Shown one piece after another: positions 1-64,000 of a DNA stretch of 64,000 nt. A program made the translations under genes and the position numbers. The notes below the pieces were generated by a model. It saw only the letters and a program-made list of their open reading frames with translations, was not told the origin of the DNA and did no database searches. Numbering within the stretch: the stretch's first letter is position 1; each line of letters starts with the position of its first letter. Source of the DNA: an uncultured Flavobacteriaceae bacterium (GTDB lineage: Bacteria > Bacteroidota > Bacteroidia > Flavobacteriales > Flavobacteriaceae); NCBI GenBank assembly GCA_943789465.1, contig CALSUF010000001.1, forward strand, positions 558,001 through 622,000, given 5' to 3'.

Positions 1-1
1 C

Positions 2-2155
2 TATCCAGAAGGCGATGCACCAGAGAAATCTGTAGATGTAGAACTGGCCATCAAGTTAAAAACAGAAAACAAAGCATTTAAAGTTGAAAAATATAAGCAC
101 AGTTATCCAAATTGTTGGAGAACAGATAAGCCTATTTTATACTACCCGTTAGACTCTTGGTTTATAAAAGTAACTGAAGTTAAAAAACGCATGTTCGATT
201 TGAATCAAACAATCAACTGGAAACCCAAAAGTACTGGTGAAGGTCGTTTTGGAAATTGGTTAGCAAATGCAAACGATTGGAATTTATCTCGCTCACGTTA
301 TTGGGGTATTCCACTTCCAATTTGGCGGACTGAAGACGGGAAAGAAGAAATCTGTATTGGTTCTGTCAAAGAATTGAAAGTAGAAATGCATAAAGCAGTT
401 CAAGCTGGAGTTTTAGAAAAAGCCATTTTTGAAGATTTTGTAGTAGGAGATTATTCACTCGAAAATTATGCTAAAATTGATTTGCATAAAAATATTGTCG
501 ATACCATAACATTAGTATCTCCAACAGGAAAACCAATGCATCGCGAAAGTGATTTGATAGATGTATGGTTTGATTCAGGAAGTATGCCTTATGCACAATG
601 GCACTATCCATTTGAAAACAAAGAGCTTATTGATAACAATAAAGCCTTTCCAGCAGATTTTATTGCGGAAGGTGTCGATCAAACTCGGGGCTGGTTCTAT
701 ACGCTTCACGCAATCGCTACTATGGTTTTTGATTCTGTGGCCTATAAAAATGTCGTTTCAAACGGATTAGTCTTGGACAAAAATGGACAAAAAATGTCCA
801 AGCGTTTAGGCAATGCTACAGATCCTTTTGAAACCTTATCCACCTATGGAGCAGATGCAACTCGTTGGTATATGATTAGCAATGCCAATCCATGGGATAA
901 CTTAAAATTTGATGTGGAAGGGATCGAAGAGGTCAAAAGAAAATTTTTCGGAACCTTATACAACACCTATTCTTTTTTCACTCTCTATGCAAATATTGAT
1001 AAATTTAGTTATGCAGAGGCCAATATTTCAAGTCAAGAACGTCCAGAAATTGACCGTTGGATTTTATCAGAATTAAATTCATTAACCGAAAAAGTAGATG
1101 CCTATTATGCGGACTATGAACCTACAAAAGCAGCCCGTATCATTTCTGAATTTACTCAAGAATATTTAAGCAACTGGTACGTTCGTCTCAGTAGAAGACG
1201 CTTCTGGAAAGGGGAGTATGAAACCGATAAAATATCAGCCTATCAAACCTTGTACACTTGTATGGTAACGATCGCAAAACTCGGAGCACCCATAGCCCCG
1301 TTTTTTATGGATCGTTTATACTTAGACTTGAATTCAGCTACAAATAAAGAAACATTTGAAAGTGTTCACTTAGCAGATTTTCCATCAGCAGATGTGACTC
1401 TAATTGATAAAAATCTAGAGCGTAAAATGGAGCAAGCACAAACAATTTCATCTTTAGTGTTATCGCTACGCGCAAAAGAAAAAATTAAAGTGCGTCAGCC
1501 TTTACAAAAAATCATGATTCCGGTGAGTTCTGATACTCAAAAAGAAGATATTTTAGCGATTGCAGACTTAGTGAAACACGAAGTCAATGTGAAAGAAATT
1601 GAGCTGTTAGAAGATGCATCCGATATTTTAGTGAAACAAATTAAGCCAAATTTTAAAGCCTTGGGACCTCGATTTGGAAAGGACATGAAGCTAATTGCCA
1701 ATGCTATTCAAAACCTGCAACCCGAAGACATCAAGCAAATCGAAGAAAAAGGGGAGTTAGGTATTGAAATTAATGGAAAAAGTATTAATTTGGAACGCAA
1801 TGATGTAGAGATTACTTCTCAAGATATAGAAGGATGGTTGGTCGCTAATCAAGGAGCTGTTACGGTTGCTTTGGATGTTACAATTTCAGAGACTCTAAAA
1901 GAGGAAGGAATTGCAAGAGAATTGGTCAATAGAATTCAAAACTTAAGAAAAGATTCTGGGTTTGAACTCACCGATCGAATAGAGGTTTATTTACAAGTTG
2001 AAGATGGAATTGAGAATGCTATTAAACAAAATAAAGAATATATAAAACTAGAAACATTAACGGATAAACTCCACTTGGTATCGCGATTAGACAAAGGAAT
2101 TGAGGTTTCTTTTGACGCGATTAACACGAAGTTGTATGTCCAAAAATCCATATAA
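2..2155 (+). CDS. ileS: Isoleucyl-tRNA synthetase (3' part)
   Basis: Class I aminoacyl-tRNA synthetase that charges tRNA-Ile in the cytoplasm. The frame is already open at base 2 and gives 717 residues with no start, so the 5' end lies outside the window; the first ATG at 191 is internal. Visible are the end of the editing/core region (HSYPNCWRTDKPILYY), the GxDQTRGWFYTLH segment and the class I signature KMSKR encoded at 791-805, followed by the helical anticodon-binding domain. The usual length is about 1,100 residues, so roughly the last two thirds are present. The stop is 2 bp before the next gene, suggesting cotranscription with the DksA-like gene and lspA. Identification is firm. Confidence 0.97.
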   Translation, partial: YPEGDAPEKSVDVELAIKLKTENKAFKVEKYKHSYPNCWRTDKPILYYPLDSWFIKVTEVKKRMFDLNQTINWKPKSTGEGRFGNWLANANDWNLSRSRYWGIPLPIWRTEDGKEEICIGSVKELKVEMHKAVQAGVLEKAIFEDFVVGDYSLENYAKIDLHKNIVDTITLVSPTGKPMHRESDLIDVWFDSGSMPYAQWHYPFENKELIDNNKAFPADFIAEGVDQTRGWFYTLHAIATMVFDSVAYKNVVSNGLVLDKNGQKMSKRLGNATDPFETLSTYGADATRWYMISNANPWDNLKFDVEGIEEVKRKFFGTLYNTYSFFTLYANIDKFSYAEANISSQERPEIDRWILSELNSLTEKVDAYYADYEPTKAARIISEFTQEYLSNWYVRLSRRRFWKGEYETDKISAYQTLYTCMVTIAKLGAPIAPFFMDRLYLDLNSATNKETFESVHLADFPSADVTLIDKNLERKMEQAQTISSLVLSLRAKEKIKVRQPLQKIMIPVSSDTQKEDILAIADLVKHEVNVKEIELLEDASDILVKQIKPNFKALGPRFGKDMKLIANAIQNLQPEDIKQIEEKGELGIEINGKSINLERNDVEITSQDIEGWLVANQGAVTVALDVTISETLKEEGIARELVNRIQNLRKDSGFELTDRIEVYLQVEDGIENAIKQNKEYIKLETLTDKLHLVSRLDKGIEVSFDAINTKLYVQKSI

Positions 2156-2157
2156 TT

Positions 2158-2538
2158 ATGTCCATTGAAAATACAAGCAGATATTCGGATAACGATTTAA
2201 AAGAATTTAAAACTCTGATTCTTAATAAAATTGATAAGGCGCAGCACGATTTAGCTCTCATTAAAAGTGCTTACATGAATGATTTAAATAACGGTACTGA
2301 AGATACATCGCCAACCTTTAAGGCTTTTGATGAAGGAAGTCAAGTGATGAGTAAAGAATCAAATTCTCAATTGGCCATTCGTCAAGAGAAGTTTATTAGA
2401 GACCTAAAAAACGCATTGAACAGGATCGAAAATAAGACGTATGGTGTTTGTAGAGTAACAAAAAAACTCATCAACAAAAAACGTTTGGAATTGGTTCCAC
2501 ACGCGACTTTAAGTATTGAAGCAAAGAATATGCAATAA
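2158..2538 (+). CDS. TraR/DksA-family protein lacking zinc ligands
   Basis: A 126-residue protein with the layout of flavobacterial TraR/DksA-type proteins: an N-terminal helical hairpin and a C-terminal block (YGVCRVTKKLINKKRL) where DksA carries its C4 zinc finger. Only one cysteine is present, so the four-Cys zinc site cannot form. DksA proteins enter the RNA polymerase secondary channel and modulate transcription with ppGpp; whether this protein does so is inference. The gene sits 2 bp after ileS and 4 bp before lspA, so it is almost certainly in the same transcript. Confidence 0.8.
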   Translation: MSIENTSRYSDNDLKEFKTLILNKIDKAQHDLALIKSAYMNDLNNGTEDTSPTFKAFDEGSQVMSKESNSQLAIRQEKFIRDLKNALNRIENKTYGVCRVTKKLINKKRLELVPHATLSIEAKNMQ

Positions 2539-2542
2539 TAAA

Positions 2543-3169
2543 ATGTCTAAAAAACAGATATTGTTATTAGTTGTCGGGATTCTTTTTATAGATCAGGTCT
2601 CAAAAATATACATCAAAACTCATTTTGAGCTAGGACAAGAGCTGAAAATATTTGAGTGGTTTAGAATCTACTTTATCGAAAACGAGGGTATGGCTTGGGG
2701 TGCCAAGCTCAGTGACATTTCTTCTTTTATTTCTGATTCAAGCGCCAAATTATTTTTAACCATTTTTAGAATTTTTGCAGTTTGTGGTATTGGCTATTGG
2801 CTTTATCAAAGCCTCCATAAAAATACTTCTAAGATATTAACTATTGCGCTCGCTTTGGTCTTTTCTGGGGCGCTTGGAAATATTATCGACTCTATTTTTT
2901 ACGGTATTATTTTCGACAGTAGTATGGGGCAAACGGCGACCTTATTTGCTTCGGAAGGTTATGGCAATTTATTCCATGGCAAAGTCGTAGATATGCTTTA
3001 CTTTCCCTTGTTTAAAGGCTATTTTCCAGAGTGGTTTCCATTTATTGGAGGTAATTATTTTTCCTTTTTCGACCCTGTTTTTAACATTGCAGATATGGCG
3101 ATAAGTACAGGTGTTGGATTACTTTTGGTCTTTAATAAAAAAGTATTTCCAAAACCCTCTACAATCTAA
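2543..3169 (+). CDS. lspA: Lipoprotein signal peptidase II
   Basis: Inner-membrane aspartyl protease that cleaves the signal peptide of prolipoproteins after lipid attachment. The 208-residue product has four hydrophobic segments, the ENEGMAWG motif, and the two catalytic-Asp regions VVDMLYFP and FNIADMAIS. A longer frame starts at 2516, but the ATG at 2543 gives MSKKQILLL, the usual N-terminus, and clears the previous stop. Long inserts around residues 65-75 and 125-150 are usual for Bacteroidota LspA. Its 3' end overlaps the convergent cyclo-ligase gene by 4 bp. The many lipoproteins in this window are its expected substrates. Confidence 0.95.
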   Translation: MSKKQILLLVVGILFIDQVSKIYIKTHFELGQELKIFEWFRIYFIENEGMAWGAKLSDISSFISDSSAKLFLTIFRIFAVCGIGYWLYQSLHKNTSKILTIALALVFSGALGNIIDSIFYGIIFDSSMGQTATLFASEGYGNLFHGKVVDMLYFPLFKGYFPEWFPFIGGNYFSFFDPVFNIADMAISTGVGLLLVFNKKVFPKPSTI

Positions 3170-3729
3170 AAAGTATAAATCTTATTTGGAGTGACACAAA
3201 AATCTAACGGAATGTCATGCGGTTCAACATCATCTATAACGGTTTCTGCATCAAAAAAAGAAAGTCCAATTTTCATAGTATCCTTTGAGCAGTTTTTTAA
3301 AAATCCGTCATAAAAACCTTTTCCATAACCAACACGATTCCCTTTTTCATCAAAAGTAACGAGTGGAATAAAAACCACTTCTATTTGTTCATCACTTATT
3401 GAGATTCCATTTTCAGGTTCTGGGATATTCCATGAATTTGGTTTTAGAAGGGTGTTGTCTTGCAGCAGTACATGCGACATGGTTCGGGTTTTAAAATCGC
3501 TTTTAGAAACAACTATATGCTTGTCTTTTCCTGAAAGAATAGACATAATAGGCTCTGTGAGAACTTCTTTTAAAGACTTAATTGTCAAAAATATATGAAA
3601 AAAGGAATACTTCCATATTGGTAGTTTAAGGACTGAGTTTGCGATTTGAAGACTCAAATCGTCTATTTCTTTCGAGCTTAATTTCTTTCGAAGTATTTTG
3701 TAGTTGGTTCTTAATTCTGATTTTTTCAC
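3166..3729 (-). CDS. 5-formyltetrahydrofolate cyclo-ligase
   Basis: ATP-dependent enzyme converting 5-formyl-THF to 5,10-methenyl-THF in folate one-carbon metabolism. It has 187 residues, typical for the family. The C-terminal signature VGYGKGFYDGFL (glycine-rich phosphate loop) and the N-terminal basic KSELRTNYKILRKKL segment are diagnostic. Convergent with lspA, with a 4-bp overlap of the 3' ends; rimK lies 36 bp upstream on the same strand and may be cotranscribed. Confidence 0.93.
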   Translation of the reverse strand: MKKSELRTNYKILRKKLSSKEIDDLSLQIANSVLKLPIWKYSFFHIFLTIKSLKEVLTEPIMSILSGKDKHIVVSKSDFKTRTMSHVLLQDNTLLKPNSWNIPEPENGISISDEQIEVVFIPLVTFDEKGNRVGYGKGFYDGFLKNCSKDTMKIGLSFFDAETVIDDVEPHDIPLDFCVTPNKIYTF

Positions 3730-3765
3730 TCTATGATTTTTTTTGAAATAGGATTGAGTACGTTA

Positions 3766-4644
3766 CTACGATCGGCCATTTCTTTCAATATATGTGATAA
3801 TGGCTTGCGCGATATTTTTTTTAGAGGCACTTTCAATTCCTTCGAGCCCAGGAGTTGAATTGACTTCCAGAATTAAAGGACCACGGTTGGATTGTAAGAC
3901 GTCAACCCCACAAATAGGTAATTTTAATTTCTGAGCCGCTTTTAAAGCAAGCTTTGTTTCTTCTTCGGAAAGTTTATGATAAGAATAGGTCCCACCTCTA
4001 TGAAGATTAGATCTAAACTCACCTTCTTTTCCTTGACGCTTCATAGCACCCACAACTTGATTATCAACAATCAAGGCGCGTAAATCGGTACCCTTAGCTT
4101 CTGCTATATATTCTTGTACTAGCGCTCTAGCTTCCAATCCATTAAATGCTTCTAGTACAGATTCGGCAGCGTTTTTTGTCTCTGCCAATACGACCCCTAT
4201 TCCCTGCGTTCCTTCTAGTAATTTGATAACAACAGGAGTGCCGCCCACATGTGCAATTACTTTTTCTACATCGTAAGAATAATTAGTAAAAACAGTTTTA
4301 GGCATATCAATACCCGCTATAGAAAGGTGCTGGAAACTCCTTAATTTGTCTCTTGATCGTATAATAGCATCTGAAGAAACAGTCGAAAACACATTCATCA
4401 TTTCAAACTGTCTGACCACTGCACACCCATAATAAGTTACCGAAGCACCTATGCGAGGAATAATGGCATCTACATAGTCCAGATACTTATTATTATAAAA
4501 AATAGTTGGTTTTTCTTTTTCGATAATCAAATCGCAACTCAAAGGATCAATCACTTCTACCTGATGATTCCTGTACTCAGCTTCTTCAACAAGTCTACGG
4601 GTAGAGTACAGATCTTTATTGCGAGATAGTATGACTATATTCAT
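3766..4644 (-). CDS. rimK: RimK-type ATP-grasp glutamate ligase
   Basis: ATP-grasp amino-acid ligase of the RimK family; the classic member adds glutamates to the C-terminus of ribosomal protein S6. The 292 residues begin [18 protein letters not shown], contain the ATP-grasp B-domain ([19 protein letters not shown]) and the metal-binding end ([26 protein letters not shown]). The length fits RimK without an extra protease domain. Divergent from uvrC with an 85-bp gap. The substrate is inferred from family membership; related RimK proteins can act on other acceptors. Confidence 0.88.
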
Positions 4645-4716
4645 GAATTGTTACAACTTATGTTATGGCAATATAGTAAAAATGCAAATTCAATTTTTAC
4701 AATCGTTGGAATTAAT

Positions 4717-4724
4717 TATCTTTG
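4717..4724 (+). promoter_or_regulatory. -7 box TATCTTTG upstream of uvrC
   Basis: Exact match to the Bacteroidota -7 consensus TAnnTTTG. It ends only 5 bp before the uvrC ATG at 4730, so transcription would start at or next to the start codon. No good -33 TTG was found at the expected distance. Confidence 0.5.
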
Positions 4725-4729
4725 AATCA

Positions 4730-6532
4730 ATGAGCAATCCTAACATTGAAATTCAATTACAAACCTTACCAAATACACCTGGTGTTTATCAGTTTTATGA
4801 CGCCTCGGGGGTGGTTATTTATGTTGGGAAAGCCAAAAACATAAAGAACCGTGTGCGTTCGTATTTTAATAAAGTCCACGATTATGGAAAAACAAATGTT
4901 CTTGTAAAAAAAATCGTAGAGATTAAACATATTGTTGTAGAGACCGAAACTGATGCGTTGTTACTTGAGAACAATTTGATAAAAAAATACCAACCTCGTT
5001 ATAATGTCCTTTTAAAAGATGATAAATCGTATCCTTGGATTTGCATAAAAAAAGAGCCTTTCCCTAGAGTGTTTCAAACTCGACGCATGATTAAAGATGG
5101 GTCTGAATACTTTGGACCTTATACAAGTATCAAAACAGTATATACACTTTTGGACCTTATAAAAGGGTTGTTTCCACTTCGAACATGCAAATATGATTTG
5201 TCTCATGAAAAAATTTATAGTCAGAAATATAAAGTTTGTTTAGAATACCATTTAGGAAATTGTAAAGGTGCTTGTGAAGCCAAAGAAACTGAAGCCTCTT
5301 ATTCAGAAAACATCGCTACCATCCGTCAAATTTTAAAAGGTAATTTTAAAAATTCTATATCAGTTTTTAAATCTCAAATGAAAGTCTTTGCAGAAAACTT
5401 AGAGTTTGAAGCAGCACAATCCTTAAAAGAAAAGTTACAAATTCTCGAAAACTATCAGGCAAAATCGACCATTGTGAATCCAAAGATTAGCAATGTGGAT
5501 GTATTTTCAATAGTGAGTGATGAAAGTTACGCCTATGTCAACTTTTTACAACTTTCTTATGGGGCCATCATTCGCTCCCATACTATGGAGTTAAAAAAGA
5601 AACTTCAAGAAAGCGACCAGGCGTTATTAGAACTTGCTATTACAGAAATACGTCAACGCTTTACACTTGATTCTAAAGATATTTACGTGCCTTTTGAAGT
5701 GAATTTAGGGGCAGATTTCAGGATTACAATTCCAAAAGTAGGGGATAAAAAACAGCTAATAGACCTGTCTTTAAGGAATGCTAAATACCAACGTCTGGAA
5801 CAATTAAAGCAAGTCAAAATAACAGACCCCGATCGTCATGTAGAGCGGATCATGACTCAGATGAAATCAGACTTGAGACTTTCTGTGGCGCCAACACATA
5901 TTGAATGTTTTGACAATTCAAACATTCAAGGTACTCACCCCGTTGCTGCTTGCGTAGTTTTTAAAAATGGAAAACCAAGCAAAAAAGAATACCGCCATTT
6001 TAATATTAAAACTGTTGAAGGCCCCGACGATTATGCTTCCATGACCGAGGTGGTTTACCGACGTTATAAACGCTTACTTGATGAAAAACAACCGCTTCCA
6101 CAGTTGATTATCATTGATGGAGGCAAGGGGCAGCTATCAGCCGCTTTAAAAAGCTTGGATGATTTAGACCTCCGCGGAAAAATTGCGATCATTGGAATTG
6201 CAAAACGTTTAGAAGAATTATTCTATCCAAATGATCCAATTCCCTTATATTTAGATAAAAAAAGTGAAACACTTAAAATCATTCAGCAACTTCGAAATGA
6301 AGCCCATCGTTTTGGGATTGAACATCACAGAAATAAACGAAGCAAAACGGCCTTAAATTCGGAGTTGGAATCTATTGTTGGTATTGGAGATAAAACTATT
6401 TTAGAATTATTAAAAAAATTCAAATCTGCACAACGTGTTTCTTTTGCAACCTTAGACGAGTTAGAACAAGTTATAGGTGTTTCAAAAGCTCATATTATTT
6501 ATAATTATTATCAAAAAAAGCTTCATGCGTAA
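4730..6532 (+). CDS. uvrC: Excinuclease ABC subunit C
   Basis: Dual-incision nuclease of nucleotide excision repair, acting with UvrA/UvrB on damaged DNA. The 600-residue product has the N-terminal GIY-YIG nuclease (PGVYQFYDASGVVIYVGKAK, residues about 15-95), a UVR motif around residue 200-240, the RNase H-like C-terminal nuclease (FDNSNIQGTHPVAACVVF; IIIDGGKGQL) and terminal helix-hairpin-helices (ELESIVGIGDKT). A longer frame opens at 4619, but MSNPNIEIQ at 4730 is the natural start and sits just after a -7 box. The last 8 bp overlap the start of the patatin gene. Confidence 0.96.
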   Translation: MSNPNIEIQLQTLPNTPGVYQFYDASGVVIYVGKAKNIKNRVRSYFNKVHDYGKTNVLVKKIVEIKHIVVETETDALLLENNLIKKYQPRYNVLLKDDKSYPWICIKKEPFPRVFQTRRMIKDGSEYFGPYTSIKTVYTLLDLIKGLFPLRTCKYDLSHEKIYSQKYKVCLEYHLGNCKGACEAKETEASYSENIATIRQILKGNFKNSISVFKSQMKVFAENLEFEAAQSLKEKLQILENYQAKSTIVNPKISNVDVFSIVSDESYAYVNFLQLSYGAIIRSHTMELKKKLQESDQALLELAITEIRQRFTLDSKDIYVPFEVNLGADFRITIPKVGDKKQLIDLSLRNAKYQRLEQLKQVKITDPDRHVERIMTQMKSDLRLSVAPTHIECFDNSNIQGTHPVAACVVFKNGKPSKKEYRHFNIKTVEGPDDYASMTEVVYRRYKRLLDEKQPLPQLIIIDGGKGQLSAALKSLDDLDLRGKIAIIGIAKRLEELFYPNDPIPLYLDKKSETLKIIQQLRNEAHRFGIEHHRNKRSKTALNSELESIVGIGDKTILELLKKFKSAQRVSFATLDELEQVIGVSKAHIIYNYYQKKLHA

Positions 6533-8747
6533 CCTATCAATTTTATTTTTTATTTTCTTTTTTTATTGGAGTTTTTCTCAAGAATCAGCCCCAAAAAATC
6601 CCCGAGTTGGTTTAGTGTTGAGTGGTGGGGGTGCTAAAGGTTTAGCTCATGTTGGGGTATTAAAAACGCTGGATAGTTTGGGAGTTCGTGTCGATTATGT
6701 TGCAGGTACAAGTATGGGTGCTGTTGTAGGAGGCTTGTATGCGTCCGGATATACAGGAAAACAAATAGACTCTATTATTAGCGCAACCAATTTTGATTTA
6801 CTTATAAGCGATGATGTTCCAAGAAAATCCAAGACCTTCTACGAACGAAAAAATGCAGAAAAATATGCCCTGTCACTTCCTTTTAATAACTTTAAAATTC
6901 AATTACCCTCTTCAATTTCAAGAGGACAAAATGCGTTTAATTTACTTTCAAAATTAACGTTAAACGTCAGTGCTATTGAGGACTTTAGCAAACTACCGAT
7001 TCCATTTTATTGTATTGCAACAAATATGCAAACGGGTCAAGAAATTATTTTGGATCGTGGAAATTTAGCACAAGCAATTGCAGCGAGCAGCGCTTTACCA
7101 ACACTTTATCAGCCAGTAAGATTGGACAATAAAGTATTAATGGATGGTGGTATCGTTAACAATTACCCTGTAAGAGGTTTGGAGTCAAAAGATTTGGACA
7201 TCATTATTGGAGTTGATGTTAAAGATGAACTTCTAGATATTAAAGATTTGGAATCGCTATCTAATATTTTGATGCAAATCAATAATTTTAGAGGGGTTAA
7301 AGATATGGCAGGTAAGGTCGATTTGACCGACGTTTACATAAAACCAGACGTATCGGATTACTCTATTGTTTCTTTTAAAGATGGCATCAAAATCATACAA
7401 AAAGGTCAAATGGCAGCCCTAGCTCATGTAGAAGCATTAAAAAAGATAGCGAAGGCACAAAACTTTATAAAAAGACAGGCTAGTACCTCCAATTTTGATG
7501 AAATTAAAATCAATAACATTTCAATCCCTGGATTAAAAAAATACACCTCCTCTTATGTCAAAGGAAAATTGAGATTTAGATCTGGTGAAACCATTAGTTT
7601 TGATGACTTTAGTAATGGCGTTAATAATTTAGTAGCCACCAATAATTTTGACAGCTTTTTATATAAATTCTTGCCCACAGATCAGGGCTATAATTTCAGT
7701 GCGAAAGTTGAAGAGGCAAAAAACACAACATTTATAAAATTTGGTGTGCATTACGATCAGCTCTACAAAAGTGGAGCTCTTATTAACTTGACAAAAAAAC
7801 AATTTCTTCTCAAAAACGATGTCTTATCATTAGATCTTATTCTTGGAGACAACACGCGCTATAACTTTGATTACTATATAGACAAAGGCTTTTATTGGAG
7901 TGTAGGTTTTAATTCTAAATATTTAGGATTCAATAACCTCACTGATCCAGCAGGTCTCATTAATGAAGATGTATATCCAGAAATTGATAAAATTCAAATG
8001 AATTTCAGAGAGTTTACCCATCAATTTTTTGTAGAAACGTTGATTAAAAAAGATTTGGCTATAAAAATTGGAGTGGAGTTGAAGGATTTACAAATCACTA
8101 CCAATGATAATGCATTTTTAACCTTTTTTGACACTCCAGAATACAAATTTGAAGATAGAGGTTTTTACAGCTTATTTGGATCTTTAAAAGTAGACACCAT
8201 TGACAATAAGTTTTTTCCAACCAGTGGGTTTCTCTTTGAAGGAGACTTTAAATTATATGTTGCGTCATCAGATCTCAAGAGCGACTTTAACGAATTTTCA
8301 ATCGTTAAGTCCCAAATATCAAAAGCATTTAAAATTGCAAATAAATTCTCTATGAGTATCGGAGTTGAAGGAGGGTTTAAAGTTGGCAACAGTGATTCCA
8401 AAGCTCTTCATTTTGGACTTGGAGGTTATGGCGTAAATTATTTTAATAACTATTCTACATTTTATGGATATGATTATTTTTCGCTTAATGGAAATAGTTT
8501 TGTAAAAATAGCTTCGACGATTGATTATGAGTTTATAAACAAACATCATTTTAATTTTTCAGCCAATTTTGCCAATATTGGAGATGATATATTTTTAAAT
8601 AATGAATGGATTGACTCCCCTTCCTACGGAGGGTATTCGGTTGGCTATGGATTGGAAACAATTTTTGGACCTGTAGAGTTAAAATACAACTGGTCCTCAG
8701 AATCAAATAATTCTGTATTTTTTGTAAACGTAGGATACAATTTTTAA
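6525..8747 (+). CDS. Outer-membrane patatin-like phospholipase
   Basis: A 740-residue PlpD-like protein: a signal peptide (ILFFIFFFYWSFSQ), a patatin lipid hydrolase domain (about residues 26-215), a short POTRA-like linker and a C-terminal beta-barrel of the bacterial surface antigen type ending in F. The oxyanion motif GGGAKG (34-39), the nucleophile Ser63 in GTSMG and the dyad Asp207 in DGG are intact, so hydrolase activity on acyl lipids is likely. The ATG at 6525 was chosen because it starts the signal peptide; it overlaps the uvrC 3' end by 8 bp. The physiological lipid is unknown. Confidence 0.9.
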   Translation: MRNLSILFFIFFFYWSFSQESAPKNPRVGLVLSGGGAKGLAHVGVLKTLDSLGVRVDYVAGTSMGAVVGGLYASGYTGKQIDSIISATNFDLLISDDVPRKSKTFYERKNAEKYALSLPFNNFKIQLPSSISRGQNAFNLLSKLTLNVSAIEDFSKLPIPFYCIATNMQTGQEIILDRGNLAQAIAASSALPTLYQPVRLDNKVLMDGGIVNNYPVRGLESKDLDIIIGVDVKDELLDIKDLESLSNILMQINNFRGVKDMAGKVDLTDVYIKPDVSDYSIVSFKDGIKIIQKGQMAALAHVEALKKIAKAQNFIKRQASTSNFDEIKINNISIPGLKKYTSSYVKGKLRFRSGETISFDDFSNGVNNLVATNNFDSFLYKFLPTDQGYNFSAKVEEAKNTTFIKFGVHYDQLYKSGALINLTKKQFLLKNDVLSLDLILGDNTRYNFDYYIDKGFYWSVGFNSKYLGFNNLTDPAGLINEDVYPEIDKIQMNFREFTHQFFVETLIKKDLAIKIGVELKDLQITTNDNAFLTFFDTPEYKFEDRGFYSLFGSLKVDTIDNKFFPTSGFLFEGDFKLYVASSDLKSDFNEFSIVKSQISKAFKIANKFSMSIGVEGGFKVGNSDSKALHFGLGGYGVNYFNNYSTFYGYDYFSLNGNSFVKIASTIDYEFINKHHFNFSANFANIGDDIFLNNEWIDSPSYGGYSVGYGLETIFGPVELKYNWSSESNNSVFFVNVGYNF

Positions 8748-8867
8748 TAGCGTAACAAAAAATATATTTTGGACTTAAGAGCGAAACATTTTATAGTTTG
8801 GAATAATAATTGCAAATTTGTGGGAAGTGTTACAATAGTTTAACATAAGCACCTGCGGTACGTTATC

Positions 8868-9647
8868 ATGAAAAAATTAGTATTAACCTTCCTCTTATTT
8901 GCAAGTTTTCAGACCACATGGTCTCAAGACACGTCTTCTTTTCAGGCTGGTGAATGGCTTAAATTCAAATTAAGCTACAGTGGATGGATGAAAGCTGGCA
9001 ATGCAACTCTTGAGATTTCTGAAAACACATACAAGGACAAGCCTGTATATAAAGTGGTAGGAAAAGGTTGGACTACAGGAGCGGTAAAATGGTTTTTTAA
9101 TGTAGAAGACCATTATGAGAGTCATTTTGATAAAGTAACAGGACAGCCTTATAAGTTTGTTAGAAATATTAATGAAGGTGGCTACACCAAAAATAGAATT
9201 GTAGATTTTGATCACGTCCAGAACAAAGCATTGATTAATGATTTGAAGGAACACACAAATTCAACTGTTGATATTGAGAAAAACATTCAAGACCTAGTAT
9301 CCGCCTACTATTATCTAAGAAATAATTACAATACAGAAACCATTCAAAAAGGAAGTGTTGTAGAGCTTAACATATTTTTCGATAGTGAAACATTTCTATT
9401 TAAACTAAAATATTTAGGTCGAGAAACGATTCAAACTAAATTCGGAAAAATTAAATGTATAAAATTTAGACCCTATGTGATGGCTGGTCGTGTTTTCAAA
9501 GAAGAAGAAAGCTTAACTTTATGGGTAACAGCTGATAAAAATAAAGTGCCAATGAAAATAAAAGCAGACTTGCGTGTTGGCTCATTAAGAGCTGATTTAG
9601 AGGCACTAAAAGGGCTTAAACACCCTTTCGAAATTCAACTAAAATAA
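8868..9647 (+). CDS. DUF3108 secreted protein
   Basis: A 259-residue protein with a clear signal peptide (MKKLVLTFLLFASFQTTWSQ) and a beta-rich body matching DUF3108 (GEWLKFKLSYSGWMKAGNATLEI near the start; ESLTLWVTADKNKVPMKI near the end). The family is periplasmic or outer-membrane associated and of unknown function. The gene begins a run with only 3 bp to the tryptophan dioxygenase gene, followed by the M23-type gene and pgi. The 120 bp upstream contain CAAATTTG at 8813-8820, a one-mismatch -7 box. Confidence 0.82.
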   Translation: MKKLVLTFLLFASFQTTWSQDTSSFQAGEWLKFKLSYSGWMKAGNATLEISENTYKDKPVYKVVGKGWTTGAVKWFFNVEDHYESHFDKVTGQPYKFVRNINEGGYTKNRIVDFDHVQNKALINDLKEHTNSTVDIEKNIQDLVSAYYYLRNNYNTETIQKGSVVELNIFFDSETFLFKLKYLGRETIQTKFGKIKCIKFRPYVMAGRVFKEEESLTLWVTADKNKVPMKIKADLRVGSLRADLEALKGLKHPFEIQLK

Positions 9648-9650
9648 GTA

Positions 9651-10586
9651 ATGACAAAAAAACCTACCACTGAAAAATTATTAAATCAGCTAGATGATAA
9701 GTACAAAACCATAGGTCAAGACCGTGAGGTACATCTTGAAGGATTATTACATAGTAATTCAATAACTTACTGGGATTATATTCACACAGATGCATTATTA
9801 GGGCTGCAAATTCAACGCACAACTCTTCCTGATGAAATGGTATTTATTGGCTACCATCAAATCAATGAATTGATTTTTAAAATGATTCTTTGGGAAATCA
9901 AACAAGTAGCCGACACCCCTACCTTGGAAGTTACTTTTTTTCAAGAAAAACTCATGCGAATCAGTCGCTATTTTGATATGCTAACCACCTCTTTCAATAT
10001 CATGAGAGATGGAATGGACATTGCTCAATACAATAAATTTAGACACACTTTAACCCCTGCTAGTGGATTTCAAAGTGCACAATACCGCAAAATTGAATTT
10101 GCTTCCACAGAACTTATCAACCTAATTGATGTGCGTTTTCGTGCTAATATTGATAGAGACACCCCTTTTGAACATGCTTTTGAACACTTGTATTGGCAAG
10201 CCGCTGGAAAAGATTACAAAACAGGTCAAAAATCCACCTTATTAACTAATTTTGAAAACCGTTACAAAGAAGAGTTTATAACCTTTATGAAAGTTTATAA
10301 TACCAAAAACATCTGGTCGCGATTCAAAGAACTTCCAGTTGAAAGTCAGCAAGATAAAAGCCTAATTGATGCTATGCGGCACTACGATTATACAGTTAAT
10401 ATTACATGGGTGATGGCGCATTACAACGCTGCTAAGCATTATATTTTAGGTAAAGAGGGAGACGGAGAAGCAACCGGAGGAAGCGATTGGCAAAAATATA
10501 TGCATCCAAAATACCAAAAAAGAATATTTTTTCCAGAACTTTGGAGCCAAGATGAAAAAGATAACTGGGGGCATGGAGTTGAGTAA
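9651..10586 (+). CDS. Tryptophan 2,3-dioxygenase family protein
   Basis: Haem enzyme family that opens the indole ring of L-tryptophan to N-formylkynurenine. The 311 residues contain the distal active-site block PDEMVFIGYHQINELIFKM, the RYFDMLTTSFNIMRDGMD block, a likely haem-ligand His in WVMAHYNAAKHY and the substrate loop ATGGSDWQ. Divergent in detail from proteobacterial TDO but with all landmarks. No other kynurenine-pathway gene is in the window, so the purpose (NAD synthesis, Trp catabolism or other) is open. It is 3 bp after the DUF3108 gene and overlaps the next start. Confidence 0.85.
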   Translation: MTKKPTTEKLLNQLDDKYKTIGQDREVHLEGLLHSNSITYWDYIHTDALLGLQIQRTTLPDEMVFIGYHQINELIFKMILWEIKQVADTPTLEVTFFQEKLMRISRYFDMLTTSFNIMRDGMDIAQYNKFRHTLTPASGFQSAQYRKIEFASTELINLIDVRFRANIDRDTPFEHAFEHLYWQAAGKDYKTGQKSTLLTNFENRYKEEFITFMKVYNTKNIWSRFKELPVESQQDKSLIDAMRHYDYTVNITWVMAHYNAAKHYILGKEGDGEATGGSDWQKYMHPKYQKRIFFPELWSQDEKDNWGHGVE

Positions 10587-11835
10587 GTATAAAAAGTATT
10601 TCAATATAAAATTTTTCCTTTACGGATTTGTTGTTATTGGTTTTTATAATACCATTAAAAGTTGTTCAAAAGACACTACGCTTGAAGCAGATATAGAGGA
10701 AGTAACGATTCAGCCAGATAATTTTAAATTTGGCTACAACCTCAATAACTTCAAGGTGGTAAATGACACTGTCAAAAGTGGAGACAGTTTTGGTGTTTTG
10801 TTAGAAAAACACCATCTATTTTATCCGCAAATACATCATATTGCCGAAAAAACAAAAGCAGTTTTCGATGTACGCCGCTTAAGAATAGGTAAACCCTACA
10901 CCGTTTTATATTCAAAAGAAGATATTGGTAAACCTATGGTTTTTATATATCAACTCAACAAAATTGAATATTTAGTAGTCGAATTTTGCGATGCAATCAT
11001 TACCTACATAGATAGAAAACCTGTTAAAATCATTGAAAAAGAGTCCTTTGGTTATATAGAGAGTACACTCTCTGAAACAATGGAAAATCAAGGTTTGCCC
11101 ACCCAATTGATTTATGACATGTCTGATGATATCTATGCTTGGACTATCGATTTTTCCAGACTTCAAAAGGGCGACAATTTTAAAGTGATTTACAATGAAC
11201 GATTTGTGGACGATTCTGTATATGCAGGTATTGAAAGTATAAAGGCTGCATTTTTCGAACATAATGGTGACTCGTTTTATGCTTTTAATTACATGAATGA
11301 AGCCTCTAAAAACAATACTGATTATTTTGACGAAAACACAAAAAGCCTTCGAAAAGCTTTTTTGAAAGCACCCCTACAATTCAGTCGCATCTCCTCAAGG
11401 TACAACTTGAAACGTAAAATTGCGTACTATGGAAATCGTATAAAACCTCACAAAGGCACCGATTTTGCAGCTCCAATTGGTACGCCTATTTTAGCAACTG
11501 CCAATGGAACAGTCATTGAGTCGAGGAGAAAAGGAGGTAACGGCAACTATGTGAAAATCAGACATAACGGAACTTACAGTACTCAATATCTGCACATGAG
11601 CAGACGTTTGGTAAAAGTTGGAGACTATGTCAAACAAGGCGACGTGATTGGAAAGGTAGGGATGACCGGAAATACGGGTGGTCCACACGTATGCTATCGT
11701 TTTTGGAAAAACGGAAAACAAGTAGACCCATTTCGTCAAAAACTACCAGATGCAAAAGCATTACCAGCACATTTAAAATCTAACTTCGAGGAATTTATTG
11801 CCCCTCTAAGACAACAACTCGATTCAATAAACTAA
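10573..11835 (+). CDS. M23-family (LytM-like) envelope protein, HxC zinc motif
   Basis: A 420-residue membrane-anchored protein: N-terminal hydrophobic segment (FFLYGFVVIGFYN), a middle region with LysM/OapA-like features (VKSGDSFGVLLEKHHL), and a C-terminal M23/LytM domain (about residues 290-395). The first zinc motif HKGTDF (HxxxD) and the YLHMSR histidine are present, but the usual terminal HxH (GPHLHFE) reads GPHVCYRF, giving His-x-Cys. It may therefore be a peptidoglycan endopeptidase with a Cys ligand or a non-catalytic regulator. Start: ATG at 10573 (14-bp overlap with the dioxygenase gene) is preferred; 10552 is possible. Confidence 0.85.
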   Translation: MELSKYKKYFNIKFFLYGFVVIGFYNTIKSCSKDTTLEADIEEVTIQPDNFKFGYNLNNFKVVNDTVKSGDSFGVLLEKHHLFYPQIHHIAEKTKAVFDVRRLRIGKPYTVLYSKEDIGKPMVFIYQLNKIEYLVVEFCDAIITYIDRKPVKIIEKESFGYIESTLSETMENQGLPTQLIYDMSDDIYAWTIDFSRLQKGDNFKVIYNERFVDDSVYAGIESIKAAFFEHNGDSFYAFNYMNEASKNNTDYFDENTKSLRKAFLKAPLQFSRISSRYNLKRKIAYYGNRIKPHKGTDFAAPIGTPILATANGTVIESRRKGGNGNYVKIRHNGTYSTQYLHMSRRLVKVGDYVKQGDVIGKVGMTGNTGGPHVCYRFWKNGKQVDPFRQKLPDAKALPAHLKSNFEEFIAPLRQQLDSIN

Positions 11836-11858
11836 TACTATATATCTAAAATTATCCA

Positions 11859-13478
11859 ATGGCATTACAATCAATAAATCCAACACAAACAAAATCTTGG
11901 GCTAAACTAAAAATTCACTTTGAAGCAGTCAAGGATGCGCATATGAAAACATGGTTTGCTGAAAACCCGGGTCGTGCGGATGAATTCACTATAAACTGGG
12001 AAGATTTTTATGTAGATTTTTCAAAAAACAGAATTGATTCTGAAACCATGCTTCTTTTTAAAGAATTGGCTGAAGAACTTCAACTCAAGGATGCTATTTC
12101 AAAATATTTTGAAGGCGATATCATCAATCATACAGAGGGTCGAGCCGTACTTCATACAGCACTTAGAGCCCCTAAAGACGCCAATGTTTTAGTTAATGGT
12201 GAAAATGTGATTCCCGAAATACACGCAGCAAAAGCTTTAATAAAAAACTTTTCGGAAGCCATTATTAATGGTTCCAAAAAAGGATACACCAACAAAGCGT
12301 TTACCGATGTTGTAAACATCGGAATTGGAGGTTCAGACTTAGGGCCTGCCATGGTTGTAGATTCTTTGGCTTTTTATGGCAACCACCTCACTCCACATTT
12401 TGTGAGTAATGTTGATGGCGATCACGTCAACGAAGTCATAAAGAACCTCAATCCAGAAACCACACTTTTTGTGATTGTGTCTAAAACATTCACCACTCAA
12501 GAAACCCTTTCCAATGCAAATACGATTAGAGAATGGTTTTTACAACATGCCACCCAAGAAGATGTCGCAAAGCATTTTGTAGCAGTGTCTACAAATACTG
12601 CCAAGGTACAAGCCTTTGGGATTGAAGCCTCTAATATTTTTCCAATGTGGGATTGGGTAGGAGGTCGTTTTTCACTCTGGAGTGCCGTAGGACTAAGCAT
12701 TAGTTTGGCTGTTGGATACGATCATTTTGACGCGCTTTTAGAAGGAGCTCATAAAATGGACACCCATTTTAAGGAAGAAGAGTTTGAAACAAATATCCCT
12801 ACCGTTTTAGCTTTTTTAAGTATCTGGTATAATAATTTTTTCAAAGCAGAAAGTGAAGCCGTCATCCCCTATACACAATATTTGAATCAATTTGCAACCT
12901 ACCTTCAGCAAGCCATCATGGAAAGTAATGGAAAAAGCATCGACCGATCTGGGAAGCAAGTAAATTACCAAACCGGAAATTTGGTTTGGGGAGAGCCAGG
13001 CACCAATTCTCAACACGCGTTTTTTCAATTAATTCACCAAGGGACAAAACTGATACCTGCAGATTTTATTGGGTTTACACAATCCTTACATGGCAATAAA
13101 GACCATCAAGATAAACTGATTTCCAACTTTTTCGCACAAACTGAAGCCTTGTTAAATGGAAAAACAGAAGCTGAGGTACAGGCAGAAGGTACATCGGCAG
13201 AAATCGTTCCTTTTAAAATATTTGAAGGAAATAAGCCGACCAACACTATTTTTATCAAACAATTAACTCCGGAAAGCTTAGGGAAATTAATAGCGATGTA
13301 TGAACACAAAATATTTGTTCAAGGAGTCGTTTGGAATGTCTTTAGTTATGACCAATTTGGAGTTGAGTTGGGTAAACAACTAGCGACCAAAATTCTTGAT
13401 GAAATTAATACAGGTTCAGTCACAAACCATGATGCTTCCACAGTAAATCTTTTAAATCACTACAAGAAAAATAGCTAA
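11859..13478 (+). CDS. pgi: Glucose-6-phosphate isomerase
   Basis: Interconverts glucose-6-phosphate and fructose-6-phosphate in glycolysis/gluconeogenesis. The 539-residue protein shows the sugar-phosphate loops [15 protein letters not shown] and [10 protein letters not shown], the PGI signature [14 protein letters not shown] and the C-terminal signature [15 protein letters not shown]. Length and motifs match the full PGI family. It is 23 bp after the M23-type gene and is followed by a clear rho-independent terminator at 13500-13528, which ends this operon. Confidence 0.97.
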
Positions 13479-13499
13479 GTAGATTAGTTTACAATAACT

Positions 13500-13528
13500 A
13501 AAGCCCTTATTTACTAAGGGTTTTTTTA
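13500..13528 (+). terminator. Rho-independent terminator after pgi
   Basis: Stem CCCTTA (13504-13509) / TAAGGG (13515-13520) with a 5-nt loop, followed by seven T. It closes the DUF3108-dioxygenase-M23-pgi run. Confidence 0.8.
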
Positions 13529-13543
13529 TGCCTAAAATTCTTG

Positions 13544-13551
13544 TACTTTTG
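13544..13551 (+). promoter_or_regulatory. -7 box TACTTTTG
   Basis: Exact TAnnTTTG match 23 bp before the ATG at 13575 and directly after the pgi terminator; the likely promoter of the small membrane-protein gene. No clear TTG -33 box at 19-21 bp. Confidence 0.55.
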
Positions 13552-13574
13552 TAGAAACTTATAAACCATACACC

Positions 13575-14006
13575 ATGATCAAAATAATACATTCCTATTG
13601 GGCTTATTTAGTGCTTCTGGTACTTCTATTGGCGGTCTTTAAATCCATTACAGGTTACTTTGGAAAAAAAGACTATGATGCAAAAGCATTTCGAGTTTCA
13701 CTATTTACACTGATTGTCTCTCACATTCAATTGCTTATTGGGCTGCTCTTATATTTTACTTCTGAGCGTTTTGGTTTGTGGAGCGACTTAGGTGTAGGAG
13801 AAGTAATGAAGAATGCAAGCATACGTCTATACCTAGTAGAACACCCCACTATAAACATTTTAGCCGTCGCCTTGGTTACAATTGGGTATTCTAAACATAA
13901 GAAAAAATTAATCTCTGGACCAAAATACAAAACCATCGCGATTTTTTATACTATCGCCTTAATTTTGATTTTATCTAGAATTCCATGGAATGTTTGGCCA
14001 AACTAA
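13575..14006 (+). CDS. Four-TM membrane protein, unknown function
   Basis: A 143-residue integral membrane protein with four hydrophobic helices (about residues 8-28, 46-65, 88-106, 117-137). Histidines fall in or next to membrane segments (IIHSYWAYL, SHIQLLIG, VEHPTINIL), recalling small cytochrome b-like proteins, but no haem motif can be proven. Conserved-looking Flavobacteriaceae architecture, function not recognised. It is a single gene with its own -7 box and a terminator at both ends. Confidence 0.75.
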   Translation: MIKIIHSYWAYLVLLVLLLAVFKSITGYFGKKDYDAKAFRVSLFTLIVSHIQLLIGLLLYFTSERFGLWSDLGVGEVMKNASIRLYLVEHPTINILAVALVTIGYSKHKKKLISGPKYKTIAIFYTIALILILSRIPWNVWPN

Positions 14007-14013
14007 CACCTAT

Positions 14014-14043
14014 AAAAAAAGCAGCCCAATGGCTGCTTTTTTT
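14014..14043 (+). terminator. Bidirectional terminator
   Basis: Stem GCAGCC (14021-14026) / GGCTGC (14031-14036), 4-nt loop, A7 before and T7 after. It serves the membrane-protein gene on the plus strand and the convergent EEP gene on the minus strand. Confidence 0.85.
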
Positions 14044-14063
14044 ATGAATCTATGTGAATGGGA

Positions 14064-15140
14064 TTACTCCACTTCCTTAATGACGTGTACATATACTGGA
14101 AAGTGATCGCTGTAACCGCCTGTAAACCCTCCATAAGAAAAGCTTCTAAATGGATAGCCTTTATAACGTCCTTTTTTACTGATCAGGAATTGCTTGTTAA
14201 AGATGCCTGCCTTATAAAATCTAAACGAAGAAAAATCTTCTTCTAGTAATGGTTGTGTTACTAATATTTGATCAAATAAACTCCACGCATCTCTGTAGGC
14301 ATTAGACCCTAAGCCTGCTTTAAAAAAGCCTTCCATTGGGTTGTACAATCCTTTGAGTCCAACCGATTCTCTGTTCTTTTTGGACTTGAGAACTTTCTTA
14401 AAACTTGCGTTTGTAGGATTGTCATTAAAATCGCCCATCGTGAATATTTTGGCATACGGATCATCCGCTTGCAAAGAATCAATCAAACGCTTGTTAAGGG
14501 TTGCTGCTGCCACACGTTTCGAACGGCTTTTGGCCTCACCACCACTTCGTGATGGCCAGTGATTTACAATTACATGAATCAAATCGCCCTCTAAGTAACC
14601 ACTTACCAACAATTGATCTCGAGTGTAATCGCGTTTACCTTTCTTCTCATCAAATAACTTTAATTCATGTGCGCTTGTACTTATAGGGACAAACAATGCT
14701 TTTTGATACATTAAGGCCACATCGATACTCCGCTCATCTGGAGATTCAAAATGCACAATCCCGTAGTCTTTGGCTATTAAAGTCGGGTCATTTGCTAAGT
14801 CTTCTACAACATTTCGGTTTTCTACTTCACAAATTCCAATAATGGCAGGGGTATTTTTTGAAACGTCTGCACCAATTTGAGAAATGACACGAGCCATGTT
14901 CTTCACCTTCTTGTTATAAACGTCCTGACGGTTAAATTTGAGTTCCATGATTGGACTTTTCTCGTCAAATTTATTAGGGTCATTAATGGTGTCAAAAAGG
15001 TTTTCTACATTATAAAAAGCAATGGTGTGCACTTTAAATTTTCGTTTGTTTTGCGTTTCTGCAGAAATGCTAAACAATGCAGTCATAAAAAATGTAAAAA
15101 AATAAATTTTAAAATTCCTCAGATAAGATTCGTGTGTCAT
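14064..15140 (-). CDS. Secreted endonuclease/exonuclease/phosphatase (EEP) family protein
   Basis: A 358-residue exported metal-dependent phosphoesterase (DNase I/EEP fold). Catalytic motifs are complete: FYNVENLFD (Asn), GICEVENR (Glu), VNHWPSRSGG (His), TMGDFNDNP (DxN) and the terminal GGYSDHFP (Asp-His pair). The start at 15140 gives MTHESYLRNF followed by a signal peptide ending near SISAETQ; a longer frame to 15221 would precede the -7 box. Divergent from the TonB receptor gene with facing promoters, so one switch may control import and extracellular cleavage. Substrate (DNA, RNA or another phosphoester) cannot be told from sequence. Confidence 0.88.
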   Translation of the reverse strand: MTHESYLRNFKIYFFTFFMTALFSISAETQNKRKFKVHTIAFYNVENLFDTINDPNKFDEKSPIMELKFNRQDVYNKKVKNMARVISQIGADVSKNTPAIIGICEVENRNVVEDLANDPTLIAKDYGIVHFESPDERSIDVALMYQKALFVPISTSAHELKLFDEKKGKRDYTRDQLLVSGYLEGDLIHVIVNHWPSRSGGEAKSRSKRVAAATLNKRLIDSLQADDPYAKIFTMGDFNDNPTNASFKKVLKSKKNRESVGLKGLYNPMEGFFKAGLGSNAYRDAWSLFDQILVTQPLLEEDFSSFRFYKAGIFNKQFLISKKGRYKGYPFRSFSYGGFTGGYSDHFPVYVHVIKEVE

Positions 15141-15166
15141 AAAATGTTGTGTATAATTACTTCCCT

Positions 15167-15174
15167 CAAAAGTA
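15167..15174 (-). promoter_or_regulatory. -7 box for the EEP gene
   Basis: Read on the minus strand this is TACTTTTG, an exact TAnnTTTG match 26 bp before the EEP start. It lies 21 bp from the plus-strand -7 box of the receptor gene, so the two divergent promoters overlap. Confidence 0.55.
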
Positions 15175-15195
15175 TAAATTTTAAAATCAATAATG

Positions 15196-15203
15196 TAAAT
15201 TTG
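15196..15203 (+). promoter_or_regulatory. -7 box for the TonB receptor operon
   Basis: TAAATTTG, exact TAnnTTTG match, 36 bp before the receptor ATG at 15240. Back-to-back with the EEP promoter. Confidence 0.55.
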
Positions 15204-15239
15204 CGGAACAATTATTAACAAACAAATTCTAAAACCAAA

Positions 15240-17996
15240 ATGAAAAAAAATAGTATTATTTTTTTGATCGGTTTACTAGCGTTCTGTACTTCTTTTGCAC
15301 AACAAACTGTTGTTGAGGGAAGTGTGAAGGATTTAACTACTAACCAAGCTTTGGCTGAAGTTACTGTTTCCTTTGAAGGATTGTTATTAAGCACACAAAC
15401 AGATGCCTTAGGGGTGTTTTTGTTTTCTTCTGATGTTCCATTAGGAGAGCAAGTATTGACCTTGACCAAAGAAGGTTACAGAGTCGCCCGCTATCCAATT
15501 GTTGTAAATGAAGGGAAGACTTTAAACATTCAAGACATGATGATGTCTTTAGATGATTCAGATGACGATTTGTTTACCATTACACTTTCGGATGATGAAC
15601 TAAATGATGATACTAGTGGTGCGGATAACATTTCTGGATTATTATCGTCTTCACAAGATGTATTTCAACGAGCTGCGGCTTTTGAATTCAGTTCTTCGTT
15701 TTTTAGAGTTCGTGGACTCAATTCCGATAACGGAAATGTGTTGATGAACGGTATCGAAATGAACAAAGTATTTAACGGAAGACCACAATGGAGTAACTGG
15801 GGAGGCTTAAACGACGTTCTTAGAAATCAAGAGTTAACCACAGGTTTAGCTCCATCCTCTTATAATTTTGGAGGGATCTTAGGAACGACCAACATCAACC
15901 TTAGAGCTTCTGAATACCGAAGCGGTTCACGTATTACTTACTCATCTTCTAACAGAAGTTATACCAACAGAGTCATGGCAACCCATGCTTCTGGTGTGGT
16001 GAAAGGTGGCTGGTCTTATGCATTTTCTTTAGGAAGACGTTGGGGTAATGAAGGGTTTCAGGACGGAACGTTTTATGATGCCAACTCCTTTTTTGTTTCT
16101 GTTGAAAAGAAAATTAATGACAAGCATAGCTTAAATTTTACGGGGTTTTATACTCCAAACAAGCGTGGAAAATCATCTCCAAACACGCAAGAAGTATATG
16201 ATTTAAAAGACATTAAGTACAACGAATATTGGGGCTACCAAGATGGTGAAAAGCGTAACTCGCGTGTCAAACGGATTGCTGAACCTGTTTTAATGTTGAA
16301 CCATTATTGGGATTTTACAGATAAAACAAGCTTAAACACCAATGTTGCTTACCAATTTGGAGAACTCGGAAATAGCCGTTTGGACTATGCAGGAGGTGCC
16401 AACCCAAGCCCAGCCTATTACCAAGGATTGCCAAGTTACTTTTTGGCAGATACAGATGGACCTGATTTAGCAGGAGCTTACAGTGCTTACCAAAATTTCA
16501 CGGAAGGTGGTCAACTAGATTGGAACCGTCTCTACGACGCCAATGTCACAAATAATCTTACGGGTGATAATGCGGCCTATGTGTTGTATGAAGACCGTAG
16601 TGACGATACACAGTTGTCGGTTAACACAATATTCAATTCAGACCTTTCTGAAAATATTACTTTAAACGCTGCCGTCAACTACAAACGTTTAAAGTCGCAT
16701 AATTTTGCAGAAATTATTGATATGTTAGGAAGTACTACAGGGTATTTAAATGTAGATTCTTTTGATCAAGTTCAGTTTGATCTACAAAATCCAGACCTAG
16801 TAGTAGGTGAGGGCGATACTTTTAGATACAACTATAACTTAGAAGCAAACATCGTAAGTACGTTTGCGCAAGCTCAGTTTAAATACAACAAGATCGACTT
16901 TTTCTTAGCAGGAAGTATCACAAAAACAGATTATCAAAGAGAAGGTTTGTACCAAAGTGAAGTTTATGAAGACAACTCTTTTGGTAAAGGTGAAAAAGTT
17001 GAATTTACAGGCGTCGGCGCCAAAGGTGGATTTACCTATAAATTCTCAGGAAAACATTTATTAGTTGCCAATGCAGGTTATTTAACAAAAGCACCAACCA
17101 TTCGCAATACTTTTTCTAACTCAAGAGATAACCACGCAATCGTAGGGGATCAGTCGAAGCTTGGAATTACAGAAGAAAAAATCACTTCTTTTGATCTGAA
17201 CTATGTTTACAGATCACCAATTGTCAAAGCTAGATTGACTGGGTATTTCACAAAAATGCAAGATGCGAACGAAGTATCGTTTTACTATGCAGATGGAATT
17301 AGTGGTATCGATTCAGGTACGGCCTTTGTTCAAGAAATTCTTGAGGGGATTGACAAAAGACATTTAGGGATTGAATTTGGAATTGAAGCCCAAGTGATAC
17401 CAACCATCAAATTAACAGGAGTCGCTTCTGTGGGACAATATACCTATGATAACAATCCAAACTTATTATTATCGTCTAGTGACTTTACTGATGGATTAGA
17501 TTTTGGGGAAGCTAATTTAAAAGACTATAAAATTGCAGGTGGTCCACAACACGCATTTTCTTTAGGGTTTGAATATCGCGACCCTAATTATTGGTGGTTT
17601 GGTACGACGGCAAACTTTATGTCGAATGCTTATGTGGATGTATCTCCCTTAACGCGTACCGAGAATTTTTATCTAGACACAGATGGATTACCATTTCCAG
17701 ATTATGACCCAGCGCTTGCGAAAGAATTACTAAGACAAGAAAAATTTGATTCTTATATGGTATGGAATGCCGTAGGAGGAAAGTCTTGGAAAGTGGGTGA
17801 CAAGTACATTAGTCTGTTTGTAAGTTTAAACAACATTCTGAACACCCAATTTAAAACAGGCGGATTTGAGCAAGGACGTAACGCCAATTACCAATCTTTA
17901 AAAGAAGATGTGAACGCACCAAAGCGACGATTTGGACCTAAATACTGGTTTGGTCGTGGAACTACTTACTTTATGAACCTTAATCTTAGATTCTAA
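15240..17996 (+). CDS. TonB-dependent receptor with CarboxypepD_reg-like domain
   Basis: A 918-residue outer-membrane importer: signal peptide (IIFLIGLLAFCTSFAQ), an N-terminal carboxypeptidase-regulatory-like beta-sandwich (about 22-105), a plug domain (FFRVRGLNSDNGNVLMNGIEMN region) and a 22-strand-type barrel ending in aromatic LNLRF. No SusD gene follows; instead a DUF5689 lipoprotein gene begins 31 bp downstream, and an EEP nuclease gene is divergent. This points to a non-glycan substrate, plausibly nucleic-acid fragments or phosphate esters. Energised by TonB-ExbBD encoded elsewhere. Confidence 0.92.
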   Translation: MKKNSIIFLIGLLAFCTSFAQQTVVEGSVKDLTTNQALAEVTVSFEGLLLSTQTDALGVFLFSSDVPLGEQVLTLTKEGYRVARYPIVVNEGKTLNIQDMMMSLDDSDDDLFTITLSDDELNDDTSGADNISGLLSSSQDVFQRAAAFEFSSSFFRVRGLNSDNGNVLMNGIEMNKVFNGRPQWSNWGGLNDVLRNQELTTGLAPSSYNFGGILGTTNINLRASEYRSGSRITYSSSNRSYTNRVMATHASGVVKGGWSYAFSLGRRWGNEGFQDGTFYDANSFFVSVEKKINDKHSLNFTGFYTPNKRGKSSPNTQEVYDLKDIKYNEYWGYQDGEKRNSRVKRIAEPVLMLNHYWDFTDKTSLNTNVAYQFGELGNSRLDYAGGANPSPAYYQGLPSYFLADTDGPDLAGAYSAYQNFTEGGQLDWNRLYDANVTNNLTGDNAAYVLYEDRSDDTQLSVNTIFNSDLSENITLNAAVNYKRLKSHNFAEIIDMLGSTTGYLNVDSFDQVQFDLQNPDLVVGEGDTFRYNYNLEANIVSTFAQAQFKYNKIDFFLAGSITKTDYQREGLYQSEVYEDNSFGKGEKVEFTGVGAKGGFTYKFSGKHLLVANAGYLTKAPTIRNTFSNSRDNHAIVGDQSKLGITEEKITSFDLNYVYRSPIVKARLTGYFTKMQDANEVSFYYADGISGIDSGTAFVQEILEGIDKRHLGIEFGIEAQVIPTIKLTGVASVGQYTYDNNPNLLLSSSDFTDGLDFGEANLKDYKIAGGPQHAFSLGFEYRDPNYWWFGTTANFMSNAYVDVSPLTRTENFYLDTDGLPFPDYDPALAKELLRQEKFDSYMVWNAVGGKSWKVGDKYISLFVSLNNILNTQFKTGGFEQGRNANYQSLKEDVNAPKRRFGPKYWFGRGTTYFMNLNLRF

Positions 17997-18027
17997 AAAT
18001 AAAAAACAAACATTAATTTATCATATT

Positions 18028-19500
18028 ATGAAAACAATAAATTTTAAAAACTATCTATTAGCACTTTTAGCGAGTGTTGCTATTGTGTCTTGTGTACAAG
18101 ATGACGATTTTTCTGTCCCAGAAAGTGTAGGAACAGAAGAAAATAAAGCGCTTACTGATCTTCTTTCAGGAGATAATATTGAAATAGTGTCGATTTCAGA
18201 AGTGAAAGCGATGTACGATTCAGATCCAGATGGAGATGGCGATAACGATGATGCCGTCCCTTTTCGAGTGGATACGAATATCGTAGTGAAAGGCTATGTA
18301 ACCTCTTCAGATTTAACAGGGAACTTCTATAAAGAAGTGTACTTGCAAGACAGTCCTGAAAATCCAACGGCTGCCATCAAAATTATTTTGAGTCAAGTTG
18401 ATTCTTACAACAGGTTTAATAAAGGTCGTGAGGTTTACATTAACTTAAACCCAACATTTGAGTCTGGTGCTCCAGCAGGATTGTATATTGGTGAAGAGCG
18501 TACAGGAAATGAAGTGATTACCATTGGTGGCGGAACAGAAACCGATCAATACGGAACTACCGTAACAAGTTTGTCAAAAAATCAAATGGATAGATCAATG
18601 TTAAGATCTGAAGTCACTGCAGATATTGTTCCAGTAAATGTTAAATTTTCTCAAATTGAAAGTGTTCATGTTGGGATGTTTGTACAAATTGACAATGTGG
18701 AGTTTGAAGATAATTTAGCAGGACTTCGTTATTTTGATCCATCTGAGGATTACGATACACAAAGAACCTTACAGTCGTGTTCTGGATTTAGTTATTCAAA
18801 TATGGGCCTTGAAACAAGTTCATTTTCAAGTTTCAAAAATGAAGTACTTCCTGTTGGAAATGGGTCTATTTCAGCAGTTGTTTCTAAAACTTACGACGGA
18901 AGCACTTTGATTCTTGTTTTAAATACGACCGACGATGTCAATTTTAACGATGCACGTTGTGAATTATTAAATATTGATGATTTTTCTGAGCTGATGTTTG
19001 AAGATTTTCAAACAGCTTCAAACAATACGAACTTGGATTTAACTGGATGGTCAAATTTTGCAGAAGAAGGTTCTAGGGTTTGGAGAGAAAAAGTATACTC
19101 AGGGAATGGTTATGCAGAGTTTAGTACTTATAACGCACCAGATGACGTTAATATCGCTTGGCTGGTTTCACCAGGACTTGATTTGGATGCACAAGGAGTT
19201 GAGTTTTTAAATTTTAAAATGGCCCAACACCACTTATCTTCAGTTGATAATACTGTTGAAGTATTGGTTTCTACAGACTATGATGGTTCTGATGTGTTAT
19301 CTGCCACTTGGAATTCAGTAGCTGCTACCTTACCAACGCAGTCAAATTCATGGTATGATTTTATCGATTCTGGATTGGTTGATTTAAGTTCATATTCAGG
19401 AACTTTGTATGTTGGTTTTAAAGTAACTGGGTCTGGGACTGACGACAACTTAGATGGAGCTTACCAATTAGATGATTTTACTATTATAGCAGAACAATAA
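18028..19500 (+). CDS. DUF5689 surface lipoprotein with choice-of-anchor J domain
   Basis: A 490-residue lipoprotein: lipobox IVSC at about residue 22 followed by acidic VQDDDF, resembling the Bacteroidota lipoprotein export signal that places proteins on the cell surface. The middle (about 55-310) matches DUF5689, an OB-fold-like domain (VVKGYVTSSDLTGNFYKEVY), and the C-terminal 165 residues match a choice-of-anchor J jelly roll (AWLVSPGLDL ... YQLDDFTI). It probably works with the upstream TonB receptor as an accessory binding protein, in the place where glycan systems have SusD. Followed by a strong terminator. Confidence 0.88.
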   Translation: MKTINFKNYLLALLASVAIVSCVQDDDFSVPESVGTEENKALTDLLSGDNIEIVSISEVKAMYDSDPDGDGDNDDAVPFRVDTNIVVKGYVTSSDLTGNFYKEVYLQDSPENPTAAIKIILSQVDSYNRFNKGREVYINLNPTFESGAPAGLYIGEERTGNEVITIGGGTETDQYGTTVTSLSKNQMDRSMLRSEVTADIVPVNVKFSQIESVHVGMFVQIDNVEFEDNLAGLRYFDPSEDYDTQRTLQSCSGFSYSNMGLETSSFSSFKNEVLPVGNGSISAVVSKTYDGSTLILVLNTTDDVNFNDARCELLNIDDFSELMFEDFQTASNNTNLDLTGWSNFAEEGSRVWREKVYSGNGYAEFSTYNAPDDVNIAWLVSPGLDLDAQGVEFLNFKMAQHHLSSVDNTVEVLVSTDYDGSDVLSATWNSVAATLPTQSNSWYDFIDSGLVDLSSYSGTLYVGFKVTGSGTDDNLDGAYQLDDFTIIAEQ

Positions 19501-19533
19501 TTACAGATATAATTGTAGTGTTTAAATAAATTT

Positions 19534-19567
19534 AAAAAGCCTGCGATCCTATCGCAGGCTTTTTTCT
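19534..19567 (+). terminator. Rho-independent terminator
   Basis: Ten-bp stem AGCCTGCGAT (19538-19547) / ATCGCAGGCT (19551-19560), loop CCT, then six T. Ends the receptor/DUF5689 operon. Confidence 0.9.
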
Positions 19568-19579
19568 ATATTGGTACTT

Positions 19580-19957
19580 ATGAATTATTTCAATCAACTC
19601 TATTTGACCGTTTTTAACCGTTTTAAAGGCCGTTACAAACAAAAGGCTAACACTATAGCATTGTTCTATACATCGGTGTTACAAATTGCACTGTTGTTTC
19701 TAGGTGGTGTGTTCTTTATTAAGTTTTTAGAACAAATGAAGGTTGTGGTCATGTCCAGCTCCAATACATGGACCCTCTTTGTAATGACAGCCGTGTTTAT
19801 CCACTTTAAAAACTGGGTGAATTATAGCGGACGTAAACGCCGTGTCTTAAACGCCAAACTGTCCAACAAGAAAGACTTGGGCTATTCGCTGTTTATTCTT
19901 ATCGCTTTGCCCATCGCTATTATTGCTTTATCCGTTTTGTTTTATAAAGCGGTTTAA
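19580..19957 (+). CDS. Small membrane protein, unknown function
   Basis: A 125-residue protein with three hydrophobic segments (about residues 27-50, 62-80 and 99-122) and a basic loop (YSGRKRRVLNAKLSNKK) between the second and third. Function not recognised. The ATG at 19580 is preferred to the TTG at 19571, which would fall next to the preceding terminator. It lies between two terminators, so it must have its own promoter inside a very short leader or depend on readthrough. Confidence 0.7.
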   Translation: MNYFNQLYLTVFNRFKGRYKQKANTIALFYTSVLQIALLFLGGVFFIKFLEQMKVVVMSSSNTWTLFVMTAVFIHFKNWVNYSGRKRRVLNAKLSNKKDLGYSLFILIALPIAIIALSVLFYKAV

Positions 19958-19959
19958 AT

Positions 19960-19988
19960 AAAAAAGCCCCGCAAATGCGAGGCTGTTT
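19960..19988 (-). terminator. Terminator, copy 1 of a 29-bp perfect direct repeat
   Basis: GC-rich hairpin (GCCCCGC / GCGAGGC with one mismatch, loop AAAT) with a six-base A tract, i.e. a T6 tail on the minus strand. It ends the leftward PrcB-like gene and can also stop the convergent plus-strand gene. All 29 bases recur in the same orientation at 24631-24659. Confidence 0.75.
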
Positions 19989-19995
19989 TATGCGC

Positions 19996-20445
19996 TTATT
20001 GCTCCGTAACTATTTCTTTAGTTGTTTTGGGTATTTTAACAAAGTGATATGGACGCGTTGGAATAGTAGCATCACCTCCATTATTTAGTTTATCAATTAC
20101 AACTACTATGTTTTCGGCATTTTCAGTGATAGAAACAATATCGATACTATGACCTCCAGTTGGTTGTGGCATATCAAAAGCAGCAATAACGATATGTTCT
20201 TCAAAATTTACAATTGCTTCATCGGGTATTGCTGCTATTGACCAAACATCGGCAACAAAAGTATTCCATGAAGTTGAATTATCAAATGTTTCAATATGTC
20301 GTGTAGGATTGTAATTTCCGTTAAATAGTTCTCCTTTACCAATTTCAGTAAAAGTTATTTCAGTAGATTGAAATGGCGTTTGAGGGTCACTATTATTACA
20401 ACCTAAAGAAAGAAATAAGCTTAAAATTAAAAGTATTGTTTTCAT
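19996..20445 (-). CDS. PrcB-like lipoprotein, paralogue 1
   Basis: A 149-residue lipoprotein (lipobox LSLGC, Cys16). The mature part resembles the PrcB C-terminal domain: an SWNTF aromatic segment, a VIAAFDMPQPTGGHSIDI core with the conserved TGG turn, and the closing PYHFVKIPK strand. In Treponema denticola PrcB is a lipoprotein subunit of the dentilisin complex with the subtilase PrtP; here a subtilase gene lies upstream on the same strand. First 42 residues nearly identical to the neighbouring paralogue. The link to the protease is inference from family and position. Confidence 0.72.
   Translation of the reverse strand: MKTILLILSLFLSLGCNNSDPQTPFQSTEITFTEIGKGELFNGNYNPTRHIETFDNSTSWNTFVADVWSIAAIPDEAIVNFEEHIVIAAFDMPQPTGGHSIDIVSITENAENIVVVIDKLNNGGDATIPTRPYHFVKIPKTTKEIVTEQ
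20331..20429. repeat. 99-bp identical block in the paralogous lipoprotein genes, copy 1
   Basis: This stretch is base-for-base identical to 20821-20919. It encodes the signal peptide, lipobox and the first mature residues. Similarity continues past the start codon into the leader (through about 20467 and 20957) with two substitutions and one indel, while the downstream coding sequence is far more diverged. Confidence 0.9.
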
Positions 20446-20477
20446 GATTTAAAAAATTTAAAAGGTTAGAAGCCCTA

Positions 20478-20485
20478 CAAATTTA
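20478..20485 (-). promoter_or_regulatory. -7 box for PrcB-like paralogue 1
   Basis: TAAATTTG on the minus strand, 32 bp before the start at 20445 and overlapping the stop of paralogue 2. It would allow separate transcription of paralogue 1. Confidence 0.4.
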
Positions 20486-20935
20486 TTGCTCTGTAACTAT
20501 CTCTTTGGACGTTTTGGGTATTTTAACAATATGAAAAGGCTGAGTTATTACTGTACTAACAAATTCTGTTTCCTGAGTTGATATGGTAATGTTATCTTCA
20601 TTTTCTATTATGGTATTAATGACTACCTCCCAGCCATTACCTTTGATTTCTAAAAATACTGCAACAATGGAAAAGGTTTCAAAATCAATATTAGTTTCAG
20701 GGAAAGTATCAGAAATATTGTTTACGGAGTCCATTTGATTCATAAGATTTTGCCATTCTGTTTGGTTATTAATCAGAAGGCTTGTTTGTGAGATGTTTTC
20801 AACACCATTTCCAAACAACGCTCCTTTACCAATTTCAGTAAAAGTTATTTCAGTAGATTGAAATGGCGTTTGAGGGTCACTATTATTACAACCTAAAGAA
20901 AGAAATAAGCTTAAAATTAGAATTATTGTTTTCAT
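20483..20935 (-). CDS. PrcB-like lipoprotein, paralogue 2
   Basis: A 150-residue lipoprotein with the same leader as paralogue 1 (LILSLFLSLGCNNSDPQTPF) and the same C-terminal end (VKIPKTSKEIVTEQ), but a strongly diverged middle without the TGG turn (FLEIKGNGWEVVINTI instead). An aromatic WQNLMNQMDS segment sits where paralogue 1 has SWNTFVADV. Separated from paralogue 1 by 37 bp and from the subtilase by 59 bp containing a hairpin. Probably a diversified duplicate; on its own the PrcB assignment would be weak. Confidence 0.65.
   Translation of the reverse strand: MKTIILILSLFLSLGCNNSDPQTPFQSTEITFTEIGKGALFGNGVENISQTSLLINNQTEWQNLMNQMDSVNNISDTFPETNIDFETFSIVAVFLEIKGNGWEVVINTIIENEDNITISTQETEFVSTVITQPFHIVKIPKTSKEIVTEQ
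20821..20919. repeat. 99-bp identical block, copy 2
   Basis: Second copy of the block at 20331-20429; see that entry. The offset between copies is exactly 490 bp. Confidence 0.9.
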
Positions 20936-20960
20936 GATTTAAAAATTTAAAAGGTTAGGA

Positions 20961-20989
20961 TTAAAGCCCATGTATGTCATGGGCTTTAA
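20961..20989 (-). terminator. Hairpin after the subtilase gene
   Basis: Twelve-bp stem TTAAAGCCCATG (20961-20972) / CATGGGCTTTAA (20978-20989), 5-nt loop. It sits 6 bp past the subtilase stop with only a short T run on the minus strand, so it could terminate or attenuate transcription into the two lipoprotein genes. Confidence 0.65.
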
Positions 20990-20994
20990 AAATA

Positions 20995-23900
20995 TTATTG
21001 TTTAATTAACGTTTTAGCATCAACAATTGTGCCATCACAGACCAACGCAACCGTGTAAAACCCGTTGGAATAGCCAGAAAGGTTTAGGATTGTTTGGGTG
21101 CTTTCGGTATCTAAAACATAATTGTTAGACGTTCCATCTGAGCCGTACTGACCTATAACCATAAGATAGGCAGACTTTACCCCATTTAGGATATAACTCA
21201 CTTGAATTTCATTAGTCACAGGATTTGGCGACATCGCTTCAATAATACTGGGCTTTAATTTGACTTCAATTTCATCATAGTCTTTATACCCATCTTTTTC
21301 TGCCACAATTTCGAGTCGATATTTTTTGGCGACACCCGAAGAAACGGTTAAATCCTTTCCCTGATAAATTAAATTACCATCCGTATCATACCAATTATAA
21401 ACGGCTGCTTCATTGATTTGTTCAGCACTTATCGTAATGATTTCATTTTCATTAATTTCTTTATCATTGCCAGCGTCTGCTAAAAATAGGGGGCGTGATT
21501 TCTTTTTAATTAAAAAGGTCTCACCGCCAATAACCTCACCAGTAGTCACATCTTTTTGAACCACATGGTATGTAAACTCCGTTTTATCTGTTACTTCTTT
21601 TGTTAAGAAATTAAAGTTTAAGGTAATCAGCCCCGACTCTTTAGGTCTCATGACAAGGTTGTCTAATGTAGCATTGTTTCCGGTAATTAACTGTTTGGAT
21701 TCATCTGCTGTTATCAACCGCCCTCCAAAGCTATTTGTTTGGAAATATGTTGCTGGCTTTAATAACGCTTCCTGTTTCCCTCCTAGTTTCCATGCGTTAT
21801 ATATTTTTTCATCCATTTCAAGCCTTACTTCGGCTTCTTCAAAAATGGCTTTGCCGCCTTCATTTTTTTCTTTATAAAACTCAAGAATATATTTTTTAGT
21901 ACTTTTTGAAGGGTTTCCGACCATTACCATAGCTGCGCTTCTATCGGCTATTAAATCCACAACAGTCAAGTTTTTCCAAGCTAAATTATTATTATTCCTA
22001 ACCATAATGTTAGGATTAGAAGTCAGTGGCGATGTAAGTGGATCGTCCGTAGCATTTATTTTTGATAGTAAACAAAAATGCCAAGGGTTGTCATTATCCG
22101 AATAATTGTCTGGATTTGGAACTGCCCATGGAATTACCACAATTGCTTCCCCACCTCCTGGAATAACGGGAATGGCTACAGACGGCAGTTCATCTCCTAA
22201 ATCAAATCCTGCTGTATTTTGTAAACTTCCATCCCAATTTTGAGGCCATGCCAAAGCGGTATTGGCTTTCGCCCAGTTTACAGTGATTGTTTCGTTGCCC
22301 GTAGAAGCCACGCAACTTTTATTAATTACTCTTACATTGATATAATTTGTGGGATAATATGTAAATGGCGGTATTGATATTGGAGCTTTGTATTCTGGAT
22401 TTTGATGCACCAAACCATTGTCATTATTGTTTCTAATCCAAATATCTTGGCTTGTCCACATATGTTGTGTCACTGTATTTGGTTCTGTACCATCGTCATC
22501 AGGAGAGTCTTTGACATACAAATCCAAAGTCGATGAACCCATACTTTGTGCCATTTGAACAGCTGCATACGCATCCACTAAGCCATACCCCATTTCGTTA
22601 TTCCACGAGCCATTAGGGCGGTTCGAATTAGTTGTATAGGAATAATTCCCTACCTTCTGAGAGGTAACTTCAATAATATTGTTTACTTGTTGAGAGCTTA
22701 AGCAAGAATTTACAGAGAGAATTAGAGCCGCTACTCCAGCTACGTGTGGACATGCTGAAGAAGTTCCATTAAACGTTAAATGATAATCACTTGAAGAGTA
22801 CCCTAATCCTCCTTGTCTGTCAGTTGTTGGTATTTTCACCCCTGGAGCGACTACATCTAATTGATTTCCGTAACAACCACCCCAACTCTCGCCATCGCAA
22901 GAACTTGGGTTTTTTCTCTCACCACATGGACTCATTGCCCCAACAACTAATACTTCCGGAATTGCACTACCTGGGTATCTAATATTTGTATTGTTTTCAT
23001 TTCCTGAAGCAAAGACAACTATACATCCTTTCCCGTTTCTACCGTTATTTATTGCATTATAAATAGCATCTGTAATAATATTAGAAGGAGAATAACCACC
23101 CCATGAGTTACTAATTACTTCAACTCCGTTTTGCCATGCCCAATTAAAACCACTTGCTAATTGAACAGGGGTATCAGAGAATTGTAAGTTTATACTTATA
23201 GATACAATATCAGACTCTGGTGCTACTCCACTTACTCCTAAATTATTGTTTTGAACAGCTCCAATAATACCAGCACAGGCTGTACCATGGCTACCTCTTA
23301 CATGTGAGGGAGATGTTCCGGTTGTGGCATCAAATCCATTTCCAAATGTATTTGAAGCTAAATCAGGATGATTCATTTCAAACCCATGATCATATATAGC
23401 TACTTTCACATTGTTTCCTTTTGTTATATTCCAAGCTTGCTCTACATTTACATCTATACCCGCGTAGGCCGAACCATATTGCCCCGTGTTCTTTAAACCC
23501 CATTGATTTGTATATAAAGGATCGTTAGTTGTTTGTAAGTCATGATAAATGAATTCAGGTTCGGCTGTTAAAAATAAACCAGATTCATGAAATTGATTTG
23601 CGTATTCAAGTGAGTTTTTAGAATTTTTTTTAGTGCAACTTAAAATATACCAATTTGACATATAAGGGTCTTTACCAACTACTTCTAAATTATTGCTTTG
23701 AGCATAATTATATAAAGTAATTATTTCTGAAGTTGAACTAATTTTTACATAAAAATTATTAGTCAATCCAAGCCTTTTACCACTAATTGTTTTAAAACAA
23801 GGAGAGACTTTAATAGTATAAGAGTTTTGATTTAATAAATTAATAAAATTAGTGTAGTTTAATATGTTATTTTTAATTGTGTTTTTTACTTTAATTTCAG

Positions 23901-24174
23901 AATAATAATTATTTAAATTTATCCTGTTTTGAGAATTTGTGTCTGTTGGTGTAGAATATGATCTACTTTCATTTTCAACGAAATCAGTTTTTGATATATA
24001 ACTCGCAGAATAATTATTAAGGAAATTCAGATTATTATTTGAATTGATACTAATGAATTCTCTATCAAGATTAACATATACTTTTTCATTATCATAATAA
24101 TAGTAATTACTTTGAGCATTTGAAATAATAAAAGTGAATAAAAATAAAAACGATATGCAATATTTAATTTTCAT
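20995..24174 (-). CDS. T9SS-exported subtilisin-like (S8) protease
   Basis: A 1,059-residue secreted serine protease. Signal peptide at 1-20 (ISNA-Q), an Asn-rich N-terminal prodomain to about 215, the S8 domain at about 222-545 with triad Asp262 (IYDHGF), His296 (GSHGTACAG) and Ser472 (FNGTSSACPHVAG), oxyanion Asn392 (ASGNENN), then beta-sandwich regions and a type A T9SS sorting domain at about 980-1059 (EAMSPNPVTNEIQ ... LIKQ). All catalytic residues are intact, so an active extracellular or cell-surface protease is expected. Two PrcB-like lipoprotein genes follow on the same strand. The N-terminal quarter is strikingly AT-rich. Confidence 0.93.
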   Translation of the reverse strand: MKIKYCISFLFLFTFIISNAQSNYYYYDNEKVYVNLDREFISINSNNNLNFLNNYSASYISKTDFVENESRSYSTPTDTNSQNRINLNNYYSEIKVKNTIKNNILNYTNFINLLNQNSYTIKVSPCFKTISGKRLGLTNNFYVKISSTSEIITLYNYAQSNNLEVVGKDPYMSNWYILSCTKKNSKNSLEYANQFHESGLFLTAEPEFIYHDLQTTNDPLYTNQWGLKNTGQYGSAYAGIDVNVEQAWNITKGNNVKVAIYDHGFEMNHPDLASNTFGNGFDATTGTSPSHVRGSHGTACAGIIGAVQNNNLGVSGVAPESDIVSISINLQFSDTPVQLASGFNWAWQNGVEVISNSWGGYSPSNIITDAIYNAINNGRNGKGCIVVFASGNENNTNIRYPGSAIPEVLVVGAMSPCGERKNPSSCDGESWGGCYGNQLDVVAPGVKIPTTDRQGGLGYSSSDYHLTFNGTSSACPHVAGVAALILSVNSCLSSQQVNNIIEVTSQKVGNYSYTTNSNRPNGSWNNEMGYGLVDAYAAVQMAQSMGSSTLDLYVKDSPDDDGTEPNTVTQHMWTSQDIWIRNNNDNGLVHQNPEYKAPISIPPFTYYPTNYINVRVINKSCVASTGNETITVNWAKANTALAWPQNWDGSLQNTAGFDLGDELPSVAIPVIPGGGEAIVVIPWAVPNPDNYSDNDNPWHFCLLSKINATDDPLTSPLTSNPNIMVRNNNNLAWKNLTVVDLIADRSAAMVMVGNPSKSTKKYILEFYKEKNEGGKAIFEEAEVRLEMDEKIYNAWKLGGKQEALLKPATYFQTNSFGGRLITADESKQLITGNNATLDNLVMRPKESGLITLNFNFLTKEVTDKTEFTYHVVQKDVTTGEVIGGETFLIKKKSRPLFLADAGNDKEINENEIITISAEQINEAAVYNWYDTDGNLIYQGKDLTVSSGVAKKYRLEIVAEKDGYKDYDEIEVKLKPSIIEAMSPNPVTNEIQVSYILNGVKSAYLMVIGQYGSDGTSNNYVLDTESTQTILNLSGYSNGFYTVALVCDGTIVDAKTLIKQ

Positions 24175-24531
24175 AATTGTAGTGTTTAAAGTTTATAAAT
24201 GTTGAGGGCGTCATTTATTTATAAACTTTAAGGAGGATGCTCGTGTTTTAGATCAATCCTTTTGTTGTGCCCTATTTTGAAACTATTTTTCATTGTTCAT
24301 CTGTTGGCTAACGCCGCACTATACCCAGTGACGTTTTGGGTTTTTAAATTTAAGTATCAGAAGACACCGTTAAATTTAAAAGTTCCGTAGAACAGTGTTT
24401 GTTCTACACGTTATTCCCAGTGAAATAATCGCTTACGCTCAATTCAATTAATTAAGAAGAATTAGATTTGAGGTCTAATTTTTGTAAACGTAATAAAATA
24501 AAATAAATAATGAGTTGATTTTAGCCATACA

Positions 24532-24556
24532 AAAAGTAAGGGAAAACCTTACTTTT
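24532..24556. terminator. Strong orphan hairpin
   Basis: Perfect 10-bp stem AAAAGTAAGG / CCTTACTTTT with a GAAAA loop, rich in A before and T after, so terminator-like in both directions. No annotated gene ends here, which suggests an unrecognised small transcript. Confidence 0.5.
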
Positions 24557-24630
24557 AAAAAGTCCCTTCTTAAAACAAGGTTTTTTTTGTCAAAAATAGA
24601 GTTTAAGCCCCCACAATATATTTTGTGCAC

Positions 24631-24659
24631 AAAAAAGCCCCGCAAATGCGAGGCTGTTT
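24631..24659 (-). terminator. Terminator, copy 2 of the 29-bp direct repeat
   Basis: Identical to 19960-19988. On the minus strand the hairpin is followed by T6 and ends the OmpA-family gene, whose stop is 24 bp upstream. Confidence 0.8.
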
Positions 24660-24683
24660 CTATATTAAAAAGTGTTTTAGAAT

Positions 24684-26597
24684 TTACTCCTCATTTGGAT
24701 TTCCTTCCAAGATAAAGAACTCAGAACGTCTGTTCAGCTGGTGTTCATCTTCTGTACACTTGCTACCACAATCAACATTTGGCATCGTTTCTCCTTTACC
24801 TGACCCTGTAATTCTACTGGCATCAATTCCTTTAGAAATCACATATTGTGCGGTTGTTTTGGCACGTCTGTCCGACAGGGATAAGTTATAAGAAGCCGAT
24901 CCACGAGAATCGGTATGCGATTCTGCACTGATTACAATCGATTCGTATTTAGTCATTAATTGTACTAATTTATCCAATTCAAAAGCCGCTTGCGCTGTAA
25001 TGTTCGATTTATCAAAATCAAAGTAAATAGGATTTAAGATGACTTTGTTTGCAAGAATAATATCTTCAATAGGAGTGAGGATAACTTCTACAGAAACTTC
25101 TTCTTCACTAGTTCCTTCTACGGCAGCCATACCGCTTTCGTAATCTGCTTTCGTACCCGTTATTAAAGTGTTCACATCACATTCAATGATGTATTCAACA
25201 ATGCCTTCAGCGTTTGATACTTTCGTTCCAAAAACAGTGCCTTCAGCATCTTTGATGTCCACTGATGCACCTTCTAAAACCAAGCCAGTTTCGCTGTCTT
25301 TTACGGTGATGGTCATTAACACATCACAGATTGGTTGTAGTTTCTTTATGGCGTAAATATCATCGCTTCCTTTTCCGCCTTCTCTGTTTGAAGACACAAA
25401 CCCTTCTTCAGTTTCTTCATTCATGCTAAATGCAAAATCGTCAGCATTTCCATTCACGGGGATTCCTATATTTCGTACAGGGCCTACTTTTCCATCCACT
25501 AGCTTCGCAAAAAACACATCCATTCCTCCAAGCCCTAAGTGGCCATTTGATGAAAAATAGAGGGTATTACTTGAACTGATAAACGGAAACATTTCTTGTC
25601 CCTCCGTATTTAATTTTTGTCCCATATTTGTAGCTTCCCCAACAGATCCGTCTGTATCAATAGGAGCACTGTAAATATCATATTGTCCAAAACCACCTGT
25701 TTTGTCTGAAGCAAAATACAAGGTACTTCCGTCTGCACTGACGGATGGGTTTTTCACAGAATAGCTGTTTCCATTTAAAGACAATGGTTCTGCTTCCGAC
25801 CATTGGTCTTCTTGCTTGACACTCTTAAATAGATGTAAAACACTGATCTTGTATTTTGTCAAAGAATCTCTTTGAAAAACTTTTTCGTAATAACTCTCCC
25901 GAGAAAAATACATTGTATTTCCATCTGGAGAAAAACTTACAGTTCCTTCGTGATATTTTGTGTTTATATTTTCTTCGATAATCGCAGGCGTTTGAAATGC
26001 ACCTTCACTATCCACAGATGCGGTATAGATATCTAAAAAAGGTTCTTCATTCCATCCGTACGTTTTTCGGTTGCTGTTTCTGGCTGAAGTGATGTACAGC
26101 TTTCCATCTAGAAGGGTGCCTCCAAAATCTGAAACCTCAGAGTTGATCGGTAAATTTTGAACATTAAATTTTTTACCTCTGTCTAAAATTTTAGGCAAAT
26201 AATTAGGGTTGGCTCTAAATGCAGTAGCTCTTTGATCTGCTGGACGCATGGAAGCGAATCTTTCTAACTGGGTGTTAGACTCTTCATACTTTCCATTTGC
26301 TTTTAACATCTGAGAGTAGTTGTAAATCATCTCAGGGTTTGAAGAAGTTTCCAATGCTTTTGCATACCACTTTTCAGCTTCAACAGTTTTGAATACATTG
26401 TAGTAGCATTCGGCAAGTTGGCCATAGACATAAGCATCTGCGTCTTTGTCAGTTGCTAATTTTAAGTAGGCTTCAGCTGCTTCTACAAATTGAAATTTGT
26501 TGAAATGCTTATCTGCTTTTTTAGTGGCATTACTTTGAGCAGTTAAGCAAAAACTACTCATTAAGGTGATGATAAAAATTGATACAATATTTTTCAT
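24684..26597 (-). CDS. OmpA-family protein with TPR and PD40 repeats (PorE-like)
   Basis: A 637-residue envelope protein: signal peptide (IITLMSSFCLTAQ), TPR-like helices (about 20-130), WD40/PD40-type beta-propeller blades (about 160-420; repeated SADGSTLYFASD, SFSPDGNTMYFS), a CarboxypepD/CNA-B-like domain (about 430-505) and a C-terminal OmpA peptidoglycan-binding domain (NPIYFDFDKSNIT ... LSDRRAKTTAQYV). The same architecture occurs in PorE of T9SS and in proteins encoded next to PorP/SprF genes. It is 20 bp downstream of porP/sprF and belongs to the adhesin operon. Confidence 0.9.
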   Translation of the reverse strand: MKNIVSIFIITLMSSFCLTAQSNATKKADKHFNKFQFVEAAEAYLKLATDKDADAYVYGQLAECYYNVFKTVEAEKWYAKALETSSNPEMIYNYSQMLKANGKYEESNTQLERFASMRPADQRATAFRANPNYLPKILDRGKKFNVQNLPINSEVSDFGGTLLDGKLYITSARNSNRKTYGWNEEPFLDIYTASVDSEGAFQTPAIIEENINTKYHEGTVSFSPDGNTMYFSRESYYEKVFQRDSLTKYKISVLHLFKSVKQEDQWSEAEPLSLNGNSYSVKNPSVSADGSTLYFASDKTGGFGQYDIYSAPIDTDGSVGEATNMGQKLNTEGQEMFPFISSSNTLYFSSNGHLGLGGMDVFFAKLVDGKVGPVRNIGIPVNGNADDFAFSMNEETEEGFVSSNREGGKGSDDIYAIKKLQPICDVLMTITVKDSETGLVLEGASVDIKDAEGTVFGTKVSNAEGIVEYIIECDVNTLITGTKADYESGMAAVEGTSEEEVSVEVILTPIEDIILANKVILNPIYFDFDKSNITAQAAFELDKLVQLMTKYESIVISAESHTDSRGSASYNLSLSDRRAKTTAQYVISKGIDASRITGSGKGETMPNVDCGSKCTEDEHQLNRRSEFFILEGNPNEE

Positions 26598-26617
26598 AAT
26601 ATAATTATTAACTTAGA

Positions 26618-27535
26618 TTAGAAATAACGTGGAGATCTTGAAACTTTGGTTGAAAAATTAAGGTCAAAATTAATAAAGATCTCATGAGATGAGCTGGTCA
26701 CAATATCCAAATCAGATTGAATGGCATCATATGCGTATCCGATTCTTATGTTGTTAGACACTTGAAAATTAATCATACCAATAAAAGAATCTTCTATTCG
26801 ATACCCTAAACCAACTTCTACAACATCAAACATGAAAACATTTGCATTTATATCGTAACTTATTGGTGCATCTAGCGCATATTTCAGTAATGCGTGTGGT
26901 TTTAACTTAAAGTTTTTTGAAAGATCAAATACATAACCTGCTGCTGCAAAAAAATGTTCGGACTCCGAACCAATTTTTGTTCCATTAGCGTCTAAATGAA
27001 CCCCATTTAAAATATTTGGAATCGATACAGAAACATAGTATTTATTAGGTCTATAGAAATAAGCTCCAGCTCCAACATTAGGAGAGGTTTCGTTAATTGC
27101 ATTTGCAAAAAATGGATCTCCTTGATCTATTAAACTAATTTGACTTTCTGCAATTCCTATGTCATGAAACGTAAACCCTCCCTTAACACCAAATGCTAAT
27201 TTGTTAACGGTTCCTACTGGAATTGTATAAGAAAAATCAACATATGCGTTGGTTTCCTTTACAGGGCCAATTTGATCTGCTATGATAGATAATCCCAAAC
27301 CAACTTTTTTTCCAACAGGAGAATGGATATTAAAGGTAAAGGTTTCTGGACCTCCATCAAGACCTATCCATTGGCTACGATAGAGTGCTCCAACTGCTAA
27401 CCCTTCAGTCGACCCCGAGTAGGCTGGATTGATTATATTCATGTTATACATGTACTGTGTATATTGTGGATCCTGCTGTGCTTCCACTTTAGAGGCACAC
27501 AGTACTATAAATAAAATTAGTACTAAATTTTTCAT
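26618..27535 (-). CDS. PorP/SprF-family T9SS outer-membrane protein
   Basis: A 305-residue beta-barrel protein with a signal peptide (LVLILFIVLCASKVEA) and the family opening QQDPQYTQYMYNMNIINPAYSG, followed by RSQWIGLDGGPETFTFNIHSP and a C-terminal IRIGYAYD strand region. PorP/SprF proteins support secretion or surface attachment of T9SS cargo bearing type B sorting domains. The gene lies directly downstream of such a cargo gene (the adhesin, 22 bp) and upstream of the OmpA-family gene, the usual three-gene order. Confidence 0.93.
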   Translation of the reverse strand: MKNLVLILFIVLCASKVEAQQDPQYTQYMYNMNIINPAYSGSTEGLAVGALYRSQWIGLDGGPETFTFNIHSPVGKKVGLGLSIIADQIGPVKETNAYVDFSYTIPVGTVNKLAFGVKGGFTFHDIGIAESQISLIDQGDPFFANAINETSPNVGAGAYFYRPNKYYVSVSIPNILNGVHLDANGTKIGSESEHFFAAAGYVFDLSKNFKLKPHALLKYALDAPISYDINANVFMFDVVEVGLGYRIEDSFIGMINFQVSNNIRIGYAYDAIQSDLDIVTSSSHEIFINFDLNFSTKVSRSPRYF

Positions 27536-27667
27536 TATTGTTTGTTATTTGTTGATTAATAATTTAGGTATATCCAGCTTGTAATCGGTTCTCTTCCAGA
27601 ATTAAATTGAATGACATAGAAATAAGTTCCAACAGGTAATAAATCGCTAGAGTCTGAATCTCCAGAA

Positions 27668-30600
27668 CTAGCGTCCTGTCCACACCATTGGCTCTGTGTA
27701 ATCATTCAACTCAAATACCTTCACTCCGTATCGGTTATATATTTCAGCCTTTACAATATCATCAGATGCTTCTAAATGATCCAAGATAAGACAGTCATTG
27801 ACACCATCGCCATTTGGAGAAAGTCCTTGAGGGATGTCTACACAACCAGCGTTTGCAAAACTAGTGATGTCAATTGTTGTTGACGCTTCACACATCGTAT
27901 TAAGGTCTACAACTGATACCGTTACAATTCCTAAATCTTGTTGTGACTCATGTGTATAGATATAATCTGAACCTGACTGAACTTCAGCCCCATCAATATA
28001 CCAAACATATTCTAGATCACTACCCAAAAGATCTTCATTTATAATATTTACAGAAATATCTAGATCCTCATTTATACATTTTGTAAAAACAGTATCATTT
28101 TCAAGCTGAGGAATTACTCCTTCTATTACAGTAATGATGGTTTCTCCGTAACAGTTTCTTTCATCAATCGCTGTGACTAAATATTCACCTGCTTGATCTG
28201 AACTTGCAGGGACTGTATAGGTGTTGTCAGAACCCGATTGTACATCAACTCCATTGTACGTCCAATAATACGTCATGGTTGCCAAAACATCTGAATTTGT
28301 AATGTTTACTTCTAAGATAGTTTCTTCGCCAGTACAACGATAAATCGTGTTTTCAGCCGCAATAAGCTCAGGGTTCGGGTTAATACCGACTTCTACTGAA
28401 TCTGTTATGGTAGCTGTACCTCCATTACAAAGATTGTATGTAATTGCTGCAGTATAAGTCGTTGTGGTCGTTGGTGCTACTGTTACAATGTCACCAGTTC
28501 CCACAGATGTTGCTCCGTCAAACCATTCAATTGTGAAATCAGGAGTTCCTTGTGAAGGAGAAAATCTCCAAAATTCATCTGTGGCTTCCCAAACACCTGT
28601 GTTTCTTTCTGGAGGTGTAAAAGCGATGGTGTCATTAATATTTTGAATGCCCACAACTGCTAATCCCTCATTCCAATCTTCACAAGTTGGTTTGTCATAA
28701 ATATTTATATCTATTACGTTAGACGATTCATAAAGAATAATCTGTGTACTTGATTTGAAATCTCCACAAGAAGATCCAAAGTGACAGACTTCAGAAAAGT
28801 TGACTACAAATTGTCTTGAAGGCGACGCGCCTAGTACAACATAGTTGATGTCTCCACAATCAGAAGGGTCTATATCATGACCAACACCATAAATATTAGC
28901 AGTAGAAAAGTCAAATGGCAGAAATGAACCATTGTTAGTTGAGCTTGGTAGAGTATCATCTGATTCTATTTGATAGCCCATAGATTCACCAGAGTTTTCT
29001 ATTTCAAAAGAGAGTACGCCGTTTGATCCAATTAAAATTTGACTGTAGGTATCTCCAAAGAAACAAAACTCAAAGCCAAGATCAATAACATCAGACCAGG
29101 TATCATCAATATTCAAACTTGTTGGCGTCCCACCAGTAAGTACTGGCATTGGACACGATTGTTGTAAATTGACTTCATAAGTTGAAGTGTCTTGCCCTAA
29201 TATATGGTAAGAAGCTGTTAAATTAGTACTGGTACCTTCACAGTAAGTAGTGTCTTCTCCCGCATATATAATTGAACAATCGTTTGGTGGTGGTGGACAC
29301 AAAAATGTCAATGCACCACTATTTACCTCACAACTAGTATCATCGCTATTTACTGCGGAGATGATAACGTTTACGCCTGAAGCATAAGGGCCAAAAGTAA
29401 TGACGCCTGTGCTTGTCACCGTTTGAGCTGCACTTGCTAGGTTGTCAGATACAACCACTGATGTTGCAGTTCCTAAATCTGAAACATCAACTTCAATAAA
29501 GAAGTCTTGACTTAATTGACAGTCGCCTTGGACATTAAAATCAACAGTTTGTGTGATACAGGATTTACAGCTAACATCAAAGTCCCAAGGTGTATAGAAT
29601 GTACTTGAATCACAACTGCTAGAGCTGTCGGAATCTACTTCTATATACATGGATGTTGAGGTTGATTCAATTACGAGGTCTTGAAAATCATCTAGGTCGT
29701 TTATGTTGTTATTAAATAACACTGTTCCTGTGTTATCAAGTCCGTCATAGATAGTAAGGTCATCATAACCGTCTTCAATTGTACCTGCATTGAAAGTTAC
29801 TGTTAACGGAAAGCCTGTTGTAGAGGTGAACACCCAAAATGTAGTATCGTTATTTGTATAACAATAATTTATATTTACGGGTGCACCTGACGTGCAGTCC
29901 ACAGTATAATTTGTTTGTTGTGTTGTTGTAAAGGTTTTGGGTCCAGACCATGTAGAAAAACCATCTACTGCACCACAATCGGCACGTACATATACATCAT
30001 AGGTAGTTTCATAATCTAATCCTGTGAATTCTGTAGAGGTCACAGCTACAGCTGTCCCACTTCCAGTTGGAGCAGGATCGCCAGTTGGAACCAGTACATA
30101 TTCCCAAGTACTATTTGCCGTTCCTGCAGTCCAATCAAAATCAGCTGAGGTGCCAGAAATATTAGAAATTGTGAGTTCTGTAGGTGGATAACAACTTGGT
30201 GCTGGAGCACAAGAGATTAAAATTTCATAACCTGGATCATTAAACGAACCATCACTGTCAAACACAAAGGTCAAGGCACCAGTAGCATCTGTAGACGAAA
30301 TGGCATCTGGAACGATGGATCCACTATATTCCCCTACTTCAGTAGCGCTCACATCGGGTCCATCATAAACAGTTAAAGTATCCCAATTTGCTTCCGTTTC
30401 AAAACTGATAAAGGTAAACGTCACAAGATCTCCTGCATTTTCAGGAAATACAGTAACCGTTGTTAGTTCATTATTTGCATAATTTCCAGTAGCCCCTCCA
30501 GAATCAAAAAGTGTATCTCCACAACCAGCAGCCGTTGTAAAAGCTAGGGGGCCTACCCAATTACTTGTAGAAACACCACAATCTGCTTGTACATAAAAGT

Positions 30601-32362
30601 GATAGGTTGTATTGGAATCCAAGCCAGTTAGGTTATGGGTTGTTACTGTTGTAGCAACTGTTGTGCCAGTACCTTCTGTAAATCCAGCAGGACCATATTC
30701 GATATTCCAGGCAGTTTCAGTAGCACCTGCTGTCCAACTTAGGTCTGCAGATGTTGCTGTAACCGCTGTTGCTGTTGCTGCTCCAGGTTGCGTACAAGTT
30801 GGTGCAGTAATACAGATATTATCAATCAGAGATTGATCGCCTGGCGACGCGTAAGCTGCGTTATATTTTCCACTGTGTTCTAGTTTTAAATCAAAACTTG
30901 TGCCAGCAAAGGCACTTAAATCGTAGTATTGATTTACAAAAGGATCCGCACTTTCAGTTGTTGGTCTTAGGGTGGCTCCAATTTGGGCACCATTGACCGT
31001 CACTCTAAAGTTTGAGTAATTAGCCCCATAGCTGTAAGTTTGTTTTAAGTCAAAGGTTAAAACGACAATGGTTTCAGCCGTTGCATCTACAGTTATATTT
31101 ACGGCTGATTGGTGTGTAATGTTTTCAACCCATGCTTCTGTTTCCGTTGTACTAGTACTTCCACCAGACCATCCAGTACCACTATCACCACCAGTAAGCA
31201 GGATTCCAAAATCTGAAGCGAATGCCGCAGCTCCAGCGTCTAAGCTAGCATCAGAATAAATATCAGATGACAAGGCTGCATTGGCTCCTAAGATTCCATT
31301 TTCAAAATTAAAACATCCTGGCATTGTAAATGGCACAGGAAGTGTTGTAAAGCTCAAAGGACCTACCCATGTACTCGTATCTCCCCCGCCACAGTCGGCT
31401 TGGACATAAAAATCATATGTTGCATTGTTGTCTAATCCTGTTAATGTAAAAGGATTTGAATTTGCTACAGCAGTAGTTCCACTCCCTTGTACAAATTCAG
31501 AAGCGCCATACTCTATATTCCACAGGCTTTCAGAGTTGTAAGCAGTCCAGCCTAAATCTATTGTAGTAGTTGTGGCGTTTGTGGCAGTCAAATCACTTAC
31601 TTGAAGACAAGTTGGCGCTGGTGAACAAGAGATTAAAATTTCATAACCAGAACGAGTAGAAAGAAAGTCACTATCAAACACAAAGGTTAACGCCCCTGTT
31701 GGATGTGAGGATGTGATAGGATCTGGTATTGTTGAACCAGAATACTCATCCAATATGACAGTGGCATTGGTATCAGGACCATCATAAACCCATATTTCAT
31801 CATAATTAGCTTCCGTTTCAAAACTAAGGAAGGTAAACGTTACAAGATCTCCTGCATTGTCAGGATATACGGTAAGGGTTGTTAATTCATTATTTGCATA
31901 ATCTCCAGTAGCACCTCCAGAGTCATATAAAGTATCTCCACAAGCATATGATGTTGTGAAGTTTACAGGTCCTCTCCAAGGACTTGAATCGGTGGCGTTA
32001 CAGACAGCTCTTACAAATACTTCGTAATCTGTTGCAGAGTCCAATCCAGTAATTGTATAAGGATTTGAAGTTATTTCAATTCCATCAGTCGTAGGAGTAC
32101 CAGTACCTTGAGATTGAATCACATACTCCCAAGCAGTTTCTCCATTATTTGCAGTCCATGAAATATCAGCGGTACTTCCTGTTGCTGTTGACACCACCAA
32201 ATCACTCACTTGAAGACAAGTCGGCGCTGGCGAACAAGAGATTAAAATTTCGTATCCAGAACGGGTAGAAGAACCATCACTATCAAACACAAAGGTTAAC
32301 GCTCCTGTTGGATGTGAGGATGTGATAGGATCTGGTATTGTTGAACCAGAATACTCATCCAA
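27668..32362 (-). CDS. Adhesin fragment: CUB/FN3 modules and most of the sorting domain
   Basis: Largest open piece (1,564 codons from the first ATG) of the broken adhesin. It carries at least three CUB-like and several FN3 modules, a 'choice-of-anchor'-like segment (SDIYSDASLDAGAAAF region), Ig-like domains near the end and the type B sorting domain up to MVWTGR, where a premature stop occurs in the middle of the domain. The ATG at 32362 is not a real start; the frame enters from upstream after the shift near 32418. Confidence 0.7.
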   Translation of the reverse strand: MDEYSGSTIPDPITSSHPTGALTFVFDSDGSSTRSGYEILISCSPAPTCLQVSDLVVSTATGSTADISWTANNGETAWEYVIQSQGTGTPTTDGIEITSNPYTITGLDSATDYEVFVRAVCNATDSSPWRGPVNFTTSYACGDTLYDSGGATGDYANNELTTLTVYPDNAGDLVTFTFLSFETEANYDEIWVYDGPDTNATVILDEYSGSTIPDPITSSHPTGALTFVFDSDFLSTRSGYEILISCSPAPTCLQVSDLTATNATTTTIDLGWTAYNSESLWNIEYGASEFVQGSGTTAVANSNPFTLTGLDNNATYDFYVQADCGGGDTSTWVGPLSFTTLPVPFTMPGCFNFENGILGANAALSSDIYSDASLDAGAAAFASDFGILLTGGDSGTGWSGGSTSTTETEAWVENITHQSAVNITVDATAETIVVLTFDLKQTYSYGANYSNFRVTVNGAQIGATLRPTTESADPFVNQYYDLSAFAGTSFDLKLEHSGKYNAAYASPGDQSLIDNICITAPTCTQPGAATATAVTATSADLSWTAGATETAWNIEYGPAGFTEGTGTTVATTVTTHNLTGLDSNTTYHFYVQADCGVSTSNWVGPLAFTTAAGCGDTLFDSGGATGNYANNELTTVTVFPENAGDLVTFTFISFETEANWDTLTVYDGPDVSATEVGEYSGSIVPDAISSTDATGALTFVFDSDGSFNDPGYEILISCAPAPSCYPPTELTISNISGTSADFDWTAGTANSTWEYVLVPTGDPAPTGSGTAVAVTSTEFTGLDYETTYDVYVRADCGAVDGFSTWSGPKTFTTTQQTNYTVDCTSGAPVNINYCYTNNDTTFWVFTSTTGFPLTVTFNAGTIEDGYDDLTIYDGLDNTGTVLFNNNINDLDDFQDLVIESTSTSMYIEVDSDSSSSCDSSTFYTPWDFDVSCKSCITQTVDFNVQGDCQLSQDFFIEVDVSDLGTATSVVVSDNLASAAQTVTSTGVITFGPYASGVNVIISAVNSDDTSCEVNSGALTFLCPPPPNDCSIIYAGEDTTYCEGTSTNLTASYHILGQDTSTYEVNLQQSCPMPVLTGGTPTSLNIDDTWSDVIDLGFEFCFFGDTYSQILIGSNGVLSFEIENSGESMGYQIESDDTLPSSTNNGSFLPFDFSTANIYGVGHDIDPSDCGDINYVVLGASPSRQFVVNFSEVCHFGSSCGDFKSSTQIILYESSNVIDINIYDKPTCEDWNEGLAVVGIQNINDTIAFTPPERNTGVWEATDEFWRFSPSQGTPDFTIEWFDGATSVGTGDIVTVAPTTTTTYTAAITYNLCNGGTATITDSVEVGINPNPELIAAENTIYRCTGEETILEVNITNSDVLATMTYYWTYNGVDVQSGSDNTYTVPASSDQAGEYLVTAIDERNCYGETIITVIEGVIPQLENDTVFTKCINEDLDISVNIINEDLLGSDLEYVWYIDGAEVQSGSDYIYTHESQQDLGIVTVSVVDLNTMCEASTTIDITSFANAGCVDIPQGLSPNGDGVNDCLILDHLEASDDIVKAEIYNRYGVKVFELNDYTEPMVWTGR

Positions 32363-33043
32363 TATGACAGTGGCATTGGTATCAGGACCATCATAAACCC
32401 ATATTTCATCATAATTCAGCTTCCGTATTAAAACTAAGGAAGGTAAACGTTACAAGATCTCCTGCAGTATCAGGATATACGGTAACGGTTGTTAATTCAT
32501 TATTTGCATAATTTCCAGTAGCACCTCCAGAGTCATATAAAGTATCTCCACAAGCATATGATGTTGTGAAGTTTACAGGTCCTCTCCAAGGACTTGAATC
32601 GGTAGCGTTACAGACAGCTCTTACAAATACTTCGTAATCTGTTGCAGAGTCCAATCCAGTAATTGTATAAGGATTTGTAGTTATTTCAACTCCAACAGTC
32701 GTAGGAGTACCAGTACCTTGAGCTTGTATCACATACTCCCAAACAGTTTCTCCATTATTTGCAGTCCATGAAATATCAGCGGTACTTCCTGTAGCTGTTG
32801 ATACTGCCAAATCACTCACTTGAAGACAAGTCGGCGCTGGAGCACAGGATGTTAAAATTTCATACCCAGAATCGGGTACCTGAAGAACCGTCACTATCAA
32901 ACACAAAGGTTAACGCTCCTGTTGGATGTGAGGATGTGATAGGATCTGGTATTGTTGAACCAGAATACTCATCCAATATGACAGTGGCATTGGTATCAGG
33001 ACCATCATAAACCCATATTTCATCATAATTAGCTTCCGTTTCA
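31821..33043. repeat. Two tandem near-identical units of about 610 bp in the adhesin
   Basis: The 10-mer AAACTAAGGA recurs at 31821, 32431 and 33044, giving unit lengths 610 and 613. Units encode one CUB plus one FN3 module (203 codons, 609 bp) and differ at few positions. The excess over 609 (+1 and +4) equals the two frameshifting insertions found near 32418 and 32872. Confidence 0.8.
32409..32906 (-). CDS. Adhesin fragment between two frameshifts
   Basis: 165-codon open piece: the end of one CUB-like module, a complete FN3 module and the start of the next CUB module, ending at FNTEAEL. A comparison with the sister repeat (FETEANYDEIW) shows one extra base near 32418 as the cause. Its N-terminal residues before DSGYEIL are out-of-frame artefacts. 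Confidence 0.6.
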   Translation of the reverse strand: MCLIVTVLQVPDSGYEILTSCAPAPTCLQVSDLAVSTATGSTADISWTANNGETVWEYVIQAQGTGTPTTVGVEITTNPYTITGLDSATDYEVFVRAVCNATDSSPWRGPVNFTTSYACGDTLYDSGGATGNYANNELTTVTVYPDTAGDLVTFTFLSFNTEAEL

Positions 33044-33186
33044 AAACTAAGGAAGGTAAACGTTACAAGATCTCCTGCAGTATCAGGATATACGGTAACG
33101 GTTGTTAATTCATTATTTGCATAATCTCCAGTAGCACCTCCAGAGTCATATAAAGTATCTCCACAGGTATACGCTGTTGTAAATGC

Positions 33187-34440
33187 TTAAGGCCCTGCCC
33201 ATGCACTAAAACCGTTTGTATCACAATTGGAGCGTACATATATTTCATAATCTGTTGCAGCTGTAAGTGTGTTGACTGTAGCAGTTGTTGCTCCAGTTAC
33301 TGCTATTCCTGCTCCAGTGGGTTCTCCAGTTCCTGCATCTTGAATAACATATTGGTAGTCTGTTTCTGTGCCTCCTTGTGCCCATGAAATATCGACAGAA
33401 GAGCCAGTAACGTTAGCTACAGAAAGCGAATTTGATTGTGGTGAAAAACATGAAGGCGGTGTACGAACTGAAAAATTATCAACATAAAAGCTTACATCGC
33501 CACCAGACGAAGACCCTTCAAGCATAAACAAAGCAAATTTTGTTGTTGCACTTGTTAGAGTTGAGATGTCAACAGTTACATTATCTCCAGTATTGGATGG
33601 AGAATTATCAGCATCCCACGTAAGTAGTGTAGTCCAGTTCACTCCATTATCCGTTGATTGCATTAAATAAACAGCATCATCGCTCCCAATAACATCAGCA
33701 GCCGTAGAATAATAATCAGTTAAAGCAACATCTAAGTTAATTTCATATCCACCAGAAGATAAATCAAACGTTGGTGTTATTAACCATTCATCACCTCCAG
33801 TGAAATATATTTCTACTCTAGCAGAGCCAGTACTTCCTACGTTGCCAAATCCATCGCTCATCCAACCTGAATATGTCCCGGAAGGGGTGGATTCACCTGT
33901 GCCCTCAGACCAGTTTTCGCCTGGATACGTACTAAAGTTATTTGTGTAGTCGGGAACAATTGGAGCAGGTGATGTTGTAAATTGTAACGGACCAGTCCAT
34001 GAACTTGTATCACCACCCCCACAATTTGCTTGAACATAAAAGTCATAACTAGTATTAGGTGTCAGTCCTGTAACTTCGTAAGTTAATGCTGAAATAATGG
34101 ACTCTTGAGTTCCATCACCTCGAGTAAAGTCCGCAGGACCCCATTCTATATTCCATTCTGTTCCAGAATCTGAGTTAGCATCTGTCCATAAAGGAGTCAT
34201 TGATTGAGACGTGAATTGGGACACTACTAATTCGGTAGGCGCAAGACACGAAGGTGCTGGATTACAAGTGATTTCGATTTCGTATCCAGAACGGGTAGTA
34301 GAACCATCGCTATCAAACACAAAGGTCAAAGCGCCAGTTGAATGTGAGGATGTGATTGGACCTGGTACTACTGTACCAGAATACTCATCCAATATGACAG
34401 GGAGCATTGGTGTCAGGTCCATCATAAACCCATATTTCAT
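33187..34440 (-). CDS. Adhesin fragment ending at an in-frame stop
   Basis: 417-codon open piece: CUB end, FN3, a jelly-roll/MAM-like region (WSEGTGESTPSGTYSGWMSD ... DVSFYVDNFSV) and another FN3 ending GFSAWAGP. The terminating TAA is followed in the same frame by AFTTAYTCGDTLYDSG, which is normal adhesin sequence, so this is a nonsense codon (possibly AAA or CAA originally) and not a frameshift. Confidence 0.65.
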   Translation of the reverse strand: MKYGFMMDLTPMLPVILDEYSGTVVPGPITSSHSTGALTFVFDSDGSTTRSGYEIEITCNPAPSCLAPTELVVSQFTSQSMTPLWTDANSDSGTEWNIEWGPADFTRGDGTQESIISALTYEVTGLTPNTSYDFYVQANCGGGDTSSWTGPLQFTTSPAPIVPDYTNNFSTYPGENWSEGTGESTPSGTYSGWMSDGFGNVGSTGSARVEIYFTGGDEWLITPTFDLSSGGYEINLDVALTDYYSTAADVIGSDDAVYLMQSTDNGVNWTTLLTWDADNSPSNTGDNVTVDISTLTSATTKFALFMLEGSSSGGDVSFYVDNFSVRTPPSCFSPQSNSLSVANVTGSSVDISWAQGGTETDYQYVIQDAGTGEPTGAGIAVTGATTATVNTLTAATDYEIYVRSNCDTNGFSAWAGP

Positions 34441-34648
34441 CCCATCCAGATTCAGTATTAAAACTAAGGAAGGTGAACGTTACAAGGTCTCCTGCAGTAT
34501 CAGGATATACGGTAACGGAAGTATATTCATTATTTTCATAATTTCCAGTAGCACCTCCAGAGTCGTATATCGTGTCTCCACAATTTGATTGTGCAAAAGT
34601 ATTCATCGCAAAACAAATAGCTAGAGCTAAAAAAGTAAGTTTTTTCAT
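34385..34648 (-). CDS. Adhesin N-terminal fragment with signal peptide
   Basis: 87-codon open piece with the true start of the adhesin: a Sec signal peptide (LTFLALAICFAMNTFA-Q) and the first CUB-like module to DTNAPCHIG. In sister modules the corresponding text is DTNATVILDEYSG; one extra base in the run near 34400 explains the shift. Confidence 0.7.
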   Translation of the reverse strand: MKKLTFLALAICFAMNTFAQSNCGDTIYDSGGATGNYENNEYTSVTVYPDTAGDLVTFTFLSFNTESGWDEIWVYDGPDTNAPCHIG

Positions 34649-34667
34649 AAAAAGTTTTATTGGTTAA

Positions 34668-34778
34668 TTAATTTATGTGTTGAGAACCACCAGATGATGT
34701 TGCTTTAATTATTGATTGTGCATGAGTTTGCAAAATGAACGCAAAGAATACTGTGAACATCAAAGTAATGTCTTTCAT
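34668..34778 (-). CDS. 36-residue secreted peptide or truncated gene
   Basis: A short frame starting MKDITLMFTVFFAFILQTHA with a convincing signal peptide and cleavage after HAQ, then SIIKATSSGGSQHIN and a stop 19 bp before the adhesin start. The mature part resembles the N-terminus of other flavobacterial T9SS cargo that has been cut short. It may be a remnant, a leader peptide or a real small secreted peptide. No homologue is recognised. Confidence 0.35.
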   Translation of the reverse strand: MKDITLMFTVFFAFILQTHAQSIIKATSSGGSQHIN

Positions 34779-34845
34779 AATTTTAAATTTGGTTAGACAG
34801 TGAAGTTAGTTGTTTTTTTAAGTAATATTTAACACAATATTAATA

Positions 34846-34873
34846 AATCGATTAAATGCAATTTTAATCGATT
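34846..34873. promoter_or_regulatory. Twin AATCGATT palindromes (candidate operator)
   Basis: AATCGATTAAA (34846-34856) and TTTAATCGATT (34863-34873) form an 11-bp perfect inverted repeat with a 6-nt spacer; each arm itself contains the palindrome ATCGAT, the two centred exactly 20 bp apart (two helical turns). It lies between the divergent adhesin operon and hflX. The rest of the 319-bp gap holds the 36-residue frame and the hflX -7 box. Confidence 0.4.
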
Positions 34874-34945
34874 AAAGTCAATAAATCAAGTTTCATACTC
34901 CTTAAATTTTTAAATTCTGAATGATTCAGTCTAGCTATTAATTTT

Positions 34946-34953
34946 TACCTTTG
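34946..34953 (+). promoter_or_regulatory. -7 box for hflX
   Basis: TACCTTTG, exact TAnnTTTG match, 14 bp before the hflX ATG at 34968, so the leader would be under 10 nt. Confidence 0.55.
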
Positions 34954-34967
34954 ACCAATATATTCAT

Positions 34968-36182
34968 ATGATTGAGAAAAAAGTTGTCAGTTTAGAAAAA
35001 GCTGTTTTAATTGGAGTGATTACAAAATTACAAGATGAAACTAAGTCCGAAGAATACTTAGAAGAACTTGAGTTTTTGACCTATACTGCTGGGGGTGAAG
35101 TGTTAAAGCGTTTCACTCAAAAAATGGACAAACCTAACCCCAAAACCTTTATTGGAACGGGTAAAATGGAAGAACTGCGCTTGTACATAGAGGAGCACAA
35201 AGTTGGAACCGCTATTTTTGATGATGAGTTGTCATCGGCTCAAGAACGTAATATTAGTAAAATATTAAACTGTAAAGTTTTAGACCGTACGAATCTTATA
35301 TTAGACATTTTTGCACAACGAGCACAAACAAGTTACGCGCGTACTCAAGTAGAACTGGCACAGTGTGAATATTTATTACCACGACTTAAAGGAATGTGGA
35401 CGCATCTCGAACGCCAAAAAGGAGGTATTGGAATGCGCGGACCAGGTGAGACAGAGATAGAAACCGACCGTCGTATCGTAAGAGAAAAAATTTCACTTTT
35501 AAAGGCTAAAATCAAAAAAATTGACAAACAAATGTCGATTCAACGAAGTAACAGAGGGGCCATGGTTCGGGTAGCTCTTGTAGGTTATACTAATGTTGGA
35601 AAATCAACTTTAATGAATGTTATTAGCAAGTCGGAGGTGTTTGCTGAAAACAAATTATTTGCAACATTAGATACAACAGTCCGAAAGGTGGTGGTTAAGA
35701 ATTTGCCTTTTTTGATGAGTGATACGGTTGGATTTATCAGAAAGTTGCCAACGCAATTGGTCGATTCGTTTAAGAGTACATTGGATGAGGTTCGAGAATC
35801 AGATTTATTGTTGCATGTAGTGGATATTTCACATCCAAATTTTGAAGATCACATAGCATCGGTAAACCTCATTTTAGGAGAAATTAATGCGTTGGATAAG
35901 CCAACTCTTATGGTATTTAATAAAATTGATGCTTATGAAGCGGAGCCTTTTGACGATACCGATTTGATTGCAGTTCGTACCGAAGCTCATTATTCTTTGG
36001 AGGAATGGAAGTCTACGTGGATGTCAAAAATTGGTAAAAATTCATTGTTTATTTCTGCACTCAACAAAGAGAATTTAGAAGATTTCAGAAAAAGAGTTTA
36101 TGATACGGTCCGCGAAATCCATGTAAAACGCTTTCCATACAATCGGTTTTTGTATCCAGATTATGAAGCTATTGTAGAATAA
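34968..36182 (+). CDS. hflX: GTPase HflX
   Basis: Ribosome-associated GTPase that splits stalled ribosomes. The 404 residues contain the N-terminal HflX nucleotide-binding domain (NPKTFIGTGKMEELR), the coiled linker with GGIGMRGPGETEIETDRR, and a GTPase domain with P-loop GYTNVGKSTL, switch II DTVGFIRKLP and NKID. Length is typical. Single gene on the plus strand with its own promoter. Confidence 0.95.
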   Translation: MIEKKVVSLEKAVLIGVITKLQDETKSEEYLEELEFLTYTAGGEVLKRFTQKMDKPNPKTFIGTGKMEELRLYIEEHKVGTAIFDDELSSAQERNISKILNCKVLDRTNLILDIFAQRAQTSYARTQVELAQCEYLLPRLKGMWTHLERQKGGIGMRGPGETEIETDRRIVREKISLLKAKIKKIDKQMSIQRSNRGAMVRVALVGYTNVGKSTLMNVISKSEVFAENKLFATLDTTVRKVVVKNLPFLMSDTVGFIRKLPTQLVDSFKSTLDEVRESDLLLHVVDISHPNFEDHIASVNLILGEINALDKPTLMVFNKIDAYEAEPFDDTDLIAVRTEAHYSLEEWKSTWMSKIGKNSLFISALNKENLEDFRKRVYDTVREIHVKRFPYNRFLYPDYEAIVE

Positions 36183-36213
36183 AACAACTCAGTTTAAAGC
36201 TGATTTTAGGTTT

Positions 36214-37065
36214 TTAGAAATTATAATTGACTCCCAATCCAAACACTTGTCGTGTTTGTAAGCCTTGAAAAGCATTGTCGTCATAGATGGTTTGATATGC
36301 TAGTGTGGTCGAAATGTATTTATTTATGTTCATAACCAGATTCATCGTATAATCAATGTCTATATTTTGTGGGTCTTCTAAATAATTTGAATACAAGTTT
36401 AAGATGTTTTCCATAGACACATTTTTCATCAAATCAAACTTATAATAGGCACCTATAGAAGTTCCAAATTCAAAGCGGGTACTTTTCCCTTCTTCTACAC
36501 CAAAATAAGCAGCATCAGGTAAGGTGAGACCTTTGTCAACAATAATTAATTTGCTGGTTGCAGGAGCAATATTGACTTTCAGCTCATCGCTTTTTTTCCA
36601 AAGCATACCAGGTCCAATTTGTAGGTATCCAGGAGATAAAAATTTTGTTGGGCCTTCCGTATCACTGTCTAAATCATCTGTAAATTGTGTTTTAAAATTG
36701 ATGAATCCAGAGTAATACCAATAACCTGATGCTTTTTTTCCGAGGACTGAATTCCATTCCAAACGGTCATCCGTTTTTTTGATATCTTGACCTTCGATCT
36801 TCGTAATTCCAAAAGACGCTATGATTTTGTTGTCCCAAGACCAATTGCCTCTAAGATAGTTCACATCATAGTTGATACCTACGGTTCCAGAAATACTACT
36901 GACACCACCGGCAACCCAGTTTTCAAATGCTGATTGGTTTAGTAAAAATGTAAATGTTCCGCTTCTGGTCCATGCAGTTGTTTCGGCATTTTCTATGGGA
37001 GTTTCTTGGGCATAAAGACTTTGAAATTGAATACTAAGAGCAAAAAGTAATATAATTTTTTTCAT
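36214..37065 (-). CDS. DUF3078 outer-membrane beta-barrel protein
   Basis: A 283-residue secreted protein with signal peptide (IILLFALSIQFQSLYAQ) and amphipathic beta-strands to a terminal GLGVNYNF, typical of an outer-membrane barrel and matching DUF3078 (FTFLLNQSAFENWVAGG near the start). Family function unknown. It lies 92 bp downstream of the DUF2480 gene with no evident terminator between. Confidence 0.85.
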   Translation of the reverse strand: MKKIILLFALSIQFQSLYAQETPIENAETTAWTRSGTFTFLLNQSAFENWVAGGVSSISGTVGINYDVNYLRGNWSWDNKIIASFGITKIEGQDIKKTDDRLEWNSVLGKKASGYWYYSGFINFKTQFTDDLDSDTEGPTKFLSPGYLQIGPGMLWKKSDELKVNIAPATSKLIIVDKGLTLPDAAYFGVEEGKSTRFEFGTSIGAYYKFDLMKNVSMENILNLYSNYLEDPQNIDIDYTMNLVMNINKYISTTLAYQTIYDDNAFQGLQTRQVFGLGVNYNF

Positions 37066-37157
37066 GTGATTATAGGTTTGGGGTTTGGTTTTTCTAAATT
37101 AGATGTAAATATATAAAATTGCAATAAATTGAAAAATATAAGAGAAAGAATCCTTAT

Positions 37158-37664
37158 TTATTTTTTAAAGAGAGGTACAGACGAACAGGCCTCACCATAC
37201 ATAATTGATTTTGCGATGGGTTGTAGTTTGTCTATCAAAAAAAGATAAGCGTTTTGGGGTACAGGCTTGTTAGAGCAGCCTTTGATGATAACCGGTTTGT
37301 TTTCACAGAAATGAAGGTCTAAATTATCAATGGTTGTTTGATACAAAGTTGTTTCTAAGATTTCTAAATCTCCTACAACAACTTGTTTTGCAATGCCAGA
37401 AAGTTGCAGTCTTATTAGCATATAAGCCCAGCCAGGAATGATAGCATCGGAAGAGCAATGTAGTGCAATGAATTGATCTTTATAAGCGGACCAATCGTGG
37501 GTGTTTACAAGCGATCTGAATTCTGTTTCACGAAGTACCAAGCCTTCATGTAGCCAGTCCTTAATATCAAAACACACACGTGTACCTTTAGGGTAATAGT
37601 CCTCTAAGTCAATGGTGATAAGAGCACTGTTGGCAACACGATTTACAATTTCACCACTCGCCAT
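37158..37664 (-). CDS. DUF2480 family protein
   Basis: A 168-residue soluble protein of the Bacteroidota family DUF2480 (GEIVNRVANSALITIDLEDYYPKG at the start; an HCSSDAIIPGWAYM core; CSSVPLFKK at the end). It has several cysteines and histidines, but no known function. The gene follows sufE and the DUF59 gene in one run with 2-bp gaps, so a role in iron-sulfur protein maturation is plausible from context only. Confidence 0.85.
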   Translation of the reverse strand: MASGEIVNRVANSALITIDLEDYYPKGTRVCFDIKDWLHEGLVLRETEFRSLVNTHDWSAYKDQFIALHCSSDAIIPGWAYMLIRLQLSGIAKQVVVGDLEILETTLYQTTIDNLDLHFCENKPVIIKGCSNKPVPQNAYLFLIDKLQPIAKSIMYGEACSSVPLFKK

Positions 37665-37666
37665 AA

Positions 37667-37993
37667 TTACAGCATTCCAAGTTCTAGTTTTGCCTCTTCA
37701 CTCATTAATTCTTGAGTCCATGGTGGGTCAAACGTAATTTCGACTTCTGCATCTTTTACAGCATCCAAAGATTTAATTTTTTCTTCTACTTCTAATGGGA
37801 GTGTTTCAGCAACAGGGCAGTTGGGAGTGGTCAAAGTCATCAAAACTTTTACTTCATAGTCTTCGTTGACAAATACATCGTAGATAAGTCCTAGTTCATA
37901 AATATCTACTGGAATTTCTGGATCAAAAATAGTTTTTATCACACGTACTATTTTTTCTCCTAAAGCATTTACATCAATTTTCTCGGTACTCAT
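37667..37993 (-). CDS. DUF59/MIP18-family iron-sulfur maturation protein (SufT-like)
   Basis: A 108-residue protein with the MIP18 fold signature (IFDPEIPVDIYELGLIY, then LTTPNCPVAETLP with the conserved Cys, and FDPPWTQELMSEEAKLELG). Such proteins act late in iron-sulfur cluster delivery. It overlaps sufE by 4 bp and precedes DUF2480 by 2 bp. Confidence 0.9.
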   Translation of the reverse strand: MSTEKIDVNALGEKIVRVIKTIFDPEIPVDIYELGLIYDVFVNEDYEVKVLMTLTTPNCPVAETLPLEVEEKIKSLDAVKDAEVEITFDPPWTQELMSEEAKLELGML

Positions 37994-38415
37994 AATCCTA
38001 GTTGTGTTTGGTATGCTAGTGCATACATTTTAATTTTTTTAACCATGCTCACCAAACCGTTAGCTCGGGTAGGAGATAAGTGTTCTTTGAGTCCAATTTC
38101 ATCAATAAAATCCGTCGTTGTATTAAGTATAGTATTTGGACTTTGATTCGAAAATACGCGTATTAAAATTGCAACAATTCCTTTGGTGATAATAGCGTCA
38201 CTATCCGCAGAAAACACAACTTTTTCATTTTCTAAATCTGCATGAAGCCAAACTTTACTCTGACATCCTTTGATAATGTTGTCTTCTGTTTTAAATTTTG
38301 AGTCGATAAGAGGTAATGATTTTCCTAAATCAATCATGTGTTCATAGCGGTCCATCCAATCGTCAAACATGGAAAACTCATCTATCAAATCCGCTTGTAT
38401 CGTTTCAATTTTCAT
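37990..38415 (-). CDS. sufE: Cysteine desulfuration protein SufE
   Basis: A 141-residue sulfur acceptor that takes persulfide from SufS and passes it to the SufBCD scaffold. The active cysteine is in the KGCQSKVWLHA loop; the RANGLVSMVKKIK C-terminal helix is also typical. The gene is the first of a second SUF group (sufE-DUF59-DUF2480), separated from the main suf operon by a lipoprotein gene. Confidence 0.94.
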   Translation of the reverse strand: MKIETIQADLIDEFSMFDDWMDRYEHMIDLGKSLPLIDSKFKTEDNIIKGCQSKVWLHADLENEKVVFSADSDAIITKGIVAILIRVFSNQSPNTILNTTTDFIDEIGLKEHLSPTRANGLVSMVKKIKMYALAYQTQLGL

Positions 38416-38509
38416 GTGGCTATATCTATTATTTTTAAAAGGTCACATGCTGTTCGCTTTTAATCATTCCCCTGGGTGATAATAATTTTACCATACTCGT
38501 CTTATTATG

Positions 38510-38517
38510 CAAAAATA
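38510..38517 (-). promoter_or_regulatory. -7 box upstream of sufE
   Basis: TATTTTTG on the minus strand, exact TAnnTTTG. It would give a leader of about 90 nt before sufE, long for this genome. The leader contains a short GC-rich patch (complement of 38466-38480). Confidence 0.4.
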
Positions 38518-38536
38518 CAATTCTTAAATGGGAATT

Positions 38537-38992
38537 TTAATTTTCTTGTAGAGATAATATATGTTCTACCAGCAATTTTATTTCAGCAGGGGGGTGTTTA
38601 TGATCAAATCCACTCGATTGAATTGTATCCCCTTTTTGAATGACGGTTAATTGGGCAAATGCGGCACCATCATACTGCCTGTAATTAGTAGGGGATTTTA
38701 GATTTGGTAAATTTTCCAGTTTAATATCTGCTAATAACCTTACACATTCATCCCAATCTTTTGCGTCTAAAGTACTCGAAATAGCGTTTATTTTCTCGTA
38801 ATCTTTGAATTCTGTGAGACTGTTTTGTTTTAGAATTAATTTTTGATAAAATCCACGCGTGTGTGCACTGTAAGAAATGGTCACTGCACTTTGTTGTAAT
38901 GTGTTTTCGTTAGTTTTGGTAAGTGCTAATTTTTTTGAATTACAATTGGAAGCAAGTATAATCAGCGTAAAACAGGCGACAAATAGTTTCAT
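38537..38992 (-). CDS. Lipoprotein of unknown function
   Basis: A 151-residue lipoprotein with signal sequence FVACFTLIILASNC (lipobox Cys17). The mature protein is a mixed alpha/beta domain (ITISYSAHTRGFYQKLILKQN; SSGFDHKHPPAEIKLLVEHIL). Not assigned to a family. It sits between sufS and sufE, with 133 bp before it that contain a large imperfect hairpin. Confidence 0.75.
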   Translation of the reverse strand: MKLFVACFTLIILASNCNSKKLALTKTNENTLQQSAVTISYSAHTRGFYQKLILKQNSLTEFKDYEKINAISSTLDAKDWDECVRLLADIKLENLPNLKSPTNYRQYDGAAFAQLTVIQKGDTIQSSGFDHKHPPAEIKLLVEHILSLQEN

Positions 38993-39020
38993 ATGTCTAA
39001 TTTAATGTTTTTTAACGGCT

Positions 39021-39085
39021 CACATGGTTCATCCATTTGATCATTTTCCTTGGTTGTTAAGGATTAGTTATGGATGGTTCATGTG
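39021..39085. repeat. Large imperfect hairpin downstream of sufS
   Basis: CACATGGTTCATCCAT (39021-39036) and ATGGATGGTTCATGTG (39070-39085) pair except for three central bases, and TCCTT / AAGGA pairs inside. The hairpin lacks a T tail, so RNA processing or 3'-end protection of the suf message is as likely as termination. Confidence 0.5.
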
Positions 39086-39125
39086 TCTAATGTTTATTGT
39101 TTTTTTAAATATACTAAAATCTAAA

Positions 39126-40364
39126 CTAACGCAACATCATGGCTGCTTTTTTAACGCCCTCCACAAAAGTGTCTATTTCTTTTTTGGTATTATAAAAACA
39201 GAATGAAGCTCTGGCAGTTCCAGAGACTTTAAAAAAGTCCATGATAGGTTGTGCACAGTGCTGACCGGTCCGAATAGCGATTCCAAGTTTATCAACTATG
39301 GTACCAAGATCATAGGCATGAACGCCTTGTATATTAAAAGAAATAACCGATGTTTTATTTGTTTTTGGACCATAAATTTGCATACCCTCTATGGTGTTTA
39401 GCTTTTTAGTAGCATATTCTAAAAGCTCGTGTTCATAAGCGGCAATCGCTTCAAAACCGATTGAATTCATGTAGTCAATGGCAGCGCCAAAGGCAATACC
39501 TCCACAAATATTTGGTGTTCCTGCTTCAAATTTATGAGGCAGATCTGCATAGGTTGTTTTTTCAAAGGTCACTTCAGCTATCATTTCGCCACCTCCTTGA
39601 TATGGAGGTAATTTATGTAACCATGATTCTTTTGCATAGAGCATTCCAACTCCTGTTGGTCCACACATTTTATGACCAGAGGTTACATAAAAATCGACAT
39701 CCAAAGCTTGAACGTCTGGTTTGATATGCGGGCAAGCTTGTGCACCGTCAACTAATATGGCTGCTCCAACCAAATGCGCTTTTTGAATCATTTCCTTAAT
39801 TGGATTAATGGTTCCTAAAGCATTGGAAATATGATTGACAAAAACCAACTTTGGATTTAAAAGTAATAGGTCATCATAAGCGACCATGTCCAAGTCTCCT
39901 TCTGAAGTCATCGGAATTACTTTGAGTGTTGCCTTCGTTTTTTCGCAAAGCATTTGCCAAGGGACTATATTGCTATGATGTTCTAGTGCAGAAACGAGAA
40001 TGGTGTCATTTTCTGTTAGAAAACTTGCAAAACCATTGGCGACCAAATTAATACTGTGTGTTGTGCCAGAGGTAAAAATAATTTCGTGTGCATGCTTAGC
40101 ATTAAAATGCTGTTGAATGGTTTGACGCGCATTTTCATACTTGTCAGTAGCATCTTGACTTAAGGTATGAACGCCTCTATGGATATTCGCGTTGTAGTTA
40201 GAATAATAATCTACAATGACATCTATGACTTGCTGAGGAGTTTGTGAAGTAGCTGCATTGTCCAAATAAATTAATGGTTTCCCATTAACGGTTCTCGAAA
40301 GGATGGGGAAATCTTTTCGAATCTTATCTACATCAAAAATGGTATTTGAACTCTGGCTTTTCAT
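39126..40364 (-). CDS. sufS: Cysteine desulfurase SufS
   Basis: Pyridoxal-phosphate enzyme removing sulfur from cysteine. The 412 residues carry the PLP-lysine motif TSGHKMCGPTG, the HSNIVPW loop, and the active-site Cys loop RTGQHCAQP typical of type II desulfurases. Shares one base with sufD (stop/start overlap). Last gene of the main suf operon. Confidence 0.95.
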   Translation of the reverse strand: MKSQSSNTIFDVDKIRKDFPILSRTVNGKPLIYLDNAATSQTPQQVIDVIVDYYSNYNANIHRGVHTLSQDATDKYENARQTIQQHFNAKHAHEIIFTSGTTHSINLVANGFASFLTENDTILVSALEHHSNIVPWQMLCEKTKATLKVIPMTSEGDLDMVAYDDLLLLNPKLVFVNHISNALGTINPIKEMIQKAHLVGAAILVDGAQACPHIKPDVQALDVDFYVTSGHKMCGPTGVGMLYAKESWLHKLPPYQGGGEMIAEVTFEKTTYADLPHKFEAGTPNICGGIAFGAAIDYMNSIGFEAIAAYEHELLEYATKKLNTIEGMQIYGPKTNKTSVISFNIQGVHAYDLGTIVDKLGIAIRTGQHCAQPIMDFFKVSGTARASFCFYNTKKEIDTFVEGVKKAAMMLR

Positions 40365-41680
40365 TATAAATCAAATCCTATATTAACTCCTAGTTTATGT
40401 GCAATTAACTTATTAATTCTATTTTTTAGTTGTGGGATTTTTACACTTTCCAAAACGTTGTTAGCAAAAGCATACATTAAAAGTGCTTTGGCTTCTTTTT
40501 CAGGAATTCCTCTCGCTCGTAAATAAAACAGAGCATTTTCATCTAATTGCCCGATGGTACATCCGTGAGAGCACTTCACATCATCTGCAAAAATTTCTAA
40601 CTGAGGCTTAGTATTGATACTAGCTTTGTCATTTATGAGTAGATTATTATTAGCTTGAAATGCGTTTGTTTTTTGAGCCTCTTTATTAACGAGTACTTTT
40701 CCGTTAAAAACCCCAATAGAGCTATCTCCAAAAATACCTTTATAATCTTGATGACTTTCACAATTAGGTTCAATGTGATGTACCAAAGTATTGTGGTCAA
40801 CGTGTTGTTTGTTTCCAATAATAGTGACCCCATTTAAAGTGGAGTCAATATATGCTCCGTTCTGATAAAAGTTCAAATTATTTCGGGTCAATTTCCCTCC
40901 AAAACTAAAAGTATGAACGGATACATGACTTTCTCTTTTTTGGTCTATAAAAGTACTGTCAATGAGCGATGCGTTTTCTTTATCGTTTTGTACTTTATAA
41001 TAATCTACAATACCTCGTTTGTCTGCAAAAATTTCGGTAACACAGTTGGTTAAGGTTGGATTGTCTGTTAGACTTTGATGGCGTTCTATTATCTGAACAT
41101 GAGCATTTTCATCAACTACAATTAAGTTTCTGGGCTGCAGTAAAAGTGCTGCTTCACTACCTGTAGAAAAATGAATAATTTGAATTGGTTTTTCAACCAA
41201 TTTGTTTTTGGTAATATGAATATAAGCTCCTTCGTTTGTGAATGCAGTATTTAAAGACGTCAAGCCATTTTTCTCAGCTATTTTATTAAAATAGTTTTCA
41301 ATGACTAAGCTGTATTTTGGTTTACTCAAAGCAGCTGACATTAAACAAATATCAATCCCATCATGTGTGGTTTCTGAGAGGTGAGAAGCATATTTTCCAT
41401 CGACAAATACAATTTTGTAACTGTCTATATCATGAATAAAATAAGACTGAACATCTTTGTATTCAACAGCAAATTCTGTTTTTGGAAACACACTAAAGTC
41501 TTGTTTTAATACTTTCCCTAGGGACGTGTATTTCCAGGCCTCATCTTTTTTGGCAGGAAAGCCTTGAGACTCAAAGCGCTTGATTGCTTCTGTACGCATA
41601 TCATGTACAAAAGTATTGTCCAATGAAATTTGATTTTCAAAAGCAATAAAGGAGGATACTAATTTTTCTTTAAGTTCCAT
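40364..41680 (-). CDS. sufD: Fe-S assembly protein SufD
   Basis: SufBC2D scaffold component. A 438-residue right-handed beta-helix protein with the C-terminal block CSHGCTIGQLDENALFYL and RGIPEKEAKALL. Starts 17 bp after sufC and ends in a one-base overlap with sufS. Confidence 0.95.
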   Translation of the reverse strand: MELKEKLVSSFIAFENQISLDNTFVHDMRTEAIKRFESQGFPAKKDEAWKYTSLGKVLKQDFSVFPKTEFAVEYKDVQSYFIHDIDSYKIVFVDGKYASHLSETTHDGIDICLMSAALSKPKYSLVIENYFNKIAEKNGLTSLNTAFTNEGAYIHITKNKLVEKPIQIIHFSTGSEAALLLQPRNLIVVDENAHVQIIERHQSLTDNPTLTNCVTEIFADKRGIVDYYKVQNDKENASLIDSTFIDQKRESHVSVHTFSFGGKLTRNNLNFYQNGAYIDSTLNGVTIIGNKQHVDHNTLVHHIEPNCESHQDYKGIFGDSSIGVFNGKVLVNKEAQKTNAFQANNNLLINDKASINTKPQLEIFADDVKCSHGCTIGQLDENALFYLRARGIPEKEAKALLMYAFANNVLESVKIPQLKNRINKLIAHKLGVNIGFDL

Positions 41681-41697
41681 AAAGGCAATGCGTTCTT

Positions 41698-42450
41698 TTA
41701 ATTTTCAGCTTCTTGTTTGATCCAGTCGTATCCTTTTTCTTCCAATTCAAAGGCCAATTCTTTGGTGCCCGACTTTACAATTTTTCCGTTGTGAAGTACA
41801 TGTACAAAATCTGGTACGATATAATCCAACAGACGTTGATAATGCGTAATTACAATTACAGCATTGTCTTTAGATTTTAGTTTATTGACTCCGTTGGCTA
41901 CAATGCGAAGTGCATCAATGTCCAGCCCTGAATCGGTTTCATCTAGGATGGCTAATTTTGGCTCTAACATGGCCATTTGAAAAATCTCATTTCGTTTTTT
42001 CTCACCACCAGAAAACCCTTGATTTAAGGACCGCGATAAAAACTTTCGATCAATTTCTAATAATTCAGATTTTTCACGAATCATTTGAAGCATGTCTTTT
42101 GCAGGCATGTCATCTAAACCTTTTGCTTTACGCATTTCGTTTAAAGATGTTTTCATGAAGTTAGTGACTGTTACGCCTGGTATCTCAACAGGGTATTGAA
42201 AGGATAAAAAGATACCTTTGTGAGCACGTTCTTCGACAGAAAGCTCATCAATATTTTGTCCTTCAAAAACAATTTCACCTTTTTCAACTTCGTATTCTTC
42301 TTTTCCAGCAATGACAGAAGCTAAGGTGCTTTTACCAGAACCATTTGGCCCCATAATTGCATGGACCTCTCCTGGTTTTATTTCTATATTGATGCCTTTA
42401 AGAATTGACTTTTCGTCAATATTTGCATGTAAATTATTTATTTTTAACAT
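41698..42450 (-). CDS. sufC: Fe-S assembly ATPase SufC
   Basis: ABC-type ATPase of the SufBC2D scaffold. The 250 residues show Walker A GPNGSGKSTL, the ABC signature FSGGEKKRNE, Walker B AILDETDSGLD and the H-loop VITHYQRLL. Lies 2 bp after the small lipoprotein gene. Confidence 0.96.
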   Translation of the reverse strand: MLKINNLHANIDEKSILKGINIEIKPGEVHAIMGPNGSGKSTLASVIAGKEEYEVEKGEIVFEGQNIDELSVEERAHKGIFLSFQYPVEIPGVTVTNFMKTSLNEMRKAKGLDDMPAKDMLQMIREKSELLEIDRKFLSRSLNQGFSGGEKKRNEIFQMAMLEPKLAILDETDSGLDIDALRIVANGVNKLKSKDNAVIVITHYQRLLDYIVPDFVHVLHNGKIVKSGTKELAFELEEKGYDWIKQEAEN

Positions 42451-42452
42451 AG

Positions 42453-42827
42453 TTATTCCGTGCCTAATTTTAATATATTTTCTGTTTCTTTTGCTGGTGA
42501 AATGCTGATGATTTCAACAATTTCTAGTTTCTTTTCCCATAAAATCTTAGGATCTTCTTTTGTGGATATGGTGCCTCTAACTTTTACACGCACCATATCG
42601 GTATTGTTGGTTTTTAGTGGGGCTGCTTTTTCGTTTAATTCTTTTGCTAAATCATTTAAAATGACTCCATAAATTTCGACGTCATTTTGTAAGACCGCAG
42701 CATCTTCAAAAAAGATGTAATTTCCTGTAATGATTGTAGTTTCATTAGATACATCATTATTATTTTTTGAATTGTTTTTGCAACCTAAAACAGAAATCAC
42801 AAAAAAGAAGAGTAATAATTTTCTCAT
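42453..42827 (-). CDS. Small lipoprotein inside the suf operon (NlpE OB-like)
   Basis: A 124-residue lipoprotein (signal LLLFFFVISVLGC, Cys16). The mature body (GNYIFFEDAAVLQNDVEIYG; MVRVKVRGTIS; LEIVEIISI) resembles the OB-fold half of NlpE-type proteins, a modest-confidence match by eye. It is embedded between sufB (11 bp) and sufC (2 bp), so it must be cotranscribed with the cluster. An envelope protein in a cytoplasmic Fe-S operon is odd; stress sensing or metal handling is possible but unproven. Confidence 0.72.
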   Translation of the reverse strand: MRKLLLFFFVISVLGCKNNSKNNNDVSNETTIITGNYIFFEDAAVLQNDVEIYGVILNDLAKELNEKAAPLKTNNTDMVRVKVRGTISTKEDPKILWEKKLEIVEIISISPAKETENILKLGTE

Positions 42828-42838
42828 GTTAAAATTTT

Positions 42839-44287
42839 TTATCCAACTGAACCTTCAAGGCTTATTTCTAATAATTTTTGAGCTTCTACGGCAAATTCCA
42901 TAGGCAGTTTGTTAAGGACTTCTTTACTAAATCCATTCACAATTAATGCAATCGCTTTTTCAGTTTCAATCCCTCTTTGATTGCAATAAAATATTTGATC
43001 TTCCCCAATTTTACTTGTGGTCGCTTCATGCTCTATCTGAGCTGATTTATTTTTAGCTTCTATATACGGAAACGTGTGTGCACCACATTCATTTCCCATT
43101 AGTAAACTGTCACATTGAGAAAAGTTTCGAGCATTGTCTGCTCTAGAACTTATTTGAACTAAGCCTCTGTAACTATTTTGAGATTTTCCAGCAGAAATTC
43201 CCTTACTTATGATGGTCGATTTGGTGTTTTTACCCAAATGAATCATTTTGGTGCCTGTATCGGCTTGCTGAAAATTATTGGTGACAGCGATAGAGTAAAA
43301 CTCACCTACAGAGTTATCACCTTTGAGTATGCACGACGGATACTTCCATGTCACAGCACTCCCAGTTTCTACTTGAGTCCAAGAGATTTTAGCATCCTTT
43401 TCACAAATACCTCTTTTGGTTACAAAATTATAAACACCTCCAACCCCTTCAGAATTACCAGGGTACCAATTTTGAACGGTAGAGTATTTAATTTCAGCAG
43501 CATCCATTGCAATCAGTTCTACAACGGCAGCATGTAATTGATTTTCATCTCTACTTGGAGCTGTACACCCCTCGAGGTAACTTACGTAACTTCCTTCATC
43601 TGCAATTAGAAGGGTACGCTCAAATTGACCTGTTCCTCCTTGATTAATTCTAAAATAGGTAGAGAGTTCCATAGGGCATTTTACCCCTTTGGGAATGTAA
43701 CAAAAACTACCATCACTAAATACAGCACTATTTAAGGCTGCATAGTAATTGTCTGTTGTTGGAACCACGGTTCCAATATATTTTTTAACGAGTTCAGGAT
43801 GTTCTTTGATGGCCTCAGAAATACTCATAAAAATGATACCCTTTTCACTAAGCGTCTCTTTGAATGTAGTAGCAACGGATACAGAATCAACAACGATATC
43901 CATCGCAATGTTGTTCATTTTTTTTTGTTCATCGATTGAAATCCCTAGTTTTTTATACATCGCCAATAAGTCGGGATCTACATCATCTAAGGTTTTATTT
44001 GGGTCAACCGAGGTTGGTGCAGAGTAATAAGCAATCGCTTGAAAATCTGGTTTTTTATATGTTACATTGGCCCAGTCTGGCTCTTCCATAGCTTTCCAAA
44101 CTTTAAAAGCTTCTAAACGCCACTCGGTCATCCATTCTGGTTCTTCTTTCTTTTTTGAAATGGCTCTCACAATAGATTCGTCCAAACCAACAGGAAATGT
44201 TTCAGAATCTATATCTGTATAAAAACCATATTCATATTCTTTGGTTTTTAATTCTTCCCTTAAGTCATCTTCGGTGTACTTATTCAT
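42839..44287 (-). CDS. sufB: Fe-S assembly protein SufB
   Basis: Scaffold on which clusters are built. The 482-residue product has the N-terminal SufB region, [20 protein letters not shown], and the C-terminal block [20 protein letters not shown]; the conserved Cys in [17 protein letters not shown] is present. It is 18 bp after sufA. Confidence 0.96.
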
Positions 44288-44305
44288 ACCACTAATAAAA
44301 TTATA

Positions 44306-44635
44306 TTATAAAGAAAAAGATTCTCCACACCCACAAGTACGATTTGCATTGGGGTTATTAAACACAAATCCAGCACCATTTAGACCGCCAGAATATTCTA
44401 GAGTTGTTCCAATGAGGTATAAAAAACTCTTTGTGTCAACTACGATTTTCACGCCGTTGTCTTCAAATAATTTATCGCCTTCAATTTGAGATTTATCAAA
44501 TTTTAAGTCATAAGATAGCCCAGAGCACCCCCCACTTTTAACCCCAACTCGGACAAAGTCATTGGTAGGGTCAAATCCGTCATCTTGCATTAATTGTAAG
44601 ACTTTACTTTTTGCTGTTTCAGATACTTTTATCAT
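44306..44635 (-). CDS. sufA: SufA/IscA-type Fe-S carrier
   Basis: A-type iron-sulfur carrier, 109 residues, with the three conserved cysteines in SGGCSGLSYDL and the C-terminal TCGCGESF. The start at 44635 (MIKVSETAKSKV) is chosen over the longer frame to 44710, which would run through the promoter. First gene of the main suf operon. Confidence 0.93.
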   Translation of the reverse strand: MIKVSETAKSKVLQLMQDDGFDPTNDFVRVGVKSGGCSGLSYDLKFDKSQIEGDKLFEDNGVKIVVDTKSFLYLIGTTLEYSGGLNGAGFVFNNPNANRTCGCGESFSL

Positions 44636-44667
44636 AATGCTTATGTAGATACTTTCTAAATAGAGCA

Positions 44668-44675
44668 CAAATATA
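44668..44675 (-). promoter_or_regulatory. -7 box of the suf operon
   Basis: TATATTTG on the minus strand, exact TAnnTTTG, 32 bp before the sufA start. No IscR/SufR-type operator is evident around it. Confidence 0.55.
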
Positions 44676-44740
44676 CAACATACAGAGTGGATTTCCATAC
44701 ATCCTAACATTATATTAATAGATGGGTTTATAGGATTTAC

Positions 44741-45817
44741 CTATGGGTTAGAAAAGTTCGGATTATTTATAAAATCTAGGTCTGATAAGCTTAAAAGAAA
44801 GGCCTTAAGATCGGCTTTTTCTTGAAGGCTGAGTTGCACGCCTCCTTGATCCACTTTTTTCATTAAGGGGTCAATGGTAGGAGAGTTTTGTAAACCTTCA
44901 CTGTAATGATTGATAACATCTTCGAGTGTTTCAAATCGGCCATCGTGCATATAAGGAGCCGAGAAAGCAAGGTTTCTTAAAGATGGAGATCTGAATTTCC
45001 CGTTGTCAGCGGGATCGCCAGTTATCTTCCCAAAACCAATGTCTGAAAATGAAGCATCTAAGCCGTTATTATGAAATTTATTATCGGTCCAAAGAGGGTT
45101 GTTGTCACTTCCGTGACAATGAAAACAATCGCCTTTTGATTCGTCCATAAAAATATTAAACCCATTTGTTTCTTCTGTTGTTAAGCTAGCAATGCCTAAG
45201 AGGTATTTGTCAAATTTTGAACTTGCCGAAATGAGTGTTCTCTCAAACTGAGCGATGGCTTTAGAAACCAATACGGAGTCAATAGTCTGCGTACCAAATG
45301 CAGCATTAAAAAGTTCAGGATATTGAGGGTGCTGTTGTAGTTTTTCAGTGACGGCTTCCCATGTGGTGTGCATTTCGATTGGGTTGGTGATAGGTTCAAA
45401 TGCTTGATTTTCAAGCCCAGACTCACGCCCATCCCAAAAGAATTTATTGTCATAATTCCATGCTAAATTAAAAAGAGGCATTGAGTTTCGGTTACCAAAC
45501 AAGCCGTCAATTCCATCGCTAAATCGAGTGTCATCAGTAAATGCGTTGGAAGTTTTGTGGCAATCAGCACAGGCTTGCGTATTGTTGTCGGATAAAATGG
45601 GATCAAAAAATAGTTTCTTTCCTAAACTGATGCCTTCTTCTGTTTGTGGATTATTTGATGGGATAACAGGGTCAAGGATAAGGTCTTGAAACAGTTGAGG
45701 AATTTGCAACGGACTTGGAGTAGGGGTGTTTACATAAGGTTCCACAGAATCATTGTTGCAGGATACAACACACAAAGCAAACATAAGCATAAAAAAACAA
45801 GATGTTTTAGAGGTCAT
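44741..45817 (-). CDS. Di-haem cytochrome-c peroxidase/MauG-family lipoprotein (MbnH-like)
   Basis: A 358-residue lipoprotein (lipobox ALCVVSC, then NNDSVEP) with two CxxCH haem sites, CADCH (near residue 82) and CFHCH (near 235), and the RSPSLRNLAFSAPYMHDGRFETLEDVINHY block of the family. Such enzymes reduce H2O2 or carry out post-translational oxidations; MbnH, a relative, oxidises a tryptophan of its partner MbnP. The MbnP-like gene is 5 bp upstream on the same strand, supporting that partnership. Confidence 0.9.
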   Translation of the reverse strand: MTSKTSCFFMLMFALCVVSCNNDSVEPYVNTPTPSPLQIPQLFQDLILDPVIPSNNPQTEEGISLGKKLFFDPILSDNNTQACADCHKTSNAFTDDTRFSDGIDGLFGNRNSMPLFNLAWNYDNKFFWDGRESGLENQAFEPITNPIEMHTTWEAVTEKLQQHPQYPELFNAAFGTQTIDSVLVSKAIAQFERTLISASSKFDKYLLGIASLTTEETNGFNIFMDESKGDCFHCHGSDNNPLWTDNKFHNNGLDASFSDIGFGKITGDPADNGKFRSPSLRNLAFSAPYMHDGRFETLEDVINHYSEGLQNSPTIDPLMKKVDQGGVQLSLQEKADLKAFLLSLSDLDFINNPNFSNP

Positions 45818-45822
45818 TTTTT

Positions 45823-46593
45823 TTAGTTAATATCTTTTAAAGTAAATACGTTTTGTCCATTTTCATACATCAAAATTTGTGCGGCAGAATTAGGCATTAG
45901 CATTTGATTGTATAGGTTAAGATCCCATGTGTTTGGATTTTTGAACCATTCTTCAACGTGCATTGCGACATTGATTTCTTCATTTGTTCCAACAGTAATA
46001 GTCCCTAGGTTAACCCTAAAGAAAGTGTCTTGTGGAAATGTTGGATTGGCGCCGGCATTGTCAGCCGCTCTGATGGCGTGGTAATTATACCCTTGTGTTT
46101 CATTGTTGGAGTTGATAAATTTTCCATCCAATTGCATGTAGTGATAACCACCACCTAGCATCATTGGAACATTCCATGATGCTGCATTCAGATCATTATA
46201 GGTGCCATCTGTGTTTTTTTCATTAATCAATCCAAATACAAAAGAGACATTACTGTAAATTCCTGTAGAAATTTCTTGACTTGGAGTGTAAGACAGGTTT
46301 GTTTGATTGGTGACATCCACTAAGTCGTAGCCTTCAAGTAAAATGGTTTGTCCATCCATTTTTGTGAATTCAATATCTGAAATTAAGTAGCGTAGGCGTT
46401 CAATACTCAGAAGTTCACCGTGAGCATTTGTGTAATTGAGCGTATTAAAATCAGAAGTTGTTATAGGTGTGTCATTCCAATAATGAGAAAATGCCATTGT
46501 TATGTTAGTAGATTCGACAGCGTCATCTGAATCTGAGTTACACCCAAATAAAATCACTAAGGAAAAAATTAATAAAGTATTGAGTAGTTTCAT
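45823..46593 (-). CDS. MbnP-family lipoprotein
   Basis: A 256-residue lipoprotein (VILFGC, then NSDSDD, an acidic surface-export-like tail). Core matches the MbnP family: SIERLRYLISDIEF, a long beta-sandwich and the WNVPMMLGGGYHYMQLDGKF block. In methanotrophs MbnP binds copper after a Trp is turned to kynurenine by MbnH. Several Trp and His residues are available here (HYWND, HAIRA, HVEEW), but which would be modified cannot be told. The next gene overlaps by 4 bp. Confidence 0.88.
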   Translation of the reverse strand: MKLLNTLLIFSLVILFGCNSDSDDAVESTNITMAFSHYWNDTPITTSDFNTLNYTNAHGELLSIERLRYLISDIEFTKMDGQTILLEGYDLVDVTNQTNLSYTPSQEISTGIYSNVSFVFGLINEKNTDGTYNDLNAASWNVPMMLGGGYHYMQLDGKFINSNNETQGYNYHAIRAADNAGANPTFPQDTFFRVNLGTITVGTNEEINVAMHVEEWFKNPNTWDLNLYNQMLMPNSAAQILMYENGQNVFTLKDIN

Positions 46594-47933
46594 TGTAATT
46601 TGAGTATTAACAGGTCTGTAAACCCTTTGTTTTCAAGAATATCTTCATTGGAGCTATTAGAATCTCCAACAGCTATAATTGTTTGGTCGTTGAGTTCAAC
46701 TACATCATAAAAAAAATCGACCTCACTGCCCCCAATGGTTTTTTGCCATTCTAAGTTACCACTGTTGTTGATTTTCATGACCCAAGCATCATTTTGACCT
46801 TTATTGTTGGTTAGGTTTCCGTCGGTACTTCGCGAGCTTCCTGAAATTAAAAACCCATTGTCTTGTGTTTTTGAAATGGCTCTTCCCACATCAAAACTAC
46901 TACCTCCTAAGGTTTTTTCCCAAAGTAGCGTCCCTTCAGGGTTTATTTTGACGACCCATAAATCAGCTGCACCATTGTTTTGAGAGATATCCAAATCATT
47001 ACTTCTAGTATCTCCTACGATTATATAGTTTCCATCTGCTGTATTACTTATGGCATGTGCTTCGTCAATTTCGCTGCCGCCAAACGATTTTTCCCAAACT
47101 AAATCACCATTGTTAGAGATTTTAATAACCCAAAAATCGTAAGAACCTTTATTGTTTGCAACGTCAACGTCATTGCTGTCTGAAGAGCCAATAACAATAT
47201 ATCCATCATCTTCAGTTTGAATGGCGTCGTAGGCCGTGTCCGTGAAGTTCCCACCATAATAGTTACTCCATTGTTTGATGCCGTTTGCATTTAATTTAAT
47301 CACCCAATAATCGCCTCCAGCATGCCGACTTGCAGCTGAGTTTCGATCTCCTTGTCCATTGGAAGCGGATACGTCTAATACGCCCGACAATAAGTAACCA
47401 TTGTCATTGGTTTGAATGATAGAATAAGGTGTGTCGCTCCCTGCAAACCCAAATGTATACTCCCACGATATAGAGCCGCTGCTGTCCAGTTTAGAAACCC
47501 AAAAATCATCAAAACCTGCATTTTCGGAAACTTCCAAGTCATTACTTTTACTTTTTCCAATAATTGCATAGCCACCATCGGAAGTTTGAATTAAGTCAGC
47601 ACCCCGGTCGTCATCACTTCCTCCGTATGTTTTTTGCCATTGTAATTGATTTGTTGAGTCATACTTTAGAACCCAATAATCATAAGATTCATTGGATTTA
47701 TTTGTAACATCGCCGTCCATACTTTGGGCGTGCCCTAAAATAGCATACCCTCCATCTGTTGTATTGACAACGGCTTGTGCACTTTCATTTTTTGAGCCTC
47801 CTAAAGTTTTTACATCATCAATCTCTATATCAGGTATTTGAGGTGTAGAATTGTCTTTGTCCTCAGAACAACTCACCAAAAAGAAAGTTATAAGAAACAC
47901 TCGAAATAAATGATGTAAAGATGATTTATACAT
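46590..47933 (-). CDS. Beta-propeller lipoprotein with DGGY repeats
   Basis: A 447-residue lipoprotein (FFLVSC, then SEDKDN) made of about seven repeats of roughly 55 residues, each with a form of TSDGGYAIIGKSKSND followed by DFWVSKLDSSGSISWEYTFGG, which is typical of a bladed beta-propeller. Exact ligand unknown. It is the second gene of a four-gene lipoprotein operon, 6 bp after the choice-of-anchor B gene and overlapping the MbnP gene. Confidence 0.82.
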   Translation of the reverse strand: MYKSSLHHLFRVFLITFFLVSCSEDKDNSTPQIPDIEIDDVKTLGGSKNESAQAVVNTTDGGYAILGHAQSMDGDVTNKSNESYDYWVLKYDSTNQLQWQKTYGGSDDDRGADLIQTSDGGYAIIGKSKSNDLEVSENAGFDDFWVSKLDSSGSISWEYTFGFAGSDTPYSIIQTNDNGYLLSGVLDVSASNGQGDRNSAASRHAGGDYWVIKLNANGIKQWSNYYGGNFTDTAYDAIQTEDDGYIVIGSSDSNDVDVANNKGSYDFWVIKISNNGDLVWEKSFGGSEIDEAHAISNTADGNYIIVGDTRSNDLDISQNNGAADLWVVKINPEGTLLWEKTLGGSSFDVGRAISKTQDNGFLISGSSRSTDGNLTNNKGQNDAWVMKINNSGNLEWQKTIGGSEVDFFYDVVELNDQTIIAVGDSNSSNEDILENKGFTDLLILKLQ

Positions 47934-47939
47934 AAAAAA

Positions 47940-49277
47940 TTATTCGCTTTTTCGGATGATAAATAAACCACTCTCGATATCGCTTATTACAATGTTTCCA
48001 CTTGTGAAAAAGGGATACACATTCCATACACCGTTAAATGCAGCGTTATCATTATCGGGGTAGGTGTCAAAGAAACCAATTTCAGTTAAAGAGTTACTTC
48101 CAATTTGAGATAAATCGAGGACTCGAACTCCAGCCCTGTAATTGGCTAAAAAGTAATCATTACCATTGGGGTAGCCGTTATGATCAATGGCAGCAGTAGG
48201 GCCTAAATACTCAAAGTCATATAGTGGGTTGTCTAGATCCGATAAGTCAAATACTAAAGTTCGGGTATTGTTTCCAAAATCTCTTTCATCGAGCTCGTCT
48301 CCTACAATAAAATAGTTTAAATCTTCTGTAAACCATCCTTGGTGGGTATATCGAACATTTGAATAGGTAATGGTTGATAAAATTGTAGGGTTTGTTTTGT
48401 CTGAAACATCAGCAATTACAATTTCATTTTCGTTACTACCTACTAATATTTCTTTTCCTGTATGATCGCTGCCTGGCCCAGTGTAGGTAATTACTTGTAC
48501 ATCGTGTGAATAGCCTCCAGCAGCAAACCCCCCTTCTGAAACAGGTGAGGTTGGGTTTTGTATGTTTATAAATAAAGCGCCTCCAGAAAAAGGGCCGCTA
48601 CGATTGGTGCCTACAACATATGCATATCCAGAGGTTTCATTGATGAAAATATTATGAGCACTCCCAAATTCTGTAAAATGGGTATCTGCAGTGAAGGTTT
48701 CTGGTGTATTTGAAACAGATCGTAAGCGAGTCAAGTCAAAAACCTGCATACCGTGGCCATTAGCTTCACTCACAATAAAGGCATGATTTTGATACACCTT
48801 TATGTCTCTCCACGAACTGTTTACGGTGGCTGTTGGAAGAATTCCCACAAGAACAGGCGCCACAGGAATACTAATGTCAACAAAAGCTGCATGAGAGTTG
48901 AGTCCTACTAGAGCATATTCTTTATTGGTTGTTGGGTCGGTCCAGCCCCATGAATCATTTCCAGAAAGACTGCCTCCTCCAGTCCCTGGGGTCAAATCAT
49001 CTAAAGACATATAACTTATAAGGTCATATCCGTTGCAAGGGTATATATCTGCCAATCCATTATCGCAAGCCGCTAATAAATCACAAACATCGCCAATACC
49101 ATCGCCATCAGAATCTTCCTGGTCTTGGTTGGCAATTTCAGGACAATTATCAATAGAATTTACAAGACCATCACCATCGCTGTCTGTTGATACAGCACCC
49201 GTGGGTTCCTTACTACAAGATGTAGTAAGGACAATACATATTAAAATGTATAACGATTTTAAAAAAGTAGTCTTCAT
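47940..49277 (-). CDS. Choice-of-anchor B lipoprotein with thrombospondin type 3 repeat
   Basis: A 445-residue lipoprotein (CIVLTTSC, then SKEP) with a short calcium-binding TSP3 stretch ([27 protein letters not shown], about residues 30-66) and a propeller-like body of the choice-of-anchor B family ([56 protein letters not shown]). First gene of the operon. Surface attachment is likely, substrate unknown. Confidence 0.87.
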
Positions 49278-49390
49278 AATACTGGGTTTAGGGATGTCAT
49301 CAAAACGTAAGTTACATCAAAAAAATTATATATAAATGAGAATCAGTCGAATTATGTGTCATTTGTGTAAGAAATTTACCAAAAGCGTCT

Positions 49391-49398
49391 TATTTTTG
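49391..49398 (+). promoter_or_regulatory. -7 box for thiL
   Basis: TATTTTTG, exact TAnnTTTG, ending 4 bp before the thiL ATG at 49403. Predicts a leaderless or nearly leaderless mRNA. Confidence 0.5.
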
Positions 49399-49402
49399 CA
49401 GC

Positions 49403-50464
49403 ATGATAGAAGATAAAAACCAAGAACACACACCTCTAAGTCGTTTAGGTGAATTTGGATTAATTGAACATTTAACCAGCCAATTTACCGACAAAAACAG
49501 TTCGACTGTTAAAGGGATTGGAGATGATGCTGCGGTATTAGATTTCAAAGATAAATTGGTAGTACTTACAACCGATTTATTGGTGGAGGGTGTTCATTTC
49601 GATTTAAGTTATATGCCCTTAAAACATTTGGGGTATAAAGCAGTAATGGTGAACCTCTCGGATGTGTATGCGATGAATGCAACTGCCACACAGATCACTG
49701 TTTCTGTTGCGGTTTCCAATCGATTTTCTTTGGAGGCCCTCGATGCATTGTATGAAGGTATCCATAAAGCCGCTGAGGTTTATGGTGTTGATGTAGTTGG
49801 TGGCGACACGACTTCTTCTACAACTGGCCTGATGATTTCAGTAACCGCTCTTGGTGAGGTAGATTTAGACACAGTAGTCAAACGAAGTGGTGCGCAACCA
49901 AACGACTTACTAGTTGTTAGTGGCGATCTTGGGGGAGCATATTTAGGACTTCAGGTTTTGGAACGTGAAAAAGAAGTTTTCAAAGTAAACCCTAACAATC
50001 AGCCCGATTTGGATGGGTATGCCTATATTATTGAGCGTCAGTTGAAACCTGAAGCACGAAAGGACATCGTAAAGCTTCTTAAAGATCTGGAGGTTGTGCC
50101 AACTTCAATGATTGATATTAGCGATGGTTTGTCTTCTGAAATTATTCATTTATGCAAGCAAAGTGCTGTCGGTTGTGATTTGTATGAAGATAAAATTCCT
50201 TTAGATCCACAGGTCATTTCAACATGTGAAGAGTTCAATATGGACAGTACTACAGTTGCATTGAATGGAGGAGAGGATTACGAACTCCTTATGACCATTT
50301 CTCAAGAAGATTTTCCTAAGATCAAGGCCAATCCAAATCTAACGGTTATTGGATATATGACCGATCCTAGTGTAGGAATGAATTTGGTTACCCGTGGTGA
50401 AACCAAAATCCCGATTACTGCTCAAGGCTGGAACTCTCTGGGTTCAGATTCTGATGATCAGTGA
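49403..50464 (+). CDS. thiL: Thiamine-monophosphate kinase
   Basis: Phosphorylates thiamine monophosphate to the cofactor TPP. The 353 residues have the ATP/Mg block GIGDDAAVLDF, TTDLLVEGVHFDL, VVGGDTTSS, the C-terminal DISDGLSSEI and NGGEDYELL, all diagnostic of ThiL. Single gene, convergent with gldD with 4 bp between them. Confidence 0.96.
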   Translation: MIEDKNQEHTPLSRLGEFGLIEHLTSQFTDKNSSTVKGIGDDAAVLDFKDKLVVLTTDLLVEGVHFDLSYMPLKHLGYKAVMVNLSDVYAMNATATQITVSVAVSNRFSLEALDALYEGIHKAAEVYGVDVVGGDTTSSTTGLMISVTALGEVDLDTVVKRSGAQPNDLLVVSGDLGGAYLGLQVLEREKEVFKVNPNNQPDLDGYAYIIERQLKPEARKDIVKLLKDLEVVPTSMIDISDGLSSEIIHLCKQSAVGCDLYEDKIPLDPQVISTCEEFNMDSTTVALNGGEDYELLMTISQEDFPKIKANPNLTVIGYMTDPSVGMNLVTRGETKIPITAQGWNSLGSDSDDQ

Positions 50465-50468
50465 TGGG

Positions 50469-51029
50469 TTATTTCCAGCGTAAACTTTCTATAAAATGCA
50501 TCAAATCTTTTTGTATATAATTGATAGCAGGTAAAATAGAGTCGTAATTGGGTTTGGACTCAAAATAAAGTGCTCCCGATAAAAAATGTTGTGTACTGTC
50601 GGTTAAGTAAAATTGGGATTGTGACGCCACATTTCCTTTAAGGTCATAAAACATGCCGTACAAGTTTTGTTGTGCATTTTCATACATACGTTCTGATACT
50701 TCGTCTGCAACTTGAAAGTGTTTTTGGGTCATAGCTCGTGCGTCTAAAATATATTTTTTAACGTTTTTATTTACTTTTTTATAGTTGATATAGACAGAGG
50801 CTTTTAGTGAGGGGTAGCGAAGAACAATTCCATCAAACGTATTGTTATTTTTAAAAATATTGAGCTGAGCAAGCTTATTTTTTTCAAACTCAAAAGGAAG
50901 GTCTAGTTGACTTTTAAGATAGGTCGCTTTTGGATAATCCAGACTTAAAAAGGCTTTTGGTTTTGGCACATGAATTTCGTCACAAGAAAAACAGATAAAT
51001 ACACAAAAAATAAAAGCGAGAGATTTCAT
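50469..51029 (-). CDS. gldD: Gliding motility lipoprotein GldD
   Basis: A 186-residue lipoprotein (FCVFICFSC) required for gliding in Flavobacterium. Matches GldD in length, in the VPKPKAFLSLDYPKATY opening and in its place directly after gldE (one-base overlap). GldD and GldE act together; their molecular role in the gliding/T9SS machinery is unclear. Confidence 0.93.
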   Translation of the reverse strand: MKSLAFIFCVFICFSCDEIHVPKPKAFLSLDYPKATYLKSQLDLPFEFEKNKLAQLNIFKNNNTFDGIVLRYPSLKASVYINYKKVNKNVKKYILDARAMTQKHFQVADEVSERMYENAQQNLYGMFYDLKGNVASQSQFYLTDSTQHFLSGALYFESKPNYDSILPAINYIQKDLMHFIESLRWK

Positions 51030-52351
51030 TATTTTTTAAGAGTTACTTTGAGTTGTTTGATGCGTTTGTTGTCCAGTGCTTCTACAGTAAATATATAGGT
51101 TTTAAATGCAATTTTGCTATTTACTTTTGGAAAGCTTTTGGAGATCTCAAGAACAAATCCTGCTAGAGTTTCTGCTTCTCCTTTCTCATCTTCAAAAACA
51201 GATTCATCCTCTAATTTGATAATTCTATAAAAATCTTTAAGGGTTGTTTTACCTTCAAAAACATAATTATGAGCATCAATTTTTGAGTAAATTAAATCAT
51301 CATCGTCAAATTCATCACTTATATCTCCTACAATTTCTTCAATAATATCTTCTAAAGATACCACTCCAGAAGTCCCGCCATATTCGTCGACTACAATAGC
51401 CAAATGAATTTTTTTCTCCTGAAACTCTACCATTAAATCGTCTAGCTTTTTGTTTTCGGGTACAAAAAAGGGCTCTCTTATTAGAGCAGTCCAGTCAAAT
51501 TGTTTTTTATGAAGGTGAGGCAATAAGTCTTTGACATATAATATACCTACAACCGCATCAATACTTTCATTATATACAGGAATGCGAGAGTATCCATTTT
51601 TTACAATTTCAGGAATAATTTTTATAAATTCAACAGATTGATCTAAGGCAAAGATATCAATACGAGGACGCATTACTTGTTTCGTGTCGGTATTTCCAAA
51701 CGATACAATACCCTGAAGAATTTTTTGTTCTTGTTGGGTGGTATCATCTTCACTGGCCAGTTCTAATGCTTGAGATAAATAATCAACATTAAGATTCGAT
51801 TTTTGACGCCCTAGCTTTTTATGGATTCCTAAAGTTACATTTTGCATAGGAATACTAATGGGTGAAATGACAATATCCAGAACCCTTAAAGGATAGGCCA
51901 TGAATTTTGAAAATTTTAAATTATTTCTGTTGGCGTACACTTTAGGTAAAATTTCTCCAATTAGTAAAATCAAGAAAGTTATCAGAACAACTTCAATAAA
52001 AAATACAAGGTCAATTATGAAAAACCCTAAATTTAGTTCTGAATTTACATTGCTGAATAATGTTTCACTTATAGAGGCAAACAATATGACAATGGCTATG
52101 TTTATAAAGTTATTGGCAACTAATATGGATGCTAATAGTTTTTTTGGTTGTTTTAATAGCTCGATAATAATCTCAAAAGATTTTGATTTACTGTCTTTCG
52201 CTTCATCTAAATCTTTTTGTGTTAGCGAAAAAAGCGCGACTTCTGCACCCGATATTAGTGCGGAGCAAACCAAAAGTACTAACAACCCAATAGTTCCAGC
52301 AATTAATGTGCTATCAAAAAAAGGGGTTAAACTAGAGGGTTCAGGGTCCAA
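51029..52351 (-). CDS. gldE: Gliding motility-associated protein GldE
   Basis: A 440-residue membrane protein of the CorC/HlyC family: a DUF21/CNNM membrane domain with about four helices (residues 15-180), paired CBS domains (MRPRIDIFALDQ; VDEYGGTSGVVSLEDIIEEIVG) and a C-terminal CorC/HlyC domain. Adjacent to gldD and ssb in the conserved mutY-ssb-gldE-gldD order. Confidence 0.94.
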   Translation of the reverse strand: MDPEPSSLTPFFDSTLIAGTIGLLVLLVCSALISGAEVALFSLTQKDLDEAKDSKSKSFEIIIELLKQPKKLLASILVANNFINIAIVILFASISETLFSNVNSELNLGFFIIDLVFFIEVVLITFLILLIGEILPKVYANRNNLKFSKFMAYPLRVLDIVISPISIPMQNVTLGIHKKLGRQKSNLNVDYLSQALELASEDDTTQQEQKILQGIVSFGNTDTKQVMRPRIDIFALDQSVEFIKIIPEIVKNGYSRIPVYNESIDAVVGILYVKDLLPHLHKKQFDWTALIREPFFVPENKKLDDLMVEFQEKKIHLAIVVDEYGGTSGVVSLEDIIEEIVGDISDEFDDDDLIYSKIDAHNYVFEGKTTLKDFYRIIKLEDESVFEDEKGEAETLAGFVLEISKSFPKVNSKIAFKTYIFTVEALDNKRIKQLKVTLKK

Positions 52352-52373
52352 TTATAGTGTGTTTATAGACTTG

Positions 52374-52805
52374 TTAAAATGGTAAATCGTTAGGTTCTTC
52401 GTTGTTGTCTTGAGGTTTCGCAGCAATTGCTTGTGGTGTTTGATTTGCTGGGGCAGATGAATTTTCTCCTTTGGCTGTCAAAAATGTAAAATCAACACAT
52501 TGAATCTCGGTAGAATATCTGTCTGCTCCTTTGTCGTCCTGCCATTTTCGTGTTTTTAAGCGCCCTTCAATGTAGACTTTATCTCCTTTATTGAGGTATT
52601 TCTCACAAATCTCGGCTGCTTTGTTTCGGACTACAATATTGTGCCACTCTGTATTCGTGACTTTTTCATTCGTTTGCTTGTTTGTGTAGGTTTCATTGGT
52701 GGCTAACGGAAAACGCCCTACACAATTTTTATCATCAAAATAATGCATTTTAACGGCATCTCCAAGATGGCCAATAAGCATTACTTTATTTAAAGTTCCT
52801 GACAT
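52374..52805 (-). CDS. ssb: Single-stranded DNA-binding protein
   Basis: A 143-residue OB-fold protein that coats ssDNA. MSGTLNKVMLIGHLGD at the chosen start (52805) is the classic SSB opening; a longer frame to 52862 adds an unlike, low-complexity start. The acidic C-terminal tail EEPNDLPF, which binds partner proteins, is complete. 22 bp before gldE, 76 bp after mutY. Confidence 0.95.
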   Translation of the reverse strand: MSGTLNKVMLIGHLGDAVKMHYFDDKNCVGRFPLATNETYTNKQTNEKVTNTEWHNIVVRNKAAEICEKYLNKGDKVYIEGRLKTRKWQDDKGADRYSTEIQCVDFTFLTAKGENSSAPANQTPQAIAAKPQDNNEEPNDLPF

Positions 52806-52881
52806 AATTGATGGTATTTGATTGCATAAATTTGTAACACAATTAAGATATAAAGATATCAAAAAATGTAAAAACGGATGC

Positions 52882-53922
52882 TTAAATTCGAAAATTATTT
52901 ATGAACCGTTCAATGACAACAGGGACGGGGTAGGAAGTAATGTCAGACCATCTTATAGCATTTTTAGGAGCGTTTTTTGTTTTTAAAATCCAAAACTTGA
53001 CATGCAATTCTCGATGTGACAGCTTATGAATAATGTCAGAGGAATTGAAAAGGGTCAACTCGTTATAGGGCGTATTGATTTTGTTAGAGAATTCAGGGTG
53101 GGATAAAAACTCTTTTTCCGTTACAGCAGTGGGTGTTTCAATTAATGGAAATTGATACAATTGTTGCCAAATCCCTTTTTTAGTACGTTGTTCAAGCACT
53201 GTTTTTTCATTCTCTGAATCCATCACTAAATAATTAAAATACTTTTTAAGGACTTTTATTTTTTTGAGTTTTACAGGTAATTCTTTAATTGATCCGGTAT
53301 TGTGAGCCTTACAGGACGAAATGAGCGGGCATACGTCACAATTGGGTGATTGTGGCTTGCACTGCTGGGCACCAAACTCCATAATTGCTTGGTTATAATC
53401 CCCAAGATTAGAGGGAGGTAATAACGACTGTGCTAAGACCTTAAACTGTTTGATGCCTTCCGTACTATTGATAGGTGTGTCAATTCCAAAAAACCGAGCT
53501 AAAACGCGATACACATTTCCGTCTACAACAGCTACAGACTCTTCATAACATATAGAGGCAATGGCGCTAGCGGTATAATCGCCAACCCCTTTGAGATCCA
53601 GAAGCGACTTGTAATCTTTTGGGAACTCAGCATTTAAATTTTCTACAATATGTTTGGCGGTAAAATGTAAATTTCGAGCGCGAGAATAATAGCCAAGTCC
53701 TTGCCATAAATTTAAAATCGCTGTTTCAGAAGCTGCTGCAAGATCGTGTACAGACGGATAATGAGCTAAAAAAGCTTCATAATAAGGTTGTCCTTGTTTG
53801 ATTTGTGTTTGTTGTAAAATAATCTCTGACAACCATATATTATACGGGTTTTTAGAAGTCCGCCAAGGCAAATCTCTTTTATGCGCTGAATACCAGTTAG
53901 TTAATATTGAATGAAAAATCAT
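52882..53922 (-). CDS. mutY: A/G-specific adenine glycosylase
   Basis: Removes A opposite 8-oxoG. The 346 residues have the helix-hairpin-helix LLDLKGVGDYTASAIAS, catalytic Asp in VVDGNVYRVL, four cysteines of the 4Fe-4S cluster (C-x6-C-x2-C-x5-C at CKPQSPNCDVCPLISSC) and a NUDIX-like C-terminal domain. Depends on the Fe-S machinery seen in this window. Confidence 0.95.
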   Translation of the reverse strand: MIFHSILTNWYSAHKRDLPWRTSKNPYNIWLSEIILQQTQIKQGQPYYEAFLAHYPSVHDLAAASETAILNLWQGLGYYSRARNLHFTAKHIVENLNAEFPKDYKSLLDLKGVGDYTASAIASICYEESVAVVDGNVYRVLARFFGIDTPINSTEGIKQFKVLAQSLLPPSNLGDYNQAIMEFGAQQCKPQSPNCDVCPLISSCKAHNTGSIKELPVKLKKIKVLKKYFNYLVMDSENEKTVLEQRTKKGIWQQLYQFPLIETPTAVTEKEFLSHPEFSNKINTPYNELTLFNSSDIIHKLSHRELHVKFWILKTKNAPKNAIRWSDITSYPVPVVIERFINNFRI

Positions 53923-53941
53923 TATGAAATTAATTGAACGG

Positions 53942-53949
53942 CAAAAATA
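53942..53949 (-). promoter_or_regulatory. -7 box for mutY
   Basis: TATTTTTG on the minus strand, exact TAnnTTTG, 19 bp before the mutY start. Confidence 0.45.
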
Positions 53950-53983
53950 ATGTTTTAATATATTTAATTTTAATTCTTTAGGT

Positions 53984-54015
53984 TTGAAATATTGAATTTA
54001 AAATACATATATTTG
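53984..54015 (+). promoter_or_regulatory. Full -33/-7 promoter for the HU gene
   Basis: TTG at 53984-53986, a 21-bp spacer and TATATTTG at 54008-54015: the best complete Bacteroidota promoter in the window, 39 bp before the HU start. Fits a highly expressed gene. Confidence 0.7.
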
Positions 54016-54054
54016 CAAGCCTATTAAAAAAACAATAATTTAAATAATATAAAA

Positions 54055-54345
54055 ATGACTAAAGCTGAAATTGTAGCTAAAATTTCCAACGATTTAGGAA
54101 TTGAAAAAGGAGATGTATTAGCAACTGTTGAATCTTTTATGAGCGAAGTTAAAGGATCGTTAGAGACTGGAGAGAATGTTTATTTAAGAGGATTTGGAAG
54201 TTTCATTATCAAAACTAGAGCTGAGAAAATTGGAAGAAATATTTCTAAAAATACGTCTATCAAAATACCAGCACACAACATACCTGCGTTTAAGCCTTCA
54301 AAAGTATTTATTGAAGGGGTAAAATCTAAGGTTAAAGTAAACTAA
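54055..54345 (+). CDS. HU-family DNA-binding protein
   Basis: A 96-residue nucleoid protein (MTKAEIVAKISNDLGIEKGD ... GFGSFIIKTRAEKIGRNISKN). It carries the conserved DNA-binding arm pattern and bends DNA as a dimer. First gene of a short unit with the small basic protein, under a strong promoter. Confidence 0.94.
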   Translation: MTKAEIVAKISNDLGIEKGDVLATVESFMSEVKGSLETGENVYLRGFGSFIIKTRAEKIGRNISKNTSIKIPAHNIPAFKPSKVFIEGVKSKVKVN

Positions 54346-54374
54346 TTATAAACTAATTTTAAAAAATCACATTT

Positions 54375-54464
54375 ATGCCAAGCGGTAAAAAACGTAAAAG
54401 ACATAAGGTATCAACGCATAAGCGTAAAAAAAGACGTCGCGCTAACCGTCACAAGAAGAAATAA
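54375..54464 (+). CDS. 29-residue very basic protein (possible mS38/COX24-like ribosomal protein)
   Basis: A tiny frame starting MPSGKKRKRHKVS and ending in HKKK: 29 residues, 20 of them Lys, Arg or His. The pattern resembles the C-terminal AURKAIP1/COX24 (mS38/bS22) ribosomal peptide, and I recall similar short proteins at this position (HU-small protein-RNase E/G) in other Bacteroidota. It starts 29 bp after HU, and its stop codon lies in the first bases of an 18-bp terminator stem. Role in the ribosome is inferred. Confidence 0.75.
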   Translation: MPSGKKRKRHKVSTHKRKKRRRANRHKKK

Positions 54465-54500
54465 CATGAAAAAGTAGCATAGGCTACTTTTTCATGTTAT
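54461..54500 (+). terminator. 18-bp perfect terminator overlapping a stop codon
   Basis: Arms at 54461-54478 and 54483-54500 (core AACATGAAAAAGTAGC and its complement) with a 4-nt loop. The TAA of the 29-residue gene is inside the left arm. The T tract is in the stem and not after it. Confidence 0.75.
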
Positions 54501-54718
54501 TATCAGAACGTTCTTTGATATCAAATTCGTGCTAAAATTCAGTTACACCTTGCTGAATACATGAATTTACTGGATTAAATCCTGTCAAACCTTAGTATTT
54601 GAACATATTAATGTTTTAAGTACTCAAGGTTATACTCCTGCAGTAATCTGTGGGAATGAATCAAGAAAAATATTTTATAATCCATCTGTACATTCGTGTA
54701 TAGATTAAAATTAACACC
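54501..54718. other. Gap between the terminator and RNase G/E
   Basis: No intact gene. A frame without a start from about 54570 to 54707 (reads YWIKSCQTLVFEHINVLSTQ and on to NPSVHSCID, stop) looks protein-like in composition and may be a decayed gene tail. No TAnnTTTG box was found close to the RNase start. Confidence 0.4.
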
Positions 54719-56266
54719 ATGAATAAAGAATTAATAATTCGATCAAATTCAGACAATGTTGATTTTGCCTTATTAAAAGATGGAAAACTAATTGAATTTC
54801 AAAATGACGAAGATAACAGCAAATTTTCTGTTGGCGATGTGTTTTTAGCCAAAGTAAGAAAGTCTGTTCCGGGCCTCAACGCTGCATTTGTAAATGTAGG
54901 GTATCATAAAGATGCATTTTTGCATTACCATGATTTAGGACCTAAGCTTCCAACATTGATGAAATTCATGAAACGTGTAAGCACAGGTAAATTAAAAGAT
55001 TACTCTTTAAAAAACGTTACTTTTGAAGAAGATATTAAAAAAGATGGTAGTATTGACGCTATTATAAAGTCAAACCAATCTATTTTGGTTCAAATTGCAA
55101 AAGAACCAATTTCCACAAAAGGACCTAGAATTAGTTCCGAAATTTCACTTGCAGGGCGCTATTTGGTCCTTGTTCCTTTTTCAGATCGGATCTCAATTTC
55201 TCAAAAAATTGAAAGTAGAAAAGAAAAAGAACGCCTAAAACGACTTGTAAGAAGCATTACTCCCAAAGGATTTGGAGTCATTATCAGAACCGTTGCTACA
55301 GATAAAAAAGTGGCAGAACTCGATAAAGATCTTCAAAACTTGTATTCAAAATGGGAATCTATTTGTAAAGCGATACCCAGAGCTCATACACCAAGTAAAG
55401 TACTCGGTGAAATGAACAAAGCGTCCTCTATTCTTAGAGACATTTTCAATGATACCTTCACAGGTATTACGGTTGATGACGATTTGCTTTTCAATCAAAT
55501 TAAAGATTATGTTCATGAAATTGCACCTCACAAAGAGGCGATTGTGAAATATCACAATCCAAAAACGCCCATTTTTGAAAAATTCGGGATCGAAAGACAA
55601 ATCAAAACTTCATTTGGAAAAACCGTTTCAATGGCACGTGGGGCCTATTTGATTATAGAACACACAGAAGCCCTTCATGTGGTAGATGTCAATAGCGGCA
55701 ACCGTTCAAGTAAAGAAAGAAACCAAGAAGCAACTGCTTTAGAAGTCAATATCCTTGCAGCAACCGAACTCGCACGCCAATTTAGATTGCGTGATATGGG
55801 TGGTATTATTGTGGTGGATTTTATTGATATGAACAAAGCAGAGAATCGCAAAAAACTCTTTGATCATCTAAGAAATGAGATGAAAGACGATAGAGCCAAA
55901 CACAAAATATTACCTCCAAGCAAGTTTGGGTTAATTCAAATTACAAGACAACGTGTTCGACCTGTTATGAACATTAAAACTAAGGAAGCAAATCCTAATG
56001 GTTCTAATGGAGCAGAAGTGGAAGCACCCATTGTTTTGATTGATAAAATTAATCACCAGCTGGATCAAATTATGAAAAAAGGCTATAAAAAAGTGACTTT
56101 AAACACACACCCTTTTATAGCAGCCTTTATTACAAAAGGCTTCCCATCCATACGTTCAAAATGGTATTTTGAACATAAAAAATGGGTTAAAGTAATGCCA
56201 AGAGATGCTTACACATATCTAGAGTTTCATTTTAAAAATGAAAATGGCAAAACCATTAAACTGTAA
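54719..56266 (+). CDS. rng: Ribonuclease G/E family protein
   Basis: Endoribonuclease for rRNA maturation and mRNA decay. The 515 residues contain the S1 domain (about 35-120), the RNase H-like region and the DNase I-like catalytic domain with the metal ligands in VVDVNSG and IIVVDFIDM, then KFGLIQITRQRVRP. Length fits RNase G without the long RNase E scaffold. Downstream of the HU/small basic gene pair. Confidence 0.93.
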   Translation: MNKELIIRSNSDNVDFALLKDGKLIEFQNDEDNSKFSVGDVFLAKVRKSVPGLNAAFVNVGYHKDAFLHYHDLGPKLPTLMKFMKRVSTGKLKDYSLKNVTFEEDIKKDGSIDAIIKSNQSILVQIAKEPISTKGPRISSEISLAGRYLVLVPFSDRISISQKIESRKEKERLKRLVRSITPKGFGVIIRTVATDKKVAELDKDLQNLYSKWESICKAIPRAHTPSKVLGEMNKASSILRDIFNDTFTGITVDDDLLFNQIKDYVHEIAPHKEAIVKYHNPKTPIFEKFGIERQIKTSFGKTVSMARGAYLIIEHTEALHVVDVNSGNRSSKERNQEATALEVNILAATELARQFRLRDMGGIIVVDFIDMNKAENRKKLFDHLRNEMKDDRAKHKILPPSKFGLIQITRQRVRPVMNIKTKEANPNGSNGAEVEAPIVLIDKINHQLDQIMKKGYKKVTLNTHPFIAAFITKGFPSIRSKWYFEHKKWVKVMPRDAYTYLEFHFKNENGKTIKL

Positions 56267-56297
56267 AAAAGTCCCGCAATAGCGGGACTTTTTTTTT
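56265..56297 (+). terminator. Bidirectional terminator between rng and leuB
   Basis: Stem GTCCCGC (56271-56277) / GCGGGAC (56282-56288), loop AATA, A6 before and T9 after. It serves both convergent genes. Confidence 0.9.
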
Positions 56298-56318
56298 GGA
56301 TTTTTTTGAGGGGTTGTT

Positions 56319-57437
56319 TTATATAATCGTAGACTGCCCTAAATGCATATTTGTAAAATTCAAATTGGAGTCGTCGGGATTGTTGATATAGTCTTCTATA
56401 AAATCACCCACTTTTGAAGTAGTAATATTGTCAAATTTTGTGTTTAAATCGGGTGTTGTAATATTAAGTTTTAATGATTTTTCAACAGCAGTTCGTATCA
56501 ATTCAGCTTCTTTAAAAAGCTCAAAATGATCAAGCATCATTGCTGCAGATAAGATGGACGCAATTGGATTGGCAATCCCTTTACCTTCGGCTTGAGGATA
56601 CGATCCGTGGATGGGCTCAAACATAGAGTGCTTGTCGCCAACAGAGGCAGATGCCAATAAGCCTATAGAGCCTCCGATGACGCTCGCTTCGTCGCTAATA
56701 ACATCACCAAACAAGTTTTCTGTCAGAATCACATCAAACTGTGTCGGGTTTAAAATCATTTGCATAGCCGCATTATCTACAAACAAGAAATCAAGCTCAA
56801 TTTCTGGATAATCCTTAGCAATTTCACCCACTACTTTTCGCCACAGACGCGAGGTTTCTAAGACATTAGCTTTGTCAATTAAAGTCACTTTTTGGCGTCT
56901 TGATTTGGCAGCAACAAACGCCAAACGCGCAATGCGTTCAATTTCATAACGTGAGTACTCACATAAATCAGAAGCGGTATTGCCATCGGCACTGAGTTTC
57001 TTTTCACCAAAATAAATACCTCCGGTCAATTCTCGGTAAATACTGATATCTGTTCCTTGAATTCTATCTTTCTTTAAAGGTGATTTGTTCAGCAAGGTAT
57101 CGTAAGCTTTCACAGGTCTTACATTTGCGTATAAGCCCAATTCTTTACGAAGCTTTAGAAGCCCTTGTTCTGGACGTACTTTTGCAGACGGGTCATTGTC
57201 ATACTTCGGATGACCAATGGCACCAAACAAAATGGAATCGTTGGATTTACAAATGTCAAGCGTACTTTCTGGAAGTGGATCTCCTACTTGATCAATAGCG
57301 GTGGCTCCTACGGGTGCAGGTGTAAATTTAAAGTTGTGGTCAAAGTTAACTGCAATGGCTTTCAGTACTTTTACGGCTTGTTCCGTTACTTCGGGTCCAA
57401 TGCCATCTCCTGATAATACAGCGATTTTTAAGTTCAT
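56319..57437 (-). CDS. leuB: 3-isopropylmalate dehydrogenase
   Basis: NAD-dependent oxidative decarboxylation in leucine synthesis. The 372 residues contain VLSGDGIGPEV, the substrate-binding GPRELTGGIYFG-type block (here IYRELTGGIYFG), LTENLFGDVISDEAS and the NAD-binding HGSYPQAEGKGIANP. The start at 57437 (MNLKIAVLSGDG) avoids overlap with leuD, whose stop ends at 57439. Last gene of leuACDB. Confidence 0.96.
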   Translation of the reverse strand: MNLKIAVLSGDGIGPEVTEQAVKVLKAIAVNFDHNFKFTPAPVGATAIDQVGDPLPESTLDICKSNDSILFGAIGHPKYDNDPSAKVRPEQGLLKLRKELGLYANVRPVKAYDTLLNKSPLKKDRIQGTDISIYRELTGGIYFGEKKLSADGNTASDLCEYSRYEIERIARLAFVAAKSRRQKVTLIDKANVLETSRLWRKVVGEIAKDYPEIELDFLFVDNAAMQMILNPTQFDVILTENLFGDVISDEASVIGGSIGLLASASVGDKHSMFEPIHGSYPQAEGKGIANPIASILSAAMMLDHFELFKEAELIRTAVEKSLKLNITTPDLNTKFDNITTSKVGDFIEDYINNPDDSNLNFTNMHLGQSTII

Positions 57438-57438
57438 A

Positions 57439-58029
57439 TCAATATGTTTTTTGAAGTTCAAATGCTTCTATAAGTTCTTTTTTACTTAATAAATAATCAA
57501 TGTCATCATAGCCATTAATCATACAGGTTTTTTTGTAAGGATCAATCTCAAAACCTTCACTGAGGTCAGTTCCTTTGATGCTAATAGTCTGTGTTTCTAA
57601 ATTGACTTCAAACTGGGTCGTTGCATCCGTTTCAATAGCGTCAAATAGCTGGCTTAAAAAACGTTCAGAAACCTGAACGGGTAACAAGCCATTATTTAAA
57701 GCATTTCCTTTAAAAATGTCTGCAAAAAAACTAGATACAATCACTTTGAATCCATAACCTACAAGTGCCCAAGCGGCATGTTCACGACTGGATCCACAGC
57801 CAAAATTATCGCCTGCAATTAAAATACTTCCAGAGTAAGTAGGGTTGTTTAGCGTGAATTCTGAATTTGGATTTCCCAACTTATCAAATCGCCAATCTCT
57901 AAATACATTATTGCCAAATCCTTTTTTGTCCGTCGCTTTTAAAAAACGTGCGGGTATGATTTGATCGGTATCTACATTCGCAATATTTAATGGAACTGCT
58001 TGTGTGGTGTGTGTGGTAAATTTTTCCAT
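57439..58029 (-). CDS. leuD: 3-isopropylmalate dehydratase small subunit
   Basis: Swivel-domain subunit that joins LeuC to isomerise isopropylmalate. The 196 residues have [11 protein letters not shown] and [15 protein letters not shown], the family signatures. Shares one base with leuC. Confidence 0.96.
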
Positions 58030-59411
58030 TAATTCAATTGTTTAGTGATGTCTATAATTTTTCCTTCTATTGCAGTGGCAGCCGCCACTAAGGGGCTTGC
58101 TAATATGGTTCTTGAGCCTTGACCTTGACGTCCTTCAAAATTTCGGTTTGAAGTAGAAACACAATATTCGTTTTGTGGAATTTTATCATCATTCATTGCC
58201 AAACAAGCTGAACAGCCAGGTTGTCTTAATTCAAAACCAGCTGCGTTAAAAATGTCTTTTAATCCTTCCTCAATAATTTGAGTCTCGACTTGTTTGCTGC
58301 CCGGTACTAACCATGCTGTTACATTTTCTGCCTTTTGTTTTCCTTTTACGTAATCTGCTGCGACTCTAAAGTCTTCAATTCTTGAATTTGTACAACTTCC
58401 AATAAATACAAAATTGATAGGCGTATCAATCAGAGATTTGCCAGCTTCAAAATTCATATACTGTAATGATTTCTTAAAAGAAGGATCGTTGTCAACAGGG
58501 ATAGTTTCCGATATTTTAATACCCATTCCAGGATTTGTTCCGTAAGTGACCATTGGTTCGATATCTTCGGCGTCAAAGAAATATTCTTTATCAAATACAG
58601 CACCTTCATCTGTTGGAAGTGTTTTCCAGTAAGCTACTTTTGCGTCAAAGGCTTCATCTTTAGGAGCAAACTCACGGTCCTCAACATACTCAAACGTAGT
58701 GTCGTCTGGCGCAATCATTCCGCCTCGAGCGCCCATTTCAATACTCATATTACAAACGGTCATTCGACCTTCCATACTCATGTTCTGAAAAACATCTCCA
58801 GCGTATTCACAAAAATATCCCGTACCAGAATTGGTTCCTAATTTTGATATGATATATAGAATAACATCTTTAGGAAGTACGCCATTTTTGAGCGTTCCAT
58901 TGACGGTTACTCGTAAGCTTTTTGGTTTGGATAACAATAAGCATTGACTCGCAAAAACTTGTGCCACTTGACTGGTTCCAATACCAAAAGCGATGGTTCC
59001 AAAAGCTCCGTGTGTAGACGTGTGACTGTCACCACAAACCATGGTCATTCCCGGTTGAGTGATGCCCAGTTCAGGTGCCATAACATGCACAATTCCATTG
59101 TATTTATGTCCTAATTCGTAAAGCGTAATATTATTATTGTTACAGTTTTTAGAAAGTTGAGCGAGTTGTTTTCTCGATAATTCATCTTTGACTGGCAAGT
59201 GCTGGTCCAACGTTGGTGTGTTGTGATCTGCTGTCGCCACAATTTGATCAGGTCTAAAAACAGGAATGTTTCTATCGACTAATTCATTAAACGCTTGTGG
59301 GCTTGTCACTTCGTGTATTAAGTGTTTGTCTATGTACAACACTTGAGGCCCATCTTGTACTGTATCAACGACATGAGCGTCCCAAACTTTATCAAATAAG
59401 GTCTTTTTCAT
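58029..59411 (-). CDS. leuC: 3-isopropylmalate dehydratase large subunit
   Basis: Aconitase-fold subunit with a 4Fe-4S cluster: cysteines in FIGSCTNSR and [12 protein letters not shown]. Also [20 protein letters not shown] and the [17 protein letters not shown] end. 460 residues, usual length. Starts 15 bp after leuA. Confidence 0.96.
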
Positions 59412-59426
59412 AAATGAGGATTCGAT

Positions 59427-60587
59427 TTATTTGTAAATCTTACTAATTTCTATAATTTGATGAATATCATCATCTAAAACTTCTTTTTTTGTATCAGCAA
59501 AGTCCAAGAAGTCTTTGTAAACGATATCTAATTCAAGTTTTGTGAGTTCGTAACCTACATTTTTAGCTCGGTAGGCTAATGCTGCACGGCCACTTCTGGC
59601 AGTAAGCACAATGGCTGACTCTGTAACACCAACATCTTTAGGGTCGATAATCTCATAAGTCTCACGATTTTTGATCACCCCATCTTGATGTATTCCTGAA
59701 CTATGTGCAAACGCATTGGCGCCAACAATTGCTTTGTTGGGTTGGGTATAAATCCCCATGCTTTCAGAAACTAATTGACTGATGCCATATAACATCGTTG
59801 TGTTAATATTAGTGTCTAAATTCAAATATGGATGTTGTTTTAAAATCATGACCACTTCTTCCAAAGCAGTATTGCCTGCACGCTCTCCAATACCATTGAT
59901 GGTACATTCTATTTGTCGAGCCCCATTAACAATACCTTCAATAGAATTGGCAGTAGCAAGTCCTAAATCATTGTGACAATGGCAAGATATAATAGCCTTG
60001 TCAATTCCTTTTACATTTTCTTTTAAGTATTTTATTTTGGCTCCGTATTCTTGTGGTAAACAGTAGCCTGTAGTGTCGGGAATATTCAAAACTGTTGCCC
60101 CCGCTTTGATAACAGCTTCACATACACGAGCTAAGTATTCGTTGTCAGTTCGCCCAGCATCTTCTGCATAAAACTCAACATCCTCCACAAAAGATTTTGC
60201 ATACGAAACGGCTCTTACAGCACGTTCAATAATCGCATCTTTGTTTGATTTGAATTTATGAATAATATGGGAGTCGGAAGTTCCAATTCCTGTATGGATT
60301 CTAGGTTTTTTTGCATATTTAAGCGCTTCAGCAGCAACTTTGATGTCATTTTTTACAGATCGTGTCAAGCCACATACTGTAGCATTTTCAACAATTTTAG
60401 AAATTTCTTCTACAGACTTAAAGTCTCCTGGGCTTGAAACAGGAAATCCTGCTTCAATAATGTCAACACCTAATAAATCGAGCTGTTTGGCAATAATTAT
60501 TTTCTGCGTTGTATTAAGCTTACAACCAGGGACTTGCTCGCCATCGCGAAGTGTTGTGTCGAAGATTTGAATTTGTGTGTTAGACAT
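59427..60587 (-). CDS. leuA: 2-isopropylmalate synthase, short form
   Basis: First committed step of leucine synthesis (acetyl-CoA + 2-ketoisovalerate). The 386-residue product has the catalytic TIM barrel with [12 protein letters not shown], the metal-binding HCHNDLGLA and [13 protein letters not shown], plus a short tail. The C-terminal leucine-binding regulatory domain of full-length LeuA (about 510-560 residues) is absent, so leucine feedback inhibition through that domain is not expected. First gene of leuACDB. Homocitrate or citramalate synthase is a less likely alternative given the operon. Confidence 0.92.
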
Positions 60588-60666
60588 TTATTAGAATATA
60601 TTTTTGTATTGTTATACGAATTTATATTTTGGTTCTTTCAAATGAGGCGTTTATCACATTCTATTA

Positions 60667-60681
60667 CGATGTATAACATCG
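60667..60681. promoter_or_regulatory. Palindrome CGATGT-ATA-ACATCG
   Basis: Perfect 6-bp arms around a 3-bp centre in the 147-bp space between divergent leuA and the 516-residue gene; a candidate operator. No exact TAnnTTTG box was found in this gap. Confidence 0.35.
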
Positions 60682-60734
60682 CCTTATGGCAATTAAGCAG
60701 CTAATGTACAACAATATACGGCAATTTTTATACT

Positions 60735-62285
60735 ATGACTAAAGAGCAAAAAGATAATTTATTTGTGCTGATAAAGTCGTTGTCTAAATCTGAAAAAAGA
60801 CAATTCAAACTTTATGTGGGTCGGATAGGAGTTAATGAAGATTCTAAGTTTTTATTACTCTTTACGGTTTTACAAAAACTAAAGACCTATGATGAAGCTG
60901 CAGTTTTGAAACACGGCTTTGTTAAAAAAGAACAACTATCAAATTTAAAAGCTCATTTGTATAAGCAGATATTGATTAGTTTGCGATTAAACCCTTCCCA
61001 TCAAAACATTAGAATTCAGATTCGAGAGCAATTAGATTTTGCAACCATTCTATACCATAAAGGGCTCTATACGCAAAGTTTAAAAATATTGGACAAAGCC
61101 AAATCTTTGGCAATTGCTAATGAAGAAAAAAACATTGCATACGAAATTATTGAATTAGAAAAAGTTATTGAAGGTCAGTATATTACTCGAAGTATGAGTA
61201 ATAGAGCAGATAAATTAACAGTTCAAGCTCAAGAGTTAAGTCAACAAAACTTATTGGCAAGTAAGTTGTCTAATTTATCACTTCAATTGTATGGTGAGTT
61301 TCTTAAAACTGGCTTTGTGAAAGAAGCTTCAGAACACGAAAAAATCACTACATATTTTAACGATCGCTTGCCAGTGTATAAAATCGCTGAACTTGGTTTT
61401 AGAGAAAAACTATGGCTCTACAAGTCCTATTTATGGTACAGTTTTCTTATTCAAGATTTTTTAGGATGTTATAAATATTCAAAAAAATGGGTTGATCTTT
61501 TTCATGAACATCCTGGAATGATTAAGTTAAATCCTGTTTTTTTTCTAAACGGGTATCAAAATTTATTAGAAGCTTTATTTTTCATAAAACAACACGATAA
61601 GTTTAAACGAACACTTACAAGTTTAATAGACATCACAAAAGAAGACACGTTTCCTAAAGATGACAATGTTCAGAGTCTTGCATTTTTGTATATAGAATCC
61701 AATAAGTTTAATCTGCATTTCATGGAGGGTACTTTTAAAGAAGGTCTGCCATTAATCCCCAATACTCTTGAAGGTATTCATAAACACAAAACACGTATTG
61801 ATGAACACCATGTGATGGTCTTTTATTATAAAATTGCGAGTTTGTATTTTGGAATAGGTGAGCATCAAAAATGTATTGACTTTTTAGATAAAATTATCAG
61901 TAACAAATCCCTTCAAATGCGGGAAGACCTGTTGTGTTTCTCACGAATTTTAAATTTGGTTGCTCATTATGAAGCTGGTTTAGATTATAATTTGGAAGCA
62001 CTTATTAAAAGCACCTATAAGTTTTTAATCAAAATGGAAGACTTGTATTTAGTACAAAAGGAAATGATTAAGTTTTTAAAACAATTAGGAGATATCTATC
62101 CACAAGAAATAAAAGCTGCATTTAAAGAGTTACATGCCAAATTAATGGTGCTGGAAAACGACCCTTATGAAAGACGTGCCTTTTTGTACTTGGATGTTTT
62201 ATCGTGGCTTGAGAGCAGAATAGAAAATAAATCGGTAGAATCAATTATTAGACGAAAATTTTTATTTTTAAATAAAAATAATTAA
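60735..62285 (+). CDS. Conserved helical (TPR-like) protein, unknown function
   Basis: A 516-residue soluble, mostly alpha-helical protein with no signal peptide. Paired helices suggest TPR/SEL1-like folds (YHKGLYTQSLKILDKAKSLAI; YFGIGEHQKCIDFLDKI). The opening MTKEQKDNLFVLIKSLSKSEKRQFKLYV is distinctive. Function not recognised. Divergent from leuA, upstream of the SAM riboswitch; no operon partner. Confidence 0.75.
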   Translation: MTKEQKDNLFVLIKSLSKSEKRQFKLYVGRIGVNEDSKFLLLFTVLQKLKTYDEAAVLKHGFVKKEQLSNLKAHLYKQILISLRLNPSHQNIRIQIREQLDFATILYHKGLYTQSLKILDKAKSLAIANEEKNIAYEIIELEKVIEGQYITRSMSNRADKLTVQAQELSQQNLLASKLSNLSLQLYGEFLKTGFVKEASEHEKITTYFNDRLPVYKIAELGFREKLWLYKSYLWYSFLIQDFLGCYKYSKKWVDLFHEHPGMIKLNPVFFLNGYQNLLEALFFIKQHDKFKRTLTSLIDITKEDTFPKDDNVQSLAFLYIESNKFNLHFMEGTFKEGLPLIPNTLEGIHKHKTRIDEHHVMVFYYKIASLYFGIGEHQKCIDFLDKIISNKSLQMREDLLCFSRILNLVAHYEAGLDYNLEALIKSTYKFLIKMEDLYLVQKEMIKFLKQLGDIYPQEIKAAFKELHAKLMVLENDPYERRAFLYLDVLSWLESRIENKSVESIIRRKFLFLNKNN

Positions 62286-62302
62286 TATTTACCGAAAATA
62301 AT

Positions 62303-62334
62303 TTGGTTATTAACATTTTATTATTGAATATTTG
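62303..62334 (+). promoter_or_regulatory. -33/-7 promoter ahead of the SAM riboswitch
   Basis: TTG at 62303-62305, a 21-bp spacer and AATATTTG (one mismatch to TAnnTTTG) at 62327-62334. Transcription would start about 25-30 nt before the riboswitch core. Confidence 0.6.
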
Positions 62335-62364
62335 CACCAACAAAGTTCAATAGCTTACTGAGAT

Positions 62365-62482
62365 GTTATCAAGAAAGGTGAAGGGATTAGACCCGCTGAA
62401 GCCTTAGCAACCCTTTATTTATAGAGTAGGTGCTAAATTCTACTTGATTTTTGATTCATTTATCGAAAATTAGATAGATAAC
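62365..62482 (+). promoter_or_regulatory. SAM-I (S-box) riboswitch upstream of metY
   Basis: The conserved core is readable: GTTATCAAGAAAGGTGAAGG, then TTAGACCCGCTGAAGCCTTA, GCAACCC, and AGTAGGTGCTAAATTCTACT. The P1 stem pairs GTTATC (62365-62370) with GATAAC (62477-62482). It binds S-adenosylmethionine and controls sulfur/methionine genes; here the first downstream gene is metY. A hairpin CTAATTACA / TGTAATTAG at 62488-62509 follows and is the likely expression platform, although its T tract is weak. Confidence 0.9.
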
Positions 62483-62603
62483 TTAACCTAATTACAGTTC
62501 TGTAATTAGAATTTCTTAATAACATTTTTCTAATAAGTACACTTTTCACAAAGTGCATTTGGCTTTTGGTTTAATTAATGTATTAACTCAAAAAACTAGA
62601 AAA

Positions 62604-63893
62604 ATGAGTACTCAAAAATTCGCAACCCAAGCGTTGCATGCAGGACACAATGTGTCAGAAAATGGAGGCACAAGAGCCGTTCCTATTTATCAATCTACAG
62701 CCTATGTGTTTAACAGCTCAGACCACGCCGCAAATTTATTTGCCTTAGCAGAGCCAGGAAATATTTACACGCGTATAAACAATCCAACAAACGATGTCTT
62801 AGAGCAACGTTTAGCAGCTTTAGAAGGTGGTATTGCAGCAGTAGTTACCGCCTCAGGAACTGCAGCCATTGCAACAAGTCTTTTGACTTTGCTCAAAGCA
62901 GGTGACCATATTGTAGCATCCAGTAGTTTATACGGAGGCACCTACAATTTATTAAGTGTGACTCTCCCAAGACACGGAATTACAACTACATTTGTAGACC
63001 CTTCAAATCCAGAAAACTTTAAAACAGCCGCTCAAGAAAACACGAGAGCCTTTTTTATTGAATCTTTAGGAAACCCAAAATTAGATGTCCTCGATATCGA
63101 AGCAATTTCTAAAGAAGCAAAAGCTTATAAAGTTCCTTTAATCGTAGATAATACCGTAGCGACTCCTTATTTATTGAATCCAATCGCTTACGGAGCAAAT
63201 ATTGTCATTCAATCTCTTACAAAGTATATCAATGGAAATGGAACGGCTTTAGGGGGTGCCATTATTGATGCTGGAACCTTTGACTGGGCCAGTGGAAAAT
63301 TCCCTGAATTTACAGAGCCCTCTCCAGGATATCATGGTCTCGTTTATAACGAAGTCATTGGTGCTGCCTCTTTTATTGCGAAAGTAAGAATCGAAGGGTT
63401 AAGAGATTACGGTGCAGCTTTAAGTCCATTTAACGCATTTCAAATTATACAAGGCTTAGAAACTTTAGAACTTAGAATTCAGAAGCACAGTCAAAACGCG
63501 TTAGAACTTGCTCAGTGGTTACAAAAACAAGAAGATGTAGAATGGGTAAATTATCCAGGATTAGACTCAAGTCCATACAAAGCATTAGCAGATAAATATT
63601 TGCCGAACGGTCAAAGCGGTATTGTCACTTTTGGAGTTAAAGGAGGTTTTGAAGCTGCTAAAACAATTGCAGATACCACCAAGTTGTTCTCATTATTGGC
63701 AAACATTGGAGATACCAAATCGCTTATTATTCACCCTGCAAGTACAACACATCAACAATTAAACGATGCCGCACAAGAATCAACGGGCGTTACCAAAGAT
63801 TTAATTCGTTTATCAGTTGGTCTTGAAAATGTAGACGATTTGAAATCAGACCTGACAGAAGCGTTTAAAGTTGTTAAAACTGTTTTTGCATAA
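62604..63893 (+). CDS. metY: O-acetylhomoserine sulfhydrylase
   Basis: PLP enzyme making homocysteine from O-acetylhomoserine and sulfide. The 429 residues include TQALHAGHN, PIYQSTAYVF, YTRINNPTNDVLEQRLAALEGG, the PLP-lysine block QSLTKYINGNGTALGG and the C-terminal STTHQQLNDAAQ. The start at 62604 (MSTQKFATQ) is chosen over an upstream in-frame ATG at 62553 that lies in the leader. Controlled by the SAM riboswitch; metX follows 18 bp later. Confidence 0.95.
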   Translation: MSTQKFATQALHAGHNVSENGGTRAVPIYQSTAYVFNSSDHAANLFALAEPGNIYTRINNPTNDVLEQRLAALEGGIAAVVTASGTAAIATSLLTLLKAGDHIVASSSLYGGTYNLLSVTLPRHGITTTFVDPSNPENFKTAAQENTRAFFIESLGNPKLDVLDIEAISKEAKAYKVPLIVDNTVATPYLLNPIAYGANIVIQSLTKYINGNGTALGGAIIDAGTFDWASGKFPEFTEPSPGYHGLVYNEVIGAASFIAKVRIEGLRDYGAALSPFNAFQIIQGLETLELRIQKHSQNALELAQWLQKQEDVEWVNYPGLDSSPYKALADKYLPNGQSGIVTFGVKGGFEAAKTIADTTKLFSLLANIGDTKSLIIHPASTTHQQLNDAAQESTGVTKDLIRLSVGLENVDDLKSDLTEAFKVVKTVFA

Positions 63894-63911
63894 TTTTTTT
63901 AGGACTCCCCA

Positions 63912-64000
63912 ATGAGTACACTACAAAACATACCCCTTAAGTATACAACCAAATCTGGTAAGACAACAGCAATAGCGTTGTCTTACCAGCTGTTTGGAAA
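63912..64000 (+). CDS. metX: Homoserine O-acetyltransferase (5' end only)
   Basis: Only 29 codons are in the window (starts MSTLQNIPLKYTTKSGKTTA, then LSYQLFG). This fits the N-terminus of MetX-type acyltransferases, and the position after metY supports it because MetX supplies O-acetylhomoserine. The call rests mostly on context. Confidence 0.6.
   Translation, partial: MSTLQNIPLKYTTKSGKTTAIALSYQLFG

What the first reader, a model, noticed from the sequence alone, without database searches (positions are those of the whole stretch)
19996..24174. T9SS subtilase paired with two PrcB-like lipoproteins
An intact secreted subtilase (Asp262, His296, Ser472, C-terminal T9SS domain) is followed on the same strand by two small lipoproteins resembling the PrcB C-terminal domain. 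In Treponema denticola PrcB belongs to the dentilisin complex with subtilase PrtP. A similar pairing in a T9SS organism would suggest lipoprotein partners that anchor, mature or restrain an exported protease. PrcB resemblance was judged by eye and is stronger for paralogue 1.
Basis: partly seen in the sequence, partly recalled or inferred. Interest (0 to 1): 0.68.

Follow-up and report, generated by a model that had tools for sequence, protein, structure and literature searches.

The report
Exported protease with paired guard lipoproteins
A bacterium carries, on a small inserted piece of DNA, a secreted protein-cutting enzyme next to two small lipid-anchored proteins that most likely restrain it, a layout that echoes the protease and inhibitor pairs of a gum bacterium but is built from a different protein family.

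Summary
Window 20995-24174 (-) encodes a 1059-aa S8 subtilase with Asp262, His296, Ser472 and a weak but consistent T9SS sorting tail. Two lipoproteins follow and match PrcB_C (29.7 and 23.2 bits; cut-off 24). PrcB_C genes in general do not sit beside S8 genes: 1 of 68 other fetched family loci. Relatives of this pair do pair up in F. haoranii, an Ekhidna MAG and genome G342. It is not dentilisin: PrtP and PrcB equivalog cut-offs are missed by far. The closest solved subtilase is Tannerella mirolase, a KLIKK protease paired with a lipoprotein inhibitor (potempin). The parallel goes further. The C-terminal half occurs elsewhere on metalloproteases. Small lipoproteins of several unrelated types sit beside 10 of 17 window-type subtilases, against 3 of 116 control genes. 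PrcB-like lipoproteins persist where no window-type subtilase was found (G123, G411). The unit is a 4.7-kb island between 29-bp terminator-like repeats; nine of 18 same-genus genomes have the site empty. Best reading: a horizontally moving, modular exported protease with lipoprotein inhibitors, potempin-like in function, PrcB-like in sequence. Export, binding and inhibition are inferred, not shown.

The parts
20995..24174 (-). S8 subtilase, 1059 aa: signal-peptide-like start, YYYY-type N-terminal segment, catalytic domain (D262, H296, S472), long C-terminal half, T9SS sorting tail ending TLIKQ
   Evidence: best solved relative by sequence mirolase 8ehe, E 4.2e-44
22531..24174 (-). N-half (residues 1-548, with the catalytic domain): 74-75% identical in F. 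haoranii L121 and Ekhidna MAG L122
20998..22530 (-). C-half (residues 549-1059), shared with S8 proteases of another type and with M43-like metalloproteases (61% with L123, 40% with L166)
20998..21224 (-). T9SS sorting tail; survives in same-genus genome G123 as a 74-aa ORF within a 96%-identical DNA stretch (20821-21224), with no protease upstream
20483..20935 (-). PrcB-like lipoprotein B (proximal, 150 aa), proposed protease inhibitor
19996..20445 (-). PrcB-like lipoprotein A (distal, 149 aa); closer to the single lipoprotein partner in F. haoranii (49% identity) than B is (33%)
20331..20462 (-). Leader block of lipoprotein A: 132 nt, 97% identical to the leader of B although the gene bodies are diverged; a likely recombination patch
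20821..20952 (-). Leader block of lipoprotein B, partner of the patch above
19960..19988 (.). 29-bp terminator-like repeat, left end of the island (single copy in the empty site of G400)
24631..24659 (.). 29-bp terminator-like repeat, right end of the island, identical to the left copy
19989..24630 (.). Island: absent from nine same-genus genomes, where the matches to the two flanking genes end 61-73 bp apart
24175..24630 (-). Non-coding stretch upstream of the subtilase; 24410-24630 lies in a stretch conserved at the same site in G123

Best explanation
This is a protease and guard-lipoprotein unit. The subtilase is made with an N-terminal prodomain, crosses the outer membrane through the T9SS, and works on the surface or in the medium. 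The two PrcB-like lipoproteins are anchored in the producer's outer membrane and bind the subtilase, so that it does not digest the producer's own surface or fire during export. That is the job potempins are reported to do for the KLIKK proteases of Tannerella forsythia. The system is modular: catalytic domain, C-terminal export half and lipoprotein type are exchanged by recombination, and the unit is gained or lost as a small island. Shown by sequence: genes, domains, island with empty sites, modularity, tight linkage, lipoproteins without the protease. Inferred: surface export, outer-membrane anchoring, binding, inhibition.
For: (1) The best solved relative of the subtilase is mirolase (8ehe), E 4.2e-44 against 2.2e-31 for the next chain. 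KLIKK proteases are preceded by small lipoprotein ORFs (PMC4404884, passages) stated, from then unpublished data, to inhibit the coexpressed protease specifically (PMC7296668, passages). (2) A small lipoprotein sits beside 10 of 17 window-type subtilases with visible flanks, from a 4-bp overlap to 109 bp away, against 3 of 116 large control genes. The six that are not PrcB-like (L126, L135, L137, L140, L170, L172) show no BLAST similarity to each other or to the PrcB-like ones at E 0.001, as in Tannerella. (3) Catalytic domain and C-half are exchanged separately: N-half 74-75% identical in L121 and L122; C-half 61% identical in L123 and 40% in L166, which carry HExxH motifs and M43-like domains. 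L123's neighbouring lipoprotein is not PrcB-like but related to lipocalin-like ones. (4) PrcB-like lipoproteins occur without a window-type subtilase in G123 (two, beside an orphan sorting tail) and in G411 (one). (5) The leader of A is 113/115 identical to that of B but 102/115 to its own orthologue in G123, whose next 112 bases are 112/112 identical: recombination between lipoprotein genes.
Against: No binding or inhibition was tested. The only PrcB studied at the bench is needed for PrtP to be detected, and is not described as an inhibitor in the passages I saw (PMC8167434). 7 of 17 window-type subtilases have no small lipoprotein beside them. Most PrcB_C loci of the family are nowhere near an S8, including the 14 closest non-seed lipoproteins looked at, so the 'narrow type' is partly defined by its neighbour. 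The predicted PrcB-like fold matched no solved structure clearly (inconclusive). Side and order of the lipoprotein vary, whereas potempin genes nearly always precede the protease. In one published crystal mirolysin cleaved its neighbouring lipoprotein (PMC6949598, passages).
Confidence: 0.55

Rival explanations
1. Dentilisin-like partner: the lipoproteins bind, stabilise, mature or anchor the subtilase at the surface, as PrcB does for PrtP in Treponema denticola.
For: Both lipoproteins share the PrcB C-terminal family. A non-polar prcB deletion in T. denticola leaves PrtP undetected, and PrcB is proposed to anchor the complex (PMC8167434, passages).
Against: PrtP and PrcB equivalog models are far below cut-off and the island holds no third gene of PrcA size. 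The lipoprotein type beside this subtilase type changes, and none is seen in 7 of 17. PrcB-like lipoproteins occur without the subtilase (G123, G411), which a dedicated stabiliser would not explain. A T9SS tail already gives a route to the surface.
Confidence: 0.2
2. Interbacterial weapon: the subtilase is a polymorphic antibacterial effector and the lipoproteins are immunity proteins protecting producer and kin, with orphan immunity genes in non-producers.
For: Island with empty sites, module swapping, lipoprotein pair in swapped order in G123, lipoproteins without the protease. A link between polymorphic toxins and the T9SS is proposed for Bacteroidetes (PMC7073777, passages).
Against: Nothing shows killing, and exported subtilases are mostly thought of as nutritional or virulence proteases (recalled). 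It shares its core claim, lipoprotein inhibition, with the best explanation.
Confidence: 0.12
3. Hitch-hiking: lipoproteins and subtilase are independent cargo of one insertion hot spot and do not interact.
For: In G123 the same site holds the lipoproteins with unrelated genes and no subtilase. Most PrcB_C genes, the closest non-seed relatives included, have other neighbours.
Against: PrcB-like lipoproteins sit by the same subtilase type in three other genomes (L121, L122, G342), and other small lipoproteins take their place with gaps of 1-16 bp in L126, L135, L137, L140 and L170.
Confidence: 0.13

Closest known systems
KLIKK proteases with potempins, Tannerella forsythia (mirolase listed with potC, mirolysin with potD in PMC7296668)
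   Same: T9SS-type subtilisin-like and pappalysin-like proteases that share a C-terminal part; a small lipoprotein gene of variable family next to the protease; the window subtilase is closest to mirolase among solved chains
   Different: Lipoproteins downstream here, tandem, and PrcB-like; tail ends TLIKQ, not KLIKK; C-halves 40-61% identical in the comparisons with the window, not nearly identical; one protease with this C-half in this genome (three in G263); island between terminator-like repeats
Dentilisin (prcB-prcA-prtP), Treponema denticola
   Same: Subtilase plus PrcB_C lipoprotein in one locus
   Different: No PrcA-sized third gene in the unit; protease with a T9SS tail; lipoproteins downstream; equivalog cut-offs not reached
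TANFOR polymorphic toxins of Bacteroidetes (PMC7073777, passages)
   Same: Swappable modules and small cognate partner gene, proposed link to T9SS
   Different: No TANFOR domain among the Pfam and NCBIfam matches listed; protease rather than nuclease; partner is a lipoprotein; no killing shown

Membership tests
PrcB_C (PF14343) | Score over Pfam gathering cut-off (24 bits) | tested here: met
   A 29.7 and 31.3; B 23.2 in hmmscan, just below, and 24.8 in the six-frame search
Dentilisin complex | PrtP equivalog score (cut-off 300 bits) | tested here: not met
   62.7 bits
Dentilisin complex | PrcB equivalog score (cut-off 125 bits) | tested here: not met
   23.5 bits for A, no match at E 1 for B
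Dentilisin complex | PrcA gene in the operon with PrcB and PrtP | tested here: not met
   the island holds only the protease and two lipoproteins as ORFs of 80 aa or more on that strand; the rest of the genome was not searched for PrcA
KLIKK protease / potempin system | Protease is T9SS cargo of a serine or metallopeptidase class | tested here: met
   S8 domain; sorting tail weak, 21.2 of 27 bits, six of seven homologous tails matched; SprA present; export itself not tested
KLIKK protease / potempin system | Tail ends in -KLIKK and is nearly identical among the proteases of one genome | tested here: not met
   ends -TLIKQ; one protease with this C-half in the genome at E 1e-20
KLIKK protease / potempin system | Small lipoprotein gene immediately upstream of the protease | tested here: not met
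   two lipoprotein genes immediately downstream here; upstream in L122, L126, L135, L137 and, as one of two, G342
KLIKK protease / potempin system | Lipoprotein inhibits the neighbouring protease | not testable with these tools
   needs a binding and activity assay
KLIKK protease / potempin system | Lipoprotein has a potempin fold (OB or up-and-down barrel, recalled) | tested here: inconclusive
   model of B, pLDDT 77.8; best Foldseek E 0.22, best VIA Z 3.7
Polymorphic toxin and immunity systems | Toxicity to other bacteria neutralised by the partner gene | not tested

The most novel reading that the evidence does not exclude
PrcB-like lipoproteins include a new family of protease-specific surface inhibitors, and flavobacteria carry a mobile, combinatorial set of T9SS proteases and matching inhibitor lipoproteins that works as an attack-and-immunity system between neighbouring bacteria, with orphan inhibitors as acquired resistance.
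Probability: 0.2. Interest if true: 0.8.

Novelty: new variant of a known kind. Interest (0 to 1): 0.57.

Why it matters
If right, the protease plus potempin arrangement known from one gum bacterium is a wider, horizontally moving feature of Bacteroidota, and part of the PrcB_C family gains a testable function. It would also suggest rereading PrcB of Treponema dentilisin as a binder that controls a protease rather than only a structural subunit.

Tried and rejected
PrcB_C beside S8 as a general rule: rejected. Of 68 fetched loci (65 genomes: every PrcB_C match listed except the window's own two, a 22-position fragment in G120 and a frame with two stops in G076), one had a window-like S8 in the fetched stretch (phmmer E 1e-5, so a very diverged S8 could be missed; about 6 kb each side where contigs allowed). 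Neighbour clustering covered 67 of the 68, because no ORF was called for the match in L039. The S8 position list was truncated and serves only as a cross-check.

The PrcB scores for L121, L122, L127 and L139 are circular, since those proteins were in that profile; one search repeats the test with a profile of 63 other PrcB_C proteins and still finds all six PrcB-like partners (54.6 to 122.4 bits), with L137 and one L170 protein only marginal (E 0.004 and 0.003). On this second look I also examined the 14 closest non-seed lipoproteins: none lies beside a window-like S8. I lowered the best explanation from 0.58 to 0.55 and raised hitch-hiking from 0.10 to 0.13 for that reason.

Viral carriage: no relative of lipoprotein B in viral contigs; phage and plasmid records were not searched. 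Anti-phage defence: no PADLOC match for the lipoproteins, a subtilase model for the protease. RNA families: nothing in the unit at gathering score, only a SAM riboswitch elsewhere. Solved relatives of the lipoproteins: none convincing by phmmer or profile. Fold matches: none convincing; absence of potempins from the list proves nothing. The lipocalin-like lipoprotein of L123 folded badly (pLDDT 45) and was not searched; its profile found nothing convincing in the PDB. A class-wide profile search for the window-like lipoproteins gave 3 of 267 genomes at E 1e-10, the window's own included, so the type is rare.

Rows dropped before the 10 of 17 count: L124 and L169 (a flank not visible); L130 and L179, which my regular expression flagged but which I judged by eye not to carry the YYYY segment; all S8 loci of other groups (L129, L131-L134, L136, L141-L143, L168, L171, L173, L174, L176-L178, L180, L184-L196), of which L191, L194 and L196 also have a lipoprotein. 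L126 lacks the YYYY motif but was kept. Eight of the ten positives were called by the script's lipobox rule; L121 (start codon read too early) and L122 (gene cut by the contig end) were added by hand. L183 counts as negative, although a 58-aa lipobox ORF lies directly downstream, too short for the rule. The control genes come from the loci around PrcB_C genes, the loci are not independent, and the group was chosen after looking, so the Fisher values (1.4e-8 for 10 of 17, 1.7e-6 for 8 of 17) are only a guide.
Full report
What is there. On the minus strand a 1059-aa subtilase (20995-24174) is followed after 59 bp by a 150-aa lipoprotein B (20483-20935), and after 37 bp more by a 149-aa lipoprotein A (19996-20445). 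The S8 domain scores 147.7 bits and the catalytic triad residues are in place. The last hundred residues match the T9SS sorting tail weakly (21.2 of 27 bits), but six of seven aligned homologous tails, the window's included, match the same family, and the genome encodes SprA. PrcB_C scores 29.7 bits for A and 23.2 for B against a cut-off of 24, 31.3 and 24.8 in the genome search, and nothing else in the assembly (85% complete) matches at E 10. A and B are 50% identical.

The unit is an island. A 29-bp terminator-like sequence is repeated without a mismatch at 19960-19988 and 24631-24659. In same-genus genome G400, whose flanking gene product is 97% identical, the matches to the two flanking genes end 61 bases apart and the gap region holds one copy of that sequence. 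Of 18 genomes of the genus, nine have the two flanking genes 61-73 bp apart (G397-G401, G404, G406, G408, G409), two are filled (the window and G123), five have another gene order after the 128-aa gene (G315, G403, G407, G410, G411), and two could not be judged (G402, G405). In G123 the site holds the lipoproteins in swapped order, a lipocalin-like lipoprotein and unrelated ORFs; of the subtilase only a 74-aa ORF of the sorting tail is left. G411 has a single B-like lipoprotein (82% identical) at another place, between rpsT-like and rho-like genes named by eye, on an 8.3-kb contig. G123 has three S8 genes, none near the lipoproteins and none matching the window subtilase at E 1e-60. G411, 86% complete, has one S8, on another contig.

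The lipoprotein genes recombine. The first 115 bases of A and B in the window are 113/115 identical while the next 115 are 48/115. A in the window and A in G123 are 102/115 in the first block and 112/112 in the next. So the leader of A in the window has most likely been overwritten by that of B.

General PrcB_C genes are not protease partners. In 397 genomes of the family, 68 have a PrcB_C match at E 0.01. I fetched 68 loci from 65 genomes: one, G342, has a window-like S8 beside it. In 33 of 67 loci analysed the gene just upstream is one and the same glycosyltransferase-like gene (named by eye). The 14 closest non-seed lipoproteins have no window-like S8 beside them. The closest of all (G047, 148.6 bits) sits in a run of four small genes, at least two of the others with lipobox-like starts, without a protease in view.

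The pairing in relatives. G342 has a PrcB-like lipoprotein on each side of an S8 with sorting tail (one scores 32.0 bits for PrcB_C, the other is under Pfam's reach but 36% identical to B and found by an independent profile at 70.4 bits), then an orphan sorting tail and a Lipocalin_4 lipoprotein. F. haoranii (MAG, L121) has a 1034-aa relative followed by one lipoprotein closer to A (49%) than to B (33%). An Ekhidna MAG (L122) has a PrcB-like lipoprotein, cut by the contig end, just upstream of a subtilase 75% identical over the N-half.

The pattern is wider than PrcB. I looked at the neighbours of window-type subtilases from the family, class and named-genome searches. With flanks visible, 10 of 17 have a small lipoprotein directly beside them on the same strand: window, L121, L122, L126, L135, L137, L139, L140, L170, L172. 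L125, L128, L138, L175, L181, L182/L200 and L183 do not. Control: 3 of 116 large genes, and 0 of 38 with a signal-peptide-like start. The partners of L126, L135, L137, L140, L170 and L172 reach no Pfam cut-off (one L170 partner not scanned) and show no BLAST similarity among each other or to the PrcB-like ones at E 0.001. G494 has two lipoprotein paralogues in tandem (35% identical), as in the window, then a third lipoprotein (L206).

Modules are exchanged. The N-half is 74-75% identical in L121 and L122, but L122 has another C-terminus. The C-half is 61% identical in L123 and 40% in L166, whose N-terminal parts carry HExxH motifs and each score 22.7 bits for M43, just under the cut-off of 23. 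L123's neighbour is a lipoprotein about 30% identical to the lipocalin-like ones of G123 and G342, itself without a Pfam hit; L123's protease gene is split by a frame change in that record. One genome, G263, holds two S8 proteases and one metalloprotease with this C-half. Each is followed by a further protein; two of the three were scanned and have their own sorting tail. Orphan C-half tails occur in G123 and G254.

What it works like. Among solved chains the subtilase is closest to mirolase (E 4.2e-44). Mirolase is one of six KLIKK proteases of T. [quoted passage not shown] Those lipoproteins are stated to inhibit the coexpressed protease specifically (PMC7296668, passages, citing data to be published). 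Mirolysin, of the pappalysin family, incubated with its neighbouring lipoprotein gave a crystal in which the lipoprotein had been cleaved and a piece stayed in the active-site cleft (PMC6949598, passages). That potempins are outer-membrane lipoproteins of two barrel folds is recalled, not read here; the primary paper was not among the four listed under 'potempin'. The alternative model, T. denticola dentilisin, makes PrcB a partner needed by the protease: without it PrtP is not detected (PMC8167434, passages).

Judgement. The best-supported reading is a guard or inhibitor pair that works like KLIKK/potempin but is not a member: tail motif and gene order differ, and inhibition is untested. I found no paper that gives PrcB-like proteins that role, in searches whose listings I saw (open-licence library only). 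The predicted structure of B (pLDDT 77.8, strands with one helix pair) has no clear solved relative, which leaves the fold question open.

Noticed in passing
62363-62484 (+): SAM riboswitch (RF00162, 70.8 bits) upstream of the ORF at 62553-63893.
   Followed up: no
19960-19988 and 24631-24659; similar hairpin at 56265-56295: Terminator-like repeats around the island, and a sequence elsewhere in the window that matches hairpins at the empty sites of some relatives; such hairpins may be preferred insertion or recombination points.
   Followed up: partly
L033:7214-10163 (G123): At the same site in G123 three ORFs of 166, 215 and 526 aa without a Pfam family over cut-off stand where the subtilase would be.
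   Followed up: partly
L129-L134, L136, L142, L143, L163, L166, L201: Proteases with the same C-half are followed by a protein of about 230-400 aa; in L129, L163, L166 and L201 it has its own T9SS sorting tail by Pfam, in the others by eye, and it looks lipocalin-like by eye; possibly secreted inhibitors of a second kind.
   Followed up: partly
33 of the 67 PrcB_C loci analysed among L033-L100: A PrcB_C protein lies just downstream of one conserved glycosyltransferase-like gene; unrelated to proteases and unexplained.
   Followed up: no
L092:5063-7115 (G047): Run of four small same-strand genes: a PrcB-like lipoprotein close to the window type among three others, one of them lipocalin-like by eye, with no protease in view; perhaps an array of orphan inhibitors.
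   Followed up: partly
L161:1477-1836 (G254): Orphan 119-aa C-terminal sorting tail of the same protease family, with no protease in front in the fetched stretch.
   Followed up: no
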